From positions 1-36,055 of the IMG/VR virus record IMGVR_UViG_3300020410_000031: DNA of 36,055 bases. One strand, given 5' to 3'. Of this stretch, positions 1 through 36,055 are shown piece by piece. How positions within the stretch are numbered: position 1 is the stretch's first letter; the number at the start of each line of letters is the position of its first letter. This stretch comes from a virus. The notes under the pieces are model-generated. The model was not told where the DNA came from and did no database searches. It saw nothing but the letters and a program-made list of their open reading frames with translations. The translations under genes and the position numbers were made by a program.

Positions 1-1
1 C

Positions 2-82
2 CAAATATTAACTAATGACCGTGCTCTAGATACATATCTTAAGTTTAACGAAAAACTAAAATCTCGTAAATCACTTAATTAG
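2..82 (+). CDS. 3' end of a large virion protein gene (continuation of the right-end gene if circular)
   Basis: An open frame of 26 codons with no start runs from the left edge to a TAG stop at 80-82, then meets a strong terminator at 105-134, so it looks like the true 3' end of a gene cut by the window edge. Its C-terminus is lysine-rich (ends KSRKSLN). The frame at position 2 is exactly the one needed if base 36055 is joined to base 1: the two leftover bases GA plus C make an Asp codon. Joined, the gene 33597-36055 plus 1-82 would be 847 codons including the stop. The join is inferred; the open frame and terminator are seen. Confidence 0.6.
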   Translation, partial: QILTNDRALDTYLKFNEKLKSRKSLN

Positions 83-104
83 CCATTAAGTGTTTTACCT
101 ATTG

Positions 105-134
105 GGGAGCTAATTCTAGCTCCCTTTCTTTTTT
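105..134 (+). terminator. Rho-independent terminator after the end of the late operon
   Basis: An 8-bp perfect stem GGGAGCTA / TAGCTCCC with a 4-nt loop (ATTC) is followed by TTTCTTTTTT. It lies 23 nt past the stop codon at 82. The base of the stem and the T-tract (CTCCC then TTTCTTTTTT) match the terminator behind the major capsid gene at 14336-14364. Confidence 0.85.
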
Positions 135-149
135 ACGCTATATAACCTA

Positions 150-163
150 TATACGATCGTATA
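150..163. promoter_or_regulatory. 14-bp perfect palindrome, possible operator
   Basis: TATACGATCGTATA is a perfect 14-bp palindrome centred on GATC. It sits between the terminator and the first promoter. Directly downstream, GCGTTTTAA occurs twice with 10-bp spacing (172-180 and 182-190). This would suit a dimeric repressor site near an early promoter, but no repressor gene is recognised in the window. Confidence 0.35.
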
Positions 164-273
164 GCTACTCGGCGTTTTAAAGCGTTTTAAGGGCTGATCG
201 GGTAGCCTAGCTACTAGGGGTTAGGGTAAAACATGTGGTAAATAAAAACGCTTAAAATTAAGATTGATTATCC

Positions 274-302
274 TTTACCATCGTTTTGATCACGTTTACT
301 AT
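274..302 (+). promoter_or_regulatory. Sigma-70-like promoter (copy 1 of a duplicated leader)
   Basis: TTTACC at 274-279 and TACTAT at 297-302 are separated by exactly 17 bp. The whole stretch from about 264 to 326, down to the ATAGGAGAAT ribosome binding site, is repeated with few changes upstream of the gene at 813, including a TTGATC-plus-CG block inside the spacer that could be an operator. Conservation of two copies makes the element credible. Confidence 0.6.
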
Positions 303-329
303 TTATATAGTTAATTATAGGAGAATAAT

Positions 330-674
330 ATGACTGATGTATTAAGTAAGTTTGATGAAGTATGTTACACTGATCAAACTGAAGAACTTGAGAAAAAAGG
401 TAAAATCATTCTCACTAAATCTTACCCTAAGGATCTTAGTAAAGAATTACTCGGTAGGTTTAGCGGTCCTGTGGTCACTACCTTTTTTGTTCTAAACGGT
501 AAAACTATGTTCCGCATGAATACTACTGATGGCTTTTTCGCCGTAAATCATTACGAAGTAGCTAACGAAGTACTTACCTCTGATGAATGTAAAGCGGTAC
601 ACAATGCTTTAGTAAAGCGTGACCAAGAGTATGTTGATGAATTTAATGAAAAATATAATAAAGGGGGTGAATGA
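330..674 (+). CDS. Orphan acidic small protein, first accessory gene
   Basis: A 114-residue protein of no family I recognise. It is rich in acidic and lysine residues, has no signal peptide or membrane segment, and contains two Cys (positions about 12 and 87). The start ATG is set by an AGGAG site 7 nt upstream and lies about 28 nt past the -10 box of a promoter that is duplicated before the gene at 813. Its stop overlaps the ribosome binding region of the 22-codon gene that follows, so the two are probably co-transcribed. Position just after the late operon and behind its own promoter fits an early host-takeover or regulatory gene, which is inference only. Confidence 0.75.
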   Translation: MTDVLSKFDEVCYTDQTEELEKKGKIILTKSYPKDLSKELLGRFSGPVVTTFFVLNGKTMFRMNTTDGFFAVNHYEVANEVLTSDECKAVHNALVKRDQEYVDEFNEKYNKGGE

Positions 675-676
675 CC

Positions 677-745
677 ATGGAGATTATATATTTATATTTT
701 CTTATGTTTGCTATAGCTATTAGCATTTGCTATATGGGTAGTTGA
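677..745 (+). CDS. 22-residue membrane microprotein, copy 1
   Basis: A 22-codon frame starting ATG GAG ATT ATA, preceded 6 nt upstream by GGGGGTGA, a good Shine-Dalgarno. The product is almost one hydrophobic helix (starts MEII, ends SICYMGS). A second gene of the same length on the minus strand at 2452-2520 encodes a clearly related peptide: both follow the pattern MEII, YFL, MF, IA, SICY, GS at the same end positions. Conservation of length, sequence and a ribosome binding site between diverged copies argues strongly for translation. It lies 2 nt after the gene at 330. Likely a single-pass inner-membrane peptide; function unknown. Confidence 0.7.
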   Translation: MEIIYLYFLMFAIAISICYMGS

Positions 746-751
746 CTATCC

Positions 752-780
752 TTTACCATGTTATTGATCGCGTTTACTAT
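752..780 (+). promoter_or_regulatory. Sigma-70-like promoter (copy 2 of the duplicated leader)
   Basis: TTTACC at 752-757 and TACTAT at 775-780 with 17-bp spacing, the same boxes and spacing as at 274-302. The -35 region begins 6 nt after the microprotein stop codon. The shared block also includes TTGATC-CG in the spacer and ends in ATAGGAGAAT before the start codon. Confidence 0.6.
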
Positions 781-812
781 AAATATAGTAAATAAATATA
801 TAGGAGAATGTT

Positions 813-1340
813 ATGAACGATCTAAAAAATTATGTTAATTATGTACAACCTGTTATAAAGGCTATTCGTGATAATCATAATCAATTTCACTTACTTCAAT
901 ACTATACGGTCAGTGCTGAAGATTTAACGGTAAGCGAGGGCTTACTAGAATTTATGACCGAAACTAAAAACCGCCCTGAACATTTTAACGGTAATATACC
1001 TTTAGTGTATGCGCAGTATGGCGAGGAGACAGGTGCTAGTTTAGTACTTGAACTTACTGCTGAACAGCGTAATTTACTTAGTCCTGAAGTAGCTAATACT
1101 ATACTGGGTGAACACTATAAACTGTGGGAAGATGGCGTAGTTTATTTGCTCATGGACCATGAATACTATTCTGACGTAGCTGGTTTTAAAGTTTTTCAAC
1201 AGTTTGATCCTACTAGCGGGGGTGTAGAAGAAGCTATAAAGTTTCTTTCTTCCGCCATGGGTATTACTTTTTATACTGTTGACAACCCCTACGCTGGTCT
1301 TGACTATCATCTTAATATGATGAATCAAACAGATGAGTAA
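813..1340 (+). CDS. Orphan protein of 175 residues
   Basis: No family recognised. The protein is acidic with many aromatic residues (several Tyr and Phe), lacks a signal peptide or membrane helix, and reads as a soluble globular protein. The start has an AGGAG site at 803-807 and is driven by the second copy of the duplicated promoter. It ends 86 nt before a strong terminator hairpin, so it is a one-gene transcription unit. Having its own promoter and terminator, away from the structural operon, suggests an accessory or early gene. The longest reading frame opposite it (1074-1328, minus) is a shadow. Confidence 0.75.
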   Translation: MNDLKNYVNYVQPVIKAIRDNHNQFHLLQYYTVSAEDLTVSEGLLEFMTETKNRPEHFNGNIPLVYAQYGEETGASLVLELTAEQRNLLSPEVANTILGEHYKLWEDGVVYLLMDHEYYSDVAGFKVFQQFDPTSGGVEEAIKFLSSAMGITFYTVDNPYAGLDYHLNMMNQTDE

Positions 1341-1412
1341 AAGCTGTTACTTATATACTCTGGTGGAAAAAAGAAAAAGCAAAAATTAATTTTCTAGACA
1401 TTTAGCCAATAG

Positions 1413-1538
1413 GGTAATAGGGCAACGACCGTGGAGCATCTCCACTGGTCCTTTTTTTGGGGTTATTGGCTGGGCTATTACGGGGCTATTACCACCGAAC
1501 AGGTAATAGGGTTTAAAATGGGTGGTTTATGGTAATAG
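1413..1538. repeat. Iteron-like GGTAATAG repeats, direct and inverted
   Basis: GGTAATAG occurs at 1413-1420, 1502-1509 and 1531-1538, its inverse CTATTACC at 1486-1493, and a shorter inverse CTATTAC at 1475-1481. The set surrounds the terminator hairpin at 1427-1458. Repeated short words in a noncoding region are typical of replication origins or of multi-site repressor regions; which applies cannot be told by eye. Confidence 0.5.
1427..1458 (+). terminator. Rho-independent terminator after the gene at 813
   Basis: A 10-bp stem GACCGTGGAG / CTCCACTGGTC with a CAT loop and one bulged T is followed by a C and then seven T. This ends the transcription unit of the 175-residue gene. The inverted pair GCCAATA (1405-1411) and TATTGGC (1464-1470) encloses it. 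Confidence 0.8.
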
Positions 1539-1619
1539 TTATGCTAAAACATGTATTAGTATTTAGCGAAGCTATAGACATCTCCACTGGTCCCTTATAG
1601 TAAACAACTTACGAACCAC

Positions 1620-1835
1620 GGACAAAGACACACGAACAAAAATATATTGACCCGCACAAAGACACATGGTCCATGGTACATGATCCCTAAACCAAAGACA
1701 TGGCCAATACGATCAATAGTGCACAGATCACGATCTTGATCTCAAAGACAAAGACATCACGATCAGGATCCGCATCCCAAAGACACCGAACCATGGACCA
1801 TGGCACATGGCATCACGATCATGATCTCTTTATAA
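1620..1835. repeat. CAAAGACA-word and GATC-rich tract
   Basis: CAAAGACA or close variants occur about six times in this span and about six more times in 2330-2385, interspersed with CCATGG palindromes and around nine GATC sites, several within ATCACGATC. The tract does not code convincingly in any frame. It may be a protein-binding array, a packaging or recombination sequence, or simply low-complexity drift. Confidence 0.45.
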
Positions 1836-1841
1836 ACGCAC

Positions 1842-1864
1842 AAAAAAAGGGGGCTTACGCCCCC
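1842..1864 (-). terminator. Rho-independent terminator for the minus-strand gene 1872-2099
   Basis: Read on the minus strand, GGGGGC - GTAA - GCCCCC is followed by seven T. The 6-bp all-GC stem begins 8 nt past the stop codon of the 75-residue gene. Confidence 0.8.
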
Positions 1865-1871
1865 CAGCCCG

Positions 1872-2099
1872 TTAGCCTAACACTAAACTTTTGATTTTAT
1901 TTAAATCGTAGTTTAGGTCAGTTTTACCGTAGCCCAACGTTTTATAGTGAGCTAACGCATTTTCGTAGGACATACCATTAACCGCTTTAGCACGGCTAAC
2001 GTTATGATCTGAACGAGCTTTACCGCTTACGAAAGTAAGCTTACCCTGACCGACTTTAGGGGCGACCGACCCTTTAACAGCTTTATTTAATTTAGCCAT
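1872..2099 (-). CDS. Small basic paralogous protein A (75 aa)
   Basis: A lysine-rich 75-residue protein starting MAKLN. It is clearly paralogous to the 77-residue product of 2577-2810: both begin MAKLN, share a central H-N-x-x-RAK block, and share the C-terminal motif Y-x-NALA-x-YK followed by GYGKTDLNYD. No named family is recognised. It has its own promoter upstream (2166-2194) and a terminator immediately after the stop, forming a one-gene unit opposed to the structural genes. The conserved C-terminal Gly-Tyr-Gly-Lys patch and net positive charge would suit a nucleic-acid or protein binder, but that is a guess. Confidence 0.75.
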   Translation of the reverse strand: MAKLNKAVKGSVAPKVGQGKLTFVSGKARSDHNVSRAKAVNGMSYENALAHYKTLGYGKTDLNYDLNKIKSLVLG

Positions 2100-2165
2100 T
2101 TTTATTTTACCCAGCGGTTAGTAAGTTAACATTAAGTAGCACCGCTTTACTAACTTAATATACTA

Positions 2166-2194
2166 ATATTAGGTCTGATCGCTAAATAAGTAAA
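2166..2194 (-). promoter_or_regulatory. Candidate promoter for paralog A
   Basis: On the minus strand TTTACT (2194-2189) and TAATAT (2171-2166) are spaced by 17 bp. The -35 box resembles the TTTACC boxes of the plus-strand promoters. A GCGATC element lies in the spacer. Confidence 0.4.
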
Positions 2195-2283
2195 GTAAAA
2201 TATTTACTTTTTTTTACTGATTTTACTTTACTTTTTAACGGATTTATAGTAAGGGAAAAAGTAAGTACTTACTATCACTGAAA

Positions 2284-2330
2284 CGCGAGCAGAGCTCGCG
2301 ATCCAGATCGTCGTCGCCTACGGCGACGAC
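2284..2330. repeat. Pair of GC-rich perfect hairpins
   Basis: CGCGAGC-AGA-GCTCGCG (2284-2300) has a 7-bp perfect stem. GTCGTCGCC-TAC-GGCGACGAC (2310-2330) has a 9-bp perfect stem with a 3-nt loop. Neither is followed by a T-tract, so they are not simple terminators. The first recurs at 3080-3094. Confidence 0.6.
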
Positions 2331-2420
2331 ACAAAGACATTAAGACAAAGACACAAAGACAAAGACAAAGAACCAAAGACAAGGAACTATGCATCATGAT
2401 CACGATCGCTTTAGGTAAAT

Positions 2421-2446
2421 AAAAAAATCCCCCGTTACCGAGGGAT
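2421..2446 (-). terminator. Terminator for the minus-strand microprotein gene
   Basis: On the minus strand ATCCC-T-CG / CG-G-GGGAT with a 4-nt loop, broken by one mismatch, is followed by seven T. It lies 5 nt beyond the stop codon of the 22-codon gene, which supports that gene being a real unit. Confidence 0.7.
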
Positions 2447-2451
2447 GAGGT

Positions 2452-2520
2452 TTAACTACCTAAGTAACAGATACTTAGAGCTATACCGAACATTACTAGA
2501 AAGTATAATATAATTTCCAT
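2452..2520 (-). CDS. 22-residue membrane microprotein, copy 2
   Basis: On the minus strand ATG at 2520 opens 22 codons to TAA at 2452-2454. The product starts MEII, has YFL, MF, IA and SICY blocks and ends GS, matching the plus-strand peptide at 677-745 in length and pattern with several substitutions (for example Leu-Gly-Ser versus Met-Gly-Ser at the end). It is preceded by AGGTAGGTAAA and followed at once by its own terminator. Nearly all of it is one hydrophobic helix with a single Cys. It lies downstream of paralog B and may be co-transcribed with it. Function unknown. Confidence 0.7.
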   Translation of the reverse strand: MEIILYFLVMFGIALSICYLGS

Positions 2521-2550
2521 TTTACCTACCTATTTATTAATTAATATAAA

Positions 2551-2568
2551 GGGGGGCATACGCCCCCC
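2551..2568 (-). terminator. Strong hairpin after paralog B, probable terminator
   Basis: GGGGGGC-ATAC-GCCCCCC forms a 7-bp GC stem 8 nt past the stop of the 77-residue gene. On the minus strand it is followed by TTTATATTAATTAA, a weaker U-tract than at 1842, so read-through into the microprotein gene is plausible. Confidence 0.6.
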
Positions 2569-2576
2569 CGCCTAGC

Positions 2577-2810
2577 CTAGCTTACTAGTAACCTACCGCC
2601 CCTAATATCGTAATTAAGGTCAGTTTTACCGTAGCCGATACTTTTATAATACGCTAGGGCGTTAGCGTAGGTATAACCGCCTACTTTTTTAGCCCTATTA
2701 ATATTATGAGACGCCCCGTTTTTATTAACGTAAGTTAATTTAGCGGTAGCGTTAATATTAGCTACGTTTACTTTAACGCTAGGTTTTTTATTACTATTTA
2801 ATTTAGCCAT
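2577..2810 (-). CDS. Small basic paralogous protein B (77 aa)
   Basis: A 77-residue lysine-rich protein starting MAKLN and paralogous to the product of 1872-2099. The shared features are the MAKLN start, an HNINRAK-type central block, and the C-terminal Y-x-NALA-x-YK then GYGKTDLNYD. The two genes share organisation (promoter with a TTTACT -35, hairpin terminator, upstream palindromes), so the whole module was duplicated. It has an AGGTAAA site before the start. No known family; soluble. The N-terminal third is the most diverged part, which suggests the conserved C-terminal half is the functional core. Confidence 0.75.
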   Translation of the reverse strand: MAKLNSNKKPSVKVNVANINATAKLTYVNKNGASHNINRAKKVGGYTYANALAYYKSIGYGKTDLNYDIRGGRLLVS

Positions 2811-2867
2811 AATTTTACCTATTTATTAGGGGGCTATTTTTAACGTAAGCCCCTTTAACGTAAGTAT

Positions 2868-2897
2868 ATTATAACCTTATTTAGTAAGTAAAGTAAA
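2868..2897 (-). promoter_or_regulatory. Candidate promoter for paralog B
   Basis: On the minus strand a consensus TATAAT (2873-2868) lies 18 bp after TTTACT (2897-2892). It is 58 nt upstream of the ATG at 2810. Confidence 0.5.
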
Positions 2898-2989
2898 GTA
2901 TTTATTTAATTATTTATAAAATAAAGTATATAAAATTTATATACTTTTTTATTTAATTTACTTTACTTTTTACTAAAAATATGATACGT

Positions 2990-3073
2990 AAAAAAGTTAG
3001 TAAGTACTTACTTTTTTCCCTGCGGGGCACACACAAAAAAGTTAGTAAGTACTTACTTTTTTCCCTGCGGGGC
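2990..3073. repeat. Two tandem 39-bp repeats each carrying two hairpins
   Basis: Copies at 2990-3028 and 3035-3073 are identical and separated by 6 bp. Each runs from AAAAAAGTT through the palindrome AGTAAGTACTTACT and TTTTT to CCCTGCGGGGC. The same 14-bp palindrome occurs a third time at 2260-2273. They could be repressor sites, bidirectional terminators, or origin elements. Confidence 0.75.
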
Positions 3074-3079
3074 TAGTCG

Positions 3080-3148
3080 GCGAGCAGAGCTCGCACACAC
3101 AGGCACCAGAGTCGCGACATGATCGCGACAGACGCGACAGACGCGACA
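3080..3148. repeat. GCGAGC hairpin followed by GCGACA tandem words
   Basis: GCGAGC-AGA-GCTCGC at 3080-3094 repeats the hairpin at 2284-2300. GCGACA then occurs at 3114, 3125, 3134 and 3143, the last three at an exact 9-bp spacing, flanked by CATGATC words. This resembles the CAAAGACA tract in style. Confidence 0.5.
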
Positions 3149-3247
3149 CATGATCTACGGATCTACTGATCACCCCCCTCCCCCCTTATGAGAGTACGAC
3201 AGTGACAAAAGCTCTAGCTAAGATTTAAGCACTCATAACAGTAAAAC

Positions 3248-3275
3248 TTTACTTTTCGACTCAGTAGGCTAGAAT
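3248..3275 (+). promoter_or_regulatory. Candidate promoter of the structural operon
   Basis: TTTACT (3248-3253), 16-bp spacer, TAGAAT (3270-3275), 43 nt before the first start codon. An inverted repeat AGTAGG / CCTACT (3263-3268 and 3284-3289) straddles the -10 box and could be an operator. It is the only promoter-like site directly in front of the long rightward gene block. Confidence 0.4.
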
Positions 3276-3317
3276 TAGGGACTCCTACTAAAAATTTTTT
3301 GCAAAATTTGCAGGGCT

Positions 3318-3665
3318 ATGAGAGAATACTTTGAATACATAAAACCCGTATGTCCGTACTCACTAGAGTCATACGATAATAACAAACTACTAGTATTAGA
3401 CTATGATCCACGTTCCTTAGAGCATTACTATAATATTATAGACCGTTATGATGCTATTTTATTTAAGTGTCACCCCTCAACCGATCGCGACTGCCTTATA
3501 TCCATAGTCGAGGATCTAGCCGACGAACGCCCATGTGCCATGTGGTTTTGGTCACATCCCGACGACAAACATTATTCTACTCCTATGCCTAGTATAATTA
3601 TGCAGAATAAAGTAAACTTAAAAAAAGCTCGTAAGGAATATTTCAAAAAATTAAATGGAAAATAA
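3318..3665 (+). CDS. Orphan protein at the head of the structural operon
   Basis: 115 residues, no family recognised. Soluble, with many aromatic residues, five Cys, and a C-terminal lysine-rich segment (KKARKEYFKK). The start is chosen from the first ATG after the candidate promoter; the ribosome binding site (GCAGGG) is weak. It overlaps the next gene by 11 nt. Position directly upstream of the packaging genes is where a small terminase subunit often sits, but its size, Cys content and lack of a visible helix-turn-helix give no support for that, so I leave it unnamed. Confidence 0.7.
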   Translation: MREYFEYIKPVCPYSLESYDNNKLLVLDYDPRSLEHYYNIIDRYDAILFKCHPSTDRDCLISIVEDLADERPCAMWFWSHPDDKHYSTPMPSIIMQNKVNLKKARKEYFKKLNGK

Positions 3666-5907
3666 ATATAAACCTTTAGGTTATCAAGATTTACTAGATC
3701 GGTTAGAGTATAAAGAAATGTTGGAACGCATGAGCTCAACCACGGACCCTGAGTTTGCTAGACCACCAACGAGAATGGGGGATATTTATCCTAGGGAACC
3801 TGGACCTACAGAAAAGTTTGGCAACCTTATTGGTAAAGGTTTATTAAAACTGCCTTACGTATTTGAAGATGAACGCTCAGCTATGTCAACTGGACAAGAC
3901 ACAGCTAATGTATTAGCTTTTACCCCTGGAATAGGAAACGTACTCGGTTACCTTGAAGGACAAAAAATGACTGATGAGGGCAGTCCTTTATTAGGTAGCG
4001 TTATAACAGGGCTTTCAGCTGGTTTTGGACCAGTGGCTAAAGGATCAGGGTCAATACCTACGCCTCCAGTAAAAGCCTCCCCTACACCTAAAGGTTTAGA
4101 ACACAAAGTACTGCACACCGCTGACCGTCCTAAAGAAATAAAAAATGCGGCAAAATGGGACGCTGAATCACAAGCTGAAGATACAACAGAAGTCTTAGAT
4201 ATTTTCACTGGAGCAAGTCCATACATAAACCGTAAAGGTTTAATGCCTTTAAGGTACGGGGACAATGATACACAAATGACTAGCCAAATAGCTTTATTTG
4301 AATCAGATTTATATACGCCTAAAAATAGAAATAAATTATTCCCTATAGAAAACATATTTCAAGCTATGAGGCGTTATGGGGTAACGGGTAAAGGTAGCGT
4401 AAACCAAAACGTAAAAAGACAAATAGAAGATTTTATATCTCCTGAATTTATAGCTAACAACCCTAAAGCAACCCCAGCTTCAGTGATGCAGGAACTACAG
4501 AAAAATGCACCTAAAATACACGAAACACATGCATATTACAATCCTCAAAGTACAATGGGAGAATATGACCCAAGAGGTGATTCACTAGGTTATTCGCAGC
4601 AAACAACTAGAAGACCACGTAACGACCTTGATGATCCTACTCTCACACCCGAGGAGTCTGTAGAACAAACGGATTATGCTTACGGTGAGCGTGCATTTAG
4701 TATGTTTGATGACGGACGTATTTACGGTAAAAAACCCACCCTTGATGAGCCTGAACCTAAAGTAAGTTTTGTTACAGGTGAATATCACGGTGATGTAGCA
4801 AGAGGCAGGTTAGATATACACGGAACAAAACAATCTGGTGGCGAAAATAGATATATGCACTCAAGATATACACTAGAAGATATAGGTGATGACGCTAACG
4901 TATATGTAAAACAAGAATCTCAAAGTGACGCTTATAGTTTAAGTAGAGATCAAGACGCGATAGCTGCGAGGGTATCAGGTAATAAAGACGGTGTAGGTAT
5001 GAGCGATATGGAGAGTATCCAGTATGAATATTCTTATCCTGTTCTTGAAGGGGACGAAGTTTTATTCGATAGAATAAAAAGTGGAGATTTTACAGCGGTA
5101 GGTCAACTGTTAAAATCTAGAGACCACACAAGTGGCTCTGGAGCTACATTATACAATTATTTAAAAAATACTGGTAAACTTGACGATTTCAATAATGAAT
5201 TTGGTATGTTATTAAAAGTCAATAGTGATGAACTAGATGAAGCAAAACGTATTTTAAGGGCTAAAAATGAAGGAGACCCTGGATACTACCAAGCTTTGGA
5301 CGATTTTAATGAAATTACTGATAGAAACAGACAACAAGAACTTAGATTATTAACTAAATACAGTAAAGAATTAGAAAAAAATATAAAAACTTTAAACTTA
5401 CCCAGAAGCGCAGACTGGTTCACTGACGATTTTAAATTAGATTTACAAACTGCGGTAAAAAATGATTCACCGTACGCATTATTTCCTATAAATGCTAGAG
5501 CGTTAGCCCCTCCTTCTGGTAACACACAAGTAATACCACCTAAATTGGTTCCTTTTACAATAAGAAAATTCAAAGATAAAAAGAACGTTAGGCTCGACTT
5601 TGACGAAGATGGTAAATTTTTAGGTGTATCACAAAACATAGACGGAAAATTTAGAAGAGTATTATTCGCTGAACCTAACCCTACTGATGTTAATCGAGCT
5701 CGTAGCTATACTGATTTATATAAAAGAGCTATAAAACAAACCGAACAAGACTATGGAGTAAAACTTAACCCTACTAAGTACACTGACGAGTTCGATCAAG
5801 AGTATTTAAAAATAATACTCACCCCAGAATTAAAATCATCTTTTCAAACGTTTAGAATGAAAGATGGTGGAGCAGCAAGCATACTGCCTTTAAAATATGG
5901 ATTCTAA
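3655..5907 (+). CDS. Large phage protein of 750 residues upstream of TerL, possibly virion-associated
   Basis: No enzyme motif recognised. Residues about 60-135 contain hydrophobic, Gly-rich stretches (around 90-105 and 118-130) of the sort seen in ejected virion proteins; the rest is polar, with many Asp and Tyr residues. The extreme C-terminus (FRMKDGG then LPLKYGF) resembles the MKDGG-type tails of other large marine phage virion proteins, and a related KDGG-IARL patch occurs in the product of 31298-32257. The gene overlaps TerL by 11 nt and so is translated with it. Internal virion protein or DNA-ejection factor is my best guess, at low confidence. Confidence 0.65.
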   Translation: MENKYKPLGYQDLLDRLEYKEMLERMSSTTDPEFARPPTRMGDIYPREPGPTEKFGNLIGKGLLKLPYVFEDERSAMSTGQDTANVLAFTPGIGNVLGYLEGQKMTDEGSPLLGSVITGLSAGFGPVAKGSGSIPTPPVKASPTPKGLEHKVLHTADRPKEIKNAAKWDAESQAEDTTEVLDIFTGASPYINRKGLMPLRYGDNDTQMTSQIALFESDLYTPKNRNKLFPIENIFQAMRRYGVTGKGSVNQNVKRQIEDFISPEFIANNPKATPASVMQELQKNAPKIHETHAYYNPQSTMGEYDPRGDSLGYSQQTTRRPRNDLDDPTLTPEESVEQTDYAYGERAFSMFDDGRIYGKKPTLDEPEPKVSFVTGEYHGDVARGRLDIHGTKQSGGENRYMHSRYTLEDIGDDANVYVKQESQSDAYSLSRDQDAIAARVSGNKDGVGMSDMESIQYEYSYPVLEGDEVLFDRIKSGDFTAVGQLLKSRDHTSGSGATLYNYLKNTGKLDDFNNEFGMLLKVNSDELDEAKRILRAKNEGDPGYYQALDDFNEITDRNRQQELRLLTKYSKELEKNIKTLNLPRSADWFTDDFKLDLQTAVKNDSPYALFPINARALAPPSGNTQVIPPKLVPFTIRKFKDKKNVRLDFDEDGKFLGVSQNIDGKFRRVLFAEPNPTDVNRARSYTDLYKRAIKQTEQDYGVKLNPTKYTDEFDQEYLKIILTPELKSSFQTFRMKDGGAASILPLKYGF

Positions 5908-7411
5908 TCTAAAAGATTTACCTGAATCAATACTACGTGAACACCTTGAACTAACCGAAAGGTTAGAACAACTTGAAAAAGTAGAACGTTGTCAAACTGG
6001 TTTTATGGATTTTGTAAAAGACCAGTGGCCACAGTTCATAGCTGGTGCACATCACAAAAAAATGGCTGACGCTTTTGACCGTATAGCAACAGGTAAAATA
6101 AAACGACTCATTATTAATATGCCTCCACGTCATACTAAAAGTGAGTTTGCTAGTCATTACTTTCCCGCTTATTTAGTAGGACGTAACCCAAACTTAAAAA
6201 TACTACAAGCTACACACACCGCAGATTTAGCAGTAAAGTTTGGACGTAAAATTAGGGACTTGATGTTAACGGATGATTATCAAAACGTATTCCCTGATGT
6301 ACTTATAAACCCAGACTCAAAAGCAGCAGGTAAATGGGAAACTCAAGATAAACGTAACCCTAAACTAAAAGGTGAATATTATGCTGCTGGTGTGGGCGGT
6401 GCACTAGCGGGTAGAGGTGCGGACTTATTTATTATTGACGACCCACACAGTGAACAAGATGCCATGAATCCTAAAAGCATGGATGACACGTACGACTGGT
6501 ACACTAGCGGACCGCGTCAAAGGTTACAGCCAGGAGGGGCTATAGTAATAGTGATGACCCGCTGGAATATTAACGACCTCACGGGTAGATTACTTAGAGA
6601 CGCAGCACGTGACCCTAAAGCTGACCAGTGGGAAGTTATAGAACTACCCGCTATACTGCCTAGTGGTAAGCCCTTATGGCCAGAGTATTGGTCATTAGAA
6701 GAAATAGAAAGTGTAAAAGCTAGTTTACGTGGTGGACCAAAATGGCACGCACAATACATGCAGAATCCTACCAGTGAAGAAGGAGCATTAATAAAACGTG
6801 AGTGGTGGATGGAGTGGAAAAAAGAAAAGCCACCAGTGTGTGATTATTTAATACAAAGTTATGACACAGCGTTTTTAAAAAGTTCTAGTGCGGACTACTC
6901 AGCTATTACTACGTGGGGAGTTTTTTACCCAGAGGGAACTATAGGCGATGAAATATACGACGGTACAGTAGCACACATAATTTTACTAGACTGTATAAAA
7001 GGTAAATATTCATTCCCTGAATTAAAAGGCGTAGCCCTAGAACAGTATCATGAGTGGACACCTGACACAGTAATTATAGAGAGTAAAGCTAGTGGCATAC
7101 CGCTTACACAAGAATTACGCAATATAGGAATACCCGTACAAAACTTTACACCCAGTAAAGGAAATGATAAGATTGCTAGAGTTAACGCTAGTACACCTTT
7201 GTTTGAGTCAGGTCTAGTATGGGCACCTGACACTAAATGGGCTAACGAGGTTATTGAGGAGTGTGCGATTTTTCCTGCTGGAGAAAACGATGACTTAGTC
7301 GACTCTACTACTCAAGCCATGTTACGTTTTAGACAAGGTGGGTTTGTAAAATTACCTAGCGATTGGGAAGAAGATGAACTATACTACAAACGTAAAGTAA
7401 GTTATTATTAA
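5897..7411 (+). CDS. terL: Terminase large subunit (ATPase and nuclease)
   Basis: 504 residues, the usual TerL length. The ATPase domain carries a variant Walker A PPRHTKS at about 76-82 and Walker B DLFIIDDP at about 176-183, followed by a coupling segment IVIVMTRWN (216-224). The RNase H-fold nuclease domain shows the metal-binding acids in QSYDTAF (D323), VIIESKASG (E395) and NDDLVD (D466/D467). It cuts and translocates phage DNA into the prohead through the portal. The start overlaps the upstream gene and the portal follows 2 nt later. No small subunit was recognised nearby. Confidence 0.95.
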   Translation: MDSNLKDLPESILREHLELTERLEQLEKVERCQTGFMDFVKDQWPQFIAGAHHKKMADAFDRIATGKIKRLIINMPPRHTKSEFASHYFPAYLVGRNPNLKILQATHTADLAVKFGRKIRDLMLTDDYQNVFPDVLINPDSKAAGKWETQDKRNPKLKGEYYAAGVGGALAGRGADLFIIDDPHSEQDAMNPKSMDDTYDWYTSGPRQRLQPGGAIVIVMTRWNINDLTGRLLRDAARDPKADQWEVIELPAILPSGKPLWPEYWSLEEIESVKASLRGGPKWHAQYMQNPTSEEGALIKREWWMEWKKEKPPVCDYLIQSYDTAFLKSSSADYSAITTWGVFYPEGTIGDEIYDGTVAHIILLDCIKGKYSFPELKGVALEQYHEWTPDTVIIESKASGIPLTQELRNIGIPVQNFTPSKGNDKIARVNASTPLFESGLVWAPDTKWANEVIEECAIFPAGENDDLVDSTTQAMLRFRQGGFVKLPSDWEEDELYYKRKVSYY

Positions 7412-7413
7412 CC

Positions 7414-9834
7414 ATGGCTGTAGAAAAAGAATTACTTAATATCGATAAAGACGGTTCAATAGATATAGAAATAGCAGAAGCTATGGCAGGTGCAGCACCA
7501 GAACCTATGAGTACGGAAGTTCAATTACCAGAAGAAATGAACGTACAAGGTGAGCTTACTTCAGCTTTTGAAATAGATCAAGACGGTAACGTAGTTCCCA
7601 TGTTTGAACAAGAAGAAGTTACGGTATCCGATCATCAAGCTAATCTTGCTGAGTCACTAGACTCCTCCGACTTATCCACATTAGCTAGTGAACTTTTAGA
7701 AGCATACGATTCAGATAAAGATTCTCGACAAGATTGGCTTGATACTTTTAGTAAAGGTTTAGAACTATTAGGTATAAAAACAGAAGAAAGAGAAGAACCA
7801 TTCCCAGGTGCAACAGGCGTACATCACCCATTATTAAGTGAAGCCGTAACACAATTTCAAGCTCAATCCTATAAAGAGTTGTTACCTCCTGGTGGACCAG
7901 TAAAAACTAGAGTGATGGGTAACGAAACACCTGAAGTAGCAGGTCAAAATCAACGTGTAAAAGAATTTATGAACTATCAAATCACTGAAGTCATGAAAGA
8001 ATATGACCCAGAGATGGATAGTTTACTGTTTTACCTACCGTTAGCAGGCAGTGCATTTAAAAAAGTGTATTACGATAACCTTTTAGGTAGAGCTACTAGC
8101 CGATTAGTCAAAGCTGAGAACTTAGTAGTAGCTTATGAGACCGTTGATTTAGAAACTAGCCCACGTTTTACCCACGTAATGACTATGACAGGCAACGATT
8201 TAAAGAAATTACAGCTAAACGGGACATATAAAAACATAGAAATAGGTGATGCGTCACCAGATATTGACATAAATGAAGCAAAAGAGAAGATGGATGAGCT
8301 ACAAGGCATATCTCCATCAATGACAGACTACGATGAGTACACAGTTTTAGAGATGCATGTCAATTTAGAGCTATCAGATGAGGATAATTATGGTTTTGCG
8401 GTGCCTTATGTAGTCACAATACTAGAAGAACAGGGCGAAATACTGTCAATTAGGCGTAATTGGGAAGCAGAAGACGAATTATTCAATAAAAAAGAGTATT
8501 TTGTACATTATAAGTTCCTTCCAGGACTAGGATTTTACGGTTTTGGGCTAATTCACATGATTGGAGGGCTAACTAAGTCCGCAACAGCTATTTTACGTCA
8601 ATTAGTTGACGCTGGTACGCTTAGTAACCTGCCTGCAGGCTTTAAAGCACGTGGAATGAGAGTACAAGGCGAAGATGAGCCTCTCAGACCAGGAGAATTT
8701 AGAGATGTTGACGTTCCAGGGGGCGTAATACGTGATGCATTGATGCCTTTACCTTATAAAGAGCCTAGTGCCGTGTTAAGTCAGTTATTAGGCATAATTA
8801 TTGACTCTGGAAGACGTTTTGCTTCAATTGCTGACATGAATGTAGGTGATATAGGCTCACAACAGCTACCAGTAGGCACAACAGTAGCTATGTTAGAACG
8901 TGGCAGTAAAGTCATGAGTGCTATACATAAACGTATGCATTATGCACAGAAAAAAGAATTTAAACTGTTAGCTAGTATTTTTAGTAGAAGCTTACCCCCG
9001 ATTTACCCCTATGAAGTACCAGGAGCATCAAAAGAAATAAAAGCTTCTGATTTTGACTCAAAAATTGATATAATTCCTGTAAGTGACCCTAATATCTTTA
9101 GTATGGCACAAAGAGTGATGTTAGCTCAACAAGAGTTAGAAATGGCACGAGCAGCACCAGAAATACACGATTTACGAGAAGCGTACAAACGCATGTACGA
9201 AGCTTTAGAGGTAAAAAACATAGATATGCTTTTACCACCTCCACCCGATATTCCTGCACGTGACCCTATAACCGAGCAACAAGTAGTACTAACTGGTCAA
9301 CCTATAAAGGCTTATCCTTTCCAAAATCACGATGCATATATTGCTAGTCATAGTGCGTTTTTACAAAACCCAATGGTACAACAAAATCAAAACGCTACTA
9401 TTGCGATTCAAGCCAATATACAAGAACATCAAGCTATGAAGTATAAACAGCAGATTGAACAAGTACTAGGTCAGCAGTTACCAGAAATGGGTGAAGGTCA
9501 AATGCCACCTGAGGTTATGAATGAAATAGCAAACATGGCAGCACAAGCTACTCAAGTAGTAACAGGTCAAGAGCAAGCCTTAATACAAGCACAGCAAAAC
9601 GCACAAGTACAACCGCTAGTAGAATTAAAACAAGCAGAAATACAACAAAAAGCACAGAGTGACCAAATAAAAGCTGAGGTAGATTTACGTAGACAACAAT
9701 CAGCAGAAGCGATAGCTGAAATGAAAATAGCACAACAAAGAGAAGAAGCTCAAATGAAAGAGAACGAAAATGTACGTAAAGAATATAGAGAACTATTAAA
9801 AGACGTAAGGGACGCAGATAACAGTGTTGAATAG
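7414..9834 (+). CDS. Portal protein
   Basis: 806 residues immediately after TerL, matching the large podovirus portals (P22/SU10-like size). The N-terminal 90 residues are acidic and variable. The core contains FPGATGVHHPLLSEA and LPPGGPVKTR around 130-170, typical of these portals, then wing and stem regions. From about 640 to 800 the protein is Gln- and Ala-rich with strong coiled-coil character, consistent with a long C-terminal barrel helix projecting into the head. It forms the dodecameric DNA channel at one vertex and binds TerL and the adaptors. The last 11 nt overlap the next gene, which starts with GTG. Confidence 0.9.
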   Translation: MAVEKELLNIDKDGSIDIEIAEAMAGAAPEPMSTEVQLPEEMNVQGELTSAFEIDQDGNVVPMFEQEEVTVSDHQANLAESLDSSDLSTLASELLEAYDSDKDSRQDWLDTFSKGLELLGIKTEEREEPFPGATGVHHPLLSEAVTQFQAQSYKELLPPGGPVKTRVMGNETPEVAGQNQRVKEFMNYQITEVMKEYDPEMDSLLFYLPLAGSAFKKVYYDNLLGRATSRLVKAENLVVAYETVDLETSPRFTHVMTMTGNDLKKLQLNGTYKNIEIGDASPDIDINEAKEKMDELQGISPSMTDYDEYTVLEMHVNLELSDEDNYGFAVPYVVTILEEQGEILSIRRNWEAEDELFNKKEYFVHYKFLPGLGFYGFGLIHMIGGLTKSATAILRQLVDAGTLSNLPAGFKARGMRVQGEDEPLRPGEFRDVDVPGGVIRDALMPLPYKEPSAVLSQLLGIIIDSGRRFASIADMNVGDIGSQQLPVGTTVAMLERGSKVMSAIHKRMHYAQKKEFKLLASIFSRSLPPIYPYEVPGASKEIKASDFDSKIDIIPVSDPNIFSMAQRVMLAQQELEMARAAPEIHDLREAYKRMYEALEVKNIDMLLPPPPDIPARDPITEQQVVLTGQPIKAYPFQNHDAYIASHSAFLQNPMVQQNQNATIAIQANIQEHQAMKYKQQIEQVLGQQLPEMGEGQMPPEVMNEIANMAAQATQVVTGQEQALIQAQQNAQVQPLVELKQAEIQQKAQSDQIKAEVDLRRQQSAEAIAEMKIAQQREEAQMKENENVRKEYRELLKDVRDADNSVE

Positions 9835-10012
9835 AGCTAATTTTGAAGAATTGATGGGCGGTAACGCTAATCGTAGAAGACTCAGAAACGGTGGAGTGCC
9901 AAAGGGCTATCATAGAATGCCAGATGGTACTATAATGAAAGATTCTGATATGAAAAAGAAAACTAATGGCGGGTCAATGACTAACGCCAAAAAACATTTA
10001 AGGAGACCATAA
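9824..10012 (+). CDS. Small basic protein with GNANRRR motif
   Basis: 62 residues from a GTG start at 9824 inside the portal 3' end; AAGGGA lies 11 nt upstream. An ATG at 9854 would give a shorter form starting MGGNANRRR. The protein is Arg/Lys-rich and carries NANRRR, which recurs near the C-terminus of the product of 10178. It is the first of five tiny, overlapping genes between portal and GroES. Their basic Gly/Lys composition suggests DNA- or head-interacting proteins, but no function is known. Confidence 0.65.
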   Translation: MLNRANFEELMGGNANRRRLRNGGVPKGYHRMPDGTIMKDSDMKKKTNGGSMTNAKKHLRRP

Positions 10013-10013
10013 A

Positions 10014-10178
10014 ATGCCAGGAAATAGAGGTAAAAAGAAAAAAGTAAAAAAAGTAATGATGAATCGAGGTGGCGGTGGCGACAAGCTCAAACTCAAAAGG
10101 GGCGGTGGAGCTAAAAAGAAACGAGGTATGGCTAGAGGTTGCGGTAAAGCAACTAAAGGCAGGGGGTATAATAAATAA
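10014..10178 (+). CDS. Very basic 54-residue Gly/Lys/Arg protein
   Basis: Starts at ATG 10014 with AGGAGA 7 nt upstream and ends in a TAA that overlaps the next ATG. About half the residues are Lys, Arg or Gly (KKKKVKK, RGGGGDK, GGGAKKKRG). It has one Cys. Composition resembles a nucleic-acid condensing peptide. It is too short for many gene callers, but the ribosome binding site and stop-start overlap on both sides make it convincing. Unknown family. Confidence 0.7.
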   Translation: MPGNRGKKKKVKKVMMNRGGGGDKLKLKRGGGAKKKRGMARGCGKATKGRGYNK

Positions 10179-10507
10179 TGGCTAAACCAGGATTATACGC
10201 AAACATACACGCTAAACGTAGAAGAATAAAAGCAGGCTCAGGCGAGAAAATGAGAAAACCTGGATCTAAAGGTGCACCTACAGCACAAAATTTTAAAGAT
10301 GCTGCTAAAACTGCTAAAAAAGAGCATGGCGGAATAGTTAAAATGACTCATGGTGGTGACGGTAAAACACACGGTGGTCAGAAAAAACTTGATAAAAATA
10401 AAGACGGTAAAATAACTGGTGCAGATTTTAAAATGATGAAGCACGGTGGACATGTCGTAGCAGGTAACGCAAACCGTAGGAGAAATAGACAAAGTGCCAA
10501 GAGCTAA
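10178..10507 (+). CDS. Basic protein with EF-hand-like loop
   Basis: 109 residues, Lys/Gly-rich, with repeated HGG motifs (EHGG, THGG, KHGG). Residues about 72-84 read DKNKDGKITGADF, which fits the EF-hand or dockerin calcium loop D-x-N-x-D-G-x-I with Asp rather than Glu at position 12. A GNANRRR motif near the C-terminus matches the 9824 product. The start overlaps the previous stop by one base. A calcium-stabilised small virion or head-associated protein is a fair guess; no direct evidence of function. Confidence 0.7.
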   Translation: MAKPGLYANIHAKRRRIKAGSGEKMRKPGSKGAPTAQNFKDAAKTAKKEHGGIVKMTHGGDGKTHGGQKKLDKNKDGKITGADFKMMKHGGHVVAGNANRRRNRQSAKS

Positions 10508-10757
10508 ACCTAGGAGAGGAAAAGCTAGGGTAAAAGTAACTAAATCAGGTAAAAGGGTAAGTTACGGTCAAGCAGGTAAAGCCAAAGGTGGTGGTCCTAG
10601 AGTAAAACCAGGAACATCAAAAGGTGACTCTTACTGCGCAAGAAGTTACGGTATTAAAAAAAGATTATCAAAAAAGAAAAGAAATAATCCTAACACTCCT
10701 AACAATTTATCCAGAAAAAGATGGAAGTGTGTAGGTAAAAAATCTAGAAGAAAATAA
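10494..10757 (+). CDS. Arg/Lys-rich 87-residue protein
   Basis: GTG start at 10494 with AGGAGA 10 nt upstream, overlapping the previous gene by 14 nt. Very basic (KPRRGKARVK at the start, KSRRK at the end), with a central patch SKGDSYCARSYGIKKR and a C-terminal LSRKRWKCVGKK. The two Cys lie in these conserved-looking patches. I recall similar proteins in other phages but cannot name a family. Likely binds nucleic acid. Confidence 0.7.
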   Translation: MPRAKPRRGKARVKVTKSGKRVSYGQAGKAKGGGPRVKPGTSKGDSYCARSYGIKKRLSKKKRNNPNTPNNLSRKRWKCVGKKSRRK

Positions 10758-10927
10758 TGTTAGATAAACTGCGTAAACAGATTATAGAACGACAAGAGGA
10801 ACTAAAAAATACTCTTGCAGGTGGTGGAGTACAAAACTTTGAAAGTTACCACAGGATAGTAGGCGAAATAACAAGTCTGTCGTTTACTCTCTCACTTATA
10901 CAAGACTTGCACAAGGACGATGATTAA
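10757..10927 (+). CDS. 56-residue helical protein
   Basis: ATG at 10757 overlaps the TAA of the previous gene. The protein (starts MLDKLRKQ) is mostly amphipathic helix, with AGGGVQNFESYH in the middle as a turn, and an acidic end (HKDDD). This helix-turn-helix hairpin pattern is common in small phage proteins next to the capsid genes. It stops 2 nt before the co-chaperonin start. Unknown function. Confidence 0.7.
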   Translation: MLDKLRKQIIERQEELKNTLAGGGVQNFESYHRIVGEITSLSFTLSLIQDLHKDDD

Positions 10928-10929
10928 AA

Positions 10930-11391
10930 ATGTCAAAAAACATAAATGCCTTTGGTTCAGGCGGAGAACCAATACCCGATAAAGTAGAACGATTTACTGA
11001 ACCTGTAGAGCCTGCACCTAGTGTGACTCCAGAATCAGTACATGAAGATGGTGACTTACAATCTAAGTTACCTAAACCCACAGGTTATAGAATTTTAATA
11101 CTACCTTTTAGTCCTAAACAAAAAACTAAAGGTGGTATTTATTTACATGATTCAGTGTTAGAAAAAGAACGTATAGGTACTAACGTTGGATATGTAGTAG
11201 CACTCGGTCCAGATGCATACCGTGACTCAGGTAAATTTCCTGAAGGAGCTTGGTGTAAACCTAAAGACTGGGTGATATTTGGTAGGTATGCAGGAGCCAG
11301 ACTCAAAATAGAGGGTGGTGAACTGCGTTTATTAAACGATGATGAAGTTTTAGCTGTTATCTCAGATCCTGAAGATATACAATCAGTTTAA
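10930..11391 (+). CDS. GroES-like co-chaperonin (Cpn10)
   Basis: 153 residues: about 50 of disordered N-terminal extension, then a Cpn10 domain (about 52-147). Diagnostic blocks are GYRILILPF at the start, a mobile-loop region KTKGGIYLHDS, GYVVALGP, DWVIFGRYAGARLKI and the C-terminal LLNDDEVLAVI. It would cap host GroEL and adapt it for folding the capsid protein, like T4 gp31. Its place just before scaffold and capsid supports that role. The N-terminal extension is longer than in bacterial GroES. No groEL is present, so the host chaperonin must be used. Confidence 0.88.
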   Translation: MSKNINAFGSGGEPIPDKVERFTEPVEPAPSVTPESVHEDGDLQSKLPKPTGYRILILPFSPKQKTKGGIYLHDSVLEKERIGTNVGYVVALGPDAYRDSGKFPEGAWCKPKDWVIFGRYAGARLKIEGGELRLLNDDEVLAVISDPEDIQSV

Positions 11392-11419
11392 ATGAATCAC
11401 GCACATAAGGAGAAATAAC

Positions 11420-12328
11420 ATGGCAGAAGAGGCTATGCAAGTAGAAGAAAATCAGGACGGTGCAGAAGTTGAGATCCCAGAGGTCGAAACTGAAGAAACT
11501 GAATCTGAAGTAAAGATAGAAGAGACTGAAACCGAAACTGTTGAAGCTAAATCAGAGCAAGAAAGTGAGATAGAAGATTACAGTGAAGGAGTAAAAAAAC
11601 GTATAAATAAATTAACCTATAAGGTTAGAGAATCAGAAAGAAGAGAACAAGCAGCCATTGATTATGCTAAGTCTATTCAGGAAGAATTAAATAAAACTAA
11701 AAATAAACTTTCAAAATCTGACGAAAACCTTTATAGTGAATACAGTACACGAGTAACTTCAGAGTTAAACTCGGCACAAGAGAGATATAAGAAAGCTCAT
11801 GAGTCAGGTGACACAGACGCTTTGTTAGAGGCTCAAAAAGATTTAGCCAAGTTAGCAGTAGAAGAAGAAAGCTTAAAAAGGGTAAAACCTAAAAAAGCTG
11901 AAACTGAAGAAGTTGTTCAAGATGAGCAGGATGCTAAACCAATATGGGAAAAGCAACCAGTACAAGAGGCTCCAGAGCCAGACCCTAAAGCACAGGCTTG
12001 GGCAAAAAAGAACGAATGGTTTGGAGACGACCTCGCTATGACAACTGCAGCATTTGCGTTTCATAGACAGCTCACAGAAGCAGAGGGTTATGATCCTACT
12101 TCTGATGAATATTATACAGAAGTAGATAAAAGGCTTGCTGAGGCTTTTCCTCATAAATTAGGAAAGTCTCAAAAAGAAGTGAAAGAGACGGTAGCAGGTT
12201 CTAGCAAAGGAGTTGGAACTACTAAAGCTCGATCACGTAGAACTATAAAACTCACACCGAGTCAAGTAGCGATAGCAAAAAGATTAGGTGTGCCACTAGA
12301 AGAATATGCTAAGCATATTAAGGAGTAA
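11420..12328 (+). CDS. Capsid scaffolding protein
   Basis: 302 residues, located where scaffolds usually sit, between portal and major capsid. Residues 1-60 are strikingly acidic (runs of E/T/V), 60-165 form a charged coiled coil (KKRINKLTYKV onward), and the C-terminus ends in a basic segment (TKARSRRTIKLT, 265-285) that would bind the capsid protein. This acidic-coil-basic design is characteristic of phage scaffolds. Good ribosome binding site AAGGAG. No protease motif was seen, so it may leave the prohead intact. Confidence 0.8.
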   Translation: MAEEAMQVEENQDGAEVEIPEVETEETESEVKIEETETETVEAKSEQESEIEDYSEGVKKRINKLTYKVRESERREQAAIDYAKSIQEELNKTKNKLSKSDENLYSEYSTRVTSELNSAQERYKKAHESGDTDALLEAQKDLAKLAVEEESLKRVKPKKAETEEVVQDEQDAKPIWEKQPVQEAPEPDPKAQAWAKKNEWFGDDLAMTTAAFAFHRQLTEAEGYDPTSDEYYTEVDKRLAEAFPHKLGKSQKEVKETVAGSSKGVGTTKARSRRTIKLTPSQVAIAKRLGVPLEEYAKHIKE

Positions 12329-12331
12329 AAA

Positions 12332-12808
12332 ATGGTAGATAAAGATAAAACTACTGAACCAGATCGTTCTCCACGATCTGCTGAAAGTCGAGATAAAGAA
12401 TCTCGCCGTAAACCTTGGCAACCCCCGTCTTTGTTAGACGCACCTCCCCCACCACAGGGATATGTCTACAGGTGGATACGTGAATCAATGATTGGTCAAA
12501 ATGACCCAGCGAATATGTCTAAACGTATTCGTGAGGGTTGGGAACCAGTAAGGGCAGAAGATCATCCAGATTTTGAAGCTCCTACCGTTGATGATGGTAA
12601 ACATGCTGGAGTCATAGGAGTTGGTGGCTTAATTCTCGCTAAGATCCCCAAGGAAACTGTTGATGAAAGAAGAGAGTATTATCAAAATCTCTCTGACTCT
12701 CAAATACAAGCAGTCGATAATGATCTTATGAGAGAAAGTAACCAAGTAATGCCTATTAGTAATCCTAATAGAACTACTAAAGTTACATTTGGTAAAGGTG
12801 GTTCTTAA
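12332..12808 (+). CDS. Probable capsid-associated protein
   Basis: 158 residues following the scaffold by 3 nt with an AAGGAG site. The first 35 residues are highly charged (DKDKTTEPDR, RDKESRRKPW) and then there is a Pro-rich turn (APPPPQGYVYRW). A segment RIREGWEPVRAEDHP follows and a central hydrophobic VIGVGGLILAKIP. Similar genes sit beside capsid genes in other marine podoviruses as far as I recall. Structural or assembly role likely; exact function unknown. Confidence 0.65.
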   Translation: MVDKDKTTEPDRSPRSAESRDKESRRKPWQPPSLLDAPPPPQGYVYRWIRESMIGQNDPANMSKRIREGWEPVRAEDHPDFEAPTVDDGKHAGVIGVGGLILAKIPKETVDERREYYQNLSDSQIQAVDNDLMRESNQVMPISNPNRTTKVTFGKGGS

Positions 12809-12857
12809 TTTTATGTTAAGGGCTTAATAAAATTTATTTTTTATAAGGTGAATTAAA

Positions 12858-13397
12858 ATGGCAAATACAAATGCCCCAGACGGATTCACACCAGCTTATC
12901 ATATGTCAGGTGGCGTAATCAGACCTTCAGAATTTGCGATAGCAAGTGCTACTAATGCCTCGATTTTTTCAGGCGATGTAGTAAATCTCTCTAGTGGTTA
13001 CGTTATACAGGGTACTGCAACAGGTACTCCACTCGGCGTATTTTACGGTGTAGAATTTACAGCAACCGATGGTTCAATTGTTTTCTCAAACATGTGGACT
13101 GCCGACACTGCTACATTAGGTTCTGCGGATGCTAAAGCTTTTGTATATGTTGATCCTGATATTGTTTACGAGGCTCAGTCTACTGGTACTCCTACACAAG
13201 CATCTATAGGTACAACTAATACTATAAGCACAACCGCAGGTAATACTTCAACAGGTCGATCAAAAGAGGGTGTGACTACAACAACTTCTAGTGGTATTGC
13301 GACAGTAGTAGGCTTCCCAGATAAGCCAAATAATTCTATTGGTCAATACGCTAGAGTGTATGTAACATTCCCAGCTTCTGTATTCGGCAATAGCTAA
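12858..13397 (+). CDS. Probable head decoration or capsid-stabilising protein
   Basis: 179 residues directly upstream of the major capsid gene. It is Ser/Thr/Gly/Ala-rich, almost Lys-free and beta-rich by appearance, starting MANTNAPDGFTPAYHMSGG and ending PASVFGNS. This composition and position suit a capsid surface protein. It is preceded by AAGGTG and, unlike its neighbours, by a 49-bp gap. No known family can be assigned by eye; minor capsid protein is the alternative. Confidence 0.65.
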   Translation: MANTNAPDGFTPAYHMSGGVIRPSEFAIASATNASIFSGDVVNLSSGYVIQGTATGTPLGVFYGVEFTATDGSIVFSNMWTADTATLGSADAKAFVYVDPDIVYEAQSTGTPTQASIGTTNTISTTAGNTSTGRSKEGVTTTTSSGIATVVGFPDKPNNSIGQYARVYVTFPASVFGNS

Positions 13398-13410
13398 AAG
13401 GTGATTTAAA

Positions 13411-14319
13411 ATGGCAATAAATAGAGCTCAATTAGTAAAAGAACTCGAACCAGGACTAAATGCACTTTTTGGTCTTGAGTACGACAGATACGAAAACGAA
13501 CATACTGAAATTTTTGATACTGAAAATTCAGAAAGAGCGTTTGAAGAAGAAGTCATGCTATCAGGTTTCGGTCAAGCTCCCGTCAAAGGCGAGGGTGCAG
13601 CTGTGACTTATGATACAGCACAAGAAACTTTCACAGCAAGGTACAGCCATGAAACTGTAGCTTTAGCTTTCTCGTTGACAGAAGAAGCTATAGAGGACAA
13701 CCTCTATGACAGCTTATCTTCAAGATACACTAAAGCTTTAGCTAGATCAATGGCTACTACTAAGCAAGTGAAAGCAGCAAATGTACTTAATAATGGTTTC
13801 TCAACTTCCTTCCCAGGAGGCGACGGTAAACCTCTTATGACAACTGACCATCCTACCTTATCAGGTGGTGATCAGTCAAATGAGCCAAGCACCGCAGCTG
13901 ACTTGAATGAAACTTCATTAGAAAACGCAATGATTGATATTTCACAGTTTGTTGATGAAAGAGGCATTAAAATTAATGTTCAAGCTAGAAAACTTATTAT
14001 TCCACCTCAACTACAGTTCGTAGCTGAGAGAGTGTTAAAAACTCCAGGAAGAGTAGGTACTTCTGATAATGATATTAACGCACTAAGCAACATGGGTATG
14101 CTCCCTGAGGGTTATGTGGTAAATCATTACTTGACAGATACTGATGCATTCTTCATTAAAACAGATGCACCTAACGGATTAAAACACTTCGTTAGATCTC
14201 CTATGTCTACAGGCATGGAGGGTGATTTTGAAACTGGAAACGTTAGATACAAAGCAAGAGAGAGATACTCTTTCGGGTTTAGTGACTGGCGTGGAATCTA
14301 CGGATCTCCAGGAGCATAA
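13411..14319 (+). CDS. Major capsid protein
   Basis: 302 residues. It has the N-terminal ELEPGLNALFGLEYDRYENEH start, a SLTEEAIEDNLYD helix (about 90-102) and an ARSMATTKQVKAANVLNNGF helix, a pattern shared by HK97-fold capsid proteins of the Mu gpT type. DHPTLSGGDQSNEP and a long hydrophobic IPPQLQFVAERVLKTP segment follow. It is the last gene before a strong terminator, and its neighbours are scaffold, decoration protein and co-chaperonin. Assembles the icosahedral shell. The HK97 fold is expected from family knowledge, not seen. Confidence 0.88.
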   Translation: MAINRAQLVKELEPGLNALFGLEYDRYENEHTEIFDTENSERAFEEEVMLSGFGQAPVKGEGAAVTYDTAQETFTARYSHETVALAFSLTEEAIEDNLYDSLSSRYTKALARSMATTKQVKAANVLNNGFSTSFPGGDGKPLMTTDHPTLSGGDQSNEPSTAADLNETSLENAMIDISQFVDERGIKINVQARKLIIPPQLQFVAERVLKTPGRVGTSDNDINALSNMGMLPEGYVVNHYLTDTDAFFIKTDAPNGLKHFVRSPMSTGMEGDFETGNVRYKARERYSFGFSDWRGIYGSPGA

Positions 14320-14335
14320 TTCGTTTTTCGAATTT

Positions 14336-14364
14336 AAAGGGAGTTTCGGCTCCCTTTCTTTTTT
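14336..14364 (+). terminator. Rho-independent terminator after the major capsid gene
   Basis: AAAGGGAG - TTTCGG - CTCCCTTT forms an 8-bp stem followed by CTTTTTT. It ends the head operon or tunes the capsid to tail transcript ratio. Its 3' arm and T-tract match those at 105-134. Confidence 0.85.
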
Positions 14365-14406
14365 ATACAATACAGTATATCATTCAATTCTAGGGTTTAT
14401 TAACTT

Positions 14407-14468
14407 GTTCTATTAACTGACCTAGCAGACAAGCCAAGATAATAGAACTTATTTCCTCAGGAGGGAAA
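14407..14468 (+). promoter_or_regulatory. 5' leader with inverted repeat and SD-masking hairpin
   Basis: GTTCTATTA (14407-14415) and TAATAGAAC (14440-14448) are perfect 9-bp arms. Directly after, TTTCCTC-AG-GAGGGAAA (14452-14468) pairs the AGGAGG Shine-Dalgarno of the next gene with an upstream TTCCT. In the mRNA this would hide the ribosome binding site of the 14471 gene unless opened. Either structure could control expression of an abundant virion protein. Seen in sequence; effect inferred. Confidence 0.45.
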
Positions 14469-14470
14469 TT

Positions 14471-14977
14471 ATGGCACAATCGACATTCTCAGGTCCAGTA
14501 AAATCTTTAGCTGGATTTATATCAGCAGGTAATGCAGTAGTTGTTAGTTTAACAGCTGACACATCTCTTACAGTTGCAGCACACGCAGGTAAAATTCTTA
14601 CTTGTAACGACGCAGACGGTAAGTTCACTTTACCTAGTATAGTAGCAACCGATCCAGGTGATAACTCAGATCCTAATCAATTAAATAACTTAGGGGCTTC
14701 TTTCTATTTCGTAGTAGAAACTGCAGCAACCGATATGGATATTTTAACTGATGGAACTGATAAATTCGTAGGCGGGTTATATACAGGTAAAGACGACGCT
14801 ACTGGTAAAACATTTATATCAGGTGCATCTAACGATGTTATCACTATGAATGGTTCTACTAAAGGCGGACTAGCTGGTAGTATAGTAAAAGTTACAGCTA
14901 TAGGATCAGCGAAATACGCAGTAGAGGGTATTATCTTAGGATCAGGAACTATAGTAACACCATTCGCTGACGCGTAG
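14471..14977 (+). CDS. Virion structural protein, probably capsid decoration
   Basis: 168 residues, Gly/Ala/Ser/Thr-rich, with a beta-sandwich look and few charged groups. It begins MAQSTFSGPVKSLAGFISAG, a start shared by structural proteins adjacent to capsid genes in other marine phages to my knowledge. It has the strongest Shine-Dalgarno in the region (AGGAGG), as expected for a protein made in high copy, with a hairpin that may regulate it. A 17-nt intergap precedes the next structural gene. Decoration protein is the best guess; head fibre is possible. Confidence 0.65.
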   Translation: MAQSTFSGPVKSLAGFISAGNAVVVSLTADTSLTVAAHAGKILTCNDADGKFTLPSIVATDPGDNSDPNQLNNLGASFYFVVETAATDMDILTDGTDKFVGGLYTGKDDATGKTFISGASNDVITMNGSTKGGLAGSIVKVTAIGSAKYAVEGIILGSGTIVTPFADA

Positions 14978-14986
14978 GAGTAAATT

Positions 14987-15394
14987 ATGGCAGACGCAGT
15001 AACCTCAACTACTATTGTTGATGATGATAGAAAAGCTATTATACAGCTCACTAACACATCAGACGGAACAGGTGAGTCAGCCGTAACAAAGGTTGATGTA
15101 AGTGCTTTAGCAACTAGAAAAGGTGATGGTGCAACTTGCACTGGATGCAAACTTGCTAAAATTACTTACTCAACTTTTGGTATGAGTGTTAAACTGCTAT
15201 GGGACGCTACTACAGACACTATATGTTGGGATTTAAATTCTGACTATAGTGATGATATAGATTTCTCAGAGTTTGGTGGTTTACAAAACACAGCAGCAGC
15301 AAGTGGTAAAACAGGTGATATAAAACTAACTACCACTGGACATGCTAGCGGTGACTCTTACGTCATAGTATTAACAATTATTAAAGAGTTTTAA
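14987..15394 (+). CDS. Virion structural protein (135 aa)
   Basis: Beta-rich, with a CTGC pair (C51, C54), TSDGTGESAVTKVDVSAL near the N-terminus and a C-terminal DSYVIVLTIIKEF strand. This domain occurs in several marine podo- and siphoviruses next to capsid and neck genes as far as I recall. It lies between the decoration-type protein and the adaptors, with AGGAG upstream of the start. Probably a virion surface or neck component. No assigned mechanism. Confidence 0.65.
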   Translation: MADAVTSTTIVDDDRKAIIQLTNTSDGTGESAVTKVDVSALATRKGDGATCTGCKLAKITYSTFGMSVKLLWDATTDTICWDLNSDYSDDIDFSEFGGLQNTAAASGKTGDIKLTTTGHASGDSYVIVLTIIKEF

Positions 15395-15396
15395 TA

Positions 15397-16074
15397 ATGG
15401 CTACTTCAGGTAGTAAAACATTCTCTTTAAGTATATCTGACACTATTGAAGAAGCATTTGAGTTAGCGGGTATCGAACTTAGAACGGGGTATGATGCAGA
15501 AACTGCTAGACGGTCACTTAACATTATGTTTGCAGATTGGTCTAACAGGGGTGTTAATCTTTGGACTATAGAACAAGTTACAACTACTTTAACTTCAGGT
15601 ACTTCAAGTTATACACTTAATTCTTATGATATTGATATAGTGTCAGCTGTTATACAACAGACTGATGGTAATTCAAACACCACAGATTTAAACATAGAAC
15701 GTATAGGTAGAACAGAGTATCTACAAATACCTGACAAAACTATAACTGGTAGACCAACTCAACTATTTTTAGATAGACAAACTACTCCTGTAGTAAAATT
15801 ATGGCCAGTTCCTGATGACACATACACATATAAATTAATAGCGAACACTATCCAGCGTATAGATGATGTAACAGCTTCTAACGAAGATCCAGAAGTGCCG
15901 TCAAGATTTATACCTTGTATGGTCAGTGGGTTAGCTTATTATATAGCTATGAAGAAAAACCCAGAAAGAGTGGGGTTATTAAAACAACAATATGAACAGG
16001 ATTTTAAACTAGCTGCAGATGAGGATCGTAATAGAGCTTCTTTGAGGCTCGTACCATCTAGGAGTTCTTATTAA
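15397..16074 (+). CDS. Head-to-tail adaptor, P22 gp4-like
   Basis: 225 residues. The N-terminus (SISDTIEEAFELAGIELRTGYDAETARRSLNIMFADWSNR) is the helical bundle pattern of P22 gp4-type adaptors, and the middle (TLTSGTSSYTLNSYDIDIVSAV, then PTQLFLDRQ, VKLWPVPDD) is the beta domain of the same family. It would assemble under the portal after packaging and hold the DNA in. A second, similar adaptor is encoded at 16437. It overlaps the next gene by 3 nt. Confidence 0.75.
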   Translation: MATSGSKTFSLSISDTIEEAFELAGIELRTGYDAETARRSLNIMFADWSNRGVNLWTIEQVTTTLTSGTSSYTLNSYDIDIVSAVIQQTDGNSNTTDLNIERIGRTEYLQIPDKTITGRPTQLFLDRQTTPVVKLWPVPDDTYTYKLIANTIQRIDDVTASNEDPEVPSRFIPCMVSGLAYYIAMKKNPERVGLLKQQYEQDFKLAADEDRNRASLRLVPSRSSY

Positions 16075-16433
16075 TGGCGTATGCTTCTGGTAAAAAATCT
16101 TTAGCTAGATGCGACAGATGCGGATTCGTAGAAAAATATCTTGATTTAAAAGAAGAATGGAATGGACTAAGGGTGTGTTCTGAATGTTATGAACCCAAAC
16201 ACCCACAACTTGACCCACAACCACATAGGGTAGACCCAGAGGCTATACGTAACCCTAGACCAACAGAACCAGCACCGACTTTGAGTTTAGGTAAAATAAT
16301 AATTTCAAACCCTAAAGATATAAACGGTGTAAGCTCACCTATAATGTGGGCTAAAAACAGTAACACCATAGGGACTCAGTTTGACGGTTATAAAGCTACA
16401 ACTAGTCTTGGAACAGTAAATATAGTAACATAA
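16074..16433 (+). CDS. Zinc-ribbon-like structural or neck protein
   Basis: 119 residues. CxxC pairs at C13/C16 and C35/C38 form a likely four-Cys zinc ribbon (ARCDRCGF, then VCSECYEP). A Pro-rich linker DPQPHRVDPEAIRNPRP follows, and a beta-rich C-terminal half without charge clusters. The start overlaps the stop of the adaptor and the gene sits between the two adaptors, so a neck role is plausible. Family unknown to me by name. Confidence 0.7.
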   Translation: MAYASGKKSLARCDRCGFVEKYLDLKEEWNGLRVCSECYEPKHPQLDPQPHRVDPEAIRNPRPTEPAPTLSLGKIIISNPKDINGVSSPIMWAKNSNTIGTQFDGYKATTSLGTVNIVT

Positions 16434-16436
16434 ATT

Positions 16437-17087
16437 ATGAGCTGGACATATTCAACATTAAAAACTGCCATACAAGATTATATTGAAAGCACTGAAAGTA
16501 GTTTAGTAACAAACTTACCCAATTTTATTGAAAGTACAGAAGAAAGAATATTAAAATCTGTACAGTTAGATGTTTTTAGAAAAAACGTTACAGGCACAGC
16601 ATCAAGTAGTAATTCTTATTTAGCTATGCCTAGTGACTTTTTAGCACCCTTTAGTTTAGCTGTTATAGACAGTAGTAGTAATTACAATTACCTAAAATTA
16701 AAACATGTTTCTTTTATACGTGATTATCAGCCTGCTACAGCTACGACAGGCACGCCTAAGTACTATGCTGAATTTGATGAAAGTAGATTTATATTAGCAC
16801 CTACACCTAACAGTAGTTTTACATTTGAATTACATTATTTTTACAGACCAGCTTCACTTACGGCTGGAGCTGACAGCGGTACAACTTGGTTGTCTACTAA
16901 CGCAATGAATGCTATGTTGTATGGTTGTTTAGTAGAAGCTTGTACTTACTTAAAAATGTTTGAAAGTATTCCTATATACGAACAAAAATATCAAGAAGCA
17001 TTAGCTATGTTGAAAAATCTTGGTGAAGGAAAAGATACTAGAGATCAATATAGATATGATGAAATAAGGAGACAACCACAAGCATGA
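16437..17087 (+). CDS. Second adaptor protein (SU10/P22 gp4-like)
   Basis: 216 residues starting MSWTYSTLKTAIQDYIE, then LVTNLPNFIESTEERILKSVQLDVFRK, followed by YLAMPSDFLAPFSLAV and YYAEFDESRFILAPTPN. These segments in this order are typical of the phage adaptor family of podoviruses such as SU10. The C-terminal helix ends QYRYDEIRRQPQA. It forms part of the connector between portal and nozzle. The stop overlaps the next start (ATGA). Confidence 0.78.
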   Translation: MSWTYSTLKTAIQDYIESTESSLVTNLPNFIESTEERILKSVQLDVFRKNVTGTASSSNSYLAMPSDFLAPFSLAVIDSSSNYNYLKLKHVSFIRDYQPATATTGTPKYYAEFDESRFILAPTPNSSFTFELHYFYRPASLTAGADSGTTWLSTNAMNAMLYGCLVEACTYLKMFESIPIYEQKYQEALAMLKNLGEGKDTRDQYRYDEIRRQPQA

Positions 17088-17374
17088 TAGAGGTAGATAC
17101 AGAGGTAGCTTTAGGCAGTATAGGTGTAGCGACTACTAATAATAGTGGACACACTCCAGAGTTTTGGGCACAACGTTGCACCGATCGTATTTGTGGTATA
17201 TCAGAAAATGCTGCACCACATATACGACAACAAGCAGAAGCATATAAACTAGCTATTTATGAACAAGTACTATATCATATTAAACAGGCAATAAACAGCC
17301 ATGTAGTTACTTTGAATAGTAAATTAACTAAACAAGGTCACGAGGACATGGCTAAAATTTTGAAGGAGCTATAA
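17084..17374 (+). CDS. Small neck-region protein of unknown function
   Basis: 96 residues with a HTPEFWAQRCTDRI patch and ENAAPHIRQQAEAYKLAIYEQVLYHIKQAI forming long helices, ending in KQGHEDMAKILKEL. The pattern recalls small conserved proteins found near neck genes in many phages, but I cannot name the family. It overlaps both neighbours. Probably an assembly or packaging accessory factor. Confidence 0.65.
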   Translation: MIEVDTEVALGSIGVATTNNSGHTPEFWAQRCTDRICGISENAAPHIRQQAEAYKLAIYEQVLYHIKQAINSHVVTLNSKLTKQGHEDMAKILKEL

Positions 17375-17805
17375 TGGCAATTGATTCAACTTTAACAACT
17401 AGTTTTAAAAAAGAATTATTAGAGGCTAAACATAATTTTTTAGCCTCTGGTGGTAACAGTTTTAAACTAGCTTTATACACCAGCTCAGCATCAATAGGTG
17501 CAACAACTACAGCATACACTACTTCTAATGAAGCTAGTGGAACCAACTACACAGCAGGAGGTGCAGCACTCACTAATGTCGACCCTACTTCAAGTGGTAC
17601 AACTGGTTTTACAGATTTTAATGATTTAACTTTTAGTAACGCTACAGTCACTGCTAGAGGTTGTATGATATATAACGACACGGCATCTGGTGACCCATCA
17701 GTAGCATGTATCGATTTTGGTGGCGATAAAACATCTACAGCAGGTGATTTTACAATAGTTTTTCCCTCAGCAGCAGCAAGTACAGCGATTATACGTATAG
17801 CGTAA
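17374..17805 (+). CDS. Virion structural protein, tail-associated type
   Basis: 143 residues, beta-rich, with a conserved-looking block GTNYTAGGAALTN, then TFSNATVTARGCMIYND and FGGDKTSTAGDFTIVFP. This arrangement is widespread in phage structural modules near tail fibres. Starts one base inside the previous stop with AAGGAG in front. Likely a minor tail or fibre-associated component. Confidence 0.68.
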   Translation: MAIDSTLTTSFKKELLEAKHNFLASGGNSFKLALYTSSASIGATTTAYTTSNEASGTNYTAGGAALTNVDPTSSGTTGFTDFNDLTFSNATVTARGCMIYNDTASGDPSVACIDFGGDKTSTAGDFTIVFPSAAASTAIIRIA

Positions 17806-17806
17806 A

Positions 17807-18511
17807 ATGGCTGAGATCCTAAACGGTTGGGGTCGAGCAGGTTGGGGCGAACTTGCTTTCGGTCAGGGCACTGTACCAGTCACACTTACAGCACCAGCAG
17901 CAGCAACTGCAGGTGCACCAACAGCTGGAGTAAACGCCCAAGCAATAGCAACAGTTTCAGGAGTCACGGCTAGTGTTGGTTCTGTTGTAGTAGAAATACA
18001 AGCAGATGCTAATGTTACGCCCTCAGGACAAGCAGGAACCTCAGCTTTAGCTAACCCTAGTTTAGTAACTAACAATAATTTATCTGTATCTGGTTTAGTA
18101 GGAACTTCAGCATTAGGTACAGCAACATTATCTACTAATAATAATCTTTCTGTGTCTGGTTTAGCTGGTACTTCAGCGTTAGGCACTATAACTTTAGTAA
18201 CTAATAATAATATTTCTGTATCTGGTTTAGCTGGTACTTCAGCGTTAGGTACACCTACACTCACTCTTCAAAATAATATTTCGGTTGATGGGTTTGGCGC
18301 AGAGTCAAGTTTAGGTCAAGTAAGTCTCACGGGCACGGCTAATGTATCAGTAACTCTTAATGCAGCAACAGGTGGTGTCGGGGTTATACTTGTATGGTCA
18401 ATTATAGATCCAGCACAGGATCCATCTTGGAGCGATATAAATACTACTAATACTCCTAGTTGGACTGCAGTTACTACTACTAATGATCCTGATTGGGAAC
18501 AAGTAGCTTAA
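17807..18511 (+). CDS. Repeat-bearing tail-associated structural protein
   Basis: 234 residues. The N-terminus ILNGWGRAGWGELAFGQG is Trp/Gly-rich. Residues about 69-173 contain five copies of a 22-residue unit built around GTSALGT-TL-NN-NLSVSGLAG, the middle three nearly identical in both protein and DNA. The C-terminus has three W repeats (DPSW, TPSW, DPDW). Neither Lys nor disulfide Cys is present, as in fibrous beta structures. Placed just before the tail-fibre gene, it is probably a short fibre or linker protein. Confidence 0.7.
   Translation: MAEILNGWGRAGWGELAFGQGTVPVTLTAPAAATAGAPTAGVNAQAIATVSGVTASVGSVVVEIQADANVTPSGQAGTSALANPSLVTNNNLSVSGLVGTSALGTATLSTNNNLSVSGLAGTSALGTITLVTNNNISVSGLAGTSALGTPTLTLQNNISVDGFGAESSLGQVSLTGTANVSVTLNAATGGVGVILVWSIIDPAQDPSWSDINTTNTPSWTAVTTTNDPDWEQVA
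18011..18328 (+). repeat. Five tandem 66-bp repeats within the 17807 gene
   Basis: The unit is 66 bp (22 codons), repeated about five times; copies two to four keep nearly identical DNA, e.g. GGTACTTCAGCGTTAGG. High DNA identity suggests recent expansion by slippage or recombination. Confidence 0.7.
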
Positions 18512-18536
18512 CTTTTATGAAAAAACAACTTATAAT
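18508..18536 (+). promoter_or_regulatory. Candidate promoter for the tail-fibre gene
   Basis: A consensus TATAAT at 18531-18536 lies 17 bp after TTAACT (18508-18513). It overlaps the stop of the preceding gene and leads to a GGAG site before the ATG at 18558. It would give the fibre, small genes and curli cluster their own transcript. Confidence 0.5.
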
Positions 18537-18557
18537 AAATTTGCACGGAGATAAACA

Positions 18558-21500
18558 ATGGCAACTTATGTAAATAATCTCAGGTTAAAAGAAATATCCA
18601 CAGGAGATGAGTCGGGTACTTGGGGCACTAGCACTAATACTAACTTAACTTTAGTAGGTGAAGCATTCGGTTACGCAACTAAAGCTGTAGCTAACGCTTC
18701 AACAGATACACTCACTATACCAGACGGCAGTGAAACCGACAGCGAACCTAGAAGAATGTACCTCAAACTCACAGGTGGAGGTCAAGCTTGTACTGTGACT
18801 TTAGCACCAAACACAGTTTCTAAAGTTTGGTTAATTGAAAACGCAACAAGTTATACACTCACAATGTCACAAGGTAGTGGTGCCAATGTAGCAATATTAG
18901 CAGGTCAGGTAAAAATGATAGCTACAGACGGAGCAGGTTCTGGTGCAGCAGTTTACGACTTACTTCAAGACTTAGCTATACCAGATTTATTTATAGACGA
19001 TGATTTAAAATTACAATCAGATGGAGCTATTATAAGTTTTGGTGCAGACGGAGATATAACACTTACACACACAGCCGATACAGGTTTAACTACTAACGGC
19101 ACTTTTCAAGCCACAACCATCACTGCAACTACAGCTTTTGTACCAGATGCTAGTGACGGAGCTGCATTAGGTACAAGTTCGCTTGAGTTTAGCGATTTAT
19201 TTTTAGCAGACGGTGCAGTTATAAATTTAGGTGCTGATCAAGACACCACTTTAACTCACGTAGCTGACACAGGTATATTACTTAACAGTACAAGACAATT
19301 ACAGTTTGGTGATTCTGGTACATATATACACCAATCAGCAGATGGAGTACTAGACCTAGTTTCAGACACTGAAATAGAAATAAACGCTACTACTATTGAT
19401 ATAAACGGTAATGCAGACGTATCAGGAACAGTTACCGCTACTGGTACTTCTGTTTTTGCTAGTCTTGACATTTCAGGAGATATAGATGTAGACGGAACTA
19501 CTAACTTAGATGCAGTAGATATTGATGGAGCTGTAGATGTAGCAGGTATTATTACTACAAGCACACCTGGAAGTAACAATGTAAGATTAGGTGATGGTGC
19601 TGGTGCTGCAATAGAAAGTGGCGGAACTAGAAATGTTGCCATAGGCTCTAATGCTGGTGCTGCAATAACTACTGGTGATTATAATGTAGCTATTGGATAT
19701 AATGCTCTTAATGCAGAAGATACAGGAACTAGGTCAACGGCTGTAGGTTATTTTGCTTTAGATACACAAAACAATGATGACGCTAACCATAATACAGCAT
19801 TAGGCTTTACTGCGTTAGAAAAAACAACAACTGGTCAATATAATACAGGTTTAGGTTCACAAGCACTTAATGCTAATACAACTGCTAATAACAATACAGC
19901 AGTTGGATATAATTCTTTAGTGTTAAACACTACAGGTAGACAAAATGTAGCAGTAGGTTCTACGAGCCTTGATGCAAACACAACTGGAGAAAACAATACT
20001 GCTGTAGGATACGATGCCCTTTCTGCTAATACAACAGCAGATGAAAATACAGGAGTCGGAGGTTTTGCTCTTAATGCAAATACTACAGGTGATAAAAATA
20101 CAGCAGTTGGTTTATATTCTTTACTTAGCAATACTGAAGGCACACACAATGTTGCTATTGGTAGAAGTGCTTTACAGAGCAACACTACAGCAAGTCATAA
20201 TGTAGCAGTAGGCTCTACTTGCCTTGATGCTAATACCACAGGTGCTCAAAATGTTGGTATAGGCAGAGATACTTTATCAGCTAATACAACTGGTCAAGAT
20301 AACGTAGGTGTTGGTTATGCATCACTTCAAGCAGCCACTACAGCAAGTAACAATACAGGGCTTGGCTCTAAATCATTAAGGTCAAACACTACGGGGGCTC
20401 AAAACACAGCAATAGGTGCTGAGTGTGCAGACGCAATTACTACAGGCTCTAACAATACAGCTGTTGGTTATGAAGCTATGGGTAAGCTAACAACTGGTAC
20501 TGATAATGTTGCTATGGGTAGAGCAGCTTTACTAGACACTACATCAGGAGCAGGTAATGTTGCTATAGGTGTTGAATCGTTAGAAAACAATACAGGTAAT
20601 GAAAACACAGCAATAGGTAAACATGCTTTAAGAGGTAATACGACTGGTGGTAGTAATGTTGCTATCGGTATTAATGCTCTAAATACTGATGATACAGGAA
20701 GTTATACTGTAGCTATAGGTAGAAACGCTTTATTAAATCAAAATGCTGGAGATAATTCTGCAAACGTAGCTGTTGGTTATAATACAGGTTCAGCTATTAC
20801 AACAGGAACAAGTAATACTTTAATCGGTTATATTGTTGGTGATGCAATAACAACTGCTGGTGGTAATACAGCAATGGGATATGCAGCATTAACTAACTGT
20901 ACCACAGGCGACTCTCATACTATTATGGGTTTTGAAGCTGGTGAAGATTTAAGTACGGGAGCACACGCTGTTTTCTTAGGTTATAGAGCAGCCATGAACT
21001 CAACCACAGGTAATTATAATGTTGTTATAGGTAGTAATTCTGCCGCACAAATGACTACAGGTAGTAGTAACACAGTACTAGGTTATGGTGCTGGTACTTC
21101 AATAGTAGATTCATCTAGTAATATATTAATAGGTTATGATGCTGAAAGTAGTAGTGGTGGTTCTAGTGAATTAGTCATAGGTGTTTCTGTAGTTGGTAAA
21201 GGCGATAACACAGGTTTTATATCTGCGAATGGAAGTATATATCAAGGTAATAATTCATCATCTTGGGCAACAACTTCTGACAGAAGAATTAAAAAGAATA
21301 TAGAAGATAATAACATAGGTTTAGAAGCTATAAATAAAATACAAGTTAAAAACTTTGAATATAGAACTAAAGATGAAATAACTGATTTTGATAATGTTGA
21401 TTCAGTAACAGTTAATAAAGAAGGAGTGCAAGTAGGAGTTATAGCACAAGAAATAGAAAATGTTTTACCAGATGTAGTCAAAGAAGAATCAACAGGAGTA

Positions 21501-21605
21501 AAAACTGTTGACCCAGATAATATTACTTGGTATCTTGTAAACGCAGTAAAAGAACTTTCTGCACAAGTAGAAGAATTAAAAGCTAAATTAAACGAAGGAG
21601 AATGA
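18558..21605 (+). CDS. Tail fibre or spike with YadA-like repeats and S74 chaperone domain
   Basis: 1015 residues, the longest complete gene here. Residues 1-130 are a phage-type attachment domain (GDESGTWGTSTNTNL). Residues about 335-890 consist of dozens of 14-to-16-residue repeats of the form N-T-A-V-G-x-x-A-L-x-x-N-T-T-G, the left-handed parallel beta-roll seen in YadA-type adhesin heads. The C-terminus carries a peptidase S74 intramolecular chaperone: TTSDRRIKKNI with Ser907-Asp908, then VGVIAQEIENVLPDVV and a terminal coiled coil. The chaperone trimerises the fibre and cuts itself off at the Ser. It is the probable receptor-binding protein. Confidence 0.88.
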   Translation: MATYVNNLRLKEISTGDESGTWGTSTNTNLTLVGEAFGYATKAVANASTDTLTIPDGSETDSEPRRMYLKLTGGGQACTVTLAPNTVSKVWLIENATSYTLTMSQGSGANVAILAGQVKMIATDGAGSGAAVYDLLQDLAIPDLFIDDDLKLQSDGAIISFGADGDITLTHTADTGLTTNGTFQATTITATTAFVPDASDGAALGTSSLEFSDLFLADGAVINLGADQDTTLTHVADTGILLNSTRQLQFGDSGTYIHQSADGVLDLVSDTEIEINATTIDINGNADVSGTVTATGTSVFASLDISGDIDVDGTTNLDAVDIDGAVDVAGIITTSTPGSNNVRLGDGAGAAIESGGTRNVAIGSNAGAAITTGDYNVAIGYNALNAEDTGTRSTAVGYFALDTQNNDDANHNTALGFTALEKTTTGQYNTGLGSQALNANTTANNNTAVGYNSLVLNTTGRQNVAVGSTSLDANTTGENNTAVGYDALSANTTADENTGVGGFALNANTTGDKNTAVGLYSLLSNTEGTHNVAIGRSALQSNTTASHNVAVGSTCLDANTTGAQNVGIGRDTLSANTTGQDNVGVGYASLQAATTASNNTGLGSKSLRSNTTGAQNTAIGAECADAITTGSNNTAVGYEAMGKLTTGTDNVAMGRAALLDTTSGAGNVAIGVESLENNTGNENTAIGKHALRGNTTGGSNVAIGINALNTDDTGSYTVAIGRNALLNQNAGDNSANVAVGYNTGSAITTGTSNTLIGYIVGDAITTAGGNTAMGYAALTNCTTGDSHTIMGFEAGEDLSTGAHAVFLGYRAAMNSTTGNYNVVIGSNSAAQMTTGSSNTVLGYGAGTSIVDSSSNILIGYDAESSSGGSSELVIGVSVVGKGDNTGFISANGSIYQGNNSSSWATTSDRRIKKNIEDNNIGLEAINKIQVKNFEYRTKDEITDFDNVDSVTVNKEGVQVGVIAQEIENVLPDVVKEESTGVKTVDPDNITWYLVNAVKELSAQVEELKAKLNEGE

Positions 21606-21606
21606 T

Positions 21607-21885
21607 ATGGCACAAACAGTAACAGAATGTTTAAATGTGGCTACTGACAGCGTAAATCTTATAAATGGTGTAAAAGCTGGAAGTTGGGATGTTGAAGGTA
21701 TGACACAAGCTGAAATAAATTCAATGGTACAAAGAAATGTTGACCATTTAGAAACTATTTTAGAATATGCACCTGTTGATAGTGATGATGAAACGCCTAA
21801 TGTAAAAGGCTCATCTAGTAGTAAAAAAACTGATTGTACTAACGCTATCACTGTAGGTAAAGCGTACATAACTTCAAATAGTTAA
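21607..21885 (+). CDS. Small protein after the tail fibre
   Basis: 92 residues with two Cys (C8, C77 region) and a helical N-terminal half (NVATDSVNLINGVK). No family recognised. It starts 1 nt after the fibre stop and has GGAG upstream, so it is co-translated with the fibre. A fibre-assembly accessory role is possible but unproven. Its reverse-strand frame is a shadow. Confidence 0.65.
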   Translation: MAQTVTECLNVATDSVNLINGVKAGSWDVEGMTQAEINSMVQRNVDHLETILEYAPVDSDDETPNVKGSSSSKKTDCTNAITVGKAYITSNS

Positions 21886-21914
21886 CAAGACTAAACACTT
21901 GAGGAGGTGTAATT

Positions 21915-22160
21915 ATGTCAAATGTGGATAATGGTATCGTTATAGATGGTACTGAAATTAAAGAGTCAGATATGACTCAAAAACAAATTTATTTAACAAA
22001 TCAATGTAAAGATTTATTAAATAAAAAAGGTAGGCTTGAATTTGAATTAGATCAAGTACAAGCTAGTTTAAACGTGTTTCAGCAAGCTTTGGTACAGGAA
22101 ACTAAAAAAGAAGCAGATGAAATACTTGACTCAGAGAAATCTGAAGGAGAGAAAAAATGA
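21915..22160 (+). CDS. Small coiled-coil protein
   Basis: 81 residues. The N-terminus (NGIVIDGTEIKESDMTQKQI) leads into a long charged helix (CKDLLNKKGRLEFELDQVQASLNVFQQAL) that is a coiled coil by its heptad pattern. It has GAGGAGG before the start. This class of small phage helical protein is common near tail genes in marine phages. It overlaps the next gene by 4 nt. Function unknown. Confidence 0.68.
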   Translation: MSNVDNGIVIDGTEIKESDMTQKQIYLTNQCKDLLNKKGRLEFELDQVQASLNVFQQALVQETKKEADEILDSEKSEGEKK

Positions 22161-22321
22161 TGTGGGCTAATATTATAGTTTGGATTACAGCAATTATATC
22201 TATAGCTTCAGTTATAGCAGCAATAACTCCAACCCCTAAAGATGACCATTGGTTTAGCTATTTATACAAAGTAATAGATTGGTGTGCATTAAATGTTTTA
22301 AAAGCTAAGGACAAAGGATGA
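22157..22321 (+). CDS. 54-residue single-pass membrane protein
   Basis: ATG at 22157 overlaps the previous stop (ATGA) and the TGA at 22319-22321 overlaps the next start. The N-terminal half is a hydrophobic helix (WANIIVWITAIISIASVIAAI), followed by a polar tail with HWFSYLYKVIDWCALN. No signal peptide cleavage site is evident, so it is probably a bitopic inner-membrane protein. Reads as a real gene because of overlap on both sides. Function unknown. Confidence 0.65.
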   Translation: MMWANIIVWITAIISIASVIAAITPTPKDDHWFSYLYKVIDWCALNVLKAKDKG

Positions 22322-22479
22322 GTTGGTTAGAAAAAATGTGGAGCAAAGTTACTGGTACTGAAAAAGTAAAAGTAAGAGCTAGAAACAAAAAAGGACACTA
22401 CGTAGCTGATGATAAATCTACACCTGATGTGGATGAAGCTTGGACTACTAAAAGAGTGAAAAAATCTGAAAAATCCTAA
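22318..22479 (+). CDS. 53-residue basic protein
   Basis: Starts at ATG 22318 (overlapping TGA) and stops at TAA 22477-22479, overlapping the nuclease start. It begins MSWLEKMWSKVTG and is Lys/Arg-rich throughout (KVKVRARNKKGHYVADDK). No family recognised. Tight coupling on both sides supports translation. Confidence 0.65.
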   Translation: MSWLEKMWSKVTGTEKVKVRARNKKGHYVADDKSTPDVDEAWTTKRVKKSEKS

Positions 22480-22859
22480 TGGCTAAATCACCTGATGCGT
22501 TTGTTTATAACGCTACATTAGAACGTATAGTAGATGGCGATACTTTTGATTGTTGTCTAGATTTAGGTTTTGATGTAAAGCTACACAAACAACGCGTCAG
22601 ACTTGCAGGTATAGATACACCTGAAAGTAGAACTAGAGATTTAGCAGAAAAGAAACTAGGTCTAGCAGCAAAAGCACGATTAAAAGAATTGTGTATAGGC
22701 ACTTTAAAAGTTAAGTCTTTAGGTAAAGGAAAGTATGGTCGTATATTAGGCATACCTTATACAGAAGATGGCAGAGATATATGTCAAGTGTTAATAAAAG
22801 AGGGTCATGCCGTAGCATACGACGGAGGCAAAAAGAAAAAAGTTTGGGGTGATTACTAA
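22479..22859 (+). CDS. SNase-fold (thermonuclease-like) nuclease
   Basis: 126 residues, a compact staphylococcal-nuclease domain without signal peptide. The catalytic set is present: D19-G-D21-T, R41 in VRLAGIDTPE with D46, T47 and E49, and R88 in KYGRILG, corresponding to R35, D40, T41, E43 and R87 of S. aureus nuclease. This family cuts DNA and RNA using calcium. As an intracellular enzyme it may degrade host DNA or process phage DNA ends. It lies between membrane genes and the curli cluster, co-translated with both neighbours. Confidence 0.85.
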   Translation: MAKSPDAFVYNATLERIVDGDTFDCCLDLGFDVKLHKQRVRLAGIDTPESRTRDLAEKKLGLAAKARLKELCIGTLKVKSLGKGKYGRILGIPYTEDGRDICQVLIKEGHAVAYDGGKKKKVWGDY

Positions 22860-23209
22860 TGGAATCAGTCGTCACTTTAATTCAAGAAGTAGGGTTTCCT
22901 ATCGCTGCAGCTCTTGGGCTTGGGTGGTTTATTTATAAACTTATCATGCGTATAGTTGACGGCATGGAAACTAAACTAGACACCGTTGATGAAAAAGTAG
23001 AAGGACAGATAGCAGCAATAGAAGAAAGGTTAGGAACTAAATTAGATACACAACACGGTATATTAGTAGCCCTAATAGATAGAGTACGTAGTTTAGATAA
23101 TGAAATTATAAGGCAAGATACGTTAGTAAAAACTATACTAGGTGTACCACAACTTATAGACAGTAATAAAATAGCTAAAGCGAGTAGAGATGACCAAAGA
23201 AAAGACTGA
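22859..23209 (+). CDS. YvrJ-like membrane protein with periplasmic or cytoplasmic coiled coil
   Basis: 116 residues. The N-terminal helix VVTLIQEVGFPIAAALGLGWFIYKLIMRI resembles the YvrJ/holin-like short membrane proteins (GFPI motif). A long coiled coil follows (ETKLDTVDEKVEGQIAAIEERLGTKLD). The last 20 nt overlap csgF, so the two are coupled. It may be a membrane partner of the export system or a lysis accessory protein. YvrJ similarity is from pattern only. Confidence 0.62.
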   Translation: MESVVTLIQEVGFPIAAALGLGWFIYKLIMRIVDGMETKLDTVDEKVEGQIAAIEERLGTKLDTQHGILVALIDRVRSLDNEIIRQDTLVKTILGVPQLIDSNKIAKASRDDQRKD

Positions 23210-23675
23210 TAATACTTGGATTTATAGGGTAGCAGGATTGCTATGTATTTTCTTTTTTCTTGTAGTTTTAACAAAACCTTTATTGGCAGACACTATAACT
23301 TTTAAATTTAAAAATCCTAGTTTTAGTGGCATAGGCACGTCAAGTCACTACCTGACTATAGAAAACCAAGAGTTTAACCGTAAAGAAGCATTGAAAGCAG
23401 AAATCAAAGCTTTACAAGAACAAATAGAAAGAGATAAAGAAAATACCACTCTAGCTCGTTTTATCAGGAACCTCGAGAGTCGTATTTATGCACAACTTTC
23501 TAGACAATTAGTAGAAAATTTATTTGGGGAAACTCCCAGTACAGAGGGTACTTTAACCCTTGAAGGCAACACTATTAAATACAGCGTTGTTGATGGAATA
23601 ATTACTTTAACTATAACAGATGCAGATGGGAATGTTACGACTATATCTTTACCCGTTGGTAATTTTACTTTCTAG
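23190..23675 (+). CDS. csgF: CsgF-like curli assembly factor
   Basis: 161 residues. A signal-type helix (VAGLLCIFFFLVVLTKPLLA) is followed by a predicted mature start DTITFKFKNPSFSG, which matches E. coli CsgF GTMTFQFRNPNFGG. The middle helix LARFIRNLESRIYAQLSRQL aligns with the CsgF LDNFTQAIQSQILGGLL helix and the C-terminus with its VTDRKTGQTSTIQV strand. CsgF's N-terminus inserts in the CsgG barrel as a second constriction and its C-terminal part nucleates fibres at the surface. An extra coiled coil of about 25 residues (about 54-80) is not in E. coli CsgF. Overlaps csgG by 44 nt from the chosen csgG start. Confidence 0.9.
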   Translation: MTKEKTDNTWIYRVAGLLCIFFFLVVLTKPLLADTITFKFKNPSFSGIGTSSHYLTIENQEFNRKEALKAEIKALQEQIERDKENTTLARFIRNLESRIYAQLSRQLVENLFGETPSTEGTLTLEGNTIKYSVVDGIITLTITDADGNVTTISLPVGNFTF

Positions 23676-24489
23676 TTGTAGCCTTACACCTGTAGATAAA
23701 AGTCTTACAACTACTGAAACTTTACCAAACGTTTTACAAGCACAGTCTGAGGAGCTGTTTAATGTAGCTCAACCTAAAGTACCCATAGTAGTAGCAGTTT
23801 ACCCTAATAGTTTCACTGATCAAACAGGTCAACGTAAAAGTAATAGTGAGTTTGCTCTATTCAGTACAGCTTTAACACAAGCACCCAATCATTTACTAAT
23901 ACGTTCACTTAAAAACGCTTCTAACGGTAAGTTTTTTAGAGTAGCAGAAAGGGTAGGTTTAGATAATTTAACTAAAGAAAGACAACTTATACGTTCAGCA
24001 AGAGAGCAAAATGAAGATAAAGATGGGGCTAAACCACTTATGCCTTTATTATTTGCTGGTGTTTTAGTTGAAGGTGCAGTTATAGGTTATGACACTAATA
24101 TAAAAAGTGGTGGCATTGGAGCTAGATATTTAGGTATAGGTTCTAGTAAACAGTATAGAATAGATAATATTACTATCTCCCTACGTATGGTGAGTGTAGC
24201 TACAGGTGAAGTTTTAATTGATGTATTAATAACTAAAGAAATATACAGTTATGGTCAATCACAAGACGTATTTAAGTTTATTGAAGCAGGTACAGAGCTA
24301 GTAGAAATAGAGATGGGTGACTCACAAAACGAAGTCACAACACTAGCACTTTTAAGGGCTATAGAGTCAGGAGTTTTAGAAATCATAAAAATAGGTTATA
24401 GTAAAGGTTTCTGGGAGGAAAAATATGAAACAATTGATATTGATAAGCCTGATTGTGGCGACGAGTGTAACGAAGCTATACGGGGCTGA
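23632..24489 (+). CDS. csgG: CsgG-like curli export lipoprotein pore
   Basis: I choose ATG 23632, giving a signal MLRLYLYPLVILLSSC that matches E. coli MQRLFLLVAVMLLSGC; ATG 23620 would add four residues. The lipobox LSSC predicts an outer-membrane lipoprotein. The body aligns throughout: DQTGQ, ERQLIRSAREQN, VEGAVIGYDTNIKSGGIGARYLGIG, and the pair LRMVSVATGEVL with VFKFIE. Family knowledge: nine copies make a 36-strand outer-membrane channel with a narrow periplasmic eyelet. By eye the eyelet loop differs: F56 is kept but Y51 is not obviously present. Its 3' end overlaps the next gene by 65 nt. Confidence 0.94.
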   Translation: MLRLYLYPLVILLSSCSLTPVDKSLTTTETLPNVLQAQSEELFNVAQPKVPIVVAVYPNSFTDQTGQRKSNSEFALFSTALTQAPNHLLIRSLKNASNGKFFRVAERVGLDNLTKERQLIRSAREQNEDKDGAKPLMPLLFAGVLVEGAVIGYDTNIKSGGIGARYLGIGSSKQYRIDNITISLRMVSVATGEVLIDVLITKEIYSYGQSQDVFKFIEAGTELVEIEMGDSQNEVTTLALLRAIESGVLEIIKIGYSKGFWEEKYETIDIDKPDCGDECNEAIRG

Positions 24490-25141
24490 TAATGAAATAT
24501 ATGTTGACCAGAGTGGTGCAACAGCTAATATAGATTTAGAACAACTTGGTTCTGGAAATATAATAGGTGGTTTAAATTCTGCAGCAGGTAGTTTAACTGC
24601 TTTAGATTTAGATGGGCTTAGTTTAACGTTAGATATAAATCAATTAGGTGACACTAATAAATTTTTAGGCGATATATTAGGTGATAGTATCACAGGTTTT
24701 TTTGAGTTTGACGGTGATAGTAATACTTTTACTATACAAGGTGACCCAACAAATACTTATGGTATAGACAGTTCTAATTACAACGTAAGCGTAACAGGTA
24801 CTACTAATACTTTTACTTTAGATCACGGCACAAGTGCTCTTGCTGCTACGTTAGATTTAGATTGGATTATACAAGGCGATGGCAACACTTTTGATTTTGA
24901 CATAAATTATGATGGTGGTACTTCTTATGTTGATGTTGATGGAGATAGTAATACTCTGAACTTTACAGGTTCTGGTTATGCTGGTGGATATTTTTATTTA
25001 GACCAGACAGGTAATTCTAGAACATTTAATATACAACAATTAAGTACACAAGATAATGACTGGCTTAAGATTATTTCTAACGGTAATAACGGTACTGTTT
25101 GCGTCATTCAAAACGACCAAGGTACAAGCACAAGCTGTTGA
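24425..25141 (+). CDS. Secreted curlin-like repeat protein (probable amyloid substrate)
   Basis: 238 residues with a clear signal (MKQLILISLIVATSVTKLYG) and strong GGGAGG ribosome binding site within csgG. The mature protein repeats the curlin style Q-x-G-x-x-N with alternating hydrophobics: DQSGATANIDLEQLGSGN, INQLGDTNKF, IIQGDGNTFDF, LDQTGNSRTFNIQQ and a G-D-S-N-T group. These resemble CsgA/CsgB repeats (S-x5-Q-x-G-x-G-N-x-A-x3-Q) but are more irregular and Asp-rich. Two Cys close the C-terminus. With csgF and csgG directly upstream it is the likely exported fibre subunit or nucleator. Amyloid formation itself is inferred. Confidence 0.78.
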   Translation: MKQLILISLIVATSVTKLYGADNEIYVDQSGATANIDLEQLGSGNIIGGLNSAAGSLTALDLDGLSLTLDINQLGDTNKFLGDILGDSITGFFEFDGDSNTFTIQGDPTNTYGIDSSNYNVSVTGTTNTFTLDHGTSALAATLDLDWIIQGDGNTFDFDINYDGGTSYVDVDGDSNTLNFTGSGYAGGYFYLDQTGNSRTFNIQQLSTQDNDWLKIISNGNNGTVCVIQNDQGTSTSC

Positions 25142-26168
25142 TATAGGTGATATTTCTGAATTAAGGGGTAACGCCCAAATACTAAGGGATAAACCTTATC
25201 AAGCTGATTTAGAATTTGCTATACAAAGCAATGATGAAGCTATAACTACTAACGGTAGAATGGCCATAACTTTTCTTGACGAGTCGGTAGTCAAACTTAC
25301 TGAACACTCACAACTACTCATTGATGAGTATATTTACGACCCTGACCCTAGTAAATCAAAAATGTCACTTAATTTTGCTTTAGGTACAGCTAGATTTATA
25401 ACAGGTAATTTAAACCGTATAGATAAACAGAATATAAAACTTAGTACACCTACAGCGAATATCGCCATACGTGGTACAGATTTCACGGCTACCGTAGATG
25501 AGTTAGGTAGAAGTTTAATTATACTATTACCAGACGCTCTAGGACTCTCCAGCGGTGAAATAGAAGTAGTTACGGCTATGGGTACGGTTATATTAAATAA
25601 GCCCTATGAAGCTACTACAGTTAATGTGTTTGAATCAGCACCTAGTAAACCTGTTGTATTAGATTTAAGTTTAGATATTATTGATAATATGTTAATAGTT
25701 ACCCCGCCTAAAGAGGAACAAGTTTTAACAGAAGAGTCTAACGTAGTAAAAACTAATAATTTTTTAGACTTTAATGATTTAGATATTGATTATTTAGCAG
25801 AAGATTTTTTAGATGATAACAGTTTAGAATTTACAGAACTAGATATAAATTATTTAGATGTAAATTTTTTAGAAGATTTACTAGACATACTTGACGTACT
25901 TGCTATTAAAGAAGAGGAGGATCAATTAGCGTTGGCTACAGGTATCAACATAAGCGGAACTTTGATAGGTCAAGATGCTAATACACAAATTACAACAATT
26001 ATTACAGGTCAAACTATAAGTTTACGCAGAAAAGTAAGCGAAAACGCTAGGGTTGACTTAAACGTAGAGGGCAGTTATACAGTAATCTTTATTCAAGATG
26101 GGGTTTCAAATACAGTAAAAATAAACGGTGGCGGTGATTCTGTTATAACTATAAAACAGAGCAGTTAA
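25056..26168 (+). CDS. FecR-domain secreted protein
   Basis: 370 residues. A signal peptide (LRLFLTVITVLFASF, cleavage near VQAQA) precedes a FecR domain (about 30-160): REMs such as LRGNAQILRDK, LDESVVKLTEHSQLLIDEY and the signature TPTANIAIRGTDFTATVDE. The C-terminal half has several acidic D/L-rich segments (DFNDLDIDYLAEDFLDD, LDVNFLEDLLDIL). FecR domains sense signals or anchor in the envelope, often next to CHASE2 cyclases in bacteria. The start overlaps the curlin gene by 86 nt and the cyclase begins 1 nt after its stop, so the three are coupled. No sigma factor or TonB receptor accompanies it. Confidence 0.85.
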   Translation: MTGLRLFLTVITVLFASFKTTKVQAQAVDIGDISELRGNAQILRDKPYQADLEFAIQSNDEAITTNGRMAITFLDESVVKLTEHSQLLIDEYIYDPDPSKSKMSLNFALGTARFITGNLNRIDKQNIKLSTPTANIAIRGTDFTATVDELGRSLIILLPDALGLSSGEIEVVTAMGTVILNKPYEATTVNVFESAPSKPVVLDLSLDIIDNMLIVTPPKEEQVLTEESNVVKTNNFLDFNDLDIDYLAEDFLDDNSLEFTELDINYLDVNFLEDLLDILDVLAIKEEEDQLALATGINISGTLIGQDANTQITTIITGQTISLRRKVSENARVDLNVEGSYTVIFIQDGVSNTVKINGGGDSVITIKQSS

Positions 26169-26169
26169 A

Positions 26170-27903
26170 ATGAAACGATACATAATACCATTATTAATAT
26201 TATTAGCATTACCTTTATTATTTCAAAGTACACCTACTGAAATAATTAAATTAAAAACATTTGATGCTTTGATAAAAACTCCAGAGCCATCAGGTAATTT
26301 TGTTATACTTAATATTACAGAGGACGATGTAGAACGTGAGGGCGGTTATCCATTACCTAGAGATCGTTTAGCAAACATACAACTTGAATTACTGGGCAAA
26401 GGTGCATTAGGTGTAGGTTGGGTCATATCATTCCCACAAGCAGATAGAATGGGCGGTGATAGTAGGTTCGTTAGCAGTTTAGGTTATGCACCTAGTGTTT
26501 TGGCTACGTTTGAAAACGGTAAAGGTGTGTACCCTAAAACAACAGGAACTGTCATAAGAGGACCAGATGCTGGCGGTATACAATCTACAGGCATAAAAGA
26601 AAACTATTATGTGTATGAAAATATTTTGCAGGGTGTTGCTACAGCTCCTACTGAGGTTGACCAACTTGTAAGGCGTATTCCTCTCTTACTTAAGAGCCCG
26701 AATGGTTGGTCAGCTTCTTTCGGCACACAAGTTTTAAAAATTTTAACCAACACTCCAACATACATAATCACAACCAATGATAACGGGGTACAAGAAATAG
26801 CAGTTAGGGGTTTACCACCAGTTAAAACAGATAGTTTTGGTCGTAAATGGATAAGTTGGGTTGATACGCCACAAACAGATTTACAAGAAATGAACGTAAA
26901 TGGTAAATTTGTGTTTGTAGGTGTTACCGCTAACGGTGTCATGCCACAAGTTGCTACTCCTGTAGGTTTACTAGAGCCACACAAAATACAGGCAGCACTC
27001 GCTGAATCTATACTGATACAAAATAGTCCTTACATACCTGATTGGTCACTAGCTGTTGAATTAACTGTATTTTTATTTGGTGTAGTGTTAATATGGTTTT
27101 TACTTCAATATTTAGGTATAACTTTAGGGATAGTTACTGCGTCAGGTGTAATGATACTTACTGGTTTTTTAGGTTATTATTCTATAACTAAAGGAATATT
27201 GATTGATGTAACTTGGACATTAATTTCTGAATTTATAACTGCTTCTACTGCATTTTACCTACGTTTTAGACAACAATATAAATTACGTCAATTAATTAAA
27301 AAACAGTTTGAACATTATCTCGATCCACGACAGGTAAAATTACTACAGAAAAATCCTGATTTATTAAAATTAGGTGGTGAAAAAAGAAACTGTACTTTTT
27401 TATTCACCGACGTAAGAGGTTTTACATCTTTATCAGAAAAATTAGAACCAGAACAGGTTACTGAAATTATGAACAAAGCCTTAACTATACAATCAAATGC
27501 TGTAAAAGAGTATGGAGGTATGGTTGATAAGTATATTGGTGATGCAATGATGGCTATATTTAATGCTCCTATAGATTTACCTAACCATGAAGATAGAGCT
27601 ATAAAAACAGCATTAAAAATAATAGAAGATATGAAAAAAGCAGATATAGGAGTAGCAATAGGAATAGGAATTAATACGGGTAAAGCAGTAGTAGGCAACA
27701 TGGGAAGCGAAACTAGGTTTGATTATTCAGCGATAGGAGACCCTGTTAACACTGCTGCTAGGCTTGAATCAGCAACTAAAGAAGTAGGTGTAGATTTAAT
27801 AATAGGTGAAAATACTAAAAAAAGTTGCGATTTTAAGTTAAAATTGTTAAAACCAATTAAAGTTAAGGGTAAAAAAGAATCATTAACTATATATACGGTA
27901 TGA
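26170..27903 (+). CDS. CHASE2-domain class III adenylate cyclase
   Basis: 577 residues. A signal anchor (5-18) leads to a periplasmic CHASE2 sensor (about 25-288, with ILNITEDDVEREGGYPLPRDRL). Three transmembrane helices lie at about 293-315, 320-338 and 343-365. The cytoplasmic class III catalytic domain (about 405-577) has all key residues: metal Asp D414 (FTDVRGF) and D458 (KYIGDAM), adenine-selecting K454 and D524 (IGDPVN), and transition-state N527 and R531 (NTAARLE). Family knowledge: it turns ATP into cyclic AMP in response to a periplasmic or FecR-linked signal. It would raise host cAMP. A stop-start overlap couples it to the lysis genes. Confidence 0.93.
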   Translation: MKRYIIPLLILLALPLLFQSTPTEIIKLKTFDALIKTPEPSGNFVILNITEDDVEREGGYPLPRDRLANIQLELLGKGALGVGWVISFPQADRMGGDSRFVSSLGYAPSVLATFENGKGVYPKTTGTVIRGPDAGGIQSTGIKENYYVYENILQGVATAPTEVDQLVRRIPLLLKSPNGWSASFGTQVLKILTNTPTYIITTNDNGVQEIAVRGLPPVKTDSFGRKWISWVDTPQTDLQEMNVNGKFVFVGVTANGVMPQVATPVGLLEPHKIQAALAESILIQNSPYIPDWSLAVELTVFLFGVVLIWFLLQYLGITLGIVTASGVMILTGFLGYYSITKGILIDVTWTLISEFITASTAFYLRFRQQYKLRQLIKKQFEHYLDPRQVKLLQKNPDLLKLGGEKRNCTFLFTDVRGFTSLSEKLEPEQVTEIMNKALTIQSNAVKEYGGMVDKYIGDAMMAIFNAPIDLPNHEDRAIKTALKIIEDMKKADIGVAIGIGINTGKAVVGNMGSETRFDYSAIGDPVNTAARLESATKEVGVDLIIGENTKKSCDFKLKLLKPIKVKGKKESLTIYTV

Positions 27904-28115
27904 ATATGAATAAAACATTAAGTGTTCAAGACGTGGCTGCAGATCTTGCAGTTTCTAAAAAAGAAAACGCAGAACGTTGGAAAACTGCATTCAATGAGTT
28001 TGCTGATATTAAACAAGAAATAACCTCTATAAACAATACTATAAAAATGGCTACGTTTGGCGTATTTAGTTTTATAGGTGCATTAACTATAGCGGTCGTA
28101 ACGGTGATTATATGA
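27900..28115 (+). CDS. Small C-terminal-anchored membrane protein, possible lysis accessory
   Basis: 71 residues, ATGA overlap with the cyclase and overlapping the holin start by 4 nt. Residues 15-48 are a charged helix with coiled-coil character (KKENAERWKTAFNEFADIKQEI) and 49-71 a single transmembrane segment (MATFGVFSFIGALTIAVVTVII). This topology resembles small membrane lysis proteins such as XhlA-type factors, but there is no specific family match. It belongs to the lysis cassette by position. Confidence 0.68.
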   Translation: MNMNKTLSVQDVAADLAVSKKENAERWKTAFNEFADIKQEITSINNTIKMATFGVFSFIGALTIAVVTVII

Positions 28116-28591
28116 AAGGAATATTAAAAAACATAGTAGGAGCAGTAGCTCCAACAATAGGTACAGCATTAGGTGGACCAATGGGTAATATGGCTATGGG
28201 TAAAATAGCTGAAGTATTAGGCGTATCTAATGACCAAAAATCTATACAACAAGCTATACAAAACGCTACACCAGAACAAATGTTAGAGTTGAAAAAAGCT
28301 GAGCAAGAGTTTGAAGTACAGATGAAAGAACTTGACGTAGACGTTTTTAAACTTGAAGTAGCTGACAAACAAAATGCTAGAGGCATGTTCAGTAAAGATT
28401 GGACTGCTAGAATAATAGGTTTATTTACTATAGGTGGATTTTTAGGATACATATTTTTAGTTACCTTACAACCACCAGAACAAAACAGTGAAGCACTGAT
28501 TAACTTAGTGCTAGGTTACTTAGGAGGGTTAGCAAGTGCAATTATTTCGTTCTATTTTGGGGCGTCTCACACCAGCGATAAAGGAGAGTAG
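28112..28591 (+). CDS. Holin of the GTA 3-TM type
   Basis: 159 residues. The family signature ADKQNARGMFSKDWTARIIGLFTIGGFLGYIFLVTLQ (85-120) and a second helix NLVLGYLGGLASAIISFYFGASH (131-153) match the phage and gene-transfer-agent holin_3TM proteins as far as I recognise. The first 30 residues are Gly-rich and could insert as the third segment. It would make holes in the inner membrane to release the endolysin. The TAG stop ends 1 nt before the lysozyme start, inside the GGAGAG Shine-Dalgarno. Confidence 0.82.
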   Translation: MKGILKNIVGAVAPTIGTALGGPMGNMAMGKIAEVLGVSNDQKSIQQAIQNATPEQMLELKKAEQEFEVQMKELDVDVFKLEVADKQNARGMFSKDWTARIIGLFTIGGFLGYIFLVTLQPPEQNSEALINLVLGYLGGLASAIISFYFGASHTSDKGE

Positions 28592-28592
28592 T

Positions 28593-29036
28593 ATGAAAAT
28601 ATCACAAGAGGGCTTGTCCCTTATAAAAAAATTTGAGGGTTGTGAGCTTGAAGCCTATAAATGTGCTGCGGGCGTATGGACAATAGGTTACGGTTCAACA
28701 AAAGGAGTAGAAGAGGGCAATACCATCACACAAGAAGAAGCTGATAAACTTCTACTGGATGAGATGGAAGAGTACGAAGGATACATAAACGATATGGTTA
28801 AAGTAGATTTAAAACAAAATGAGTTTGATGCTTTAGTTTCGTGGGTATATAATTTAGGTTCTTCTAATCTTAGTTCTTCTACTTTATTACAAAAATTAAA
28901 TACTAAAGAATGGGACGATGTACCTAATCAAATAAAAAGATGGAATAAAGCGGGTGGTAAAGTTTTACAAGGCTTAATAAGAAGAAGAGAAGCAGAAGCT
29001 TTATTATTCGAGGGTAAAGAGTGGCACGAGGTTTAA
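28593..29036 (+). CDS. Endolysin, T4-type lysozyme (GH24)
   Basis: 147 residues from ATG 28593, chosen because AAGGAGAG lies just upstream; a start at 28536 would add 19 residues inside the holin. The catalytic Glu is E15 in KKFEGCELEAY. The TIGYGS motif (30-35) fits the GH24 signature, with Cys24 at the place where T4 lysozyme has Asp20, a variant found in other phage lysozymes. The C-terminal helical lobe has VSWVYNLGSSNLSSSTLL and LQGLIRRREAEALLF. It cuts the N-acetylmuramyl bonds of peptidoglycan. No signal peptide, so it depends on the holin. Confidence 0.92.
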   Translation: MKISQEGLSLIKKFEGCELEAYKCAAGVWTIGYGSTKGVEEGNTITQEEADKLLLDEMEEYEGYINDMVKVDLKQNEFDALVSWVYNLGSSNLSSSTLLQKLNTKEWDDVPNQIKRWNKAGGKVLQGLIRRREAEALLFEGKEWHEV

Positions 29037-29037
29037 T

Positions 29038-30903
29038 ATGCCGTTAAATAAATTTGTATTCAAACCTGGAATAATGCGTGAGGGCACAGCCTATGATAAT
29101 GAGGGCGGGTGGTTTGATACAAACTTAGTACGTTTTAACGCAGGCAGACCAGAAAAAATAGGCGGTTGGCGTAAAGATACACCAAATAGTTTTTTAGGAA
29201 CTTGTCGAGCTTTACACTCTTGGGTATCTTTAAACGGTAGCAAATTTTTAGGTTTAGGCACACATTTAAAATATTACATAAATGAAGGAGATAATTTTAA
29301 TGATGTTACCCCCATACGAGCCACGACTACTGATGGCATTACTTTTTCTGCTACTGATGGTAGCTCTACTATAACAGCGACTGACTCAAGTCATGGAGCA
29401 GTACAGGGTGATTTTGTTACTATAAGCGGAGCATCTAGTTTAGGCGGTAATATAACCGCAGCAGTTTTAAATCAGGAATATCAAATAGTTAGTGTTCCTA
29501 CTTCTAATACATATACATTTACCGCTAAAGATACTGACAGCAATACAGTTACAGCTAATAGTAGTGATAGCGGAAACGGTGGTAGTGGGGTAGACGGTGC
29601 ATATCAAATAAACGTAGGTCTTGATACTTACGTACAATCAACAGGCTGGGGTGTAAGCACTTGGGGAGCAGGTGGTTACGGTTCAGTTACAGCTTTATCA
29701 GACACTAACCAATTACGTTTATGGTCACATGACCACTTTGGTGAGGACTTGTTATTAGCTGTACGTAACGGGGCTATATATTATCATGATACTAGCGACG
29801 GATTGTCTGCTAGAGCTGAAGCACTTACAGCACAAACTGGTGCTAATTTAGTGCCTACTAAATGTTTAGGTGTTACAGTATCAGAAACAGACAGGCATAT
29901 TATAGTTTTAGGTGCTGACCCTATATCAGGAACAAGTAGAACTGGTACTATTGATCCTATGTTAGTAGCGTTTGGTGACCAAGAAAGTTTATTAGAGTTT
30001 GAGCCAAAAGAAACTAATACAGCTGGTAGTTTAAGATTGTCTGAGGGTAGTTTAATAGTTGGTTCAGTAAAAGCTAGACAAGAAACACTTATATGGACAG
30101 ATACTGCTTTATACAGTATGCAGTTTATAGGACCACCATTTACTTTTAGTATAAATTTAATTAACAATAATACTGGGCTCATATCTCCTAACGGGGCTAT
30201 TACTTCACCTAGTGGTGTTTATTGGATGGGTTATGATAATTTCTATATTTATAACGGTAGTGTAAAAAAAGTACCCTGTAGTGTACTGAGTTACGTTTTT
30301 GATGATTTAAATGCAGGACAAGCATATAAAATATTTGCGTTTACTAATAATGCACATGATGAAGTAGGTTGGTTTTATCCTTCAGCTGACTCAGAAGAAA
30401 TTGATAGATACGTAGTTTATGACTTTAATGACAATGTTTGGACTTACGGTCAGTTAAGCAGAACTGCATGGCTCGACGAGGGTACTGTTAGTTATCCTAG
30501 AGCTACTAGCAATAATTATTTATATGAACATGAGTTTGGTTATAACGATGACGGTAACCCTATGACTAATGTATTTATTGAGAGCAGTGATTTTGATATA
30601 GGCGACGGTGAACAGTTTGCTTTTATCAATAGAATTATACCAGACATAAAATTTTTAAATAACAGTTCGGCTGGTAAAGTAAACATAGTTTTAAAAACTA
30701 GAGATTTTCCTGGAGATACACTCACTACTAATAGCACTAATGCGGTAGGTAGTACAACACAACAAACACACGTAAGAGGCAGAGCTAGACAAGTCGTACT
30801 CAGGCTTGAATCTTATGACGGTAACACTAATTCTGGTAATGATGATACTGGGTGGAGACTAGGTGCAACTAGGATCGATACAAGGAATGACGGTAGAAGA
30901 TGA
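29038..30903 (+). CDS. Tail nozzle protein, P22 gp10-like
   Basis: 621 residues starting MPLNKFVFKPGIMREGTAYDNEGGWFDTNLVRF, the recognised N-terminus of podovirus gp10-like nozzle or stabilisation proteins. A Ser/Thr/Gly-rich insertion (about 96-190, ATDSSHGAVQGDFVTISGA) appears in related marine phages. The rest is beta-propeller-like (NGAITSPSGVYWMGYDNFYIYNG, DEVGWFYPSAD, RYVVYDFNDNVWTY). Six copies form the nozzle under the adaptors that keeps DNA in and directs ejection. It starts 1 nt after the lysozyme stop. Confidence 0.82.
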   Translation: MPLNKFVFKPGIMREGTAYDNEGGWFDTNLVRFNAGRPEKIGGWRKDTPNSFLGTCRALHSWVSLNGSKFLGLGTHLKYYINEGDNFNDVTPIRATTTDGITFSATDGSSTITATDSSHGAVQGDFVTISGASSLGGNITAAVLNQEYQIVSVPTSNTYTFTAKDTDSNTVTANSSDSGNGGSGVDGAYQINVGLDTYVQSTGWGVSTWGAGGYGSVTALSDTNQLRLWSHDHFGEDLLLAVRNGAIYYHDTSDGLSARAEALTAQTGANLVPTKCLGVTVSETDRHIIVLGADPISGTSRTGTIDPMLVAFGDQESLLEFEPKETNTAGSLRLSEGSLIVGSVKARQETLIWTDTALYSMQFIGPPFTFSINLINNNTGLISPNGAITSPSGVYWMGYDNFYIYNGSVKKVPCSVLSYVFDDLNAGQAYKIFAFTNNAHDEVGWFYPSADSEEIDRYVVYDFNDNVWTYGQLSRTAWLDEGTVSYPRATSNNYLYEHEFGYNDDGNPMTNVFIESSDFDIGDGEQFAFINRIIPDIKFLNNSSAGKVNIVLKTRDFPGDTLTTNSTNAVGSTTQQTHVRGRARQVVLRLESYDGNTNSGNDDTGWRLGATRIDTRNDGRR

Positions 30904-31241
30904 GTAAACTTTTAGCTACTAGGCTACCTATATCTATGGGTGATGTAGTAACTCCTGATATCTATAATAGGTTAGTTAGGATATTAGAGATTAATTTAGG
31001 CACATTCGACCCTGACAATACTAGACAAATAACAACAGCAGAACGTGATACACTCAAATTTAACGTAGGTAGTTTAATATGGAATACAGACGTAGAAGTA
31101 TTACAAGTATGGAACGGTTATAAGTGGTTAGATATAGGAGAAAGGTTAATAGACCGTGGTTATGAGGCTACAGCGAGTGTAGGTCGAGTTACAGTAGCCC
31201 TAGACGGCGATACTTCTATAGAGATTGGTATAAATAATTAA
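30900..31241 (+). CDS. Small tail-associated protein
   Basis: 113 residues, overlapping the nozzle stop by 4 nt. The block VGSLIWNTDVEVLQVWNGYKWLDI is of the short NTD-xx-LQ-WNGxxW type found repeatedly in phage tail and fibre proteins. The rest is soluble with an ending EIGINN. Probably a nozzle partner or a fibre connector. Followed by a 56-bp gap with a GTTTATAAAC palindrome (31253-31262). Confidence 0.68.
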   Translation: MSKLLATRLPISMGDVVTPDIYNRLVRILEINLGTFDPDNTRQITTAERDTLKFNVGSLIWNTDVEVLQVWNGYKWLDIGERLIDRGYEATASVGRVTVALDGDTSIEIGINN

Positions 31242-31297
31242 GTATATGAGTTGTTTATAAACTATACAGCTCGTGAACTTGTATATATAATAGATTT

Positions 31298-32257
31298 ATG
31301 GGCGGATTGAAGAGCGCATTTAAAAGTATTAAAAGGTTCGTTAAAAAGAACACGAGAGACATCGCTACTGTTATAGGTTTCGCTGTAGGTGGACCGATAG
31401 GTGCTGCTATAGGTCAAGGCATAGGTTCTTTAGGTGAGGGTAGAGATTTAAGTAAATCACTCAGAAGTAGTTTAAAAGTTTATGCTGGAGCTAATATGGC
31501 ACAAGGTGCTGGACTATCAGGAGGTCAAGATGGTTTTGGTATTAGTTTCGGTACGCCTGTAGATAACACAGGGGGTCTAGGTGGATTTTTCCAAGACGTA
31601 GGGGCTACAGGCAGAGATATGTTTACTGGTAAAGATGCTGCTAAATTCGGTAGTGGCGACCTAATGGGCAGTTTTAAAGATTTAAATATGTTACAAAAAG
31701 CTGGTGTTGGTTTAATAGGTTCTGATATTGCAAGTGGTATGATGGGCGATGAGACACCAGCTAGGACTCCTGGACCGATTGACCAAAGCGGATATTTAAC
31801 TGAGGGTTTAACTCCTGCTATGCTCAGCGATGTATATGGTACTCAAGGCTCAAGTACAGGTATATCAGGTAGTATGCCTAGTTTAAGTTCAGCTTACGCA
31901 TATGACCCAGTAAACTCTACTATAGCTGAGTTATTAAAAGAAAAAGAAAGGTATGAATTAGAGTTTCCTGAGTTCGCTAGAGTTAACGTAAAAGACGGTG
32001 GTATAGCGAGGTTGGCTGATGGCGGTGAACTACCAGAAGTTGATTTAAGAGAACATGGCGGTGAAACACATGACTCTGAAGGCTCAGGTGATGAAGATAC
32101 CATACCAGCACTACTAGCAGACGGTGAGTTCGTAATGACTAAACAGTCTGTTAAAGGTATAGGAGACGGTGATCATGATAAGGGTATAGCTAGACTATAC
32201 GCTATGATGGATATGAATGAAAACAAAGCTCAAATGATGGGCTTAGGAAGAGCATAA
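31298..32257 (+). CDS. Probable internal virion or ejection protein 1
   Basis: 319 residues. The N-terminus is basic (KSAFKSIKRFVKKNTRD) and followed by a glycine-zipper hydrophobic stretch (IGFAVGGPIGAAIGQGIG, 26-44), which may insert in a membrane. The middle is Gly/Asp-rich. The C-terminus carries KDGGIARLADGG then DTIPALLADGEFVMTKQSVKGIGDGDHD, a segment conserved among marine phage large virion proteins as far as I recall. First of three consecutive large genes after the tail nozzle, the usual place for DNA-ejection proteins. Confidence 0.68.
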   Translation: MGGLKSAFKSIKRFVKKNTRDIATVIGFAVGGPIGAAIGQGIGSLGEGRDLSKSLRSSLKVYAGANMAQGAGLSGGQDGFGISFGTPVDNTGGLGGFFQDVGATGRDMFTGKDAAKFGSGDLMGSFKDLNMLQKAGVGLIGSDIASGMMGDETPARTPGPIDQSGYLTEGLTPAMLSDVYGTQGSSTGISGSMPSLSSAYAYDPVNSTIAELLKEKERYELEFPEFARVNVKDGGIARLADGGELPEVDLREHGGETHDSEGSGDEDTIPALLADGEFVMTKQSVKGIGDGDHDKGIARLYAMMDMNENKAQMMGLGRA

Positions 32258-33600
32258 TGGCAGAAGTAACAACAGGACGTAGCGAAACCCTACCTCCGCA
32301 GTATTATCAAGACTTAATGAGAGGAATCCCAGGGGCAAACGTTCCTGGTATAATGCCTTTATTAAATCAAAACTTAGTAAATCAATTACAAAGTATGGGC
32401 GTTCCTGGTGGTACACCCTATACTTATCAAGGTCAAAGGATAGCAGATTTTACACCTGCGGAACGTATGGGTATGCGATTAGCTGGTGAAAACGTAGGCT
32501 CTTACCAACCGTTTTTTGATCAAGCAGCACAAATGGCTAGGCAAGGTTATAGTGACGCTAGAGGCAGTGCTATGGAGGGTCAAGATTTTATGCGCCAAGG
32601 TGCATTATCAGGTGCACAAGGTATAGGCGAAGCACAAAATTTACTCAGAGGCGTTCCAGGATTAGCAAGAGACGCAACTTTTGAAGGGTTGGGGGGAATA
32701 CGTACAGGTCAAGGTACTTTAGGTCAGGCTACTGATATATTAGGCGGTGCTGCTCAAGGTTTTGACCCTAGAGGTATTTCTAGTTTTATGAACCCATATG
32801 AAGATGCTGTAGTTGGTAGAGCTATGCAAGACCTTGAAGAACAAGGAGCAAAAGCAGATATAGCAGGTAGAGCACAAGCTATAGGCTCTGGTGCTTTCGG
32901 TGGTAGTAGAGCTAGATTAGGTGCACAAGAAAGAGAAGAAGCATTACGTAAAGCCCAGCTTGAAACCGCAGCAGGATTAAGAAGACAAGGTTATGAATCA
33001 GCAGCAGGTAGGGCACAATCAGCATTTGAAAATCAACAAGCTAGACAGCTTAATCAGGCTAATGCTATGGCTAATATAGGTCAACGTCAAGCGGGTATGG
33101 GTGCACAAGTAGCTGGGTTAGGGCAAAATTTAGCAGGTACTATTGGTACTGCTGCTGGAGGACTAGGTAGTTTAGGTACAGGACTAAGTAACATATACGG
33201 TGGCACAGGTAGAAACTTAGCTAGTAGCGGACTACAGGCTGGTCAGTTTGGTTCTAACGTAGGCGGTCAAATGGCTGGGCTAGGTCAAGGGTTATCAGCT
33301 TTACGTCAAGGTGATGTTAACACTATGATGAATATAGGTGGTATGCAACGTGGACAAAACCAAGCTGGTTTAGACTTAGCATATCAAAACTTTGTAGGTC
33401 AATATAACTTACCAACACAGTTAATAGGTCAAACCGCAGGTATAGCACAGGGGTTAGCCCCTACTTTAGGTGGTACAGTTTTACAACGAGGTGAAACTAG
33501 TGGCGGTAACAATAACTTAATGAGCAATTTAGGCACCGCTATAGCTGGGTACGGAGTCTACAAAGATTTAACTTCTCCTAGTGGTGTGAGTGTCACATGA
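32257..33600 (+). CDS. Probable internal virion or ejection protein 2 (Gly/Gln/Ala-rich)
   Basis: 447 residues, strongly enriched in Gly, Ala, Gln and Met, with few hydrophobic blocks. The N-terminus has ETLPPQYYQDLMRGIPG and TPYTYQGQRIADFTPAERMGM. The central part (about 150-330) is a long low-complexity helix with AGMGAQVAGLGQNLAG-type Gly-X-G pieces. One base overlaps the previous stop and four overlap the next gene. It resembles helical ejection proteins such as P22 gp7/gp20 in composition only. Confidence 0.68.
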   Translation: MAEVTTGRSETLPPQYYQDLMRGIPGANVPGIMPLLNQNLVNQLQSMGVPGGTPYTYQGQRIADFTPAERMGMRLAGENVGSYQPFFDQAAQMARQGYSDARGSAMEGQDFMRQGALSGAQGIGEAQNLLRGVPGLARDATFEGLGGIRTGQGTLGQATDILGGAAQGFDPRGISSFMNPYEDAVVGRAMQDLEEQGAKADIAGRAQAIGSGAFGGSRARLGAQEREEALRKAQLETAAGLRRQGYESAAGRAQSAFENQQARQLNQANAMANIGQRQAGMGAQVAGLGQNLAGTIGTAAGGLGSLGTGLSNIYGGTGRNLASSGLQAGQFGSNVGGQMAGLGQGLSALRQGDVNTMMNIGGMQRGQNQAGLDLAYQNFVGQYNLPTQLIGQTAGIAQGLAPTLGGTVLQRGETSGGNNNLMSNLGTAIAGYGVYKDLTSPSGVSVT

Positions 33601-36055
33601 TAAATCAAGAAGACTTAACTAAAAATATTGATAGATCAAGGCTTTTGAGTCAAGCTAAAACTATGCTAGATCAAAACATACCTATGGAAACTATATCTCA
33701 ACAGTTAGGTTTAGACAGAAACACATTAAATAATTTATTATTACAAAATCAATTAATGCCAGAAACAGTGCTGCAACCAGAAGATTATAGAAGCAGTTAC
33801 GGTCCAACAGGCATTATGTCTAATCAAATACAAGACGCTGACACTAATATGGTTATTGACGATATAGTGAAAGGCGGTGAAAAAAGTGAAGATATCATTG
33901 AATTTTTAGGTGTCGATTTAGGTGTAGATCTAGGTAACTTAGGCGGTAATCCTGACGATGATACTACTCAAACTTTAGGTCAAGCTTTGAACTCTGGTAG
34001 TGTGGCTGGGTCAATAGGTAGTACGGACGCTATGTCTTCTTTCCTTGAAAACGCTAGTTTCCTTGAAAATTTAAGTGACCCTGAAAAATTAGAAGTTTAT
34101 AAAAAAGCAGCAGCAGACATTATAGGTGAACCAGACTATGATGCTTTATTAAAAGAACCAGATAAAATTATGCCTTACCTAGCAGCAGGTTTATCTTTAA
34201 TTCAATCAGGTGAAAAAGGAGACGAGTGGGGAGCAGCACTCGGTAAAGCGTTTATAAGTGGTTATGGCACTAAAATAAAAGAAGAAAAAGAATTTACAAA
34301 AGGTAAACGAGCTTTAGAACTTGACAGACAAAATAAAATTAATTCATTAGTAACTACTTTTGCTGTTCAAGATTTTGCAACTAGAGCATCACTCAATAAA
34401 ACACTATTAAATTCAAGTTTAAAAGCTCCTATAGAAGTTGACATAGTTGGTCCAAGTGGCACATACGCTGATAAATCAACACTATATATGGATGAAACAA
34501 AATTTGCTGAGTATGCAAGGCTTAATCCAGGCAAAATAAGAGAAGCTAAAAATTTTAACAAACAACCATACACACTCATTGATAAAAACGGTATAGGGGT
34601 AAATGTATGGATGGATAATGATATGATAAATGAATTATCTAACAATCCTTTATTAGCTGGTAGAATTAAACAAGGTCACGAAGACAGAACTAGCGGTAAA
34701 TTATATAGATATACTCAAAACGGTGAAACGGTTGAAAAGTTTTTAACTCAAGAAGCATTCAATGCTTTGCCTAAAGAGGTAAGAGAAAACGCCATACCTA
34801 TGCCTACTACTGGTGGTACTCCCCAATGGGTACGAGATAACGTAAGTGGTGAGGAACTTTGGATAGCCCCTACTGAACTACTTAGAAACTCAAACAAATA
34901 TACGAAAATTATGAACGGTTGGAGCATGATTACAAATGCTGATGGTAGTACGGAAATGTCTTATGGATCTAATCAGCAACTAAGAGAAGCAAACAAAAAA
35001 TACGAAATAGTTAACAATAAACTTTTAGGAGTTGATAGAGGGTTTGATAATTATTTTATTGCGGCAGACCAACTTGATAAAGCTATCACTGATTTTACAT
35101 CACAATACCCAGAGCAAGCAGATTTACTTTTTGACAATTTAGCAGGTAACTTCACTAATTTCGCTGATAATGTAGCTATATCTTTAGGGGCTTTTAACAA
35201 TATGTTTACTGCACCAGAAGACGAAGGTGGGTATAGATTTAAAATACAAACAGAAGCAAACGATAAAGGAACTTACGTCGATTACGAGGTAATGAGACAA
35301 AGTGTTGTAGGTAGTACCGAGTTTCAAGAATTTAAGAAAAGCCCTTTCGCTAGAATGTTAGAAGCTTCAGGTATCACGGGGGCTAGACTTGATGCAGCAT
35401 TATTTGATTTAGCTATGTTGGGTGCTGCTAGTATGAATATTGATAAAGGTCTTGACCTAAGAGCTATATCGGATTTTGAAACTAAGCAATTTATGAAATT
35501 ACAAGGTGGTAACGTTGCCTCACTTAAACAATATCAAGCAGTAGCAAATGATTTTAGACTCAAACTAGTAAAGAAAAACATAGCTGAAATTGATAGAAAT
35601 TTGTTAGAGTCTAATTTATTACTTATTACAGATAGATTTGGACAGCCAGACTTGGTAAAACAAGAAGCGTTAAAAAAGACTGGTTTGAAAATTAGAAAAA
35701 AATTAGAAGAAAGGTTAGCAAGTCTTGAAGAAATGGATACTAGTGAAAAATTAAATTCTAAAGTAGAAACTTTCGTAATTGACACTGAAGTGGGCGGTGG
35801 TGATGAAAATGTAAAAGTTTTCCCCACTATTCAAATAAGTCCTAATAGTCAATTTGGGCAAAGTATAGGGATTACCGAACCTATAAACACAGAGACTAAA
35901 CTAGAATTAGTTGACGGTACGTTTAGTTACCGTGATTTAATGAATAATTATGCGAGATATGCTAACGAACCACAATTACAACAAAGTTATTATTTATCAT
36001 TACAAAAACAACTAACCCCAGCACAGTTTCAAATACTTAACATACACTTACTAGA
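33597..36055 (+). CDS. Large partial virion protein, probable ejection protein 3, runs off the right end
   Basis: The frame opens with ATG ATA AAT CAA at 33597, overlapping the previous TGA, and stays open for 819 codons to the window end. The N-terminus (NQEDLTKNIDRSRLLSQAK, with TISQQLGLDRNTLNNLL) is helical. Around residues 190-300 are KKAAADIIGEPDYDALL and ALGKAFISGYGTK, and there are many charged coiled coils. No lytic or enzymatic motif recognised. It is most likely the largest ejection protein. If the window is circular it ends at position 82 and has 846 residues. Confidence 0.78.
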   Translation, partial: MINQEDLTKNIDRSRLLSQAKTMLDQNIPMETISQQLGLDRNTLNNLLLQNQLMPETVLQPEDYRSSYGPTGIMSNQIQDADTNMVIDDIVKGGEKSEDIIEFLGVDLGVDLGNLGGNPDDDTTQTLGQALNSGSVAGSIGSTDAMSSFLENASFLENLSDPEKLEVYKKAAADIIGEPDYDALLKEPDKIMPYLAAGLSLIQSGEKGDEWGAALGKAFISGYGTKIKEEKEFTKGKRALELDRQNKINSLVTTFAVQDFATRASLNKTLLNSSLKAPIEVDIVGPSGTYADKSTLYMDETKFAEYARLNPGKIREAKNFNKQPYTLIDKNGIGVNVWMDNDMINELSNNPLLAGRIKQGHEDRTSGKLYRYTQNGETVEKFLTQEAFNALPKEVRENAIPMPTTGGTPQWVRDNVSGEELWIAPTELLRNSNKYTKIMNGWSMITNADGSTEMSYGSNQQLREANKKYEIVNNKLLGVDRGFDNYFIAADQLDKAITDFTSQYPEQADLLFDNLAGNFTNFADNVAISLGAFNNMFTAPEDEGGYRFKIQTEANDKGTYVDYEVMRQSVVGSTEFQEFKKSPFARMLEASGITGARLDAALFDLAMLGAASMNIDKGLDLRAISDFETKQFMKLQGGNVASLKQYQAVANDFRLKLVKKNIAEIDRNLLESNLLLITDRFGQPDLVKQEALKKTGLKIRKKLEERLASLEEMDTSEKLNSKVETFVIDTEVGGGDENVKVFPTIQISPNSQFGQSIGITEPINTETKLELVDGTFSYRDLMNNYARYANEPQLQQSYYLSLQKQLTPAQFQILNIHLL

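Follow-up and report, generated by a model that had tools for sequence, protein, structure and literature searches.

The open reading frame at positions 26170–27903 (plus strand) of the stretch of DNA analysed here, hereafter the window (36,055 nucleotides, positions 1 to 36,055 of the IMG/VR virus record IMGVR_UViG_3300020410_000031), almost certainly encodes a CHASE2–class III nucleotidyl cyclase of 577 residues. There is equally little doubt that the cyclase belongs to a curli (type VIII secretion) module, which it closes on a pelagiphage-like genome. We propose that it is a secretion-coupled inner-membrane sensor cyclase, paired with the FecR-domain protein encoded upstream and serving as the signalling end of the module, a model whose chances as a whole we put at about even. 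Four features are evident at the level of sequence: the domains, the full catalytic set, the unvarying order of the genes and the purifying selection. A cyclase-bearing pelagiphage curli module is already known and was published in 2022; the new observations concern the company that FecR and CHASE2 keep, the tail of the FecR protein, the presumed host and a second secretion cassette.

The identification of the cyclase rests on Pfam, residue alignments, an AlphaFold2 model and Foldseek. Pfam places CHASE2 at residues 11–305 (E 2.9e-22, 79.9 bits against a curated cut-off of 26.3) and Guanylate_cyc at residues 405–573 (E 2.6e-21, 76.5 bits against a cut-off of 21.9). Among solved class III cyclases, the model (mean pLDDT 84.7) is matched best by rmsd (1.8) by Pseudomonas aeruginosa CyaB, with a target TM of 0.83, and by Spirulina CyaC with a TM to target of about 0.76–0.81. 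Hydropathy and the model together indicate a helix at the N terminus and further membrane-helical sequence at about residues 293–365, which places CHASE2 between N-terminal and C-terminal membrane helices, the layout of a CHASE2 sensor. A preliminary description, made from the letters alone, had reported a catalytically complete membrane adenylate cyclase with a CHASE2 sensor and three membrane helices in a phage. Because the Pfam domains, the residue positions and the fold match agree, this description is right and not a chance resemblance; the three helices are compatible with hydropathy and model, the third being weakly hydrophobic. A chance reading frame or a pseudogene is ruled out, since about 80 relatives keep the frame open and conserved and show purifying selection (median pairwise dN/dS 0.19), with similar values for CHASE2 and the catalytic domain and a higher one for the membrane segment. 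The phage setting holds as well, the record being viral and carrying terminase, portal and capsid genes. Elsewhere in the window, positions 18558–21605 encode a 1015-residue protein, probably a tail fibre, with many T-G-x-x-N-x-A-x-G repeats like those of the YadA head and a C-terminal S74 chaperone, and two paralogous small reading frames (MAKLN...) lie at 1872–2099 and 2577–2810 (minus strand), in a stretch with few plus-strand genes.

All six catalytic residues originally listed (D414, D458, K454, D524, N527 and R531) were found at the positions given. D414 and D458 take the metal-binding role, K454 and S520 the adenine-binding role, and N527 and R531 the transition-state role; the two metal aspartates and the transition-state Asn/Arg are conserved and make the class III set complete. 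In mammalian cyclases, the corresponding catalytic residues are D396, D440, K938, D1018, N1025 and R1029, and the adenine-selecting acid (D1018) lies seven residues before the transition-state Asn. Counting back seven residues from N527 therefore identifies S520 as the adenine-selecting position, and HMMER alignments put S520 opposite Thr of bPAC and CyaB and opposite Gly of the guanylyl cyclase Cya2, in which Glu stands opposite K454. Thus, the completeness of the set stood, but the role of substrate selector earlier given to D524 did not, since the alignment puts S520 (Ser or Thr in relatives) in that position; D524 is the Asp of the G-D-x-V-N motif, which can occur in guanylyl cyclases too and does not discriminate between the two activities. 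The K454–S520 pair is of class IIIb type and very probably predicts ATP rather than GTP as the substrate; together with the purifying selection, it bears out the prediction of a complete membrane sensor-type cyclase that makes cAMP. Among 80 podovirus-type rows, 79 have Ser or Thr at 520 and 78 have Lys at 454, the two poor rows (L071, L079) being contig-edge fragments, and the D-K-D-S-N-R set is kept in 85 of 91 rows from the myophage type and other relatives. A Melnitz-type group of four rows (L082 7917–9968; L089, L091, L092) has Asp at 520 and Ser in place of N527, and these cyclases, given the lost transition-state Asn, may have an altered activity.

The genes preceding the cyclase, all on the plus strand, run CsgF–CsgG–curlin–FecR. 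They comprise the curli assembly protein CsgF (23190–23675; PF10614, E 4.3e-19), the outer-membrane curli export pore CsgG (23620–24489; PF03783, E 6.5e-46), a curlin-like (CsgA/B-type) repeat protein (24425–25141) and a FecR-domain protein with an N-terminal hydrophobic segment and a curlin-like C-terminal motif (25056–26168; PF04773, E 5.6e-10). The curlin-like protein has no match in Pfam and is assigned by a weak NCBIfam match to CsgB (E 0.0043), by position and by a family HMM; its counterpart in related published modules is named CsgA/B (PMC9599517). Upstream of CsgF, a small protein with one hydrophobic segment (22859–23209) occupies the place of the published module’s ‘histidine kinase’; Pfam finds no kinase domain in it, and the published kinase proteins are described as short and diverged. 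In relatives fetched with the cyclase, FecR lies upstream in 55/55 loci having at least 1.5 kb of upstream sequence, and the full order CsgF–CsgG–CsgA–FecR–cyclase is present in all 36 loci having at least 4.5 kb. Because these loci had been selected by the cyclase, the count was repeated with CsgG as the anchor, and FecR and a CHASE2 cyclase were found in each of the 53 phage loci having at least 4 kb downstream. HTVC008M-type loci show the order CsgF–CsgG–CsgA–FecR–CsgA–cyclase (23 of 25), as do HTVC008M and Melnitz themselves. The Melnitz paper states that csgA/csgB are lacking (PMC9004378); two curlin-associated repeat proteins are annotated in the Melnitz record (L082, 5107–5826 and 6885–7901), and the curlin HMM matches both. 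Four genuine alphaproteobacterial curli operons had no FecR or cyclase nearby, so curli does not generally depend on them.

Wittmers et al. (2022) described the curli module, FecR and adenylate cyclase included, from pelagimyophages and from podoviruses of the HTVC023P type, suggested that it arose in Alphaproteobacteria and passed from one phage family to another, and reported transcripts in seawater (PMC9599517); CsgF and CsgG in myophages have also been described (PMC7029224; PMC9004378). In addition, our two scans returned at least 597 and at least 585 viral contig stretches related to the cyclase, and together with the 2022 publication these tell against the earlier impression that phage cyclases are rare. 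A bacterial origin of the full module was considered and set aside: most of the relatives on genome contigs are curli-phage contigs that had been placed in MAG bins, and they were therefore not counted as bacterial. Such contigs (L084–L086, L089–L092, L313–L315) are binned into Pelagibacter, Neomarinimicrobiota, Flavobacteriaceae, Rhodobacteraceae and Pirellulales MAGs and can mislead searches for bacterial homologs. Conversely, the contig named Acinetobacter phage MD-2021a (L083, CAKLQH020000011.1) resembles a piece of bacterial chromosome (mfd, hscA, iscU), and its cyclase match was not accepted as a phage gene.

The host of the present phage, a marine one, is probably SAR11, judging from its kin. 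The closest terminases are those of Pelagibacter phage HTVC027P (61.5%) and phage 023Pt_psg01, that of a phage labelled Gammaproteobacteria also being at 60%, and capsid DNA likewise places the phage near the HTVC023P-type lineage. The host survey covered 148 genomes from the family to which Pelagibacter MED605 belongs, for which a completeness of at least 80 had been requested; named control genomes gave matches. Class III cyclases occur in 2/148 of these genomes, both on curli-phage contigs, and the same holds for CsgG. The cNMP-binding domain (PF00027) occurs in 11/148; one of these proteins, with FNR-like cysteines, is a regulator of the CRP/FNR type, and its genome is also the only one in which HTH_Crp_2 exceeds its cut-off; the others seen are long and of different architecture. 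Going by these profile searches, the presumed host family has essentially no CRP-type receptors, class III cyclases or CsgG, an observation that is new here; with a single, FNR-like regulator of this type in 148 genomes, the usual cAMP–CRP route is apparently unavailable.

FecR and CHASE2 are paired well beyond phages. Comparing the best matches to each family across 190 alphaproteobacterial genomes, we found FecR within 6 kb of CHASE2 at at least 27 of 149 CHASE2 places, about 0.8 being expected under a rough uniform model of 4-Mb genomes; among the matches listed, FecR was upstream in 24 and on the same strand in 23. A recognisable cyclase domain was present in 14 of 20 pairs fetched. In the SAR11 family, CHASE2 occurs in 26/148 genomes (about one sixth), two of these on phage contigs, and the ten chromosomal CHASE2 proteins inspected (L429–L438, with L316 among the genomes) are all CHASE2–SpoIIE phosphatases, nine of them with a FecR or FecR-like gene alongside (one, L435, weakly matched). 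Thus, FecR–CHASE2 is a recurrent bacterial gene pair, and SAR11-family relatives pair FecR with CHASE2–SpoIIE; both observations are new here. A single bacterial pair as the source of the phage FecR and cyclase was rejected: in a quick tree the phage cyclases stand apart from the FecR-paired bacterial ones, so the pairing looks recurrent. Published cases point both ways. In Sinorhizobium meliloti, cyaD1 (SMc02176) has the FecR gene SMc02177 next to it, in line with the pairing, but this FecR gene is dispensable for the plant-signal response tested, which counts against a sensing role (PMC5498481); CHASE2 cyclases respond via the outer-membrane barrel NsrA (PMC13001267), and a Burkholderia biofilm operon joins a LysM–FecR protein with a CHASE2 kinase (PMC5192318). 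Overall, we consider it likely that the FecR-domain protein of the window is the periplasmic partner of CHASE2.

The C-terminal end of the phage FecR proteins bears on what such a partner might recognize. The pattern G-x(1-3)-[NDS]-x-h-x-h-x-Q, which we take to be close to the curlin repeat pattern, ends 98 of 102 phage FecR proteins, whose tails are related to each other and hence not independent. The motif occurs at a frequency of 0.005 per 25 residues in other reading frames and about 1.3 times per phage curlin, and an HMM of the tail matched 12 phage curlins below E 1 (best E 0.0016) against one shuffled and no reversed sequence. The motif was found in 0/18 complete CHASE2-paired bacterial FecR proteins, and AlphaFold2 modelled the tail with low confidence. 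Given this relatedness and the poor model of the tail, the curlin-like ending of phage FecR proteins, also new here, is suggestive and not proof.

The position of the cyclase gene raises the alternative that it times lysis through joint translation with the lysis genes downstream. Its stop overlaps (ATGA, at 27900) the start of a gene for a 71-residue protein with a C-terminal hydrophobic helix and no family (27900–28115), and outside the curli module follow a membrane protein, possibly a holin (28112–28591; phrog_1544), and, about 0.6 kb on, an endolysin of the phage lysozyme family (28536–29036; PF00959, E 1.2e-50), all on the plus strand. A lysozyme lies within 2 kb of the cyclase in 47/54 podovirus-type loci, and for Melnitz a role of the phage CsgG pores in regulating lysis has been proposed (Buchholz et al.; PMC9004378). 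The tie to the lysis cassette remarked on in the preliminary description is not a constant one: none of 64 myophage-type loci has a matching lysozyme nearby, although the HMM was built from the podovirus type and could miss another endolysin family in myophages, and the HTVC008M and Melnitz annotations have structural, not lysis, genes beside the cyclase. Because the conserved neighbours are FecR and the curli genes (55/55, 36/36 and 53/53 loci) and not lysozyme, the cyclase travels with curli and adjoins lysis genes where the module inserted there; the overlap looks like a matter of insertion site, and control of lysis timing is improbable. An effect of phage cAMP, made on an envelope signal, on host catabolite control through cAMP–CRP, which had also been suggested from the sequence, fits a complete adenylyl cyclase with a periplasmic sensor, and cAMP feeds curli regulation in Gammaproteobacteria (Wittmers et al.; PMC9599517). 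Nevertheless, the single FNR-like regulator across the host family speaks against it, as does the finding of no phage-encoded cNMP-binding protein (PF00027) in the window or in 36 related contigs, many of them fragments, and we regard this effect as highly improbable.

Two further explanations retain the module but alter the roles of its last two genes. The cyclase could be a sensor or scaffold with dispensable activity, or could make another cyclic nucleotide, cGMP or of the pyrimidine type; hosts without a recognised cAMP receptor, the transition-state Asn lost in the Melnitz-type group and PADLOC PycC models that match the catalytic domain would all accord with this. Yet, PycC models match class III domains generally, and the gene’s neighbours are curli and lysis genes. 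Moreover, K454, Ser/Thr at 520 and the catalytic residues keep their adenine-type form in nearly all of the 80 and 91 rows, and purifying selection acts on the catalytic domain as strongly as it does on CHASE2, which makes a scaffold or a different product unlikely. Alternatively, FecR could be an iron-dependent regulator of the curli module, with the cyclase as a separate regulator. FecR is known in ferric-citrate signalling. An iron-dependent FecR is also the reading that Wittmers et al. gave of the module (PMC9599517); however, no ECF sigma factor or TonB-dependent receptor was found among the neighbouring genes scanned, which did not include every small reading frame of the window, and FecR and CHASE2 genes are paired in bacteria far above chance, leaving an iron regulator quite improbable. 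Rereading FecR as the partner of CHASE2 gives the published module a testable logic.

In the proposed secretion-coupled model, the direction of sensing, the cyclase activity and the receptor are what we infer. During infection, CsgG and CsgF would form an outer-membrane pore through which the curlin-like protein would be exported, and the FecR protein, with its curlin-repeat-like tail, would report on subunits or pore in the periplasm. CHASE2 would read FecR, and the cytoplasmic dimer would then turn ATP into cAMP. Export as the signal for the cyclase is plausible but somewhat short of an even bet. The cAMP might act on an unrecognised receptor or leave the cell; it would not act through a CRP-type regulator, because the presumed SAR11 genomes appear to encode none. 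Few organisms in the sea are as abundant as SAR11 and their phages, and if these phages do make cAMP, infection would bring in a signal molecule of which the host, apparently with neither class III cyclase nor CRP, normally makes no use, and its target would be new. HTVC008M on HTCC1062 is a cultured pair that carries the module.

A related cyclase sits in a second kind of export locus. In the quick tree, the nearest non-curli relative of the phage cyclase is L087/L088, which comes from a MAG bin and lies on contigs with phage-type genes, and its neighbours encode a 1317-residue FecR-domain protein, a TolC-like protein (OEP), a short relative of the phage ABC-transporter families, and HlyD. 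A scan of viral contigs with this cyclase returned 80 loci, a few of them curli modules; the order FecR protein–OEP–ABC–HlyD–cyclase was whole in eight loci with enough upstream sequence, and its partial end was seen in seven more. Large marine phage contigs with the type I secretion-like cassette include L343, L355, L365, L378, L381 and L383, besides L087/L088. Gp23 gave no match and was uninformative as a marker for these phages; the family B-type phage DNA polymerase (phrog_262) was used instead and is carried by one contig of 137 kb. Matches to the HlyD gene in the phage isolate collection were weak, the cassette was not found in the isolates searched, and no earlier description of it was found in the open-licence literature. 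This association, in large marine phages, of a cyclase relative with a type I secretion-like cassette in which FecR is part of the big protein is new here. One possible, though doubtful, generalization is that FecR and the CHASE2 cyclase form a portable secretion-coupled signalling unit on two unrelated export systems, curli and the FecR-big protein/OEP/ABC-like/HlyD cassette. With FecR on or beside the exported cargo in both, the cyclase would then report export, delivering cAMP to CRP-less hosts whose own FecR–CHASE2 pairs drive SpoIIE; cAMP output in such hosts would imply an undescribed cAMP receptor or exported cAMP.

Compared with known systems, the window is closest to the published pelagiphage type VIII secretion module, sharing the set and order of CsgF, CsgG, CsgA/B, FecR and cyclase and, by terminase and capsid similarity, the same HTVC023P-type podovirus lineage. 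The main text of that study does not mention CHASE2, takes FecR as the iron regulator and places histidine kinases upstream (PMC9599517), whereas no kinase domain is recognisable in the small protein encoded at that place here. The adenylate/guanylyl cyclase of HTVC008M (KC465899, AGE60353.1; 34.5% identity) also joins CHASE2 to a class III domain, comes last in a curli module and has its catalytic set intact, but it is separated from FecR by a second curlin-type gene, and its annotated neighbours include no lysis gene. The class IIIb adenylyl cyclases Spirulina CyaC and Pseudomonas CyaB are alike in fold (TM to target about 0.76–0.83) and in the Lys and Ser/Thr pair; they have other sensor domains, and the activity of the phage enzyme is a prediction. 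CyaD1, CyaD2 and CyaK of S. meliloti are CHASE2 cyclases too, with the FecR-domain SMc02177 by cyaD1 and an outer-membrane barrel in the signalling (PMC5498481; PMC13001267), but they are encoded on the chromosome and signal via Clr, a CRP-family regulator, and no curli genes are described there. The Burkholderia BiofilmReg operon likewise has a CHASE2 sensor immediately preceded by a FecR gene, with a kinase and response regulator as its output (PMC5192318) where the phage has a cyclase.
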